DNA of 44,094 nucleotides, taken from positions 1 to 44,094 of the forward strand of contig JACYLN010000042.1 in NCBI GenBank assembly GCA_015272515.1, written 5' to 3'. Source of the stretch: Leptolyngbyaceae cyanobacterium C42_A2020_001. GTDB taxonomy: Bacteria; Cyanobacteriota; Cyanobacteriia; Leptolyngbyales; Leptolyngbyaceae. This document shows, one piece after another, positions 1 to 44,094 of the stretch. Each line of letters starts with the position of its first letter. Within the stretch, counting starts at the first letter, position 1. The translations under genes and the position numbers were made by a program. The notes under the pieces are model-generated. The model worked only from the letters and a program-made list of their open reading frames with translations. It made no database searches and was not told the DNA's origin.

Positions 1-14
1 ATCTCTGCATTTTA

Positions 15-29
15 CGCCGCAGAGCGGCG
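15..29 (-). terminator. Possible terminator hairpin downstream of the prenyltransferase
   Basis: A perfect 6-bp GC stem (CGCCGC at 15-20, GCGGCG at 24-29) with a 3-base loop lies about 100 bases beyond the stop of the prenyltransferase gene. Read on the minus strand it is followed by an A/T tract (TAAAAT) rather than a run of T, so it is a weak intrinsic terminator at best. A second small GGGG/CCCC stem lies just beside it. Confidence 0.3.
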
Positions 30-129
30 GGGAATTGACCCCCAGAGATTAAACAGATTTAATACTATTTATTCTGATTTGATAGCAGGTTTGACTCCTA
101 CAAAAACTCGCTCTGACCTAATTGCGATC

Positions 130-1101
130 TTAGTACAAACGGCGTAAAACGTAATCTGTTAGCTTGGCAAGAGCTTGCCGAGATGAAGAGGGGGGAAGCC
201 CTTCTAGACAGGCTATAGCTTGCTGTGCATGATGTTGAGCTAACTCCCGCGATCGCGCAATTCCTTGACTATCTTTTACTAAAGTTAAGGCTTGCTCTAA
301 ATCTCCAGGCTGGGCGAATTCTCGCTCAATCAATACTTCTAAAAACGGCTTTTCCTCCAGCGCATACAGCACTGGAGCGGTTAAATTTCCACTCTTAAGA
401 TCTGAGCCAGCAGGTTTGCCGAGTTCTTCCGTTGAACCTGTGAAATCTAAGATATCGTCAACGATTTGAAACGCCAACCCAATATGACGACCATAGCCGT
501 ATAGCGATTCTGCTAAAGACTTGGGTACTTCACTGAGTACAGCCGCTGCCTTAGAGCTATTCGCAATCAAACTGGCTGTTTTGTAATAGCTCTTCTCTAA
601 ATAAGATTCGATCGACAAATTGCTTGCAAACCGATTGAGTCCTTGCTGAATTTCTCCCTCTGCCAAATCCATAATTACTTGAGAGAGTAATTTTACAACC
701 TCTAGATTGTCTAGGTTTGCCAAATACCAGGAGGATTGGGCAAACAAGAAATCTCCTGCCAGTACAGCAATTCGGTTACCAAAGCTGCTGTGAACCGTAG
801 GCACGCCCCGACGTAACTCTGACTCGTCCACCACATCGTCGTGAACTAAGCTTGCCGTGTGAATCATTTCGGTAATTTCAGCCAACCGACGATGACGAGA
901 AGTAATTTCACCCTGGGGCATGGTTGCTTTTGCAACAAGCAATACGATCGCGGGTCGTACTCGTTTGCCCTTTGCCTCAAACAGGTGTTCGGCTGCTGCA
1001 TACAGGATGGGATGACGAGCACCAATCAAATTTTTAAGGCTCTCTGCTAGCAGAGTGAGGTCATCTTCGACAGGGGCAAATAGGGATGTAGCTGAAGTCA
1101 T
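130..1101 (-). CDS. sds: Solanesyl diphosphate synthase (trans-polyprenyl synthase)
   Basis: This 323-residue protein is a class I trans-isoprenyl diphosphate synthase. It extends allylic diphosphates with isopentenyl diphosphate to give the long side chain of plastoquinone. Both Mg-binding Asp motifs are present: the first as HDDVVDE (residues 87-93) and the second as DDILD (215-219), with GKRVRP near residue 45 for IPP binding. Length matches the cyanobacterial Sds family (about 323 residues). The residue before the first motif does not by itself prove C45 specificity, so a shorter or longer chain length is possible. Its ATG at 1101 is followed upstream by more than 500 bases without a confident gene. 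Family assignment is firm; the exact product length is inferred from the cyanobacterial context. Confidence 0.9.
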   Translation of the reverse strand: MTSATSLFAPVEDDLTLLAESLKNLIGARHPILYAAAEHLFEAKGKRVRPAIVLLVAKATMPQGEITSRHRRLAEITEMIHTASLVHDDVVDESELRRGVPTVHSSFGNRIAVLAGDFLFAQSSWYLANLDNLEVVKLLSQVIMDLAEGEIQQGLNRFASNLSIESYLEKSYYKTASLIANSSKAAAVLSEVPKSLAESLYGYGRHIGLAFQIVDDILDFTGSTEELGKPAGSDLKSGNLTAPVLYALEEKPFLEVLIEREFAQPGDLEQALTLVKDSQGIARSRELAQHHAQQAIACLEGLPPSSSRQALAKLTDYVLRRLY

Positions 1102-1500
1102 GGAGTTGCGACTCAGGCAGTAAAGGTTACGAAATCTTAAGCAATCTGTCTCTATTTTAAGGTATCCCTCCTAAGTAAGACAGAAAAATTAATCTAAAAA
1201 TCTATTGATTAAAACCCTCGCAATGCCTGGGTTGTATGTTAATTTTGAATCAAGCATTTGAAAAACTAAACACGCCTGGTAGCGAAGCAGTCAACTGAGG
1301 AAGATTTTCTCGCTGCCCTTAGTCGTGATTATTTGTGTCAATCCTAATCTGATCGCAACAATGCTGTAAGGTCTGTCTCTTGCGGCGATGTGTAAGTTTG
1401 GGAGGCGCGGGGATCTTTCCGACAAAGGCAACGGCTGTGGGTGAGCGAAGGGGTTTCTGTATGAAGACTTTTGCTCTATTTAAGGCTATCTAAGGCGTTT
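1102..1500. other. Intergenic region upstream of the prenyltransferase
   Basis: No convincing coding frame was seen on either strand. The part next to the prenyltransferase start is AT-rich and presumably carries its promoter. The remainder (about 1320-1500) has G-rich purine tracts and leads into two strong hairpins, so part of it could belong to a non-coding transcript. Confidence 0.4.
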
Positions 1501-1591
1501 GCGTCCTTATTAGTAAGGATGCTGAGTGGGTTGCGAACTTGCAGGGGGCTGTGCGAATCTTCGGTTAAGTGCTGGAGGCGCAGGTTCGCAA
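1501..1591 (+). ncRNA. Candidate structured RNA: two consecutive hairpins
   Basis: Two stable hairpins follow each other in a gene-free stretch. The first (1501-1522) pairs GCGTCCTTA with TAAGGATGC over nine base pairs, one of them G-T, closed by a 4-base loop. The second pairs TTGCGAACTTGC (1531-1542) with GCAGGTTCGCAA (1580-1591) over twelve base pairs with one G-T pair, enclosing about 37 bases. There is no T-run straight after either stem, so neither is a plain intrinsic terminator. I cannot assign an RNA family. The strand is a guess made because the next small reading frame runs on plus; stems are nearly symmetrical and the minus strand is possible. Confidence 0.35.
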
Positions 1592-1659
1592 GTTAGGCAC
1601 GGCTTTTTCTATTGCTTATTTTTATTGTTTATTCCGCGATCGCATTACTCCGCCGCCTT

Positions 1660-1779
1660 ATGCATTTCAACGACGCTCCTCTACTAATTACACTCATTGC
1701 GACTGCCTATCTGGCAATTGTTTATCTTCTACTAACACTCGCTCAACGCACGAAAAGAGTTCCTCGCCCTCGTGATTAA
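1660..1779 (+). CDS. Possible 39-residue single-pass membrane protein
   Basis: An ATG at 1660 opens a 39-codon frame ending at TAA 1777-1779. The predicted peptide starts MHFNDAPLL, has one hydrophobic segment (about residues 8-27, rich in Leu, Ile, Ala and Tyr) and ends in a basic, Pro-rich tail (QRTKRVPRPRD). This is the shape of the small subunits attached to cyanobacterial photosynthetic and NDH complexes, but I do not recognise it as a named subunit. No good ribosome-binding site precedes the ATG. It lies just after two strong hairpins and is convergent with the cytosine deaminase gene. The hydrophobic segment followed by positive charges favours a real gene over chance; conservation would decide. 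Confidence 0.4.
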   Translation: MHFNDAPLLITLIATAYLAIVYLLLTLAQRTKRVPRPRD

Positions 1780-1813
1780 CGCTTGTTTAACAAATTGGCC
1801 GAACTTGACGCAC

Positions 1814-3073
1814 TTAAGTTGGGTCATACCAGTTTGTTTGAGGAGACTCAGTTCGAGCAAGCAATTTGCCGCGAGAAATGACGTAACGAACAGTTGCCCG
1901 TCGGCGGATTGCGTCGTATCGGTCAATTGCGTCTAACACCATAAAATTGGCCGGTTTACCGATTTCTACGCCATACTGATCATCCGCCAAGTGCAGCGTT
2001 TTCGCGCCGTTCCAGGTGACCATATCGTAGCAAGCATCAATTTCAGCCGTACCTGTCATTTGGCAAACGTGCAGTCCCATTGAGGCAACATCCAGCATAT
2101 TTCCAGTGCCCAGTGAATACCAGGGGTCTTGAATGCAGTCATGCCCAAAGCTGACGTTCATACCCTGTTGCCACAATTCCTTCACACGGGTAACGCCTCG
2201 CCGTTTGGGGTAGGTGTCTGTGCGTCCCTGGAGGGTGATGTTGATCAAAGGATTGGCGATGAAATTAACTGCTGTTCGTTGCAAAAAACCTAGCAGCTTA
2301 AAGGCGTAGGCATTGTTGTAGGAGCCGAATGCCGTGGTGTGGCTGGCAGTCACTTTGGCACCCATGTCGCTACGAATGGCACAGGCGGCTACGACTTCTA
2401 GAAAGCGAGATTGCTCGTCATCAATTTCGTCACAGTGAATGTCAATTAGGCGATCGTACTTCTGAGCCAGTTCAAAAATGCGGTGAACGGATTTGACTCC
2501 GTCTTCCCGTGTTAGTTCGTAGTGGGGGATACCACCGACCACATCTGCGCCCATATCCAGGGCTTTCTCCATCAAAATTTCGTTTATGGGATTTCCATAA
2601 ATACCGTCTTGAGGGAAGGCGACAACTTGCAAGGTGATCCAGTGTTTGACTGCTTCTCGCACTTCCAGCAGGGCTTGTAGGGCAGTGAGACTGGTTTCGC
2701 TTACATCTGCGTGGCTGCGAACAAATAGTACTCCTTGCGTTGCCTGAAGTTTGAGTGTTTCGATCGCCCGTAATTTAACGTCTTCTAAAGAAAGGTTTTG
2801 TTTGCGCTCCCGCCAAATCTCGATGCCTTCAAACAAAGTGCCACTCTGGTTCCAGCGGGGTTGCCCAACCGTTAAGGCAGAATCCAGGTGAATGTGAGAT
2901 TCAACAAAGGGCGGGCTAACGAGTTGGCGTTGAATATCAAGCGTGATTTTTGCTGAGGCTTGAATGTTGGGGGCGATCGCTGCGACCACCCCCTTCTCAA
3001 CCGCAATGTCTGCTTCTACAATCGTTCGGTCGGTTTGCAACAAGCGGCACTGGCGCAGGAGCAAATCGTACAT
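1814..3073 (-). CDS. codA: Cytosine deaminase (CodA-type amidohydrolase)
   Basis: The 419-residue protein is a metal-dependent amidohydrolase that converts cytosine to uracil and ammonia for pyrimidine salvage. It follows Escherichia coli CodA closely along the whole length: HIHLD metal motif (His60, His62), the block AGQPxWNQSGTLFEGIE around residues 69-86, DVHCDEIDDEQSRF-like segment around 212-225 (third His and the catalytic Glu), the TASHTTA block near 240, and the FGHD segment near 315 carrying the fourth ligand Asp. The GRxDTYPKRRGxTRVKE block is also intact. Its start lies 5 bases after the stop of cpcT, so the two genes are probably co-transcribed. Related deaminases acting on other cyclic amidines cannot be fully excluded, but the match is to the CodA branch. 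Confidence 0.9.
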   Translation of the reverse strand: MYDLLLRQCRLLQTDRTIVEADIAVEKGVVAAIAPNIQASAKITLDIQRQLVSPPFVESHIHLDSALTVGQPRWNQSGTLFEGIEIWRERKQNLSLEDVKLRAIETLKLQATQGVLFVRSHADVSETSLTALQALLEVREAVKHWITLQVVAFPQDGIYGNPINEILMEKALDMGADVVGGIPHYELTREDGVKSVHRIFELAQKYDRLIDIHCDEIDDEQSRFLEVVAACAIRSDMGAKVTASHTTAFGSYNNAYAFKLLGFLQRTAVNFIANPLINITLQGRTDTYPKRRGVTRVKELWQQGMNVSFGHDCIQDPWYSLGTGNMLDVASMGLHVCQMTGTAEIDACYDMVTWNGAKTLHLADDQYGVEIGKPANFMVLDAIDRYDAIRRRATVRYVISRGKLLARTESPQTNWYDPT

Positions 3074-3078
3074 AGTGT

Positions 3079-3669
3079 TTAAACCTTTACTTCATCCGCA
3101 AAGCTTGTCCAGCGCACAAATTCAAACGGTCCCGCTACTGACCCCCAAACGTGGTCATCGGTTTCAGGATCACGACCGCGATCGTGGCTAATAAACTTGT
3201 CCGCATCAATCTCAAACTCACTATCCAGATAAGTGGTTTTGCCTTTCCGCACCACCATGCACGCCTTACCTGGTTGCACCCGTCCTCTAAAACCACTTCC
3301 TGTCCACTCTACATGCATATTACAGCCAGGGAGCATCTCTAACCGATCAACGGTTAAAGTTGTTAAACGTTTTGGATCCCGCGATGCGCCAAAAAATTCT
3401 TCTTCGCCTTTAACAGAGTAATTTTCGATCTCAATGTGTCCATCCTGCGTTATTAGCTTTAACACTCGCAATCGGTAAGGATCGTTCATGCTGTAATCAT
3501 ATGCTTGTTCTACAAATAGGCTAACCCCTGAGAGTAATTCCAGCGGCAATGGGCGCATACAGACGCGGATATGAGCAAAAAAGGGAGGATTTTCAAATGC
3601 CTGGGCTTGATTACTGAAATCGGCTGCCATCCAACGAGCCAGGGTTGCAATATCAGTTGAATGAGTCAT
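3079..3669 (-). CDS. cpcT: CpcT/CpeT-type phycobiliprotein chromophore lyase
   Basis: At 196 residues this has the length and sequence of the T-type bilin lyases. The family member CpcT attaches phycocyanobilin to Cys-153 of the beta subunit of phycocyanin (and of phycoerythrocyanin), a step in building the phycobilisome in the cytoplasm. Diagnostic stretches are the N-terminal LARWMAADFSNQ segment, FAHIRVCMRPLP, VEQAYDY (residues 53-59), and the later GCNMHVEW and FEIDADKFISHDRGRD blocks with the closing WGSVAGPFEF. The gene reads into codA with a 5-base gap. The minus-strand ATG at 3669 is well placed by the family's usual start. A CpeT acting on phycoerythrin is the alternative; no phycoerythrin genes are in the window. 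Confidence 0.88.
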   Translation of the reverse strand: MTHSTDIATLARWMAADFSNQAQAFENPPFFAHIRVCMRPLPLELLSGVSLFVEQAYDYSMNDPYRLRVLKLITQDGHIEIENYSVKGEEEFFGASRDPKRLTTLTVDRLEMLPGCNMHVEWTGSGFRGRVQPGKACMVVRKGKTTYLDSEFEIDADKFISHDRGRDPETDDHVWGSVAGPFEFVRWTSFADEVKV

Positions 3670-3936
3670 TTGTCTGGAGAAATCAATTTATCTTAATTCT
3701 TTCTATTCTACGCCCCAAGCAACAGAAGACAGCAGAAGGGAAGTGCATGGAATGAGAAGAAGCCAGGATTTAGAAGGATTTTAGATGATTGATTTGAGAT
3801 TTTAGATTGGAAGCCAGAAGTCAGGGAGTGGGTGAGTGAGTGAAATTTCTCCAACCCATCCATCCACCTATTTTCAATCCTCAATCTCCAATCCTCCAAT
3901 CACCCATTATCCCTTTCAACCCCTACTCATCTTCTC
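3670..3936. other. Intergenic low-complexity region
   Basis: This gene-free stretch is made of short, loosely repeated motifs such as GATTTGAGATTTTAGATTGG on one side and CAATC-type heptamers on the other, which are partly complementary. It looks like decayed tandem-repeat DNA of the sort common between cyanobacterial genes. No coding frame was credible here. Confidence 0.4.
3875..3902. repeat. Heptamer short tandem repeat (STRR-like)
   Basis: Four consecutive 7-base units are visible: CAATCCT, CAATCTC, CAATCCT and CCAATCA. Period-7 short tandemly repeated repetitive sequences are a known feature of filamentous and other cyanobacterial genomes. It sits between cpcT and the stress-protein gene, upstream of cpcT. 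Confidence 0.65.
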
Positions 3937-5082
3937 CTATCTCCCATGCTCGCGATCGCTGGTTCGGCATAACAACACTGGGCAGGGAGCGTAATGAATG
4001 ACATAGTCTTCGGTGACGCTGAGACGAGTGTTTCGTAAAATGGGGGTGTTGTCTGAGGCGGGACGGTTGCGGCGGGAGGCGCGCATGGCTTGAAGCGGTG
4101 AGAGCAGCGATCGCCGGACTGAATCACTCCCCAAAATAATCAGATTAATGTTCAGGTCTTGAGCAACCTGGCAAATAGTGGGACCTGGATCGCCAATTTG
4201 CAAGCGAGTTTGGATCGCGACGTCGGGTAGGGCGATCGCTGCCTGGGCGCGCTGCAACATCAATTCTCCCTGTTCCCGCTGAGCATCTTGCAACGATTGG
4301 TTGAGTTGCCAGCTAGGAGAGCGCGAAACAAATGGGCTGACGAGATAACTCACATTCAAAGGTGGTTGAATATGCAGCAGCGTCATTTGCTGAATTCCTG
4401 CGGCTGCTAATTGCCGGGTAACAGCGATCGCCTGCTGCACCGCTGATGAATTGTCTACCACCAGCAAAACATGGTTAAGGCTGATGCTGGCTGGATTTTC
4501 GGAGCGGGTGCGAACTACCAACACGCTACAGGGGGCATAGCGAGCGATCGCCGTAGACACACTGCCCAGCAGTAATTCCCGTACACCACCGATGCCCCGA
4601 TGCCCTACAGCAATCAGCCCCGCTTGAATGGTTCGAGCACAGTTGAGGATTTCAGTCGCTGGTCGCCCCTGGCGCACTTGCAAGGTCAGGGGAAAATCCT
4701 CTGGAAAGTCTAACTTTACCAATTCTGCCAACCCTTCTTCGGTTAACGGAGCCTTTGCCTGCTCTTCCTCTGAAAGGGTTAATACAGATGCAGGCGGAAA
4801 ATCGGTTACCTCGGTTGCCTGCTTGGGTTGATTTTTGGGGAGATCTTTGGTTGGCTTTTTCCCAAGTCGCATCCCCGGCTTAGAAATGCGTGGCTGCACC
4901 GTGAGCACAGTTAGCACAGATGGATGCTCAACTATTGAATCAGACACTGGCAACTCACCCAGTTGATGGCGTAGCAGATCTGCGATCGAACGAACCAACG
5001 CCTGAGCCATACGGGCACTGGCGGAACCATCCGTAGCGAGTAGCAGAGGAGGTGATAAAACCGGGGGGAGCGTCTGAGTCAT
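3937..5082 (-). CDS. Universal stress protein with two Usp domains
   Basis: The protein has two tandem UspA-fold domains. The first (about residues 8-195) begins PPLLLATDGSASA and contains a complete ATP-binding signature G-x2-G-x9-GS (GHRGIGG...LLLGSVS), then APCSVLVVR. It carries a long polar insert after its first strands, around residues 60-110 (KKPTKDLPKNQPKQ). The second domain (from LNHVLLVVDNSSA) retains the fold pattern and APCPVLL ending, but its signature is broken (GSDSVRRSLLSP) and followed by a basic insertion of some 25 residues. I start it at the ATG of MTQTLPPVL (5082); an ATG two codons upstream is equally possible, while the longer frame to 5202 would run into the promoter region of the divergent glycosyltransferase. 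Tandem Usp proteins typically bind nucleotide and respond to stress; the specific role here is unknown. Confidence 0.8.
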   Translation of the reverse strand: MTQTLPPVLSPPLLLATDGSASARMAQALVRSIADLLRHQLGELPVSDSIVEHPSVLTVLTVQPRISKPGMRLGKKPTKDLPKNQPKQATEVTDFPPASVLTLSEEEQAKAPLTEEGLAELVKLDFPEDFPLTLQVRQGRPATEILNCARTIQAGLIAVGHRGIGGVRELLLGSVSTAIARYAPCSVLVVRTRSENPASISLNHVLLVVDNSSAVQQAIAVTRQLAAAGIQQMTLLHIQPPLNVSYLVSPFVSRSPSWQLNQSLQDAQREQGELMLQRAQAAIALPDVAIQTRLQIGDPGPTICQVAQDLNINLIILGSDSVRRSLLSPLQAMRASRRNRPASDNTPILRNTRLSVTEDYVIHYAPCPVLLCRTSDREHGR

Positions 5083-5275
5083 GAACATTTCTGGCTGTGT
5101 CCTCAATTTAGCAAAGATTCTTCCTTCCCCCGGTTCTTTTGCGCTAGCGGTTACATTCCGTAAGCAAGAAGCTTTTGTCTTGCTCAAAGACTCTTCATCC
5201 ATTCCTCGCGGGTACTCCCTACCTATCGATGTAAAGTTGAGTAAGATAGGTCAAACCTCGAAACTTAAGTTATTG

Positions 5276-6460
5276 ATGAAAGTTTTAGTACTTGCTTGGG
5301 AATTCCCTCCTCGCATTGTCGGTGGGATAGCTCGGCACGTGGCAGAACTTTATCCAGAACTGGTTAAACGTGGGCACGAAATCCACGTCATCACAGTGGA
5401 ATTTGGTCAAGCTCCCCGCTACGAAGTGGTGGAAGGCGTTCATGTGCATCGAGTAGAAGTGGCTCCCAGTCATAACTTTTTCCACTGGGTGGCAAACATG
5501 AACGAAAGCATGGGTAAACATGGGGGCAAACTGCTGCTGGAGGAAGGCAGATTTGACCTGATTCATGCTCACGATTGGTTGGTAGGAGATGCTGCGATCG
5601 CCCTCAAACACACCTTCAAAATCCCCCTGGTTGCCACGATTCATGCAACCGAACACGGGCGCTTCAACGGCATCTACACCGACCAACAGCGCTACGTCAG
5701 CAGCAAAGAGGGCACCTTAGCCTACGACGCATGGCGAATCATCGTTTGCACCAACTACATGCGGCTAGAAGTGGAGCGCGCGTTAGGCGTACCCTGGAAC
5801 AAAATTGACGTAGTTCACAACGGCATTCACCTTGAAAGCAAACAATGTGAACCATTTGATGAACTAACATTTCGGCGCAGTTTTGCAGCTGATCACGAAA
5901 AGATCGTCTACTACGTGGGTCGTATGACCTACGAAAAAGGGTTGACCGTTCTTCTGAGTGCTGTTCCTAAAGTGTTGCGGGAGATGGATGGTAACGTTAA
6001 GTTTGTGCTAATTGGAACGGGCAAAGTAGACGAATTTAAGCGCTTTGCCGGCGAGATCGGAGTTTGGGATCACTGCTACTTCACTGGGTTTATGTCTGAT
6101 GAGGACTTAAACAAGTTTCGGGTAATTGCAGACTGTGCCGTATTTCCCAGTTTGTATGAACCCTTTGGGATTGTAGTGCTAGAAAACTTCGCGGCGCGTG
6201 TTCCAGTTGTTGTTTCAGATACGGGCGGTTTCCCAGAAATTGTGCGTCACACAAAAACGGGCATTGTCACCTGGACGAATAACTCCGACTCGCTTGCCTG
6301 GGGGATTTTAGAAGTGCTTAAAAATCCAGATTATGCCCTGTGGCTGGTTGAAAATGCTTACGAAGATTTGGAGCGACGGTTTAGTTGGTCTAAGTTGGCA
6401 CAACAGACGGAAGCCGTGTATGGCAGGATCTTGCACGAGCGTGCTCAGGTAGTCTGGTAA
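5276..6460 (+). CDS. GT4-family glycosyltransferase (glycogen-synthase-like)
   Basis: This 394-residue GT-B fold enzyme starts MKVLVLAWEFPPRIVGGIA, the typical N-terminal nucleotide of GT4 proteins with the GG loop for the sugar nucleotide. The C-terminal domain carries VYYVGRMTYEKG (around residues 213-224) and the E-x7-E retaining-transferase motif EPFGIVVLE (295-303), which holds the donor. Such cyanobacterial proteins are often named glycogen synthase, but GT4 members use many donors and acceptors, so only the class is certain. An in-frame extension to 5081 exists; the ATG at 5276 is chosen because the domain begins there and because the extension would overlap the divergent stress-protein start. 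About 190 bases are left as a shared promoter region. Confidence 0.85.
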   Translation: MKVLVLAWEFPPRIVGGIARHVAELYPELVKRGHEIHVITVEFGQAPRYEVVEGVHVHRVEVAPSHNFFHWVANMNESMGKHGGKLLLEEGRFDLIHAHDWLVGDAAIALKHTFKIPLVATIHATEHGRFNGIYTDQQRYVSSKEGTLAYDAWRIIVCTNYMRLEVERALGVPWNKIDVVHNGIHLESKQCEPFDELTFRRSFAADHEKIVYYVGRMTYEKGLTVLLSAVPKVLREMDGNVKFVLIGTGKVDEFKRFAGEIGVWDHCYFTGFMSDEDLNKFRVIADCAVFPSLYEPFGIVVLENFAARVPVVVSDTGGFPEIVRHTKTGIVTWTNNSDSLAWGILEVLKNPDYALWLVENAYEDLERRFSWSKLAQQTEAVYGRILHERAQVVW

Positions 6461-6604
6461 TTCTCTTGCCGTTCTTTGTCAGAATTTAATGCATCAAATA
6501 CTGGCTCATAACGGCAAAACGGTGTAGAAATAAAGGAGCAACTGATTTTAATCGATAAAAATATTGTTCAGTTGTTGATATGGTTGTTGAGAGGAGTTGA
6601 CTAA

Positions 6605-7009
6605 ATGAACATGCGAATTCTGTCAGTGATTGGCGTTGCTGGAATGATGGCAGCTACTTCTCTGCCCGCAGCAGCGGTTCCTAAGGCGGTTACCCCCGTT
6701 CTTCCCCGTGAGTCGTTTGTTGGCACTGAATCCCATACACTGCCTACCCCCCCTGTCCACCCTGCCCTGTTCACCCTGCCTATCGATGTACAGGTTGCTA
6801 AGGATGATAGCCTTGCTGACAACCCCATTACCGATAAGTACGGCATTGGTAGCGACATCAAAGTTTGGGCTGAAGATATCAGAAAGTGCCTGTATGCTCG
6901 CCCTGTGCTGGTGCGTGTTGCTGGTAAAGACTCTGTTCCTTTCGTCATTAACGGCGACAAGGGCTTGATCAAACTGAAGGGTACTAAAGCAGTTTGCTCG
7001 ATCTACTAA
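6605..7009 (+). CDS. Small exported protein of unknown function
   Basis: I do not recognise this 134-residue protein. It has a clear Sec signal peptide: Met-Asn-Met-Arg, a hydrophobic core (residues 5-20) and a likely cut after Ala-Ala-Ala near residue 24. The mature part has a Pro-rich linker (about 30-60), then a compact domain with two cysteines (Cys95 and Cys131) that could form one disulphide in the periplasm. A strong ribosome-binding site (GAGGAG, about 7 bases ahead) supports this start. The gene stands alone with its own promoter region (AT-rich, 6500-6600) and is followed by a clear terminator, so it is a monocistronic unit. Confidence 0.75.
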   Translation: MNMRILSVIGVAGMMAATSLPAAAVPKAVTPVLPRESFVGTESHTLPTPPVHPALFTLPIDVQVAKDDSLADNPITDKYGIGSDIKVWAEDIRKCLYARPVLVRVAGKDSVPFVINGDKGLIKLKGTKAVCSIY

Positions 7010-7060
7010 GTTTGATCGACTAAATTGATCGCCTAGCCAAATGGTTAGTCTGTAAGAGAG

Positions 7061-7112
7061 CCTCTTGCGGTGGGTTTCAAGATTTGCTTGAGCCACAAAC
7101 GCAAGAGGTTTT
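7061..7112 (+). terminator. Intrinsic terminator of the small exported protein gene
   Basis: A perfect 9-bp stem pairs CCTCTTGCG (7061-7069) with CGCAAGAGG (7100-7108) and is followed by TTTT. Inside the loop GTGG pairs with CCAC and TCAAG with CTTGA, extending the structure. It lies about 50 bases after the stop codon and before the next gene's leader, so it should isolate the exported protein gene from the fusion protein gene. Confidence 0.8.
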
Positions 7113-7205
7113 CTCTATGAAGAGGGTAAAAGAACGCAGGTATGGTGATAAGAGGTAGGATGAACGAGGGATTGCGATCGCCCAATTCTGCCGGAGGGAG
7201 CACTC

Positions 7206-9740
7206 ATGGAACGGCTGGAGAAAGTTTGTTGGCTGCGGGAGAACACGATCTTTGGCTCTTTATCTGATGGGGTGCTGGCAGCGATCGCAGATGCCATTCA
7301 GGAGCAAGTCATTGCAGAGAATCGCCGTATTGTTCTGGAAGATACCCATCCAACTGGTCTCTACATTCTCAAGGCAGGGCGGCTAGAAAGCTATCGCACC
7401 AGCCAAACAACCACCGCTCAGGCAGTGGGTTTATTACCCGGTGCCGTGTTTCACCTGAAAGAATTGTTGCTGGATCAGGTGGCGGAGCAAACGGTGATCA
7501 CGCTATCAGAATGTACGTTGTGGCTGATCCCGCGAGAGGCATTTCTGTCATTAGTGCAGCAGCATCCTGAAATCTCTCAAACGTTTTCGCGGCAACTTGC
7601 GACGGAACTGAGTCAGATTTCAACCCAACTGGCATACGAACGGGAACGCCAAACGGCTCTGCGTCCTTACCTGGTGCCGAAAGTGAAGCGAGGCATTGTG
7701 GGAACCAGTCGTTATGCGGTGCGGCAACGGCAGGAAATTCGCAAAGCTCAGGGCGATCGCGGTTCGGTGCTGATTTTTGGCGAACCAGGTTTGAGTAAAG
7801 ACAATGTGGCGGCGTTGATTCATTTTGGGTCGAGCGATCGCCATGAGCCGATGATCAAAATTAACTGTGAAACCTTGCAAGCAAGCGGGGCCGAGTTATT
7901 TGGACGCGCAGGTGGCAAACCTGGACTGTTGGAATGGGTGGGCAGAGGTAGCGTACTACTCAACAATCTGCAAGATCTGAATCCAGCGTTGCTCGACAAG
8001 CTTGTAACACTGCTCAAAACGGGTGAGTACACCCCGGTTGCTCGCGAAGGCGAACCCCTTCCCCAGCCCCGAATCTGTGAAGCCCGAATTTTAATGAACT
8101 CTGAGCGCACCTTACCTGCCCTGGAACAAAAAGGGTTGGTCGAGCACATCATCAAGGTGGCTCCATTGCGGGTTCGCAAAGCAGACATTGCCGCGCAAGT
8201 TGAGTACTACCTGAGCTTATTTTGTCGGCAGCGGGGCATCCCCAAACCCACCATTACTCCAGAAGCGATCCGGCGACTGCAAGGCTATGATTTTCCGGGC
8301 AACCTCACCGAATTAGAAAGCCTGGTGGAACGAGCCGTCATTCAACTCAATGGAGCAAATGAATTAACGGAGGAAGTTTTCTGGGCACCGAGTAATAAGA
8401 GTAGGCGCTTCCGCCTGAATCTGCTAAACAGCTATCCGCGGTTGCGGCAGTTTCTTCGCAGTCCCTGGTATCCCGATCGCCTCAACTATGGCATCACCTT
8501 TGGTTTATTTGCTGTGGTGGTTGCCGTGTTGATGTTGGGACCGCAAAGTCGCGATCGCAACGTTGCCCTCAATCTATTTTGGGCATGGTGGTGGATGCTA
8601 ATTTTAGTCGCGTTTCCCTTTGTCGGGCGCTTGTGGTGTGCGGTATGCCCCTTCATGATCTACGGCGAAATCGCGCAAAAAATTTCCCTCTGGCTCTATC
8701 CCCGCAAACTATTGCCCTGGCCGCGGCAAGAAGCTGAGAAATGGGGCGGTTGGTTTCTGTTTGGCATGTTTGCCCTAATTTTGCTGTGGGAAGAACTCTG
8801 GGATCTGGAAAACACTGCTTACTTATCGGGCTGCCTACTGTTGCTGATCACAGCGGGTGCAGTGATCTTTTCACTGTTGTTTGAACGGCGATTTTGGTGC
8901 CGCTACCTTTGCCCCATCGGTGGCATGAATGGGCTGTTCGCCAAGTTATCGATCACAGAACTGCGTGCCCAGCAGGGAATTTGTTCTGCCACCTGCACCA
9001 CTTATCAATGCTATAAAGGCGGACCGCAGAAAGGCGAAGGGCAAGAAACCAACGGTTGTCCGCTTTATTCCCATCCAGCTCAATTGGAGGATAATCGGGA
9101 TTGTGTGCTGTGTATGACTTGTCTCAAAGCCTGTCCTCATCGCTCTGTGGAACTGAATCTGCGTCCACCGGGGATCGAGCTATGGACAACGCATACGCCC
9201 AGCTATTACGAAGTTTGCCTGCTATTTTTGCTATTTGGAGCCGTGTTTTTGCATCGGTTGCCCGAAATTGAAGCGGAGCTACAAACCGCACTGCATTTAG
9301 AAAATTTTGGTTGGCATACGGGTGTGTCTGTGCTGGCGCTGCTCATACCTGGCGCGATCGCTCTCCTTGCCCATTGGTTCATCCGCTTATTGAATCGCAC
9401 CATCAAGCCCCGTCCTTTCCTGGAACTCGCCTACGGCTACTTGCCCTTAGTTTTGGGAGCGAATTTGGCGCATTACTTGCGATTGGGTTTAACCGAAGCA
9501 GGGCGGATTATCCCCGTGACTTTTGCCACGTTTGGCTTGGGTACAGCTAACTTGCCCGTCGCGATCGCTCACCCAGCAGTCATTTCCTTTTTGCAGGCAG
9601 TCTGTTTAATTTCTGCTTTTTGGCTCAGCGTTATCTTGACTCAAAAAATTGCTCGTCAGCCTATCGTCAATCTATTGCCGCAGCATTTGGCCATGGCTGG
9701 AGTAGGTTCCTTAATCTGGAAAGTGGTTATAGGTTGGTAG
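7206..9740 (+). CDS. cNMP-binding-like / sigma54-type AAA+ / membrane polyferredoxin fusion
   Basis: An 844-residue multi-domain protein. Residues about 10-135 resemble a cyclic-nucleotide-binding (Crp-like sensor) domain. Residues about 163-390 resemble the AAA+ domain of sigma54 activators, but it is degenerate: the P-loop reads GEPGLSKD (192-199), the Walker B position reads SVLLNNL (249-255) without the Asp-Glu pair, and the segment that should hold the GAFTGA loop is shortened (ELFGRAGGKPGLLEWV). No C-terminal Fis-type HTH is present. Instead residues 425 onward form a NapH/NosR/RdxA-like membrane module: helices at about 427-445 and 457-475, CAVCP (478-482), CRYLCP (565-570), further cysteines at 593, 597, 602 and 618, then a ferredoxin motif C633-x2-C-x2-C-x3-CP and three or four more helices. 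It probably senses or passes electrons at the membrane; DNA or sigma54 binding is unlikely. GGAGG precedes the ATG. Confidence 0.8.
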   Translation: MERLEKVCWLRENTIFGSLSDGVLAAIADAIQEQVIAENRRIVLEDTHPTGLYILKAGRLESYRTSQTTTAQAVGLLPGAVFHLKELLLDQVAEQTVITLSECTLWLIPREAFLSLVQQHPEISQTFSRQLATELSQISTQLAYERERQTALRPYLVPKVKRGIVGTSRYAVRQRQEIRKAQGDRGSVLIFGEPGLSKDNVAALIHFGSSDRHEPMIKINCETLQASGAELFGRAGGKPGLLEWVGRGSVLLNNLQDLNPALLDKLVTLLKTGEYTPVAREGEPLPQPRICEARILMNSERTLPALEQKGLVEHIIKVAPLRVRKADIAAQVEYYLSLFCRQRGIPKPTITPEAIRRLQGYDFPGNLTELESLVERAVIQLNGANELTEEVFWAPSNKSRRFRLNLLNSYPRLRQFLRSPWYPDRLNYGITFGLFAVVVAVLMLGPQSRDRNVALNLFWAWWWMLILVAFPFVGRLWCAVCPFMIYGEIAQKISLWLYPRKLLPWPRQEAEKWGGWFLFGMFALILLWEELWDLENTAYLSGCLLLLITAGAVIFSLLFERRFWCRYLCPIGGMNGLFAKLSITELRAQQGICSATCTTYQCYKGGPQKGEGQETNGCPLYSHPAQLEDNRDCVLCMTCLKACPHRSVELNLRPPGIELWTTHTPSYYEVCLLFLLFGAVFLHRLPEIEAELQTALHLENFGWHTGVSVLALLIPGAIALLAHWFIRLLNRTIKPRPFLELAYGYLPLVLGANLAHYLRLGLTEAGRIIPVTFATFGLGTANLPVAIAHPAVISFLQAVCLISAFWLSVILTQKIARQPIVNLLPQHLAMAGVGSLIWKVVIGW

Positions 9741-9743
9741 GAA

Positions 9744-9950
9744 TTAATCAACTACCTTTAACAAGCCCATTTGTAGACGATTCAACACATTGCTGACCTG
9801 CTGCATTTCTTCCGTCGTTAATGGTTCTTCTGCCACCATTGCCCGCAAAAAGAACTTTTCGTCTGCGAGGGTGATCTTGCCAGAATTCAAAATGCGCTTA
9901 ACAACCTGAGCAATCGTGATCGTATTTAGAGGGCTAATGTACGCGATCAT
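9744..9950 (-). CDS. Small conserved cyanobacterial protein, function unknown
   Basis: This 68-residue protein has no signal peptide or membrane helix. It is a helical, soluble-looking sequence: residues 10-25 (ITIAQVVKRILNSGKI), then ADEKFFLRAM and a terminal amphipathic helix (EEMQQVSNVLNRLQMGLLKVV). It resembles the many small cyanobacterial proteins of about 65 residues annotated only as hypothetical. It converges on the fusion-protein gene with only three bases between the stops, so there is no room for a terminator and antisense read-through is possible. The coding pattern and the tight packing argue for a real gene; its role cannot be inferred. Confidence 0.65.
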   Translation of the reverse strand: MIAYISPLNTITIAQVVKRILNSGKITLADEKFFLRAMVAEEPLTTEEMQQVSNVLNRLQMGLLKVVD

Positions 9951-10181
9951 GGCGAATACCTATTATCTGGAGCAAGGATGAACTCTTACAGTTACTAGCT
10001 TCGCTGAAGTTACTAAGTGTTTACTCCCTCCGGTTGGATACCTCCCCCTCACCCAAGCGGATGAACTTGAAGTTTTGGTAAAGCCGAGCCGAAGTTTATT
10101 AAGCAGCGTTAACCGTTCCGCCATGTTCGCACCATCCACGCTTTAGACTCAAAAGTATTCTTTACTGAAAATGTGCCACCT

Positions 10182-11327
10182 ATGACTGAAACCATCTCCA
10201 TTCGCGATCGCCAACGGCTTCAACTTGCCCCGCTAACCGTGCCCAACCGTTTACTACTGGGACCGGGACCCTCAAATGCCCATCCTACGGTGCTGCAAGC
10301 TATGAGCACAGCCCCTTTGGGACACCTCGATCCAGTGTTTCTTGGCATTATGGATGAAATTCAATCGTTGTTGCGTTACGTCTGGCAAACAGATAATCCC
10401 ATGACGATTGCCATCAGTGGTACGGGTTCCGCTGCAATGGAAGCCACGATCGCCAATTCGGTTGAATCGGGGGATGTGGTGCTGGTCGGTGTGATGGGCT
10501 ATTTTGGTCATCGCTTGGTGGATATGGCAGGACGCTATGGCGCGGACGTGCGAACGATTACCAAGCCCTGGGGGCAGGTGTTTTCGCTGGCGGAACTGCG
10601 AACTGCTATGGAAACCCATCGTCCGGCGATTCTGGCACTGGTTCATGCAGAAACCTCCACAGGTGCCCGGCAACCACTGGAAGGAGTGGGTGAACTATGC
10701 CGGGAATTTGGCTGTTTGTTGCTGGTGGATACGGTTACGAGTTTGGGTGGCGTACCGATTTTTCTGGATGAGTGGGGTGTGGACCTGGCGTATAGCTGTA
10801 GCCAAAAAGGGCTGGGCTGTTCACCGGGTGCTTCGCCGTTTACGATGAGTCCGCGAGCGATGGAGAAACTGCAAAATCGCAAAACGAAGGTGGCGAACTG
10901 GTATTTGGATGCGGGGTTGCTGGGCAAATATTGGGGCAGCGATCGCGTCTATCACCACACTGCGCCCATTAACCTGTATTACGGATTGCGGGAAGCCTTG
11001 CGCCTGGTTGCTGAAGAAGGGCTAGCCGCTTGCTGGCAACGGCATCAAAAGAATGTGGAATATCTCTGGCAACGGCTAGAAGATGTGGGCTTGAGTCTGC
11101 ACGTCGATCGCGAGTTTCGCCTGCCCACCCTCACAACCGTTTGTGTTCCTGATGGGGTAGATGCTAAAGCGATCGCCCGCACGCTGTTGCTAGAGCACAA
11201 CATCGAGATTGGTGGCGGACTGGGTGAACTGGCGGGTAAGGTATGGCGAGTCGGTTTAATGGGCTACAACAGCCGACCAGAAAATGTTGATCGCCTGGTC
11301 GATGCATTTAAACAGGTGCTTGGTTGA
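10182..11327 (+). CDS. Alanine/serine-glyoxylate aminotransferase (class V, PLP)
   Basis: The 381-residue protein belongs to the class V PLP-dependent aminotransferases of the AGXT type. These transfer the amino group of alanine or serine to glyoxylate, giving glycine, a step of photorespiration. Visible motifs are the N-terminal LLGPGPSNAHPTVLQAM, GTGSAAMEA (phosphate side), the cofactor Asp in LLLVDTVTSLGG, and the Schiff-base lysine in SCSQKGLGCSPG (about residue 209). The C-terminal NIEIGGGLGELAGKVWRVGLMG block is typical. The ATG at 10182 is preferred over an in-frame GTG three codons upstream. Whether alanine or serine is the better donor cannot be read off. Confidence 0.88.
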   Translation: MTETISIRDRQRLQLAPLTVPNRLLLGPGPSNAHPTVLQAMSTAPLGHLDPVFLGIMDEIQSLLRYVWQTDNPMTIAISGTGSAAMEATIANSVESGDVVLVGVMGYFGHRLVDMAGRYGADVRTITKPWGQVFSLAELRTAMETHRPAILALVHAETSTGARQPLEGVGELCREFGCLLLVDTVTSLGGVPIFLDEWGVDLAYSCSQKGLGCSPGASPFTMSPRAMEKLQNRKTKVANWYLDAGLLGKYWGSDRVYHHTAPINLYYGLREALRLVAEEGLAACWQRHQKNVEYLWQRLEDVGLSLHVDREFRLPTLTTVCVPDGVDAKAIARTLLLEHNIEIGGGLGELAGKVWRVGLMGYNSRPENVDRLVDAFKQVLG

Positions 11328-11329
11328 CC

Positions 11330-12037
11330 CTAACGCCGTTTCTCGATGGCACTTTGCACCAGGGGAGCCATTTTCTCTTTCCAATAACGGATGTTGGGAT
11401 AGCCGTTGACGCGTTTGAGCACATCCTGCCACCGGCCATCTCTGAGGGCTTTTTGAGCCGTGTAATAGTCCGATTCTGCCCGATTCCAATCGTGCTGCCA
11501 TTGCAGGATGGCGAGTTGGGCAGATTGGTAGGCGCGGCTTTGTAGAGGTACGGTTTTGGCAAGGGCGATCGCGCCGCTCAAGTGGCCGGACTGAAATTGC
11601 TCGGTTGCGATCGCCATCAGTTGAGTTCCCGAATCATCTTTGGCAGGATTCACTGGTGCGGCAACCTTGGCCTGTGCCACATCCGCCAGCGAGACGCAAC
11701 TGGTCACAGTTAGCTCTTTGTATACCCATCCCTGCAGTGGACTAGCAATGCGTAGCCAACCCTCATTCTCGTCCACAATGGTGAGTGGCGTGCCGTTAGG
11801 CAAACTGGCAATCTTGTTATCGGGCGCAACTACCGGACTGGAACGCACATTCAACGGTGGTTTGGGATCGGCAATAATGGTTTGACACGTCAGCCCGGAT
11901 GAATTTGAATTTTGGTTGCCAGAGAGGAACTGCAAGGATTGCTGCGGTTTGACAAGGGTATAAGCAACTCCAGCGATCGCAAACGGCAGCGAAAAACTTG
12001 CCAGAATCCAGAGAAACGCTTGCCAAAACTGCCCCAT
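11330..12037 (-). CDS. Membrane-anchored SH3-domain protein
   Basis: This 235-residue protein has an N-terminal signal anchor (about residues 5-28, FWQAFLWILASFSLPFAIAG) and a periplasmic bacterial SH3 domain (about 55-115: LNVRSSPVV, IASLPNGTPLTIVDENEGWLRI, GWVYKELT) flanked by two cysteines. The C-terminal third is helical with a TPR-like pattern (EQFQSGHLSGAIALAKTVP...). SH3 domains of this type usually bind peptidoglycan or cell-wall peptides. The ATG at 12037 has GAGG seven bases ahead; the frame's earlier TTG at 12061 is not needed. It is the last gene of the minus-strand run and converges on the aminotransferase with two bases between the stops. Confidence 0.75.
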   Translation of the reverse strand: MGQFWQAFLWILASFSLPFAIAGVAYTLVKPQQSLQFLSGNQNSNSSGLTCQTIIADPKPPLNVRSSPVVAPDNKIASLPNGTPLTIVDENEGWLRIASPLQGWVYKELTVTSCVSLADVAQAKVAAPVNPAKDDSGTQLMAIATEQFQSGHLSGAIALAKTVPLQSRAYQSAQLAILQWQHDWNRAESDYYTAQKALRDGRWQDVLKRVNGYPNIRYWKEKMAPLVQSAIEKRR

Positions 12038-12132
12038 CGTTTTCCTCGTAGATGCACTCAACTAGCAGTTTGCCCACAATTGTGTAAAAGGTTTTTATCT
12101 TAAACAATAGAATCATGAGATCTGTTAAGGGT

Positions 12133-12744
12133 TTACTCTTGCCTGACATCGGTAGGAACTTCGATGGGAGAGATACCTGCGATCGCTTTCAAATTCTGGC
12201 AGCGCAACAGCTCCACAAAACTCAGCCCCCGTCGTCCTTCAATTTCCGCCACTCGTTCAATCGCTGTCAACAAAGCACGCGCGGCTTCCGGTTCGGTATA
12301 TCCTCGGCGCAGAGCAACCTGAATCGCGGCTTCGTCGGCATCGAGTTCGCGCTGGGTGCTGCGGTTGTTGCGCCAGATTTGCGTCCCTGCGATCGCCCCC
12401 AGTGCTCCAGCCGCCACCACTCCTACCGGATCTGCTTGCACCGCTTCAATCACGGCTCCCAATGCACCCACCACCAGCAACCCCTGATAAAGGCTTGGCT
12501 GAAGCCATTTCACACCCGTTGACCAACTCACCGTTCGCAGCACTAACAAATCGCGCTGAGGTGGAGCCAGTTCGGTCAGTAAACCGAAATTAATTAAAAT
12601 GGGTCGTTCTGTCATCCAGGGCAATGGAAACGGAGCTTCAACCACCGCACGCTGATCAGGCTTGCTCACCAACTTGGTCAGCATCCGCCCAGATGCAGGC
12701 AGCACATCCGTCAAGCGTCGAATTTCTTGGTCGTATCCGTACAT
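12133..12744 (-). CDS. DUF3318-family cyanobacterial membrane protein
   Basis: At 203 residues this matches the DUF3318 family, which is largely confined to cyanobacteria and has no assigned function. Signature segments are EIRRLTDVLPASGRM at the N-terminus, PFPLPWMTERPILINF, QRDLLVLRTVSW, and the C-terminal ELDADEAAIQVALRRGYTE and FVELLRCQNLKAIAG. A hydrophobic, Gly/Ala-rich stretch at about 85-125 suggests one or two membrane helices. I use the ATG at 12744 (MYGYDQEIRR), which fits the family start; upstream in-frame codons overlap the preceding gene. The gap to that gene is seven bases, so they are probably translated from one message. Confidence 0.8.
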   Translation of the reverse strand: MYGYDQEIRRLTDVLPASGRMLTKLVSKPDQRAVVEAPFPLPWMTERPILINFGLLTELAPPQRDLLVLRTVSWSTGVKWLQPSLYQGLLVVGALGAVIEAVQADPVGVVAAGALGAIAGTQIWRNNRSTQRELDADEAAIQVALRRGYTEPEAARALLTAIERVAEIEGRRGLSFVELLRCQNLKAIAGISPIEVPTDVRQE

Positions 12745-12751
12745 AGTTGCA

Positions 12752-13459
12752 TCATTGGGTTGCTTCCAGGCTATTGGCAAGGGCGGAGAGGGCACCCGGG
12801 ATGCGGTCTTGCCCAGCTTCGGTTGCCGCAATTAATAGTAGCAGGATGGTTTGGGAAGACGGGCGCACCAAAATCACTCCCCGCATCGGTTGAGCATTGC
12901 CGCCAATGGTAAGACTGCCAGTCCAATCCATCACAGCACCTCCACCCGCTTCTGAACGAGCAGGAGCGGGTTGAAATCCTTCCCCCCGTTGAACCACGGT
13001 TGTAGCAATTTTTGCCAGGCTCTCGCTGTTGTCATAGCCTGCAATCAACCCAACTGGATTGCCCAACGGCTGTGATTGAGGCACAACTGTATACGCCAGA
13101 TTGCCATCGGGTGCTTCGATTAACACAGAACCTGCTAGCGGACTGACTTTGTAGTTCTCTAAAATACCCACCTTAAAGCATCTGGCTGGATCTTGATAGG
13201 TACCGCCCAGGGTTGAGGGAGGGGCATCAGAAGCAGGAGGGGCAGGGGGCGTGGGGAGAGCAGAGGGAGTGACAGGGACGGGGGGGAAGGGCGCAGGGGC
13301 AGGAGTGGAGGGAGCGGGGGAGGGCGATGGGGAAGCGGGGGTGGGTTTGGGGGTTTGGGCGATCGCAGGGGAGAGATGAGTGGGCGAAGTGTGGATGAGC
13401 GCGATCGCGATGAGGCTGAGGATGCCTAAACTCCAGATCAACAGTCGGTTGCGTTTCAT
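12752..13459 (-). CDS. Pro-rich exported protein, cyanobacterial hypothetical
   Basis: The 235-residue product starts with a signal peptide (MKRNRLLIWSLGILSLIAIALI, cut probably after AIAQ near residue 35). A low-complexity linker of Pro, Ser, Ala and Thr follows (about 36-85), as in wall-spanning spacers. The C-terminal domain (about 88-235) begins YQDPARCFKVGILENYKVSPLAG and contains SLAKIATTVVQRGEGF and GGGAVMDWTGSLTIGG. This pattern resembles periplasmic hypothetical proteins of cyanobacteria, but I can name no function. It lies 21 bases after the transporter gene and seven before the DUF3318 gene, and so belongs to the same run. Confidence 0.7.
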   Translation of the reverse strand: MKRNRLLIWSLGILSLIAIALIHTSPTHLSPAIAQTPKPTPASPSPSPAPSTPAPAPFPPVPVTPSALPTPPAPPASDAPPSTLGGTYQDPARCFKVGILENYKVSPLAGSVLIEAPDGNLAYTVVPQSQPLGNPVGLIAGYDNSESLAKIATTVVQRGEGFQPAPARSEAGGGAVMDWTGSLTIGGNAQPMRGVILVRPSSQTILLLLIAATEAGQDRIPGALSALANSLEATQ

Positions 13460-13480
13460 AGGAAAGTTCTGTGTTGAGTG

Positions 13481-15067
13481 CTATTTGCCAAGAATGGATG
13501 GGTTACCAGTGTCATACAATCCAGCGATACAGCCGATCATTAAAGTAGCGAGAGTGGCTGCCCAGAGCGCCCTCAAACCGAGCGAAGAAATGTCTCGGCG
13601 GCGGGAGGGGACAATGCCAATTAACCCACCCACAAAAATGCCCAGGGATGGAATGTGAGCAAAGCCACATAGGGCATAACTGATGACGAGTAAGGCGCGA
13701 TTACTAATGGCTCCCTGGCTGGCGAGAACCCCTAACTGTTGATACGACGGAATCTCTGTGGCGATTAACCGTTGTCCTAATAGCAAGGATGCCTGCCAGA
13801 GTTCCTGCCAGTTGAGGGAAACACCTGTCAAAAATGTGAGGGGTAGGAGTAAGGCTCCAGCAATATTTTGCAGTGTGATGACCTGGAAGATTCTACCGAT
13901 CGCACTGATGAAGGGTTGAGAACTGGTCGCGAGAGAAGCCAGGTTGGCAAAAAATAGGTTAACGAGTGCTACTAGACCGAGAATCGCAATCAAAAGTGCG
14001 GCGATCGCGACTGCCAACTTGACTCCATCCAATGCGCCTACCACAATGCTTTCCATGGGGCTGAGCAAGATGGGTTCTTCGATAGGCGTGGGGTTGGGAG
14101 AAGGGAGTGGGGCTTTCTCACGTGGCTCAATGGGTTCGGTAAACGGTTGAGAATAGGGGTCTGCGATCGCCACTGCCGTTTGTTCGCGGGCAAAGGTGGT
14201 TTCAAACGATTCAACGGGCTGATTCACCCCAATCATTTCAGTTTCAGGCTCCGGTTGCTCCTCCAACCGCACTCCCATCGTTTCTGGCACCTCAGTTTCT
14301 GGCACCAAAATTTTGGAAATCACGAAGCACGCCGGAATCGCCATAATCGAGGCTGAAACTAAATGCCCCGTGATATTGGGAAATACCGGACGCAACAATC
14401 CGGCATAGAGCGCCAGCACAGTTGAGGCAATGCTGCCAAAACAAGATGCCAGAATCGAGCACAGTTCACTGCGCGTCATGCGTTCCAGGTAGGGGCGCAC
14501 TACTAGCGCTGACTCAATTCCCACAAAAATATTGCTGGCTCCACTCAGTGCTTCGGCTCCACTCAGTCCCATCGTGCGCCGAAAAATTCTGGCAAATAGG
14601 TTGACCACAGGCTGAATCAACCCCAACGAGTACAGAAGCGACATCAGGGCGGAAAAGAAAATTACGTTGGGCAAGGCTCGAAAGGCAAAGACATACCCCA
14701 AATTCAAAAAATCAGCGCTGAGGCGATCGCCGGGGACGGGAACATAGGGTGGTGTAACTGCACGGGCAATCCAGCGTCCTGCCAAAATGGGGCCTGGCAC
14801 ACTCACCGGATCGGGCACGAGAAGCGAGCCAAATACAAAGCGAGCACCTGCTTCAGTTGCATCCAGCATAGAATTCACCGCATTGCTGATCATCTCTACA
14901 ATCAGCCGAGTTAGCGGCAACAGGAACACCAACAGTCCTAAAATCAGTTGTAGCCCAATCCCCCAGGCGATCGTTCTCCAGGGAATGAGGCGACGATTCT
15001 CTGAGGTGAGCCAGGCAATGCCGCAGAGTGCAAAAATACCGATAAAAGACAGGAGGTTTAGAGGCAT
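13481..15067 (-). CDS. CNT/NupC-family nucleoside transporter
   Basis: A 528-residue inner-membrane protein of the concentrative nucleoside transporter family, which imports nucleosides with protons or sodium. The core pattern is clear: MGLSGAEALSGASNIFVGIE...RPYLERMTRSE (about 166-201), the gate helices FANLASLA and IGRIFQVI, NIAGALLLPLTFLTGV (401-416), and a C-terminal ALCGFAHIPSLGIFVGGLIGIVPSRR. Usual CNT length is about 400; the excess comes from a polar, Pro/Glu-rich insert at about 257-335 between helices. The classical QTEAPLL substrate motif is changed to IESALVV, so the substrate may differ. It sits within a glycan-related run (3 bases after the deacetylase gene), which is an unusual setting. 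Confidence 0.8.
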   Translation of the reverse strand: MPLNLLSFIGIFALCGIAWLTSENRRLIPWRTIAWGIGLQLILGLLVFLLPLTRLIVEMISNAVNSMLDATEAGARFVFGSLLVPDPVSVPGPILAGRWIARAVTPPYVPVPGDRLSADFLNLGYVFAFRALPNVIFFSALMSLLYSLGLIQPVVNLFARIFRRTMGLSGAEALSGASNIFVGIESALVVRPYLERMTRSELCSILASCFGSIASTVLALYAGLLRPVFPNITGHLVSASIMAIPACFVISKILVPETEVPETMGVRLEEQPEPETEMIGVNQPVESFETTFAREQTAVAIADPYSQPFTEPIEPREKAPLPSPNPTPIEEPILLSPMESIVVGALDGVKLAVAIAALLIAILGLVALVNLFFANLASLATSSQPFISAIGRIFQVITLQNIAGALLLPLTFLTGVSLNWQELWQASLLLGQRLIATEIPSYQQLGVLASQGAISNRALLVISYALCGFAHIPSLGIFVGGLIGIVPSRRRDISSLGLRALWAATLATLMIGCIAGLYDTGNPSILGK

Positions 15068-15070
15068 TTT

Positions 15071-15844
15071 CTAGCAGGGAACTCGCTGTTTGAACTCGGC
15101 ATAGGTGATAAAGGCTGCCTGCTTTTGAACCCAGAGCAGATAGCGCTTGAGGCGACGCAGCATGGGCAAGCCAGAGCGATGTTTGATATAGCTAGGTAGC
15201 ATAAAGCTGGATATATCCGCAAACTCCCAGGGATGAAAATACAAGCTCAAATATCGATCGGTTTGCATGGTGCAAGCACTCGCAGCCTGATACAGCGACA
15301 AGGGCAAATGCTTGAAGCTGAGCCAAAACAAGGGAAACCGGAGCAGGGGAGTCACAGACACAGGAATATTCAACAGGTGGTTAGAGTAGTGAGCCGTGCG
15401 TGGCTGAAAGAAGTTGTTGTACCGTCCCGGCAGGTAGGTTGGGTTCACTGAAGAATTATAGGTGTATCCGGCACGTTCAATGTCTTCATCATTGACTTTC
15501 TGCAATCGTGCCATGCGAAATCCAATGATAGATGTATCAGTCAGGGCTTCCAGTGCTTGCCTGGATTTCTGCAAGTCTGCCACTTCAAAGGAGGAATGAT
15601 AGAAGCCGTGGGAGGCGATTTCGTGGGTTTGAGCGATCGCCCTGATCAATGCTGGATGATGCAACGCAAAATGTGCTGTGGTGAAAAACGTTGCTCGAAT
15701 GTTCAATTCATCGAGCAGGTGCAATATGGGTTGTAACCCTTCCCGCGAAACAGCGAACTTGATCTCATCCGGTAGGGGTTGCCCGTACTCTTCGGGAACG
15801 TCAAATTCCTCCAGATCAAAGCTGAGTAAGATGACGTTATTCAT
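15071..15844 (-). CDS. Polysaccharide deacetylase (NodB-fold)
   Basis: This 257-residue cytoplasm-like protein (no signal peptide) has a NodB/CE4 fold. The first motif is SFDLEEFD (Asp10 and Glu12), the metal-binding pair is in SHGFYH (His79, His83), and the region RATFFTTAHFA is typical. CE4 enzymes remove N-acetyl groups from sugars in glycans or glycolipid precursors; members of this branch often sit in polysaccharide and lipid-linked sugar clusters. Its start overlaps the end of the upstream GT2 gene by eight bases, indicating coupled translation and a shared substrate. The remaining domain (FHPWEF near residue 208) supports the usual late catalytic His. The exact sugar is unknown. Confidence 0.8.
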   Translation of the reverse strand: MNNVILLSFDLEEFDVPEEYGQPLPDEIKFAVSREGLQPILHLLDELNIRATFFTTAHFALHHPALIRAIAQTHEIASHGFYHSSFEVADLQKSRQALEALTDTSIIGFRMARLQKVNDEDIERAGYTYNSSVNPTYLPGRYNNFFQPRTAHYSNHLLNIPVSVTPLLRFPLFWLSFKHLPLSLYQAASACTMQTDRYLSLYFHPWEFADISSFMLPSYIKHRSGLPMLRRLKRYLLWVQKQAAFITYAEFKQRVPC

Positions 15845-16784
15845 ACCGTCCCATTAAGTCGTTGAATCGGATGCGGAGTAAGTCGCGCAGCATTTCCAGG
15901 GAATCGCCCAGCAAATTCACTTTGGAACGTTTACGAACATGGCTGGGTGACACCCGTGCTGGGATTTCGGCAATGGAATAGCCAAGTTTTTTGGCTAAGT
16001 AAATTAGCTCCACATCAAAAGAGAAGCCAGTCAATTCCTGCAAGCTAAACAAACGTATGGCAGCGGCTCGTTGAAATCCCTTCAATCCCGCTTGCATATC
16101 TATGTATTGCAAGTTCAAAATGTGGCGGGAAAGAGCGTTGTAGATTTTTCCGGCAATTTTGCGAATCGGTTTAAGCCCCTGGTTGCCATCGGGCACGAGG
16201 CTGCGGCAGCCGATCGCCACTTCGTACAGTTCTAGCTCAGACAGCAGCAAATCCAGATGGTCGAGGGAGTAGGCTAAATCGCCATCAATGAAACAGACGA
16301 AATCGCCCTCGGCAATCTCAATTCCCCGACGCACCGCATAGCCCTTACCACCCTGTTGGGGATAGGCAAGAATATGGATGCGATCGCTACCACTCGCCGC
16401 AACTCGATTTTCCAAAATCTGCACGGTTTGATCAGTCGAGCCATCGCTCACAAAAATGAAATCGTAAGTAGGATGAGCCTGGGCATACGCCAGCACCGAG
16501 TTAACGGTTTGATGAATACACGCCTGCTCGTTATACACTGGCAAAATAATCGAGGCATGAGTTGTTCGATAGCGCGATGGACTGTTGCAACCGTTAGAAA
16601 TCGTCGTTTCAGTGACCGCTGGCGCAACTTGAAACAACTCGGTGTTGCGATAGTCGGTGTTGCGGTAGTTTGTTGCTGACAGCCAACCGTCTACTGCCAC
16701 AACCTGATCAGTCAATGCATCACTTCGTCGGATTTGCCTTCCCTTTAACCGGGAACTAGACAGTTTTCTCGCCAACCAACCCAT
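15837..16784 (-). CDS. GT2 glycosyltransferase, dolichyl-phosphate-sugar-synthase-like
   Basis: The 315-residue protein has a GT-A domain of family GT2 starting at about residue 77: ASIILPVYNEQACIHQTV, FVSDGSTDQT, GKGYAVRRGIEIAEGDFVCFIDGDLAYS (the DxD-like GDLA) and later DMQAGLKGFQRAAA and GFSFDVELIYLAKKLGY. These are features of polyprenyl-phosphate glucosyl/mannosyltransferases, which load a sugar on a lipid carrier at the cytoplasmic face. It lacks the C-terminal helices seen in some relatives. The N-terminal 75 residues are an unrecognised, Ser/Asn-rich extension containing a short duplicated NYRNT/DYRNT motif. It heads the minus-strand run and faces a plus-strand GT2 gene across a 194-base divergent promoter region. 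Confidence 0.82.
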   Translation of the reverse strand: MGWLARKLSSSRLKGRQIRRSDALTDQVVAVDGWLSATNYRNTDYRNTELFQVAPAVTETTISNGCNSPSRYRTTHASIILPVYNEQACIHQTVNSVLAYAQAHPTYDFIFVSDGSTDQTVQILENRVAASGSDRIHILAYPQQGGKGYAVRRGIEIAEGDFVCFIDGDLAYSLDHLDLLLSELELYEVAIGCRSLVPDGNQGLKPIRKIAGKIYNALSRHILNLQYIDMQAGLKGFQRAAAIRLFSLQELTGFSFDVELIYLAKKLGYSIAEIPARVSPSHVRKRSKVNLLGDSLEMLRDLLRIRFNDLMGRYE

Positions 16785-16978
16785 GCCTCACTCTCCTCAC
16801 CACACTCATTCGCCAACAACCATCCTCACTGGAGCAATGCTTCTACTTTAGAAGCATTTCACCGTCGATAGCACTGTACTGCTTTTTGGCTAGCGTTCTC
16901 TAGTGTAGTCGGGGTGCTAAAGGGGTTCCCGCTTTCCTGTAGTGTTGTGGGTAGCGAAACAGCAAAGAAACAGGGCGT

Positions 16979-18049
16979 ATGCAATCTTTTCCGGAGGATG
17001 AAGTGAGGCGGAGTGATTCAGTTTTTTTTGATCAAAACTCCTCAACCCCTAGCCTTTCGATCATTGTTCCCGTATTCAATGGGGGCAACAATTTCCGTCA
17101 GTGTTTGCAGAGCTTGAGCCTGGTTGCCGACCAGGTTCTGGAAATCATTGTGGTGGATGATGGCAGCACCGACGATTCCAGGTTGTGGGCAGAACAGGTT
17201 GGAGCGAAGGTGGTTCAGTTTCCGTCGCCTGGTGGTCCTGCCCGTGCCAGAAATTGGGGTGCGGAGATTGCTACGGGGGAGATTCTATTTTTCGTGGATG
17301 CGGATGTAACCGTAACGCCGGAGACGATCGCCCAGATTCGCACTGTTTTTCGCGATCGCCCCAATATGGATGCGCTAATTGGCTCTTACGACGACAAACC
17401 TGGTGCGCCCAACTTCTTATCCCAATACAAAAACCTGTTTCATCATTACACGCATCAAATTAGCGATGAAAATGCCTCCACCTTTTGGGGAGCCTGCGGT
17501 GCCATTCGTCGAGCGGTGTTTTGGGCAGTGGGTGGGTTTGATGAACGCTACCGCTATCCTTCCGTAGAAGACATCGAATTGGGCTATCGGCTGAAGCGGG
17601 CAGGTTATCAGATTCGGCTGTGCAAAACCGTGCAGGTAAAGCATCTCAAACATTGGAAAGCGGGGTCTTTGCTGCGAGCCGAACTCTGTTATCGCGCAAT
17701 TCCCTGGACAGAGTTAATTTGGCGCGATCGCCAGTTTTCAAATGACTTGAACCTGAAGAATTCTAGTCGTGTTAGTTTAATCTTGACCTATGTACTAGTT
17801 ATCTGCTTAATAGCAGGGTTCTGGTCGTCCCTGGTGTGGTTTGTGGGAGTGGGAATTGCGTCTATGCTTCTGTGGCTAAACTTGCCGATTTATCGATTTT
17901 TTTACCAAAAGCGAGGGTTGCTGTTTACCCTTCAGGTGATTCTCTGGCACTGGTTTTATTTTCTCTATGGCGGGTTGGGGTTTGTCATTGGTACCCTGCG
18001 CTACTACTTGCGTGGTGGGCATCATCCGCAGCCTTCCCTCCCGTCCTAA
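16979..18049 (+). CDS. GT2 glycosyltransferase with C-terminal membrane helices
   Basis: A 356-residue GT2 enzyme. The GT-A domain spans about residues 25-240: SIIVPVFNGGNNFRQCL, VDDGSTDDS, GPARARNWGAEIATGEILFFVDADV (DAD metal motif), then the acceptor block WGACGAIRRAVFWAVGGFDERY and EDIELGYRLKRAGY (ED nucleophile-side motif). Two or three helices follow (about 262-300 and 315-340), which anchor it to the membrane. It is the first gene of a plus-strand trio with the flavoprotein and another GT2. This arrangement suggests transfer of sugars to a lipid-linked or surface glycan; donor and acceptor are not identifiable. Confidence 0.82.
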   Translation: MQSFPEDEVRRSDSVFFDQNSSTPSLSIIVPVFNGGNNFRQCLQSLSLVADQVLEIIVVDDGSTDDSRLWAEQVGAKVVQFPSPGGPARARNWGAEIATGEILFFVDADVTVTPETIAQIRTVFRDRPNMDALIGSYDDKPGAPNFLSQYKNLFHHYTHQISDENASTFWGACGAIRRAVFWAVGGFDERYRYPSVEDIELGYRLKRAGYQIRLCKTVQVKHLKHWKAGSLLRAELCYRAIPWTELIWRDRQFSNDLNLKNSSRVSLILTYVLVICLIAGFWSSLVWFVGVGIASMLLWLNLPIYRFFYQKRGLLFTLQVILWHWFYFLYGGLGFVIGTLRYYLRGGHHPQPSLPS

Positions 18050-18090
18050 AGCAATCTCAATCCTGAATCAATCATCCTGAAGGTTTAAAC

Positions 18091-19593
18091 ATGCAACATT
18101 ATCCCGTCATTGTCATTGGTGCCGGACCTGCCGGACTTACGGCTGCCTACGAACTGATGAAGCGAGGCACGCCGTCAATAGTGCTTGAACAAGCCGATAA
18201 GGTGGGTGGCATCTCCCGTACCGAAGTTTACAAGGGCTATCGCTTCGACATCGGCGGGCATCGATTTTTCACCAAAGTCGGCGAAGTGCAGCAAATTTGG
18301 AAAGAGATTTTGGGGGATGAGTTTATTGAAGTTCCCCGACTGTCACGAATCTATTACCGGAACAAGTTCTATAACTACCCGTTGTCGCTGCCAAACACGT
18401 TCAAAAATCTGGGTATTGTGCAAAGTGCCTTGATCTTTTTGAGCTATTTGAAGGCTCAATTGAATCTGGCACTGCATCCAGGACGAGAACCCGAAACGTT
18501 TGAGGAATGGGTCATCGATCGCTTTGGCGAACGGCTATATCGTATGTTCTTCAAAACCTACACTGAGAAAGTGTGGGGTATTCCCTGTAGCAAAATCCGG
18601 GCAGATTGGGCAGCCCAACGGATTCAGGGAATGTCGCTGAAAAGTGCCGTAGTTAATGCGTTGTTTGGTAGCCAAACAGCGAAAAGTCTGATCAAAAAGT
18701 TTGATTATCCGGTGTTGGGCCCGGGGATGATGTGGGAGCGCTGCCAGGAAAAATTAGAAGTGAATGGCACCCCGGTTCATCTCAATACTACCGTCAGCCG
18801 GATTGAGCGGGAAGGTACCCGAATCACGCGAGTAACGGCACATCAGGGCGATCGCACGTTCCATTTGAGTGCCGACCATTTCATCTCCAGTATGCCCGTG
18901 ACGGCGCTGCTGCGCTGCCTCGACCCCCTGCCGCCACCCGAAGTGCTACACGCCGCGAAAAGCCTCAAATATCGGGATTTTTTGATTGTGTCGCTGATCA
19001 TCAACCGCGATCATCTTTTCCCCGATAACTGGATTTATATCCACAGTCCAGAGTTTAAGGTAGGACGCATTCAAAACTTCAAAAATTGGAGTCCGGCAAT
19101 GGTGCCCGACCCTGGCAAAACCTGTTTGGGGATGGAGTACTTTTGCAGCGTGGGCGAACCGCTGTGGGAAATGCCCAATGCTGAACTAATTAAACTGGCA
19201 ACGCGAGAAGCGATCGCCCTCAAAATTGGAGTTCGCAAGGAAGACGTGGAAGATGGCGTAGTCATTCGTCAGCGCAAAGCCTACCCCGTCTATGATGCCG
19301 AATATCGCCAGCACCTGAAAGTGATTCAGGATTATCTGGAAACCTTTGATAACCTGCAAACCGTGGGACGCAATGGGATGCACCGTTACAATAACCAGGA
19401 TCACTCCATGCTGACGGCACTGCTGGCAGTTCGCAATATCTTTGGTGAGCAACACGATCTTTGGACGGTGAACACCGCCCGCTCTTACCACGAGGAGTTC
19501 ACAGTCAACGAAACCCAATCCACTCGCATCCCGTCGTCGAGATCGCCGATGAATTCGCTATCGGCTCCTCGTCCCAAAGCCACCATTCCCTAA
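18091..19593 (+). CDS. FAD-dependent oxidoreductase, UDP-galactopyranose-mutase-like
   Basis: The 500-residue flavoprotein has the dinucleotide-binding motif VIVIGAGPAGLTAAYEL (GxGxxG at 10-15), the FAD-contacting ADKVGGISRTE and FDIGGHRFF segments, and a C-terminal second FAD site (LQTVGRNGMHRYNNQDHSM). The order VPRLSRIYYRNKFYNYPL and EKVWGIPCSKI is characteristic of the NAD(P)/FAD protein group that includes UDP-galactopyranose mutase and protoporphyrinogen-oxidase-like enzymes of sugar clusters. Sandwiched between two GT2 genes (41 and 9 base gaps), it most likely modifies the sugar or its lipid carrier. A mutase reaction is possible but the usual mutase length is shorter (about 380), so I keep the general name. 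Confidence 0.75.
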   Translation: MQHYPVIVIGAGPAGLTAAYELMKRGTPSIVLEQADKVGGISRTEVYKGYRFDIGGHRFFTKVGEVQQIWKEILGDEFIEVPRLSRIYYRNKFYNYPLSLPNTFKNLGIVQSALIFLSYLKAQLNLALHPGREPETFEEWVIDRFGERLYRMFFKTYTEKVWGIPCSKIRADWAAQRIQGMSLKSAVVNALFGSQTAKSLIKKFDYPVLGPGMMWERCQEKLEVNGTPVHLNTTVSRIEREGTRITRVTAHQGDRTFHLSADHFISSMPVTALLRCLDPLPPPEVLHAAKSLKYRDFLIVSLIINRDHLFPDNWIYIHSPEFKVGRIQNFKNWSPAMVPDPGKTCLGMEYFCSVGEPLWEMPNAELIKLATREAIALKIGVRKEDVEDGVVIRQRKAYPVYDAEYRQHLKVIQDYLETFDNLQTVGRNGMHRYNNQDHSMLTALLAVRNIFGEQHDLWTVNTARSYHEEFTVNETQSTRIPSSRSPMNSLSAPRPKATIP

Positions 19594-19602
19594 TCAATTA
19601 GC

Positions 19603-20616
19603 ATGGCACACACTCCAACGTTTGAATTGGGTGAACTCCCCAGTTTCTCGATCATCGTGGAAACTGAAAACTTGTCGAGTTCTGAATTAGAAGGCTTATC
19701 CGCCTCGCTCAACTCGATCGCCGCGCAAGACATCCCCCCCACCGCTGCCAACGAAGTGCTGATTCTGGAAAGTGGGGACGTTCCCGCCGAAATGATTCAA
19801 CGTCTTTGCCAGGATTACCCCTGGTTAACCGTGCGATCTATTCCTGCCAATTTGGACTACTACGCCGCCAAGATGAAAGGGGTAGCGCTTGCCACGGGCG
19901 AAGTGATCGTGCTGGCAGATTCTGATTGTGTCTATGAACCAAACTGGTTGCGGAGCTTGCTTCAGCCGTTTGCCGATGCGACGGTGCAGGCCATCGCCGG
20001 AGAAACGCGCACTTCCTCCAAAGGTACTTATGGGCTGGCAATCTCACTGACCTACATCTTTCCACCCTTTTCGCAAAAAAACACGCTCCAACCCACCCGG
20101 TTCTACTTCTGCAACAATGCGGCGTTTCGGCGATTATTTTTGCTGAAACATCCCATCCCCACTGATTTGCCCATTTACCGGGGGAATTGTGTCATCCATG
20201 CTCATACCTTGACCCAGCAGGGCATTACCCTCTGGCGACAACCCGCCGCCCGTGCCACCCATGCCGCGCCCAATGGCATTTCCCACTTTCTCTGGCGGTT
20301 TCTGCTGCTGGGTTACGATACGTTGCTGATCTATCGCCTCAAGCGCAGCCCTGGCAACACTGAACCCGTGGTCAAGCCCGTTCTAGACCTGGGAATTAGT
20401 TTGGCGATCGCGCTGTTTCGCGTCAAACAGGTCATTCAGCGCTTGGTGATTTTGATACTGGAACACCCATTGAGGCTTCTGAATCTACCCGTTGCCCTGG
20501 TGGTTGCCCTGGCATCACTGCTGCTGTTCACGGTGGGATTGATCATCAGCTATGTTCGCCCCACCTGCTTCCTATCCCCAACCGGGCGAGTTGAAGTTGA
20601 TTGGGAGAATTCTTAA
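19603..20616 (+). CDS. GT2-like glycosyltransferase with membrane helices
   Basis: The 337-residue protein has a GT2 domain from about residue 14 (SFSIIVETENLSSSELEGL), with DYYAAKMKGVALATGEVIVLADSDCVYEPNW (DSD metal motif near 107) and FYFCNNAAFRR as the acceptor block. The first motif is unusual: VETEN replaces the common VP(V/A)YN, and the later ED motif is replaced by YRGNCVIHAHTL. The C-terminal part has hydrophobic helices at about 260-275 and 295-320. It follows the flavoprotein gene by nine bases and ends the plus-strand trio. Catalytic activity is plausible but the weak motifs leave room for a non-standard donor. Confidence 0.75.
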   Translation: MAHTPTFELGELPSFSIIVETENLSSSELEGLSASLNSIAAQDIPPTAANEVLILESGDVPAEMIQRLCQDYPWLTVRSIPANLDYYAAKMKGVALATGEVIVLADSDCVYEPNWLRSLLQPFADATVQAIAGETRTSSKGTYGLAISLTYIFPPFSQKNTLQPTRFYFCNNAAFRRLFLLKHPIPTDLPIYRGNCVIHAHTLTQQGITLWRQPAARATHAAPNGISHFLWRFLLLGYDTLLIYRLKRSPGNTEPVVKPVLDLGISLAIALFRVKQVIQRLVILILEHPLRLLNLPVALVVALASLLLFTVGLIISYVRPTCFLSPTGRVEVDWENS

Positions 20617-20669
20617 AGACATCAGCATTGCTATTGCCAGGTTTGCGCGTTTGCACGACTCTTCTTCAG

Positions 20670-21731
20670 TTATTCAGATTTCAGCGATGCCATATCAATC
20701 ACGAAGCGGTACTTCACATCAGCTTTGAGCAGGCGATCGTAGGCTTCGTTGACCTTCTGAATGGGGATGACTTCGACATCAGCAGTAATGTTATGTTCGC
20801 CACAAAAGTCGAGCATTTCCTGGGTTTCTGAGATGCCGCCAATCATGGAACCAGAGAGACTGCGGCGACCCATGAGCAAGCTAAATGCCGCCACATCCAG
20901 GGGCTTTTCGGGTGCGCCCACCAGGGTGATATTGCCATCCAGACGGAGCAGGTTGAGATAGACGTTAATGTCGTGCTTGGCAGAAACAGTATCGAGAATG
21001 AAATCGAAACTGCCTGCGTGCTTCTGCATCTCGTCTGCATTGCGAGAGACAACGACTTCATCGGCACCGAGGCGCAGCGCATCTTCCGTCTTGTCCGGTG
21101 AGGTGGTAAAGACGACCGTATGGGCACCAAAGGCATGGGCAAACTTCACGCCCATGTGACCCAATCCGCCAAGACCGATCACGCCGACTTTCTGCCCCTC
21201 CCTGACACCGTGATGACGCATCGGCGAATAGGTGGTAATCCCAGCACAAAGGAGTGGTGCAACTCCAGCCAGTTCCAGGTTGGTGGGGACGCGCAGCACG
21301 AAGCGCTCATCAACAACAACGCTATCGGAATAGCCGCCGTAGGTGACGGGCGCGGTCTTGTGTTTGTCTGGGGAGTTGTAGGTGAAGATGACATTTTGGC
21401 AAAACTGCTCCAGACCTGCTTTGCAATGGGGACAGATCCCATCCGAATCGACCATACAGCCGACTCCTACTAAATCACCAGGCTTGTACTGGGTGACTGC
21501 TGAACCAACCTCTGTCACCCGTCCCACGATTTCATGACCGGGCACGATGGGATAGGTTGTGGACATGAAATCGCTCCACTCATCACGCACGGAATGCACA
21601 TCAGAGTGACAGATGCCGCAGAAGAGGATGTCGATCTGAACATCGTGCTCGGTCGGATCGCGCCGAGTGATCGTGGTGGAGGCTAATGGTGATGTGGGGC
21701 TAGCAGCGGCATAAGCTTTCGTGTTGGACAT
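20670..21731 (-). CDS. Zinc-dependent alcohol dehydrogenase (YahK/CAD-like)
   Basis: A 353-residue medium-chain dehydrogenase/reductase of the cinnamyl-alcohol-dehydrogenase/YahK branch, which typically reduces a broad range of aldehydes with NADPH. Catalytic zinc ligands are Cys41 (GICHSD), His66-Glu67 (GHE) and Cys162. The cofactor loop is GLGGLGHMG (186-194). At the structural zinc site three cysteines are kept (100, 103 and 111) but the first position holds Asp97 instead of Cys. The start is supported by AGGAG about ten bases ahead of the ATG at 21731. Divergently upstream lies the stump of an AraC-type regulator, which probably once controlled this gene. Confidence 0.88.
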   Translation of the reverse strand: MSNTKAYAAASPTSPLASTTITRRDPTEHDVQIDILFCGICHSDVHSVRDEWSDFMSTTYPIVPGHEIVGRVTEVGSAVTQYKPGDLVGVGCMVDSDGICPHCKAGLEQFCQNVIFTYNSPDKHKTAPVTYGGYSDSVVVDERFVLRVPTNLELAGVAPLLCAGITTYSPMRHHGVREGQKVGVIGLGGLGHMGVKFAHAFGAHTVVFTTSPDKTEDALRLGADEVVVSRNADEMQKHAGSFDFILDTVSAKHDINVYLNLLRLDGNITLVGAPEKPLDVAAFSLLMGRRSLSGSMIGGISETQEMLDFCGEHNITADVEVIPIQKVNEAYDRLLKADVKYRFVIDMASLKSE

Positions 21732-22006
21732 GAATGGATGCTCCTACGTTATTTACATTGGGTGGCTGTGAACCACTTCTGATGCCATGGCGATCGCTGG
21801 CTCAATCGTAGAGATTGAACACTTGTCATTTGCTCTATCGGTAGGGATGGAAATTTTGGGATGGATGGGCAATCAAATCTGAATTTTGCTTGCGTAAAAA
21901 TCCAGACATCTGCAAAAAGCTGGAATCACGGTTCATTGCTGTAGCTCTATCTTAGGCATTCTAGAGAGCAAGCAATAGAACAATCGTCTAAGATCGTTGG
22001 CCCTGA
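21732..22006. other. Intergenic region between the dehydrogenase and AraC remnant
   Basis: About 275 bases with no coding frame of note. It should contain the dehydrogenase promoter. The right-hand part breaks off abruptly where the AraC-like coding remnant begins, so it may mark a deletion junction. Confidence 0.35.
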
Positions 22007-22110
22007 GACGATGCCTCCCACTTCAACCGGGAGTACAAACGGCTCTTTGGTACGCCACCCATGCGCGATGTGGAGCGGTTGCGAGAAGAGGCTAGGGAAC
22101 TGTTAGTTCA
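22007..22110 (+). pseudogene. Remnant of an AraC-family transcriptional regulator (C-terminal HTH end)
   Basis: Starting at GAC 22007 and reading plus, the translation is DDASHFNREYKRLFGTPP followed by MRDVERLREEA, which is the second helix-turn-helix end of AraC regulators of the AraC_N branch. The frame is closed by a TGA just upstream (22004-22006), so the N-terminal domain and first HTH are missing and nothing resembling them is seen in the preceding 275 bases. After the match the frame stays open into unrelated sequence that overlaps the 3' end of the flavodiiron gene. It is a decayed relic; regulators of this type commonly neighbour and control oxidoreductase genes such as the dehydrogenase here. 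Confidence 0.65.
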
Positions 22111-22171
22111 ATCTAGTCTTTCCTGGGGTTCACCGATAGTTGGCTCATCCTTACTTAAACGAAAATTGCTA

Positions 22172-23962
22172 TCAGTACTGACTGGCGGATTTACGGTGGT
22201 TGATGGCAGTTACGCCCGTTGCTTCCAGCAATTTGCCGTTATCAACCTGGGCATACAGCAACCAGTGGTCGCCACAGTCCATCCGGTTTTGCACAGTGCA
22301 CTCTAGATACGCCAGAGCATCGGTTAGGATCAAGCAGCCGTTGCTAGCGGGAGAGGTGGCAACATTTTCAAACGGGTTCTCGCTAGGCGTGGGCGGTTTC
22401 AGGAAGTAGCGCCGCACGTTTCTGCCCTCTTTGAGGATATTGAGAACGAATTGATCGCCAATGTGAGCGATGCTTTCTTCGATGTGTTCTTTGGCAACTG
22501 AGATGGTGAGGGCGGGAGGGCTAAAGCCTGCCTGAGATACCCAGGAAGTTAAAAAGCCATAGTGGTTCTTACCGCTTCGCATGGTGACCACGCTCAACGA
22601 TCCGGTAACTCTGCCCACTGCTTGACTGGTGCGATCGCTCTGGGCATCGGTTACCATTTGACGCGGGGCACGCACTTTCTTCACGCGGTTGAGGGTGCGG
22701 GCAAACTCGGCTCCTGCGGTTTCGCATTGCTGCAAAGTTTCTTCTGTTGGCGCAAACTTCACCCGAATCGTTTCAAACCCTAACCGATAACCTGCGTCTT
22801 GCAATTTGCTCTCCACCAGATCCACCGCTTCGCCACTCCAACCAAAGGAGCCAAACACACCCGCCACTTTGGTTTGGTTTGCCGTAGAAAGGACAATTCC
22901 CAACGCGGTTTGAATCTGTGTTGGCGGGTGCCCTGCTAGTGTGGGAGTGCCAATAATGAACCCGTCGCATTCTTGCACGGCAGTAGTAATGGCTTCTGGG
23001 CTGACAAATTCACAGTTGATGGTTTGCACGGCAACGCCAGACTGGGTAATGCCCTTTGCGATCGCTTGTGCCAACGTTGCCGTATTGCCGTAGGCAGAGG
23101 TGTACAACAGAACAGCCCGGAGTTCTTTCTGTTGCTGTTGCTCACACCAGCCCTGATACTCTAGCGTCAGCACACTCACACTATGCCGCACAATTGGACC
23201 ATGCCCCGGCGCGTAGATTTTAGCTTTGAACAGCGCCAACTTTTCCAGGGCGGCTTCAACCTGGGGAGATTGGGCGGCATGGATGCAATCAAAGTAGTAG
23301 CGCCGGTCTTCATCCAGGGTTTTCCAGTGTTCGTCAAACACAGAATCATCGCAAACATGCGCCGCAAATACCTTATCGGTATAAAGGATGCGACTTGCTG
23401 GGTCATAAGTGCTGATCGCATCGGGGTGGCGTGGGGTTGGCACAAACCGAAACTGGAGTTCGTGCCCGTTGCCCAAGTCCAGCACTTCCTCATCTCGCAC
23501 AATGTGAACCTTGAGGGTTTGGTTCGCACCGTATTCAATGCCGAGATCCTGGGCTTCGTCTTCGCGGGGCGAGGGAATGTTGAAAGCCTGATTAGCAAAC
23601 ACCGATCGCAGGGTATTCGCTCCAGGTTTGGAACAAATCACCGTGGCGTAGGGAGCTGCTTCCAACAGTCGTTTGAGCGTGGCAATGCGGTTGGGGTTGA
23701 CGTGGCTGAGGATAATGTAGTTGAGGCGTTGGTAATAGACATGATGCCCCAGTTCTTCCAGGAACAAGTCGGTAAACGATTCGCCAGGTGGATCAATCAG
23801 CGCAACACTTTGTCCCTGGATCAGGTAGGAGTTTGCAGTTGTCCCTTTTTGGCGGGCGTACTCCACCTCAAACTTGAGCCGATCCCAGGTGCGCGATCGC
23901 AGTACTGTCGTGTTTACACCAATCTCAGCGACTTGAACATCACGAGGTTTGAAGTCAACCAT
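22172..23962 (-). CDS. flv1: Flavodiiron protein, Flv1 type
   Basis: A 596-residue class C flavodiiron protein with three domains: metallo-beta-lactamase-like (about 30-270), flavodoxin (about 282-425, LLYTSAYGNTATLAQAI) and flavin reductase (about 448-596, VGRVTGSLSVVT). It works with an Flv3-type partner to reduce O2 to water behind photosystem I. The diiron site is degenerate: the canonical HxExDH reads HVNPNR (87-92), and FVPTPRHPD (173-181) replaces the second ligand block, which is the known signature of the Flv1/Flv2 side of the heterodimer. Compared with the Flv3 partner in this window it has an insertion of about 17 residues at 130-148. Assignment as Flv1 rather than Flv2 rests on the nearby Flv3 and absence of an sll0218-like gene. 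Confidence 0.82.
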   Translation of the reverse strand: MVDFKPRDVQVAEIGVNTTVLRSRTWDRLKFEVEYARQKGTTANSYLIQGQSVALIDPPGESFTDLFLEELGHHVYYQRLNYIILSHVNPNRIATLKRLLEAAPYATVICSKPGANTLRSVFANQAFNIPSPREDEAQDLGIEYGANQTLKVHIVRDEEVLDLGNGHELQFRFVPTPRHPDAISTYDPASRILYTDKVFAAHVCDDSVFDEHWKTLDEDRRYYFDCIHAAQSPQVEAALEKLALFKAKIYAPGHGPIVRHSVSVLTLEYQGWCEQQQQKELRAVLLYTSAYGNTATLAQAIAKGITQSGVAVQTINCEFVSPEAITTAVQECDGFIIGTPTLAGHPPTQIQTALGIVLSTANQTKVAGVFGSFGWSGEAVDLVESKLQDAGYRLGFETIRVKFAPTEETLQQCETAGAEFARTLNRVKKVRAPRQMVTDAQSDRTSQAVGRVTGSLSVVTMRSGKNHYGFLTSWVSQAGFSPPALTISVAKEHIEESIAHIGDQFVLNILKEGRNVRRYFLKPPTPSENPFENVATSPASNGCLILTDALAYLECTVQNRMDCGDHWLLYAQVDNGKLLEATGVTAINHRKSASQY

Positions 23963-23999
23963 AGGTCAAAGGTAGGGAGAAGGGACAATTGAGACAGGG

Positions 24000-24581
24000 C
24001 TAAAGGTCAAACTGGACAGAGTTGCTTGACTCCAGATGAGGGGACGCATTCACAAAGGAGGATTCGGCGATCGCAACAGGAGGATGGATTGACTCATCTC
24101 GTTCTAGCTTACGCCGTTTAGAGAGCCGTTTCTCAGGGTCAATTCCTTCAAACGTGGGCGGTAGCCAAACCCGAATGACCAGCAATGCTCCCATTACCAG
24201 CAAAAATGCTCCTGCCGATAAAATCTGACTCCACGGGGTTTCCAGCACGCCCCGCACAATCACTTCTCGCAGCACCGATACAATCGACACTTCCACTGCT
24301 ACCCCAATTGAAACCCGCTGTTCTTGTAAGTAAATGATCAGCAAGCGAAAGAGTTCTACCAGGATCAGCAAAAACAAAATGTCCGCCGTTACCACTTGAA
24401 AGTCGAGCGGCGGCAACAGCGAGAGAAACATTTCTCGAAGCTGCAACACCATAAAGCTAAACAACCCAATACACAGCGACACCACGATCAAATCCTGAAC
24501 GGCTTCGAGAACCTGGACTAAGAGATCGCGTTGCGCCGAAAGCAAGCGGGTTGCAGATAAATCTTTTGATGAGAGCTGCAT
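24000..24581 (-). CDS. PsiE-like membrane protein
   Basis: The 193-residue protein fits the phosphate-starvation-inducible PsiE family, whose function is unknown. It has four hydrophobic segments (roughly residues 30-52, 62-85, 96-115 and 120-140), with the family-like RLLIIYLQEQRVSIGVAVEVSIVSVLREVI stretch linking the middle helices, and a charged cytoplasmic tail (RLSKRRKLERDESIH). I choose the ATG at 24581 since GGAGG lies about eight bases upstream; the frame extends to a GTG at 24599. It lies between chlH and flv1 on the same strand, with gaps of 37 and about 170 bases. Confidence 0.75.
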   Translation of the reverse strand: MQLSSKDLSATRLLSAQRDLLVQVLEAVQDLIVVSLCIGLFSFMVLQLREMFLSLLPPLDFQVVTADILFLLILVELFRLLIIYLQEQRVSIGVAVEVSIVSVLREVIVRGVLETPWSQILSAGAFLLVMGALLVIRVWLPPTFEGIDPEKRLSKRRKLERDESIHPPVAIAESSFVNASPHLESSNSVQFDL

Positions 24582-24751
24582 GGATACATCCTCCAACACG
24601 GGTTGGATTCAGCTTACCCTTAATGCAGCTTATATGTAAGCAGGTTTTGTATTGAAAAAGCTAATCGTTTTCATTGTGATCGACGTTGCTGTCATCGAGA
24701 GGACGTTCAAAGATCCCCCTCCCGATGACACCAAGCTGGCAGGTTCAGGCT

Positions 24752-27700
24752 TTACTCAATGCCTTCGATCCGGTCTTCTACTTCCTGGTACAGCTCACGC
24801 AGGCGATCGAGGTTGGCTTCGCTGGTGTCCCAGTAGCCGCGACCATTGGCTTCCAGCAGGGTCGTCACCATCTTGCGGAAGGAGTTGGGGTTAAGGTTCA
24901 TCAACCGTTTGCACATTTCTTCGTCTTTGAAGAAGGTGGTGTTGGTGTCCTCATACACCCAGTTATCGACCGCATCTGCGGTTGCCGACCAGCCCATCGT
25001 GTTGACCAACCGCTTCGACAGTTCCCGCACTCCCTCGTAACCGTGGGAGAGCATCCCCTCGTACCATTTGGGGTTCAGCAGTTTGGTGCGAGAGTCGAGC
25101 CGGATGGTTTCTGACAGGGTACGAATCTGGGCGTTGGCAGTGGTGGTGTCTGCCATGTAAGCGGCAGGCTTTTTGCCATCATCCCGCAACCGCGCCACGA
25201 TCTTGGTGGGGTCAGAGTCGTAATAGTGGGAAACATCCGTCAGCGAGATCTCCGACGAGTCGAGGTTCTGGAAGGTGACATCGGCTGTTTTCAAGGATGC
25301 CTTAAACAGATCCTCGCTTTGCTCCATCATGCCGGGGCTATCAGAAGAGAAAGCAAAGCCCTTCCGGGAGAGGTACATATTTTGCAGTTCCTCTTCGTTT
25401 TCCCAAGTGCCGTTTTCCACCGCCAGGTTGATGTTGGACGAGTAGGAACCGGAAGCGTTGGAGAAGACGCGGGTGGCTGCCTGCCGTAGGGATAATCCCA
25501 TTTCTTCCGCCTGTTTGAGCGCGTGCTTGCGAACAAAGTTCATTTCCAATGGCTCATCAGCTTCCGCTGCCATTTTCACGGCTTTGTCGAGCAGTGCCAT
25601 CTGGTTGATAAACAGGTCGCGGAACACCCCGGAGCAGTTGATGACTACATCCACACGGGGGCGACCCAATTCTTCCAGCGGAATCAGTTCCAGCTTGTTC
25701 ACTCGCCCTAATGAGTCGGGAACAGGCTTGACACCAACCATCCAGAGAATTTGGGCAAGAGATTCGCCGTAGGTCTTGATGTTGTCGGTGCCCCAAAGGA
25801 CGCAGGCAATGGTTTCGGGATAATTGCCGCCGTTTTCTGCTGCCTGCCGTGCCAGCAGGCGATCGACCACGACCTTTGCCGATTTGACAGCGGCGGCTGT
25901 GGGGATGGATTGGGGATCGAGGGCATGGATGTTTTTGCCAGTAGGCAGTACATCAGGGTTACGGATGGGATCACCACCGGGACCGGGCTGAATGTATTGA
26001 CCATCCAATCCAATCAGCAATGCGCCCAGTTCGTTATCGGCAACGACCTGCTTGAGGCAGAACTGGAGGTACGCAAACAAGGGCGTAAGGGCTTCTGTAT
26101 CTACCTGGTTGTAGCCCAGATGATGCAGTGCTTCGACCCAGGGTTCTTTTTTGTTGCCGAAACTGAACAAGTTACCCAACATGGAGGTTCTGGAGACGCG
26201 CCCTTCTTCGTCAATTTGGGCGTGCACCATGGCCGTTACCGCTGCGCGGACTGCCTGATTGATGCTGTTCAACAGGCTGACATCTTCCAACACGCCCCGA
26301 TCGCTGTTGGCGTAAATTTCGTCAATGTCGCGGTTGATGCTGTTGGCAATGATCCGTTGCAGGCTAAGGATGCTGTCTTCCTCCCGATCCAGTCCGGCAA
26401 TGTTGACCAGCGTGGCGATCGCTTCCTCCGCACTGGGGGGTTTGCCAACGACGTGCAGCCCGCAGGGCAACAGGCGAGATTCGATCTCCATCAGCTTGAT
26501 ATAGACTTTGCCAACGATGGTATCGCGCTCCTCTGAGGTCATGTCAGCAGCGCTGGCTTCCGGCAAGTCCACATCCTTATCCAGGTTGCAGAGTCGGGCT
26601 TTGTCCATAATCGTATCGACGATCTGGGCACCCCGTCCCGTATCTTTCAAGGTCTGGTAAGAGCCGATCAGTTCGCTCAGTTCTTTCAACCCCTTGTACA
26701 ATCCAGCATTTTCAGCGGGAGGGGTGAGATAACTAATGGTTTCGGCATAGCTGCGCCGTTTGGCGATCGTCGCTTCCGAGGGGTTGTTTGCCGCGTAGTA
26801 GTAGAGGTTGGGAATCGTGCCGATCAGGCTATCGGGGAAACACTCGCCCGACATGCCAATCTGTTTACCGGGCATGAACTCCAGCGACCCATGAGTGCCA
26901 AAGTGCAACACAGCATCTGCCTGCCAAATACGTTCCAGGTAAGTGTAGTAGGCGGCGAACCCATGATGGGGACTGGCAGAACGGGAGAACAGCAAGCGCA
27001 TGGGGTCGCCTTCGTACCCGAAGGTGGGCTGCACACCGATGAACACATTGCCAAAGGATCTGCCATACACCAGCAGGTTTTGCCCATCAGTATTGAGGTT
27101 GCCAGGAGGCGGACCCCAGGAGGGAATCAGGCGATCGCTGTAAGGAGTTAACCGCTCATACTCCTCAACCGACATTTTGTAGGCGACATTGAGTTCAGGG
27201 CTGTTGTACTGCGCCTGGGCATTGTGCAGCACTTCTAGCATCAACTTTTCCGGATCGTCGGGCAAACCTTGCACGTCATAGCCGTTGTCGCGCAAGGCTT
27301 CCATCACTTTGTGAATCGAGCCGAACACATCCAGGTAAGCTGCCGTACCGACATTGCCTTTGTCCGGTGGGAAGCTGAAGACCGTGATGGCAACCCGCTT
27401 GTGGAGCTTGGGTTTGCGCCGCAGGTTGGCCCATTTCATCGCCCGTTGGGCGATCGCTTCTACCCGGTCTTGCAGGGCGATCGCTTTCCCAGTTGCCCCA
27501 TCTCGACCAGAAAGAATAATCGGTTCAATCCCGCCATCCAGTTCCGGCAGGGCGATTTGCAGGGCTACCTGAATTGGGTGCAGTCCCAACTCACTTTCTT
27601 GCCACTCTTCCGTGGTTTGGAACACCAGCGGCAACGCCACCATGTAGGGACGGTTCAACCGCTTCAACGCTTCTACAGCTTTGGGATGATCTTGTCGAGC

Positions 27701-28753
27701 GGGTCCACCAACGAGGGCAAACCCCGTGAGGGAAACCACCACATCCACAATCGGTGTGGTTTTGCTGATGGGGTCATAGAAGAACGCATCTACAGGTTTA
27801 GAAAAATCCAGTCCACCCGCAAACACCGGAATCACCCGTGCGCCCATCGCTTCCAGTTCCGACACCATCGCAACATAGTGGGCATCATCCCCAGTGACCA
27901 GGTGAGTTCGCTGCAACACCAACCCCACTGTCGGCACCAGTGGATCTTTCATATCGTCCGAGATGTCTTTGCGGGAGTTGAACCAATTGAGATATTCTTT
28001 GACATCCTCAAACATCTGGGTTGCCATGGGGTGCCAGATGCCCAAATCGGGGAATGTCTGCGGATCGGCGTATTGAATTGGTGCCAGACTTTCTGCTGTG
28101 TCGCCCTCATTCTTGAACACATACTGATCTGCCAGCATCAGCAGGAAGTTTTCCAGGTTCTCGGCATTACCGCCCAGCCAGTATTGAAAACTGAGCATGA
28201 AGTTCCGGGCATCCTGCGCCTTTTCCACTGGCAGATATTTGAGCACGGTAGGTAGGGTGCGGAGCAGTTTCAGCATGGCATCCTGAAATCCGGCTCCTGA
28301 CTTCTCCTTGCGCTTCTTCATGAAATTGGCAATCACACTCTTGGACTGCCCAATTTGCGACAACGAGAAGCTGCCCATCTTATTCAGACGCATCACTTGC
28401 GGCATCGAGGGGAAGACTACAGCTACATCCAGGCGATCGCGATAGGGTTCCACCGCTGCCACCAACTTGTCTGCCAGGTCTTCCAGAAAGATCAGCGATG
28501 CAATGAAGATATTGGCCTGTGCCACATCCCGCTTGAAGTCTTCGTAGTTATCGGCATCCCGCAGTTCTTCAATCAGGTATCCGCTGATTTCAACGGCGAT
28601 GCTGGGGTGATGGTCATTAATCGAACGAACAGCAGCAGAGAGAGAGCTTTGGTATTGAGGCTCTAGCACGACATAGACCACTTTTACCAGGCGACGACCC
28701 CGCAGGTCTTCTGGGGCGATGTGCCGGATGGTGGGCTTGACGTGAGTGAACAT
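24752..28753 (-). CDS. chlH: Magnesium chelatase subunit H
   Basis: The 1333-residue protein is the large, porphyrin-binding subunit of Mg chelatase, which with ChlI and ChlD inserts Mg into protoporphyrin IX at the branch to chlorophyll. Length and sequence match cyanobacterial Chl[18 protein letters not shown] at the start, [38 protein letters not shown] (a conserved His-containing block), [20 protein letters not shown] and the C-terminal [11 protein letters not shown]. The ATG at 28753 has AGGAG nine bases ahead; an in-frame start at 28780 is less likely. The overall frame is intact. It lies between the two flavodiiron genes, and all three read on the minus strand. A cobaltochelatase CobN is excluded by the closer match to ChlH at both ends. 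Confidence 0.95.
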
Positions 28754-29356
28754 GCGGTTAGGCTCCTTTGATGTGATCAAGAGCGGTCATTGTCAGCGAC
28801 GATTCGTTGCAGATCATGCTTTGCCCATTTCTACAAATTGGTGTAGAAAACGCAACAAAGAACAAACTGTGAATCGTAAGTAACAGGTGTGTTAACTGAC
28901 CGCAGTGAAACGTTGCACAAATTTGTTTGTACCAGAAAAGCGTTAGCAGATGGGCATTCTGGCTCTTAACCGACACAATTTGATAAAAAGACAGAAATTT
29001 TAATTCATATTTGTTTGCATTTTTGAGAAGCATTTACTCGCAATAAATTTGCAAAACTTAACAATTTCTTTGTTTCGCCTGACTGATTCAATTGGGAGAT
29101 CTCTTAAAGTACCGACAAATCCTATATCGCCCTCATCTCTAATCTTTCTCCCAGTGCTGGGCTGCGGGTACACAAATCTCGGTTTCGTCTAGAAATTCTA
29201 CCGGGGGGAAGCCCCCCGCCCCCCGCTTTTTGGGGTCCTAACTCCCGTTCGGCTGAACTCACGTCGAAGCTCAACCCCCCAAAAAAAGTCTCTGTAAAAG
29301 CTGCTCAACTCTGTGGGAGACGTTATTGGATAGTCTGAGATCTCTCCATAGGGAAA
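28754..29356. other. Intergenic region upstream of chlH
   Basis: About 600 bases free of credible genes. The half nearest chlH is AT-rich and should hold its promoter and a long leader. The half near 29200 holds a GC-rich hairpin and a C-rich tract. Beyond 29356 a dispersed repeat begins. Confidence 0.4.
29203..29217. repeat. GC-rich hairpin GGGGGG-AAG-CCCCCC
   Basis: Six G (29203-29208) and six C (29212-29217) flank AAG. It is followed on the plus strand by a second C-run, GCTTTTTGGGG, giving a nested GC stem and a T tract. Read on plus it could end a transcript, but no plus-strand gene lies upstream; more likely it is a mobile-repeat remnant or palindrome. Confidence 0.4.
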
Positions 29357-29461
29357 TATCGCAGTACTGCTATAGGTTAGGACTATAGAACTGCTGAAAG
29401 TACTGAAGTAACTAGATTGCGCTCAGCACTCAGTCCTCAGCACTCAGTACTTTGCCATATC
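29357..29461 (+). repeat. Dispersed ~105-bp repeat, copy A
   Basis: This block matches the reverse complement of 39653-39760 at roughly 88 percent by eye, with one 2-base indel. It starts with a palindrome of the TATAGCNGTACTGCTATA type, has a TATAG-7-CTATA inverted repeat, and ends with four heptamers CTCAGCA, CTCAGTC, CTCAGCA and CTCAGTA (29422-29449). It lies about 20 bases from the stop of the YdcF gene. Confidence 0.8.
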
Positions 29462-29480
29462 ATGTCGTCTCAACCGGAGA

Positions 29481-30278
29481 TTACACCCAGCCGCGTAGCC
29501 AGTAGACCACGATGCCGACGTATTCTTTCAAGGCGCGAGTCGTCATTCGCAAGCGCTCGGTTTCTGGCAACAGGCTCAAGGTGAGGGCTTGGGGACTGTC
29601 GCTGAATTCTTGGCGATCGCCCTCGGCTACCCAATAATCTGTCTGAGCAGGAGTCGCATCCATCCCCAGTTTTTTGAAAATCGCCAGCGATCGCGGCATA
29701 TGCAGAGCGGAGGTCACCAACAGGATGCGGCGAATATTTTGCGCCTCCATAATTTGTTTCGTGTTCACGGCATTTTCGCGAGTATTGCGGGAAGTCGGCT
29801 CTTGCACGATCGCCGTCTTGGGTACCCCCATTGCTTCCAGCAAAATCGCCATATCTTCCGACTCTGGCGTAAAGTTGTCTCCTTCCCAGTCCACCCGCCC
29901 ACCGCTGACGATGATCTTGGGTGCCTTACCGGCTTTATACAAATTGGCAGCATGGAGGACGCGATCGCCCTCATCTGCTACATCCACCCAGGGGCGCGGT
30001 GGGACTCCTGCTTTCGTGCACCCCCCTAACACCACGATCGCATCGGCTTTAGGTAACTCTGTTTGAGGGAGGTTCTGATATTCCAGCGATCGCACCAGCC
30101 AATCACTCACCCAGGCGTTACTACCAACGAGCAGCACGATTAAGGCGAGGGCGATCGGCACGGTCGCCAACCTCGGCTTGCGCCACAGCAGCAAGATCAA
30201 TGCCACCAGCAGCAGTAAACAGGCTAAACCCAACGGATACAGGAATAGGGGCAGCAGTTTAGATAGAAAGAGAAACAT
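29481..30278 (-). CDS. YdcF/ElyC-family membrane protein (DUF218)
   Basis: The 265-residue protein belongs to the YdcF/SanA/ElyC group. Two N-terminal membrane helices (about 8-30 and 37-57) precede a DUF218 domain with the family motifs ADAIVVLGG (about 78-86), KIIVSGG (123-129), TSRNTRENA (around 161-169) and VTSALHMPRS (about 187-196). ElyC in E. coli influences peptidoglycan and undecaprenyl-phosphate metabolism; the biochemical activity is not known. It is followed downstream on the same strand by the dispersed repeat and then chlH. Confidence 0.85.
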   Translation of the reverse strand: MFLFLSKLLPLFLYPLGLACLLLLVALILLLWRKPRLATVPIALALIVLLVGSNAWVSDWLVRSLEYQNLPQTELPKADAIVVLGGCTKAGVPPRPWVDVADEGDRVLHAANLYKAGKAPKIIVSGGRVDWEGDNFTPESEDMAILLEAMGVPKTAIVQEPTSRNTRENAVNTKQIMEAQNIRRILLVTSALHMPRSLAIFKKLGMDATPAQTDYWVAEGDRQEFSDSPQALTLSLLPETERLRMTTRALKEYVGIVVYWLRGWV

Positions 30279-30409
30279 CTAAGCATGGGCTTTGAGACTG
30301 CGAATCCATCTTAGTTTTTTTGATCGTCTAGGTCATTCTGAATCAATCGTTATCAAGCTAAAATTTCACTGTGAAGCCCAATCCCAGCCTTAATTAGGAG
30401 TTGATAAAA

Positions 30410-31162
30410 ATGTCTCCTGAAATCACTCCAAACCTGCAAACGCAATCTGCGGCAGTGATAGATTGGCCGCAACCGCCAACCAACTTGATTTTTGATGATG
30501 AAGAACCATTGGAGTCGAATCGCCATCGAGTTGCCATGAATTTGCTGATCCGTTCCTTCAAACACGGTGGAACAACGCGGCAGGATATTTTTGTGGGCGG
30601 CAATATGTTCGTTTACTACAGCAGCGAACAGGTCAAAAATCGTGATTTTCGAGGTCCTGACTTCTTTGTTGTGTTGGGGGTGAATAACGATCCGTCTCGC
30701 CTCGGTTGGGTAGTTTGGGAGGAAGGCGGACGGTATCCAGATGTGATCGTTGAACTGTTGTCTCCCAGTACGGAAACAGTCGATAGAGGCATTAAAAAAG
30801 ACCTGTACGAGCAGGTCTTCAAAACACGGGATTATTTTGTGTTCGACCCATTTAACCCTGGCTCCTTGCAGGGCTGGCATTTGAACCTGGAGCAAGGCTA
30901 TCAACCGCTTCGTCCCAACTCGCGCGGAAGGCTATGGTGTGAAGCGTTGGGCTTGTGGCTGGGCACATGGGACGGAACGATTGAGGGAGATACGGCGACC
31001 TGGCTCCGTTTCTACGACACGCTTGAGAATTTGGTGTTGTCTCCAGAGGAGTTTGCTCAACAAGAGGCAGAACGAGAACGACAACGAGCCGAACAGGAGC
31101 GACAACGAGCCGAACGATTGGCAGAACGGTTGAGGCAATTGGGCGAAGATCCTGATCGCTGA
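30410..31162 (+). CDS. Uma2-family (DUF820) PD-(D/E)XK nuclease-like protein
   Basis: A 250-residue member of the Uma2 family, which is greatly expanded in cyanobacteria and has a restriction-endonuclease-like fold. The fold residues are visible: D in RGPDFFVVLG (about residue 84), EL in PDVIVELLSPSTE (about 111-118), and KKDLYEQVFKTRDYFVFDP. The C-terminus is a highly charged coiled-coil tail (EAERERQRAEQERQRAERLAERLRQ), commonly seen in this family. AGGAG nine bases ahead fixes the ATG at 30410 over a TTG at 30401. Its cellular role is unknown. Flanking genes on the opposite strand are a YdcF gene and flv3. Confidence 0.82.
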   Translation: MSPEITPNLQTQSAAVIDWPQPPTNLIFDDEEPLESNRHRVAMNLLIRSFKHGGTTRQDIFVGGNMFVYYSSEQVKNRDFRGPDFFVVLGVNNDPSRLGWVVWEEGGRYPDVIVELLSPSTETVDRGIKKDLYEQVFKTRDYFVFDPFNPGSLQGWHLNLEQGYQPLRPNSRGRLWCEALGLWLGTWDGTIEGDTATWLRFYDTLENLVLSPEEFAQQEAERERQRAEQERQRAERLAERLRQLGEDPDR

Positions 31163-31188
31163 GAACGATCGCCCAATCGCCTATTCAA

Positions 31189-32916
31189 TTAGTAATGATT
31201 GCCGACTTTGCGATGGTGAACCGCTGTTAGCCCATCCGGTTTAGAGACCCGTCCCACATCAACGGTGCTGTACACCACCCAGTGATCGTCGCCTTCCATC
31301 CGGCTCACCACTTCACATTCCAGGTATGCCAGGGCATCGGCTAAAATTGGCGATCCGTTTGTCGCTGCGTAGGTTTTGATGCCTGCGAAGCGATCAGCTC
31401 CGGGCGGAAAGCGCTTGAGGAAGTGCTTCATTAAGGGTTGATAGTTGCCTTCTTCCAGCACGTTCAGCACAAAGCGATCGCCCGCGTGCATGAAGGATTC
31501 AATTGCTCGATCTTTGGCCACGGCAATCGTGATGCCCAACGGTTCTAAACTGGCTTGAGACACCCAGGATGCCAGCATGGCGCTGGAAGCTCCGCCCTTT
31601 TTCGCCGTAATAATGTATAGCCCGCCACTGATTCGACCCAGTGCCTTATCGAGGTCATTGTCGAGCGATTTCATTTGCTTGATGCTGCGATCGCGGGTTA
31701 GCCATTGTCCCAGGTCGGTGCCCGCCTCTTCACACAGTTGATAAGTCGCTTCCGTTGGGGTTTCTTTAATCAAAATGGGTGCAAACGCTTCGGTTACGCC
31801 AATTCCTTGCAACTTGTTCCGCAGCGGATAGACCGATTCATCGTCACCCCCACCGGACTCAAACAAGCCGAACGCCTGCTTGGAGTGCGTCGCTGCCAAA
31901 ATGGTACTCAGCAATGCATTTGTTTGCGCCGCTGCACTGCCCGATTGAGGTGGCATTCCGATCACAATCCCAGCAGCAATGTCCACCAGTTCCCGAACTT
32001 CTTGCGCGTCTACTTCCAGCAGGTCAACCAGTTCGACGACCACATCCGTTTTGGCGATGCCTTGAGCGATCGCGTGCGCCAGGCGATCGCTACAACCATA
32101 TTCCGACACATAAAACAAAGCCACCGTCGTCGCAGCTTTTGCCTGTTCCTGGCTCCAGGTGCGGTAGCGTCCCACCAGTTCGGGAATGTGATGGTGCAAT
32201 AGCGGTCCGTGCCCCGTGGCGATGGTGGTAATTGGTGGCAAATCTGCCATGCGCTTGAGGGCTGCCAGCACCGAGCGAGCATTGGGACCCATTAAGCAGT
32301 CGTAGTAAGTTTTATAGTCTGCATCGAGCAGTGCCAAATCTTCGTCGTAGGTTTGATCGTCGCAGTAGTGCATCCCAAACACGTCACAGGTGAAGAGGGT
32401 TTGCGTCCCGTGGTCGTAGGTAAGAATGGTGTCGGGCCAATGCAGATTGGGGGCAGAGACGAACTCTAACTCGTGCCCGTTGCCTAAATCCAGGCGATCG
32501 CCGCTTTTCACCAACTTGCGAGTAAACGGTTGATGCACCAAATCATCTAAAAACTGCATCGCCACTTTTGCGCCCACCACCGTAATGTTGGGATTGAGTT
32601 GCAATACATCTTTGACCAAGCCGCTATGGTCGGGTTCGGTGTGGCTAATGATCAAATAATCAATCTCTTGCGGGTCGATTAGCTCGGTCAACGCCTCCAG
32701 ATACAGCGATCGAAACTTTTCGTGGGAAGTGTCTACCAGTGCTACCTTTTCGCCGCGAATTAGAAACGAGTTATAGGTGGTGCCGTTTTCCAGGGCAAAC
32801 TCGATGTCGAAGCGATCGCGATCCCAATCGAGCGAGCGAATGGTGGTTGTGTCAGCAGCGATTTCAACCGTTTGTGTTGTAAGCCGGGTTTGGGGCTTTT
32901 CTGTGAGTGCGACCAT
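31189..32916 (-). CDS. flv3: Flavodiiron protein, Flv3 type
   Basis: A 575-residue class C flavodiiron protein: metallo-beta-lactamase domain with canonical diiron ligands (HTEPDH at about 90-95, then the NLHWPDT block and DVFGMHY), a flavodoxin domain (VALFYVSEYGCSDRLAHAIAQG) and a flavin-reductase domain (LGRISGGLYIITAKKGG). It is the catalytically normal half of the Flv1/Flv3 photoprotective O2-reducing pair and uses electrons from photosystem I. The start is the ATG at 32916 (MVALTEKP), as GGGAGG lies six bases ahead; a TTG two codons earlier is not needed. The Flv1-type partner lies 7 kb downstream on the same strand beyond chlH. Flv4 is the alternative, but no Flv2-Flv4 operon gene is seen. 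Confidence 0.82.
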   Translation of the reverse strand: MVALTEKPQTRLTTQTVEIAADTTTIRSLDWDRDRFDIEFALENGTTYNSFLIRGEKVALVDTSHEKFRSLYLEALTELIDPQEIDYLIISHTEPDHSGLVKDVLQLNPNITVVGAKVAMQFLDDLVHQPFTRKLVKSGDRLDLGNGHELEFVSAPNLHWPDTILTYDHGTQTLFTCDVFGMHYCDDQTYDEDLALLDADYKTYYDCLMGPNARSVLAALKRMADLPPITTIATGHGPLLHHHIPELVGRYRTWSQEQAKAATTVALFYVSEYGCSDRLAHAIAQGIAKTDVVVELVDLLEVDAQEVRELVDIAAGIVIGMPPQSGSAAAQTNALLSTILAATHSKQAFGLFESGGGDDESVYPLRNKLQGIGVTEAFAPILIKETPTEATYQLCEEAGTDLGQWLTRDRSIKQMKSLDNDLDKALGRISGGLYIITAKKGGASSAMLASWVSQASLEPLGITIAVAKDRAIESFMHAGDRFVLNVLEEGNYQPLMKHFLKRFPPGADRFAGIKTYAATNGSPILADALAYLECEVVSRMEGDDHWVVYSTVDVGRVSKPDGLTAVHHRKVGNHY

Positions 32917-33154
32917 GAACAACCTCCCGACGAGTCAAATAATGAAAAATTAAAAATGAGAAATCAAAAGCGTAAAACTTTGTTCTACTCCCTATCTTGA
33001 CGGTCTATTCAGTTTTTGTAAAGTTTTGTTAGGTAAACTTACTTATTAGCTGTACTTATAATTTTTTTGTCGTAAATTTTACTAATTTAATGATTCGAGC
33101 ACTCTTCATGGGTCAAGTGCCAGACTCAAATTAACTTTTCTGCCAACGCACTGC

Positions 33155-34111
33155 ATGAGAAACGCAATTTTAGGAAGTTTACTGGCTATTAGTTTTGCTG
33201 GTTTTAACGGGGATGTAGCGCCTCAGCCTGCGATCGCTCAACCAAATCCAGCGCAATCAAGCCCAGTGACTCCCGCTATCAAGGTGAAACTGTTGAGTCC
33301 GGGAACGGGCGATCGCCAGGTACTCCGGTTTAAGCCGGCGGTTGGCACGAAACAACTCAGCCTCATGAGTTTTGATCAAACAGTCTTGCTCAAACTGGCA
33401 GGGCAGTCGTTGCCGTCTGTAGCTTTGCCGCTGGTAACCACTTCTATTGAAGTGGTGGTGACGAAGGTGGATGCAAATGGCGATATTCATTACCAGTTCC
33501 GCTATCCAGAGGTGGATGTGGCAGCAAAACCGGGTGTGCAGCCAACCGTGGTTGAAGTCATGCGATCGCAACTGAAAAGTTTGCAAGAGATTCGTGGCTC
33601 GTTTGTGATGAGCGATCGTGGATACATCAAAACTGCTCGCTTCGATCTGCCAGAGAAGCTGGAACCCTCCACGCGGCAAATGCTTGAGCAGATGTCTCAA
33701 TCGGTGAATCAACTCTCCTTTCCGCTGCCGGAAGAACCTGTAGCGATCGGCGCGAAGTGGCAAGCCAGCAATTCACCTACACTCAATGGTATTACTCTGA
33801 CTCAAACTAGCACTTACGAATTAATCGATCTTAAAAATGGAGTGGCAACACTCAATCTTCAAGTTGAGCAACAAGCATCGCAGCAACGTATCACCACTCC
33901 AGCGCCCGTACTGAATCTACAAATGCAGTTGAAATCTCTTACGTCTCAAGCGAAAGGACAATCGGTATTAGACCTCAACAAGCCTTTTGTGCAATCTGCC
34001 ACCCTCTCAATGGAATCAGCCAGCGAAATGGGGGTTACAAATCCTAAAACGTCTCAAGAAATAGATATGTCAATGCAAATGACAATCCAGTTAAAATTTC
34101 AACCGAAATGA
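33155..34111 (+). CDS. Exported protein of unknown function (DUF6263-like)
   Basis: The 318-residue protein has a signal peptide (MRNAILGSLLAISFAGFNG, likely cleaved after AIAQ near residue 29) and a single beta-rich domain. Repeated strands such as LLKLAGQSLPSVALPLVTTSIEVVVTKVDANGDIHYQF and GSFVMSDRGYIKTARFDLPE, then PLPEEPVAIGAKWQ, resemble the periplasmic DUF6263 fold, which is named from many cyanobacteria but not characterised. Its last residues are a strand of alternating Met and Thr. The gene is preceded by an AT-rich 240-base leader divergent from flv3 and is followed 17 bases on by coaX. Confidence 0.7.
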   Translation: MRNAILGSLLAISFAGFNGDVAPQPAIAQPNPAQSSPVTPAIKVKLLSPGTGDRQVLRFKPAVGTKQLSLMSFDQTVLLKLAGQSLPSVALPLVTTSIEVVVTKVDANGDIHYQFRYPEVDVAAKPGVQPTVVEVMRSQLKSLQEIRGSFVMSDRGYIKTARFDLPEKLEPSTRQMLEQMSQSVNQLSFPLPEEPVAIGAKWQASNSPTLNGITLTQTSTYELIDLKNGVATLNLQVEQQASQQRITTPAPVLNLQMQLKSLTSQAKGQSVLDLNKPFVQSATLSMESASEMGVTNPKTSQEIDMSMQMTIQLKFQPK

Positions 34112-34128
34112 TTGAATGATAGTGAAAC

Positions 34129-34872
34129 GTGGCTGAAATTTGGTTGGCGCTTATTATTGGAAACTCCCGCTTACACTGGGCACAGTTTGCAGGTGACAGT
34201 CTCCAGAAAACCTGGGATGAACCCCATTTGCCCAAGCCTGAGTCAGTCGAAAACCAGCCCCTAGTCCCCAGTCCCCACCCGCTCTGGATTGTCTCTGTCG
34301 TTCCAGAGCAAACTCGGTTTTGGATGAATTACCCACAAGTACGCGTTTTGACTCTCGATGATGTGCCACTGAGGGGGATGTATTCGACTCTAGGGCTTGA
34401 TCGCGCTCTGGCAGTGTGGGGAGCGATTGCAACTGTAGGAAGTCCGGTGCTGGTAATCGATGCCGGAACTTCGCTGACCTTTACCGGAGCCGATGCGAAT
34501 CATCAGTTAGTAGGTGGAGCGATCCTGCCTGGGCTGCGCCTGCAAGTTGAAGCATTAGGACGAAAAACCGCTGCTCTACCAACGATTGAACTGGGTCAGC
34601 AGTCAAATACTCTTCCAGGTCGTTGGGCGTTGGAGACGGAAGGCGCGATCGCTAGCGGCATTCTGCATACCCTGTTAGCAGGCCTGCAGTCATTCATTGC
34701 CGATTGGAGATACCGTTTTCCCCAGAGCCAGGTAGTCATGACCGGGGGAGACGGTCAGATCTTGTATGCAGGGCTTCAACAGCAGGCACCAACCCTGGCT
34801 GCCTCCATCAAGCTTGATCTGCACCTCATCTTCAAAGGCATTCAGACGATCAAGTGCCAGAAGTCAAATTAA
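34129..34872 (+). CDS. coaX: Type III pantothenate kinase
   Basis: The 247-residue enzyme phosphorylates pantothenate in the first step of coenzyme A synthesis. It has the ASKHA-fold motifs of Coa[13 protein letters not shown] at the N-terminus (the usual Asp of DxGN is Ile here, as in related cyanobacterial proteins), [16 protein letters not shown] (about 107-122), [15 protein letters not shown] and [13 protein letters not shown]. The start is a GTG with an in-frame stop six bases upstream, so there is no earlier option. It overlaps the end of pheS by four bases in a convergent arrangement. A fully active enzyme depends on the cyanobacterial replacement of the N-terminal Asp being tolerated. 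Confidence 0.85.
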
Positions 34873-35870
34873 AACTGCTTCAGGAAGCGCAGATCGCTGT
34901 TATAAAGGCGGCGAATATCATCGATTTGGTAGAGCACTGCTGCTAGCCGCTCTACCCCAAGACCACCCGCGAACCCGGTGTAAACCTCTGGATCGTACCC
35001 CACCGCCTTCAACACGTTGGGATCGACCATGCCACAGCCCATTATTTCCAACCAACGTCCTTTCCACTGCAAATCCACTTCGGCAGAGGGTTCGGTGAAG
35101 GGGAAGAAACTGGGACGCATCCGAATCGGTACTTCGCCAAACAGTTGCTCCAGAAACATTCGCAGAGTCCCTTTCAAATCGGTGAAGGTTAGCCCTTCGT
35201 CGATCGCTAAGAATTCAATCTGATGAAATACTGCGGTATGCGTCGCATCTACGGTATCGCGTCGGTAGCAGCGTCCGGGCATAATGATACGAACAGGTGG
35301 CTCATTCTCTTCCATGTAGCGAATTTGCACTGAAGAGGTATGAGTCCGCAGGATATTGCCATCAGGCAAAAAGAGGGTATCTTGCATATCCCGCGCCGGG
35401 TGGTCGGGTAAGAAGTTCAACGCTTCAAAGTTGTAGTAGTCCGTTTCCATTTCGGGACCTTCGGCAACCGTGTAGCCCAAGCCCACAAAAATATCAATGA
35501 CCCGATCCATGATGCTGTTGAGTGGGTGAACCTTTCCCTGGGGATGATACACACCGGGCATGGTCACATCTAACGTCTCAGACTCAAGTGCAGCCTGAAG
35601 TTGGGCGGCTTGTAGGGCTATTTTGCGCTGCTCCAACTCAGTTTGAATTGCTTCCTTCACCTCATTAGCTCGCGCGCCGATACGGGGGCGATCGCCAGGG
35701 TCAAGTTTCCCCATCCCGCCTAGTACTTGCGGAATTGGACCTTTCTTACCCAGATATTTGACTCGCAGTTGTTCTAGTAGATCAAGCGAATTAGCCGCTG
35801 CAAGAGCTTGCTGGGCTTCCTGCCGAATGGCATCTAATTGGGCTTCCAATTCAGTAGGCTGAACAGTCAT
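34869..35870 (-). CDS. pheS: Phenylalanyl-tRNA synthetase alpha subunit
   Basis: The 333-residue catalytic subunit of the class II alpha2beta2 enzyme that charges tRNA-Phe. The N-terminal coiled coil (about 1-80) contains the KYLGKKGP segment. Class II motifs are present: [33 protein letters not shown] (motif 2), [16 protein letters not shown] and the glycine-rich motif 3 [15 protein letters not shown]. It lies on the minus strand, divergent from surE across about 170 bases. The pheT partner is not in the window. The tRNA that it charges, tRNA-Phe(GAA), happens to lie 4 kb away. Confidence 0.95.
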
Positions 35871-36043
35871 AGAAAGAACTTGTAAAGAAGGAAAAAGATC
35901 AACAAATTGGATCAGAACTCGGCGAATGATGCCTTGTAATGCAGTCCGCTACATCCTATCAGTCTATCGATCTTCCGGGACGATTTGAGGCAGAGTTGGG
36001 CAAACTTGTTCGTAGGATAGGAGCAGCAGCAACAAAAATAGGC

Positions 36044-36829
36044 ATGAAATTACTAATTAGCAACGATGATGGCATTTATTCGGAAGGTGTGCGGGCATTA
36101 GCAAATGGTCTTGCCAATTCCGGACACGATGTAACAGTGGTGTGTCCTGATCGGGAGCGATCGGCAACAGGGCATGGCTTAACTTTGCACCAGCCAATTC
36201 GAGCGGAGGTGGTGCAATCAGTATTTCATCCAGCGGTGAAAGCATGGGCGTGTTCTGGAACTCCGGCAGACTGCGTTAAACTAGCGCTCTGGGCACTGCT
36301 AGACAGTAAACCAGATTTGGTTTTGTCGGGGATTAATCATGGCTCTAACTTGGGCACTGATGTGTTGTATTCGGGAACGGTTTCAGCCGCGATGGAAGGA
36401 GTCGTGGAAGGCATTCCGGCGATCGCCTTTAGCCTCACAAGTTTTACTGTGCGCGAGTTTGCCCCTGCTGCTGCCTTTGCTCAACGATTAGTGACCCAAT
36501 TGGAAAAACATCCCTTACCAGAATTGTTGTTGTTAAATGTGAATGTGCCCGCCGTGGCAGAGGCAGCGATCGCGGGAGTTGCCATCACTCGTCAGGGTAT
36601 TCGTCGCTATGTAGACGTGTTTGAAAAACGCATTGACCCACGCGGTAAAACCTATTACTGGTTAGCCGGAGAGGTCTTAGAAGATGTGGAAGAACCCTCT
36701 GAGTTTGCTGAATATGCCATAACCGACGTGGAGGCAAATCGGCAGAACTATATTTCCATCACGCCCCTACAGTACAATCTCACCTCTGTTCGAGGACTTG
36801 CTGCCTTAAAAGATTGGCACTGTAGGTAG
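36044..36829 (+). CDS. surE: 5'-nucleotidase / stationary-phase survival protein SurE
   Basis: A 261-residue metal-dependent nucleoside 5'-monophosphatase of the SurE family. The N-terminal metal site [10 protein letters not shown] (Asp8, Asp9), the serine in [11 protein letters not shown], and the [22 protein letters not shown] block (Asn ligand and active-site loop) are intact. SurE proteins act on nucleotides under stress. An open frame reaches upstream to 35939, but the family starts exactly at the ATG at 36044; the preceding bases then form the promoter of the divergent pheS pair. Related enzymes also hydrolyse polyphosphate. Confidence 0.92.
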
Positions 36830-36952
36830 TTAAAGATTGGTTTTGCTGAAGAAAATCAGAATGTTAAGCTTTAACACCCTAGAAGGATCTCCGCGTAAAC
36901 CCTGGAATTGTGAGAACAAAGCCACTTGAAGAAATTGGATGAATATTTTTGG

Positions 36953-37582
36953 ATGAGTATCTTTCAAGTTGTTGCAGGTGTCATTCTTAGCTTAATTTTT
37001 CTATGCATTACGTTGCTGATAGTGGTTGTTAAAAACCTTTACCCGTTTTTGGCAACAACAAACCCAGTCAAGGCAGACATTTTGGTGGTTGAAGGTTGGC
37101 TGCCTGATTCTGCAATTGAAGCCGCGATCGCCGAATTCCAGCAGGGAGAATACCAACAAATTATGGTAACTGGAGGACCAATTCCTCAAGGGTCTTACCT
37201 GCTGAAGTATAAGACCTATGCTGAACTGGCAGCAGCAACACTGCTGGCTCTTGGTCTTGACTCAGCAAAAGTCGTCACTGTACCAGCACCTTATGTCATT
37301 AAAGATCGTACATTCACCGCTGCAAATGCATTAAAGCAGAAATTGTGTGATTCAATTTCCACTGTTCAAGCAATTAATTTGCTGACCCTTAGTGTACACG
37401 CTCGTAGAAGCCAGTATGTTTATCAAAAAGCCTTAGGTCCTGAAGTAGAAGTAGGTGTTATTTCTATTAATGATCCATCGTATGACTCTACTCGTTGGTG
37501 GAGTTCTAGTTCAGGCTTCAAATGGGTCATGATTGAGGCAATATCTTACCTGTATATTCGCCTTTTCAATCTAGACGCTTAA
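36953..37582 (+). CDS. YdcF/DUF218-like membrane protein
   Basis: The protein has one N-terminal membrane helix (ILSLIFLCITLLIVVV) followed by a DUF218 domain: ADILVVEGWLPDS, QIMVTGGP (about 68-75), DRTFTAANALKQKL and LTLSVHARRSQYVYQKAL (replacing the usual SALHM). It is a divergent relative of the YdcF protein found near 30 kb. I start it at the ATG at 36953, nine codons into the open frame, because the upstream TTG (36926) lacks a ribosome-binding site; the longer form is possible. The activity of this family is unknown, so no function is assigned. Confidence 0.75.
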   Translation: MSIFQVVAGVILSLIFLCITLLIVVVKNLYPFLATTNPVKADILVVEGWLPDSAIEAAIAEFQQGEYQQIMVTGGPIPQGSYLLKYKTYAELAAATLLALGLDSAKVVTVPAPYVIKDRTFTAANALKQKLCDSISTVQAINLLTLSVHARRSQYVYQKALGPEVEVGVISINDPSYDSTRWWSSSSGFKWVMIEAISYLYIRLFNLDA

Positions 37583-37607
37583 GATTTTTAGGTTAAACAA
37601 TGCAGAT

Positions 37608-37955
37608 TCACGATCGCGTTTTCAAAAGCTGATGAATACTCTGCAATTCCAGAAGAATCGCTTCTAAAACCTCCTGAATTTGAGTTTTAGGAACTTCTCG
37701 AACTTCAATGGTTACCTGCTTAATTTTCAGTACATCTTTTGCAAATCGCGCGACCTCACTTGGGTGAAACATGAGGACATCGTCTTTATTTGTGCGGAAT
37801 TCTGGGTTGAGGCGTTTGGAATCGTAAGGAGGATTAAGATGATTGGGATCCGTATTAGCGTAGCGGTAAACAGAGGCTCTAGATCGGTTAAGCGCGCGTT
37901 GCACGGCCTCAATGTCCATTAACCCGGACGACTCACTCCCTGACTCAAACTCCAT
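37608..37955 (-). CDS. Small DNA-binding-like protein (resolvase-type HTH, cyanobacterial)
   Basis: About 115 residues. Segment MDIEAVQRALNRSRASVYRYANTDPNHLNPPYDSKRLNPEFR resembles the MerR/resolvase-like winged helix of small cyanobacterial proteins often named resolvase. The C-terminal part is helical (EVPKTQIQEVLEAILLELQSIHQLLKTRS), probably a dimerisation coil. I use the ATG at 37955; the ATG at 37919, which opens MDIEAVQ, fits the family equally well. A GTG at 37994 opens the full frame. It is 54 bases downstream of a small membrane-protein gene on the same strand. Whether it binds DNA is inferred from the HTH look. Confidence 0.65.
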   Translation of the reverse strand: MEFESGSESSGLMDIEAVQRALNRSRASVYRYANTDPNHLNPPYDSKRLNPEFRTNKDDVLMFHPSEVARFAKDVLKIKQVTIEVREVPKTQIQEVLEAILLELQSIHQLLKTRS

Positions 37956-38009
37956 AGCCCGTAATATCAAAATTGGACTCGCCAATCTTAGCACAAGCTT
38001 AGAAAAGCA

Positions 38010-38189
38010 TTATCCAAAAAAGACAGCCTGTAGAATGTCCGTCGCTAAAACGACTCCTAATGCACCAATAATCAAAAATACAAAGCCAAGTAGAGGACTG
38101 AACTGTAGTAGCAACCCTGTTACCCCACAGAGGACACAGGTCAGCGCAAACAGGGAAATCCCTAGAATGGCAACGCTAAAATATCTCAT
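38010..38189 (-). CDS. 59-residue two-helix membrane protein, unlisted small gene
   Basis: Reading minus from ATG at 38189, a 59-codon frame ends with TAA at 38010. The peptide has two hydrophobic segments (about residues 5-28 and 31-55) separated by QFSPLLG, a pattern of a hairpin membrane protein. AGGA precedes the start by about eleven bases. It is followed on the same strand by the small HTH-like gene (gap 54 bases), so the two may form a unit. I recognise no family. The start, the ribosome-binding site and the unbroken hydrophobic pattern support a real gene, although it is short. Confidence 0.65.
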   Translation of the reverse strand: MRYFSVAILGISLFALTCVLCGVTGLLLQFSPLLGFVFLIIGALGVVLATDILQAVFFG

Positions 38190-38381
38190 CTTAACAATCC
38201 TGCCAGAAACGTTGCGGTAAACAGTATTATAGGGAACAAGGCGGTCAATTAGGATGAGCCATCTGGGTGATCCAGAGCTACGACTTTGATAAACCTGTTG
38301 GGTACGTAGTTCATTCCTACAGGTCTCTCCTTCTAAGTCAGGAGAATTCTGGTGTGAATCATGGGTAAATTACTCAAACAG

Positions 38382-39188
38382 TTAATTTCTGCTGAATGGG
38401 TTGAGCCACCGCAAAATGTTGCGTTCTAATTGATGCAAATCGCGATACACTTCCTGACGCATCCATTGAGCGATCGCATCCCACGGAGCAAAAGAATCTC
38501 CAACTTGCCACTTTATATCTGGACCTAAAGGCGTGAGATGAGTTCCTGAAAGGGTTTGGGCAACCACCATACCTGGAAACAAGTTTTGCAGCACGTCAGT
38601 TAATCCACGGGTTTGGTCAATTGTGTCGTTCGTGAATTGAATTAATAAATTTCGCTTGACCTGATAACTTTTGGAAATGATACGAGTTGTTTCGATGGGA
38701 GAGGGAGTAAATTCTACGTCGAAAGCGGGTGTGGCACTTGAAAACAGCGACGAGAACTGAGAAAAAACGGAAGAAACTTGTTCTACAAGTGGTACTGCGT
38801 CTCGTGCTGCATAGTTATTAAAAGAGATGAGGATGTTTCCAGATCGCTCTACTTCAAACTGACTGCCAATCAGGAGGTGCAGCTTGCAACCCATGCTGTG
38901 TCCCATTCCATAAATAGGCAGATAGCGTTGCCGAAATCGGGTTTCAAATAACGTCTCTAGAGCGCGATTGAAGTTGCGGTAAACCGTTTGAGCGATCGCG
39001 TTGTGGTCAAACGTATTGACAAATGGGGTTGCCACAATCGCATAACCCTCAAGCGCTAGTCGTTCTAGCAAACGGCGATAGGTCACTTGGGGGGCGGTAG
39101 CAACAAATGCGCCACCTAAAAAGTGAATGACTGCGATCGGGCGATCGGGGACTAAAACCCAATTTCCGTAAAGTTCTTGCCAATCCAT
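38382..39188 (-). CDS. DUF1350-family alpha/beta-hydrolase-like protein
   Basis: The 268-residue protein has an alpha/beta-hydrolase shape and matches the DUF1350 family shared by cyanobacteria and plastids. Characteristic segments are IAVIHFLGGAFVATAPQVTYRRLLERLA (oxyanion side), GYAIVATPF, and YGMGHSMGCKLHLLIGS, in which Ser of GHSMG (about residue 98) is the expected nucleophile. The late GTHLTPLGP could supply the catalytic His. No signal peptide is seen. It is the nearest gene to tRNA-Phe, with which it diverges. Members lack an agreed activity, so only a hydrolase role is inferred. Confidence 0.85.
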   Translation of the reverse strand: MDWQELYGNWVLVPDRPIAVIHFLGGAFVATAPQVTYRRLLERLALEGYAIVATPFVNTFDHNAIAQTVYRNFNRALETLFETRFRQRYLPIYGMGHSMGCKLHLLIGSQFEVERSGNILISFNNYAARDAVPLVEQVSSVFSQFSSLFSSATPAFDVEFTPSPIETTRIISKSYQVKRNLLIQFTNDTIDQTRGLTDVLQNLFPGMVVAQTLSGTHLTPLGPDIKWQVGDSFAPWDAIAQWMRQEVYRDLHQLERNILRWLNPFSRN

Positions 39189-39374
39189 GAAGGGTTAAGG
39201 GGTCGTTAAGCAATACAATCAAGGCACGATGCCCGCTTCCTATTCTGCCGCAAAGACGGACTCTTCTGCCTGTCTGTCATGATCCTGAACCTTTTTCCAT
39301 GATTTCCAAAAACTCTATTGCGTAGAGTTACACTCGTTTGTTAAATTAGTTAAGCATCAAAACGATCCCTCCCC

Positions 39375-39447
<73 letters not shown>

Positions 39448-39652
39448 TTTAAGTAGATGATGATTCCTCCCGAAGAAGCATTCAATTTTTTATGAAGTAA
39501 ATCCTTGCAGGCGATGGGTCGGAGGTAAACCGAATAGGTTGGTAATATCGTACCGGAAGGGCTACTGCGCCCCATTGATTAATGATTATGAGTTTGGTGG
39601 AGGTGTATTAACACTGCCCACAGGTCTAGTCTACCCCTGGCGATTAATCCAC
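39448..39652. other. Intergenic region after tRNA-Phe
   Basis: About 200 bases beyond the tRNA. No terminator-grade hairpin was seen. Short open frames exist on both strands (about 22 and 50 codons), but without starts or support; they are probably decayed coding sequence or chance. Confidence 0.35.
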
Positions 39653-39760
39653 TGATATAGCAAAGTGCTGAGTAATGAGGACTGAGTGCTGAGAATGTAA
39701 TCCAGTCACTTCAGGACTTTCAGCAGTTCGATAGTCCTAACCTATAGCAGTACCGCTATA
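39653..39760 (-). repeat. Dispersed ~105-bp repeat, copy B (inverted)
   Basis: Its reverse complement matches 29357-29461 over the full length. It has the same order: GTAC-centred palindrome (now at the right end, 39743-39760), the inverted TATAG/CTATA pair, and four heptamers (39666-39693 on plus as TGCTGAG, TAATGAG, GACTGAG, TGCTGAG). It lies between tRNA-Phe and the pseudogene, in gene-free DNA. The two copies are about 10 kb apart and oppositely oriented. Confidence 0.8.
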
Positions 39761-39959
39761 TTGTGTAAATTGAATGAAACTGAGGAGTCGGGTAGGTGCA
39801 CTCCAACGAATCCGAGACCCCTGGTAAACTTGCACCACCCAGTCCACAAAATTAGCCCGGTGATAGCTTGCAGCATAAGCACGATGTCACTCAAACTCGC
39901 CAGCTACAACCCAATTTTCCCCGCTAACAAGTCATGGTGAATGGCATACACAGAGCCAA

Positions 39960-40155
39960 TTAAGGTGCGATCGCCGCTTCCGCCTGTGCTCTCCACTCCT
40001 TCAACGTGCTAGCAGGACGGCTCAATTCTCGAATCCGAGCAACATCTGGCTTGTCTGGGGTATTGTCTTGCGCTGAAACTGCTTGCGCTCCTAAGAACAA
40101 CACAGCATTAAGCAAAAACAGGAAATAAACTAATCAAGGCATATTTAGGAGACAT
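39960..40155 (-). pseudogene. Decayed N-terminus of a second AMIN/TonB-dependent receptor
   Basis: Reading minus from ATG at 40155 gives MSPKYALISLF, then a frameshift near 40118-40130 leads to FLLNAVLFLGAQAVSAQDN, a signal peptide, and on to a segment with RPASTLKEWRAQAEAAIAP before TAA at 39960. The complete receptor upstream has RPAKTVKEWRAQVEAAI at the same distance from its signal peptide, so the fragment is the start of a paralogue. AMIN, plug and barrel are gone. Its position, downstream of the receptor and lipoprotein genes on the same strand, suggests tandem duplication followed by deletion. Confidence 0.75.
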
Positions 40156-40236
40156 CCTTTAGTCAATGGAATTGAGTTGGAATAATATCGTGAGGAGTAA
40201 TTAATTAGAGCGGCGTTTTTTCAATGGCAATGAAAT

Positions 40237-40983
40237 TTACTTCATCGTGAAGACACCATATTCTTTAACAACATCCCCTACAGTGAGTTTTTCTACCCCC
40301 TCAACGATCGCGACTAAGTCACCATTGAGCAAAATCCGAACATTGCCATCTACAGTCTCCATCTTGTATTGATCTGGCTTACCCGCTAATATCACAGAAT
40401 CTTTTGAAGGCGTGAAGTTTTGAATTCGAGCATAATCTGCATCGCCTTTGCCCAGGTAAAACGGTTCTGCTTTAGGATGGACTGGCGTGATGAAACTACC
40501 AAGCAGAAACTCATTTCCGCCTTCGGTTGTACCAATCAAAACATCCGTTTCACCCTGCCCTAAACTGGTTGGACGTAAGGGAAACTCAACTCCTTCTTGA
40601 TCGACAATTTCAATCTTGACTCCAGCAAAATGAGCATGTTCTCCTTTGCCAAAACCCTGTACTGTGTCGTTGCCATTTGTACCGGTGAAGAAACTCTCAT
40701 ACCGTTCTCCATCAGGTTTCTTCGCTGTTTGTCCAACTTTTTCGTAATGCTCCAAACCTGATTGGAATTTCCCTTGTTTGATCAGTTCTTTGACATCCGG
40801 ATTTGCGAATACATAGAGCGCCTCATCAAAGCCCGATGGCGTTTGAGATGTTGATACATTCACTGGCGACTCAGTAGCAGAAGGTTGATTCGCAGAATTT
40901 GATGAAGTTGTAGCGGGGGCGCAGGCAGCAAGGGCGATCGCGCTACTCAGAATCAAAAATGCACTCAATAGAACTCGTTTCAT
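40237..40983 (-). CDS. Lipoprotein with RTX-derived C-terminal domain
   Basis: The 248-residue protein has a lipoprotein signal peptide with lipobox LAAC (Cys21) followed by a Ser/Thr/Asn-rich spacer. Residues about 52-90 carry the FANPDVKELIKQGKFQSGLEHYEKVGQ motif, known from cyanobacterial surface and calcium-binding proteins. The rest resembles an RTX-type end domain (TGTNGNDTVQGFG, DVLIGTTEGGNEFLLG, FYLGKGDADYARIQNFTPSKDSVILAG, LLNGDLVAIVEGVE) but without a full nonapeptide repeat array. AGGAG seven bases ahead supports the ATG at 40983. It lies 108 bases downstream of the TonB-dependent receptor gene on the same strand, so it is probably a surface partner of that receptor; the ligand is unknown. 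Confidence 0.75.
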   Translation of the reverse strand: MKRVLLSAFLILSSAIALAACAPATTSSNSANQPSATESPVNVSTSQTPSGFDEALYVFANPDVKELIKQGKFQSGLEHYEKVGQTAKKPDGERYESFFTGTNGNDTVQGFGKGEHAHFAGVKIEIVDQEGVEFPLRPTSLGQGETDVLIGTTEGGNEFLLGSFITPVHPKAEPFYLGKGDADYARIQNFTPSKDSVILAGKPDQYKMETVDGNVRILLNGDLVAIVEGVEKLTVGDVVKEYGVFTMK

Positions 40984-41091
40984 CCTGATCTCCTAATAGA
41001 TGGAAAAAACAACAAAAACATCCAGTTTAGTCAACAGCAGAACACTAAGTTCAACGATCGAACTGGTATTGCAGAAGTAAGATTGGCATCA

Positions 41092-43647
41092 TTAGAACTG
41101 ATAGGAAACTGAACCAACCACGGTAAATGGCTCACCAAAAAAGTTACCAGAGGAGCGAGAATTTGTCGTGGATCCGATGTATTTAGCATCTGCGATATTT
41201 CTAAAATTGATTGCAAAACGCCAATTATTGCGGCGATAAAAAACAGCCGCATTTGCAACAAAATAACCTTCAGCTTCGTAGGTGTTGGCGAGATTGCCTG
41301 CTCGTTCTCCCACTGCGCTAAATCCAGCTCCAAAGCCTAATCCGCGTAAATTCCCTTGCTGAATTTCGTAGGTAGTCCACAGGCTACCGCTGTGAGTGGG
41401 GGTACCAAATAGGCGGTTCCCAACCAGGCTAGGATCGGTGTCTTTGGTGACTTCAGCATTGACGTTGGCATAGGAGGCGATGATATTCCAACCGGGAGCC
41501 AGTTCACCCGCAATGTCGATTTCTACGCCTCGGCTCCGTTGTTCGCCACTGGCAACTGAAAATAGCGGAAAGTTGGGGTCACCAACGGCAACGTTTTGTT
41601 TGGTGATATCAAAGTAGGCGATCGTTGCCGATAACCTGCCATTCAGCCATTCAGTTTTGACTCCAACTTCGTAGCCTTCGCCACGTTCTGGCTCCAGCAC
41701 ATTTCCGGTTGAAGTGGTTGCTGAACTTGGATTGAACGATCGCGAATAGCTACCGTATACTGAGACGTTTTTGAGCGGTTGATACAGCAGACCCAGACGA
41801 GGGGTGAATGCATCTACGTTTTGGCTGGTTTCACCGGGCAGCGTGAATAGTCCAGGAATTCGCTCGTTCGTTTGATCCACCACGTCATACCGGATGCCTG
41901 CCAGTAGTTTCAAATTGCTGAGCAGGGAAATTTGATCCTGAATATAAACTCCTAAGCGACTGGTTGTAATATCGTTGCCACCAAAGGGCGGTAGGCTATT
42001 TCTAGCGCGTTTAGGCGGCACCCCATAGATGGGATTGAAAACGTTCAGCGGGATGCCGGTAATAAAATCACCGATCGAAAAAATCCGGTCTTTGCTGCGA
42101 TTGAGATCAACCCCAAACAAGAGAGTATGCCCGATGGAACCAGTCTTAAACTCGCCCAACACATTGGTTTGCAGCGAAATGTTCTCATTCTGCCCCTCTT
42201 GCGAAGCGTAGACTCGCCGAATTGTGGCAGTTGCATCGCTAAAGCCAAGAGGTAACGCCACAATGTTGAAGTTGTAGTCGTAGGATGAATAGCGGAGTGC
42301 ATTACGAAATTTCCAGTTTTGGCTGAATCGGTGTTCAAAGTTGTAGCCCGTATTGAGATATTGAGTGCTGATCAGGTCACTCGGATCGCTAGAAACAAAG
42401 TCACGGGATACATCCACGACTCGCCGCCCAATAACTGGTAGCCCAAAATTGGCTGAACGTTTGACATCCAGATACTCCAGGGAAAGGTTGAGATCGGTGC
42501 GATCGCTAATTTTAAAGGCAAGAGTAGGCGCAATGGCAAATCGTCGATCTTCTGAAGTGAAGTTAGCGAAGTTTTCGCTGCGCTGGTAAACGCCATTCAG
42601 CCGATAAAGCAAAGTGCCATCGTCGTTTAGAGGACCAGAAATATCAAAGCGAGGTCGCACCAAGCCGCGGCTACCCAATTGCAGTTCTGCTTCGTAAAAC
42701 GGTTTAGCCAGGGGTTGCTTGGATACGAGGTTAATTACCCCTCCCGGCTGAATTTCCCCAAACAAAATCGAGGCTGGACCTTTGACGACTTCAATTTGCT
42801 CCAGGTTGGCAAGTTCTGGAATTGCTTGAAACGAGCCATAGCGTCGAAAGCCATCCCGCAACACAGGAGCCGCTTGGAACCCGCGAATCGTGATCTCTGT
42901 CCGTCGCCCCCCTGCGTCGCCGCTGGAAGTAATGCCGCTAACATTTTGCAGCGCATCCTCAAGTCGCGTTACTTGCTGACTCCGGAGCACTTCTTGCGGA
43001 ATAACCTGGATCGAGAAGGGTGTTTCGAGAATTGGAATATTCGTTCCAGTTGCAGTTCCCGAACTGGGAGCACGGAAGGGGGCGCGGCGATCGCCCGTCA
43101 CCACCAATTCATCTTCATCGTCTCCATCCGCATTAAGGCTGTAGGCGAGTCCTCCCACTTTCAGCGTCACTTCAGTTTTGGGTGCTGCCTCAGTTCCCAC
43201 AATGCTGATGCGAATGCTGTTAGCATCCTGCTGAATGACGCGAATGGCAGTAATGTCCGTGGTGGGATTTGCGACTTCAAAGGGTTTGGCATCAGGCAGA
43301 GCTAACACTGCATTGGGAATATCGACAATCAAGGAATTGCCTTCTACTCTAAACTTGCTGGCATCAACGGTTAAAGGTTTGCCATCAGCGGTTTCCAGAG
43401 TAATGTCGATGCCAGAGTCAGTGCGATCGATCTTTACATTCGTCACCCGCACGATCGCGGCTTCCACCTGCGCTCTCCACTCTTTTACGGTCTTAGCAGG
43501 TCGGTTCTTCGAGAGCGCTGCGCGATCGCGCTCCTTGATCTGGGCAATCGAACTGGATGACTGCATCACCTGCGCCTGAGCAGATTGAGCCATCAGGAGA
43601 ATGGTGCTTGCAATTAGCCAGGATGAATGAATTTGGTAGGGTTTCAC
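41092..43647 (-). CDS. TonB-dependent siderophore receptor with AMIN domain
   Basis: An 851-residue outer-membrane receptor. Signal peptide 1-25; AMIN domain at about 60-165 (wall-binding); a TonB-box-like ELVVTG (180-185); plug domain from about 200 (IPILETPFSIQVIPQEVL, RLEDALQNVSGI, TEITIRGF, LEQIEVVKGPASILFGEIQPGGVINLVSKQP); then a 22-strand barrel ending in VVGSVSYQF with the terminal Phe. Cyanobacterial AMIN receptors of this kind bring ferric siderophores across the outer membrane with TonB-ExbBD energy; none of these partners are in the window. The start is a GTG at 43647. No clear Fur box was seen in the short upstream region. The ferric ligand is inferred, and could be another metallophore. 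Confidence 0.88.
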   Translation of the reverse strand: MKPYQIHSSWLIASTILLMAQSAQAQVMQSSSSIAQIKERDRAALSKNRPAKTVKEWRAQVEAAIVRVTNVKIDRTDSGIDITLETADGKPLTVDASKFRVEGNSLIVDIPNAVLALPDAKPFEVANPTTDITAIRVIQQDANSIRISIVGTEAAPKTEVTLKVGGLAYSLNADGDDEDELVVTGDRRAPFRAPSSGTATGTNIPILETPFSIQVIPQEVLRSQQVTRLEDALQNVSGITSSGDAGGRRTEITIRGFQAAPVLRDGFRRYGSFQAIPELANLEQIEVVKGPASILFGEIQPGGVINLVSKQPLAKPFYEAELQLGSRGLVRPRFDISGPLNDDGTLLYRLNGVYQRSENFANFTSEDRRFAIAPTLAFKISDRTDLNLSLEYLDVKRSANFGLPVIGRRVVDVSRDFVSSDPSDLISTQYLNTGYNFEHRFSQNWKFRNALRYSSYDYNFNIVALPLGFSDATATIRRVYASQEGQNENISLQTNVLGEFKTGSIGHTLLFGVDLNRSKDRIFSIGDFITGIPLNVFNPIYGVPPKRARNSLPPFGGNDITTSRLGVYIQDQISLLSNLKLLAGIRYDVVDQTNERIPGLFTLPGETSQNVDAFTPRLGLLYQPLKNVSVYGSYSRSFNPSSATTSTGNVLEPERGEGYEVGVKTEWLNGRLSATIAYFDITKQNVAVGDPNFPLFSVASGEQRSRGVEIDIAGELAPGWNIIASYANVNAEVTKDTDPSLVGNRLFGTPTHSGSLWTTYEIQQGNLRGLGFGAGFSAVGERAGNLANTYEAEGYFVANAAVFYRRNNWRFAINFRNIADAKYIGSTTNSRSSGNFFGEPFTVVGSVSYQF

Positions 43648-43763
43648 AGTGATTTCTTGATTTGAGAATAAACAACTGATTCAGTGTGAGGAGTGGACAG
43701 GGAACGATCGCACTTTGCATCTAGGGAAGGATTTAGAATGAGGGAGTGGCTCAAGGAAAATCT

Positions 43764-44072
43764 ATGGTTACAACTCCAGCATCCAGGCTCTTAATTCCAC
43801 CTCTAGAAAATGGCGATCGCCTTTCCCGATTTGAGTTTGAGCGACGTTATGAGGCAATGCCGCATCTGAAGAAAGCAGAACTAATTGAGGGAGTGGTGTA
43901 CATGACAGCAGCGCTACGAATTAAAAGTCATGGGGAACCTCATGCAGATTTAGTCGCTTGGCTAGGAACCTATAAAGCCTTCACTCCCAAAGTTGTTCTG
44001 GGCATTGAAATGCACCAGAGCATCAAGCTTTTGTGCAGCAGTCAGACACCCCCAGCAAAGCTGGTGGCTTGA
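43764..44072 (+). pseudogene. Uma2-family gene, truncated C-terminal half
   Basis: From the ATG at 43764 (AAGGAAA ahead) the frame reads as a typical Uma2 N-terminus: MVTTPASRLLIPPLENGDRL, FERRYEAMPHLKKAELIEGVVYM, HADLVAWLGTYKAFTPKV. It then leaves the family pattern (VLGIEMHQSIKLLCSSQT) and stops at 44072, lacking the later PDxxV and ELxSPST blocks with the nuclease residues. No other frame continues the family after about 43993. The tail may be sequence brought in by an insertion or rearrangement, or an assembly join, as the window ends 22 bases later. A GTG 18 bases upstream is in frame. Confidence 0.65.
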
Positions 44073-44094
44073 TGAGTGTGACCGCCCCAAGGGC

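Follow-up and report, generated by a model that had tools for sequence, protein, structure and literature searches.

An 844-residue fusion gene and its family

The window, that is, the whole 44,094-nucleotide stretch analysed here (contig JACYLN010000042.1 of Leptolyngbyaceae cyanobacterium C42_A2020_001), encodes an 844-residue protein in which a cNMP-binding-like domain, a pseudo sigma54-activator AAA+ domain with its lid and a NapH-like membrane polyferredoxin follow one another (Table 1). The genes near it encode a group-1 glycosyltransferase, a 134-residue product without an assigned family and a class-V aminotransferase. The Pfam matches of the four parts (PF00027, PF00158, PF25601 and PF12801) are each above their own cut-off, the last (Fer4_5) covering residues 545–581 with an E value of 5.3e-9. 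No HTH family is found among the Pfam matches of the protein up to an E value of 1, consistent with the preliminary description, in which the Fis HTH was said to be replaced by the iron–sulphur part. The membrane module occupies the place where the HTH usually lies.

Table 1. Coordinates in the window of the fusion gene, its domains and its motifs.
Feature	Position	Strand	Basis
844-residue gene: cNMP-like domain, pseudo sigma54-activator AAA+, NapH-like membrane polyferredoxin	7206..9740	+	ORF list, Pfam, relatives
Ribosome-binding site GGAGGGAG	7193..7200	+	Letters read; putative function from its place 5 nt before the ATG
cNMP-binding-like domain, residues 36–120	7311..7565	+	PF00027, E 4.6e-13
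AAA+ domain, sigma54-activator type, residues 164–300	7695..8105	+	PF00158, E 1.7e-12
Remodelled P-loop GEPGLSKD, residues 192–199	7779..7802	+	Conserved in distinct group-A sequences
Site of the missing GAFTGA loop, about residues 235–239	7908..7922	+	8-residue gap relative to NifA
Walker-B position, Asn253-Asn254 for Asp-Glu	7962..7967	+	N253 and N254 conserved in group A
Site of the deleted arginine-finger segment, residues 310–311	8133..8138	+	9-residue gap relative to NifA
AAA+ lid, residues 322–383; Thr368 in the place of the sensor-II Arg	8169..8354	+	PF25601, E 3.7e-12
Membrane polyferredoxin, NapH/MauN-like, residues 421–662	8466..9191	+	PF12801; TIGR02163 below cut-off
CxxCP motif at a membrane helix, C478 and C481	8637..8651	+	Invariant in 40 aligned sequences
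CxxxCP motif, C565 and C569	8898..8915	+	Invariant in 40 aligned sequences
First cluster motif, Cys593/597/602/618	8982..9059	+	Invariant in 40 aligned sequences; putative cluster assignment
Second cluster motif CxxCxxCxxxCP, Cys633/636/639/643	9102..9134	+	Invariant in 40 aligned sequences; weak Fer4 matches below cut-off
C-terminal membrane helices, residues 663–844	9192..9737	+	Helices in models; Deinococcus match

The AlphaFold model of the whole protein has a mean pLDDT of 76 and a pTM of 0.48. Its AAA part resembles the structures of NtrX, PspF, NtrC1 and FleQ. The sequence relatives of the AAA+ part in the PDB include NifA, PspF and NtrC1, and VpsR is also among them.

A genome scan yields 316 stretches that encode a relative. 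The best 80 of these 316 are 63–82% identical to the window's protein and, although drawn from different assemblies, all carry the fusion in a single open frame (80/80); the three-part fusion described beforehand is thereby confirmed. Some match to the protein is found in 204 of 386 sampled genomes of the phylum, many of these matches being weak and limited to the AAA or the iron–sulphur part, and a copy like that of the window is present in about 77 of the 386 (counted by hand). A few copies in this sample are damaged, being in two pieces in three genomes (G133, G257 and G342) or carrying one in-frame stop (G116:C175).

Three subfamilies, A, B and C, are distinguished, and the window's protein belongs to group A. 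Group B, at 39–42% identity, is a paralogue; its profile finds a match, weak ones included, in 293 of 388 genomes of the class, and its fusion is also present in two named plasmid records. Group C is found in a family of small genomes (f19) and lacks the cNMP domain. A tree was built from 20 B, 12 C and 28 A rows, the A and B rows being a random sample. Groups B and C are each recovered in it as a single clade (100/100); A is not one clade, and group C may derive from within it. Of the proteins scanned, two from B and two from C, all match PF00158 or PF14532 above cut-off. In the window's genome, the group-A copy is the single full match; the one other match lies elsewhere and is weak (22 bits), and no copy of another group is present.

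The cNMP domain is the least conserved part of the protein. It is missing in group C and in some group-A copies, five of which, in the 386-genome sample, match only from about residue 124–139 on; the cNMP part is therefore not essential to the whole family. Position 95, whose equivalence to the phosphate-binding Arg of CRP was judged by eye, is Arg in 18 of 112 group-A rows, and Arg is not among the commonest residues there in B.

The family appears to be unnamed, as had been surmised: the plasmid group-B members carry the annotations 'nitrogen assimilation regulatory protein' and 'cyclic nucleotide-binding domain-containing protein'. No published description of a cyanobacterial cNMP/AAA+/polyferredoxin family was recognized in a literature search whose coverage takes in few subscription papers. 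The terms cyclic nucleotide, AAA and polyferredoxin are absent from the available text of a review on redox signalling in cyanobacteria published in 2026 (PMC13421787), and the available portions of PMC5776472 and PMC8002359 contain none of 'cyclic nucleotide', 'cysteine' and '4Fe-4S'.

AAA+ motifs, sigma54 and the iron–sulphur half

Motifs were counted in 170 aligned rows, corresponding to 160 distinct family sequences (A 102, B 46, C 12) after identical cores had been merged (112 rows to 102 in group A); two partial targets (L197 and L198) and three split frames (L138, L141 and L157) were omitted. GAFTGA is found in none of the 170 rows and thus in none of the 160 distinct sequences, its segment being deleted in the window's protein as a gap of eight residues relative to NifA. 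The catalytic Walker-B Glu is likewise absent from all 160. In group A, both Walker-B acids are gone and are replaced by Asn-Asn (N253 in 102/102, N254 in 100/102 distinct sequences). Both losses had been read from the window's sequence at the outset, and no homologue with an intact GAFTGA and Walker B emerged among the 160 sequences to overturn that reading. The sensor-II Arg is not conserved in the family alignment, and a second deletion relative to NifA, nine residues long, removes the segment that we take to be the one holding the arginine finger.

The P-loop has had a different fate. Where NifA has GESGTGKE, group A has GEPGL[E/G/S]KD, with Asp following the Lys in place of the classical Thr. 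G192, E193, P194, K198 and D199, as well as E300, are invariant in the 102 distinct group-A sequences, and G195 is found in 101 of them; with duplicates counted, 37 of the 112 group-A rows have Gly at position 197. Judged by this pattern of conservation, the group-A P-loop is remodelled, not lost. In group B, GxGK is kept in 46/46 sequences and is followed by Thr in 45/46, the classical first Gly being Ala in 30/46, whereas half of the sequences (23/46) retain the Walker-B Asp and all have Asn (40), Gln (5) or His (1) in place of the Glu. In group C, the Walker-B Asp is kept in 9 of 12 sequences, and in one genus the AAA part is shortened further. The initial view of a domain broken at every functional motif holds for GAFTGA and Walker B and goes too far for the P-loop. 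These patterns suggest that motifs were lost stepwise: group B retains an almost canonical P-loop, and groups A and C have a remodelled one. Because GxGK and the following Thr are retained in group B, nucleotide binding without hydrolysis is plausible there, and the invariant P-loop residues would favour a bound ligand, in group B most plausibly a nucleotide.

Sigma54 is effectively absent from these organisms. Among 145 genomes of the class, PF04552 is matched in two. These matches span 38 and 33 of the model's 160 positions, lie in frames of 94 and 58 residues and include one above cut-off; being short and partial, they were taken as chance. There is no match to PF04552 in the window's genome, and none to PF04963 in 18 genomes, the window's included. 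These results agree with the absence of sigma54 from cyanobacteria assumed in the preliminary description and with a survey in which, according to its available text, sigma54 and its activators are missing from all 29 cyanobacteria sequenced by 2011 (PMC3162934). The AAA part is thus a remnant of the activator type, present in organisms that were believed to have no activators. The bEBP feature present in the protein is the PF00158-type AAA+ domain. The protein is not a sigma54 activator, because it lacks five defining features of one: GAFTGA, Walker B, the arginine-finger segment, the HTH and sigma54 in the genome.

The iron–sulphur membrane half contains twelve Cys that are invariant in 40 aligned sequences. 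TIGR02163 (NapH/MauN) matches residues 472–650 at 50.3 bits, far below its cut-off of 213. Of the NapH/NosR-like character proposed earlier, the NapH/MauN side is the nearer, no FMN-binding family, as in NosR, being listed among the Pfam matches. Modelled alone, the membrane half reaches a pTM of 0.75; the cluster region is poorly modelled (pLDDT below 50) both there and in the whole-protein model. No solved structure resembles the modelled membrane half at E ≤ 0.001. A conserved His of the C-terminal helices is not retained across all groups, and no haem site can therefore be claimed in these helices.

Gene neighbourhoods of groups A and B

The preliminary description proposed a search for redox enzymes among gene neighbours. 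For the window's own group this came to nothing: there is no conserved neighbour of group A, the largest neighbour cluster being found in 15 of 117 family loci, and no Nap gene is present among the 15 window neighbours searched. Group B, by contrast with both sets of A loci counted, lies in sulfide/micro-oxic islands, a setting that did not figure in the preliminary description and is new here.

We counted, by profiles, twelve gene families within 9 kb of 48 group-B loci, 18 control group-A loci and 80 other group-A loci. The A loci serve as the control because the set was picked after the B loci had been seen and the profiles were built from B-side genes. Of the 18 control loci, 17 were drawn from genomes in which a group-B copy is present as well; the exception is G493. 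The two A controls are not independent: for at least 8 of the 18, the contig is equal in length to that of a locus among the 80, so that these loci were probably counted in both sets. Short contigs carry some of the A and B loci, and one B locus (L164) was omitted, apparently being on the same plasmid as another (L166; both 174,751 bases). The families were named by Pfam from one representative each for PALP (cysK), Pyr_redox_2 (SQR-like), Rhodanese, Rieske/PetC, the lactamase-B fold and ArsR, and from two annotated plasmid records, which name a cysteine synthase, a cytochrome b6-f iron–sulphur protein and a photosystem Q(B) protein; the remaining names were judged by eye from the sequences.

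The most frequent neighbour is cysK (cysteine synthase), found at 32/48 B, 0/18 control A and 2/80 other A loci. Beside group B it is on the same strand in 32/32 cases and within 3 kb in 31, and its open frame starts within 150 nucleotides of the end of the group-B gene in 24/32 (hand count). The cysK-positive loci cover 14 of 16 family bins, the family labels of which were entered by hand from the genome-scan results. The other families, with counts in the same order, are rhodanese (15/48, 0/18, 1/80), petC (10/48, 0/18, 0/80), SQR-like (9/48, 0/18, 1/80), psbA (7/48, 0/18, 0/80), TauE, persulfide-dioxygenase-like, cydA and cydB (each 6/48, 0/18, 0/80), ArsR (6/48, 0/18, 4/80), heme oxygenase (5/48, 0/18, 0/80) and hemN (4/48, 0/18, 0/80). 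At least one gene of the set is present at 40/48 B, 0/18 control A and 8/80 other A loci, and at least two at 29/48, 0/18 and 0/80. Eight of the 48 B loci have no gene of the set, two of these being on contigs shorter than 7.1 kb. Fisher values for these counts are too optimistic, because the set is post hoc, the profiles are from the B side, these eight B loci are without the set and the B loci are kin by descent.

The setting of group B is thus one of sulfide, persulfide and low-oxygen metabolism with cysteine synthase. In Synechococcus PCC 7002 exposed to polysulfide, pdo, rhod, tauE and cysK2 go up and sqr goes down, according to the accessible text of PMC12466478, and genes of the four kinds raised there are also found beside group B. 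The accessible text of PMC5061849 places sqr with arsR, and sqr close to a micro-oxic psbA, in some genomes. As group A is without a conserved neighbour, any sulfur or low-oxygen role of the window's copy would follow from paralogy only. A Fur-type gene adjoining group C, seen by eye, was set aside, being confined to four loci of a single genus.

Proposed function, rival explanations and known systems

We favour, with middling confidence, a membrane iron–sulphur redox protein that carries a non-hydrolysing pseudo-activator as a nucleotide or assembly regulator. The C-terminal half would be a NapH-related electron-transfer protein, passing electrons between a quinone or soluble reductant and [4Fe-4S] clusters, with the N-terminal part presumably cytosolic. 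The sigma54-activator AAA+ module, alongside the cNMP-like domain, would have turned into a non-hydrolysing pseudo-ATPase that sets the activity of the membrane part, either as a switch that binds a nucleotide or a partner or in the form of an assembly ring. The topology, the number of cofactors, the direction in which electrons flow, the binding of nucleotide and the regulatory link are inferred parts of this mechanism. The protein probably ties the redox or sulfur state of the cell to membrane electron flow, and probably does not switch genes directly. For the window's copy, we infer a likely biochemistry and not a pathway.

A plain membrane electron-transfer subunit, in which the AAA+ domain is a ligand-free dimer or ring scaffold, is possible, if somewhat unlikely. 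In 122 close group-A pairs (0.88–0.98 identity), the median dN/dS is 0.032 for the iron–sulphur part and 0.090 for the AAA+ domain with its lid; it is 0.126 for the last helices in close group-A pairs and 0.213 for the cNMP part (121 pairs). The stronger conservation of the iron–sulphur part is what such a subunit would lead one to expect, and the loss of the Walker-B acids and the shorter AAA domain of one group-C genus point the same way, whereas G192, K198, D199 and E300, invariant in A, and the GxGK and Thr of B are not obviously needed by a scaffold.

More tentatively, and with rather low probability, the AAA+ domain, stripped of hydrolysis and sigma contact, might now be an adenylate or ligand sensor that gates transmembrane iron–sulphur electron flow. 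Its sister form might be a redox component, and not only a regulator, of a cyanobacterial sulfide/persulfide-to-cysteine route in sulfidic or micro-oxic habitats.

TyrR and VpsR work without sigma54, and a membrane-anchored transcription regulator that works with sigma70 in their manner might be imagined. In its favour, no NCBIfam model scores higher than TyrR (81 bits, against a cut-off of 576), the PDB relatives include VpsR, and one group-B record bears a regulator annotation. Nevertheless, the membrane module stands in the place of the HTH, of which no family was found up to an E value of 1, and group C is without the cNMP domain too; we regard such a regulator as improbable and a DNA-binding role of the protein as not likely.

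That the AAA+ domain has lost all function and is carried along while it decays is very improbable, and we reject this for group A. Decay would suit the catalytic residues gone from all 160 sequences and the extra shortening in one group-C genus, but the dN/dS of the AAA+ domain with its lid does not exceed 0.149 in the 122 close pairs, the replacement residues are invariant and the domain is kept in the best 80 of the 316 relatives. Among 81 sequences, 24 of 161 AAA positions and 22 of 73 lid positions are invariant. The low dN/dS shows purifying selection on an AAA domain that is catalytically dead, and the motif losses, as read from the alignments, are fixed and selected, in keeping with the original description of a domain kept and not decaying. 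Finally, a frame or assembly error that fused two genes, of which split copies in a few other genomes might remind one (nothing of the kind being seen in the window's gene), is refuted by the same open fusion in all of the best 80 of 316 relatives, from different assemblies, and by the group-B fusion in two named plasmid records.

If the redox protein that we favour is real, a widespread enhancer-binding-protein ATPase has survived without sigma54 by a change of job. The findings also point to an apparently undescribed membrane redox protein whose gene, in the sulfide islands of cyanobacteria, adjoins that of cysteine synthase and has petC, psbA, rhodanese and SQR-like genes close by.

Several known systems share parts of this architecture. 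NosR/NirI-type iron–sulphur flavoproteins resemble the window's protein in a general way, as a polyferredoxin in a multi-helix membrane protein; they differ in their FMN-binding domain, which is not found by Pfam in the window's protein. Extracytosolic flavinylation is strikingly underrepresented in Cyanobacteria, according to the available text of PMC8238504. NapH/MauN proteins have in common with the window's protein the membrane helices, CxxCP and CxxxCP, and two cluster motifs, whereas the window's protein has extra C-terminal helices, a large N-terminal part and a score below the cut-off. The C-terminal half, last helices included, has a counterpart in a stand-alone 4Fe-4S protein of Deinococcus ficus (32% identity over 93% of that half), and haloarchaeal stand-alone 4Fe-4S proteins resemble it at 23–26% identity; both kinds are annotated as separate proteins of about 390–450 residues, without a cNMP or AAA+ part. 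A candidate AAA–polyferredoxin fusion from the proteobacterium Ciceribacter thiooxidans (match 357–659) was rejected: read by eye, the stretch encodes an FTR1-like permease and then a polyferredoxin, with no AAA part. The bEBPs (PspF, NtrC1, NifA, NtrX and FleQ) are like the window's protein in the AAA+ domain and lid, both by sequence and by model. Compared with them, the window's protein is without GAFTGA, the Walker-B acids, the arginine-finger segment, the HTH and a sigma54 in its organism, and it carries instead a membrane iron–sulphur fusion.

Flavodiiron-type genes elsewhere in the window

Two genes of flavodiiron type lie elsewhere in the window, with a CobN/Mg-chelatase gene between them.

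Coordinates of the flavodiiron-type genes and the intervening gene
Feature	Position	Strand	Domains
Flavodiiron-type protein	22172-23962	-	ODP, flavodoxin and flavin reductase
CobN/Mg-chelatase gene	24752-28780		
Flavodiiron-type protein	31189-32922	-	ODP, flavodoxin and flavin reductase

AAA+ domains in group C and outside the class

In one genus of group C, the subfamily without the cNMP domain, a gene judged by eye to be Fur/Zur-like lies directly 3' of the group-C gene (loci L134, L136, L141 and L142). The AAA domain is shortened further at three of these loci (L134, L136 and L142). Beyond the Cyanobacteriia, two remote members of the phylum each encode a single protein with two tandem sigma54-activator AAA+ domains (L154 in genome G106 and L155 in G325), the first domain of L154 reading GETGTGKE, GAYTGA and VFLDE at its motifs; however, no match to the sigma54 models PF04552 or PF04963 was found in either genome.

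Group-B loci and the cNMP part

At L121 and L122, the group-B gene lies amid apparent heterodisulfide-reductase-like genes and a ferritin-like gene (both named by eye), and its neighbours also include one SQR-like gene and one rhodanese gene, both identified by profile. For the cNMP part of another group-B protein, L118 (residues 41-174), the shell model of family 2B encapsulins gives a weak match (E 7.6e-6; 25 bits against a cut-off of 400), which probably reflects the cNMP fold common to both.
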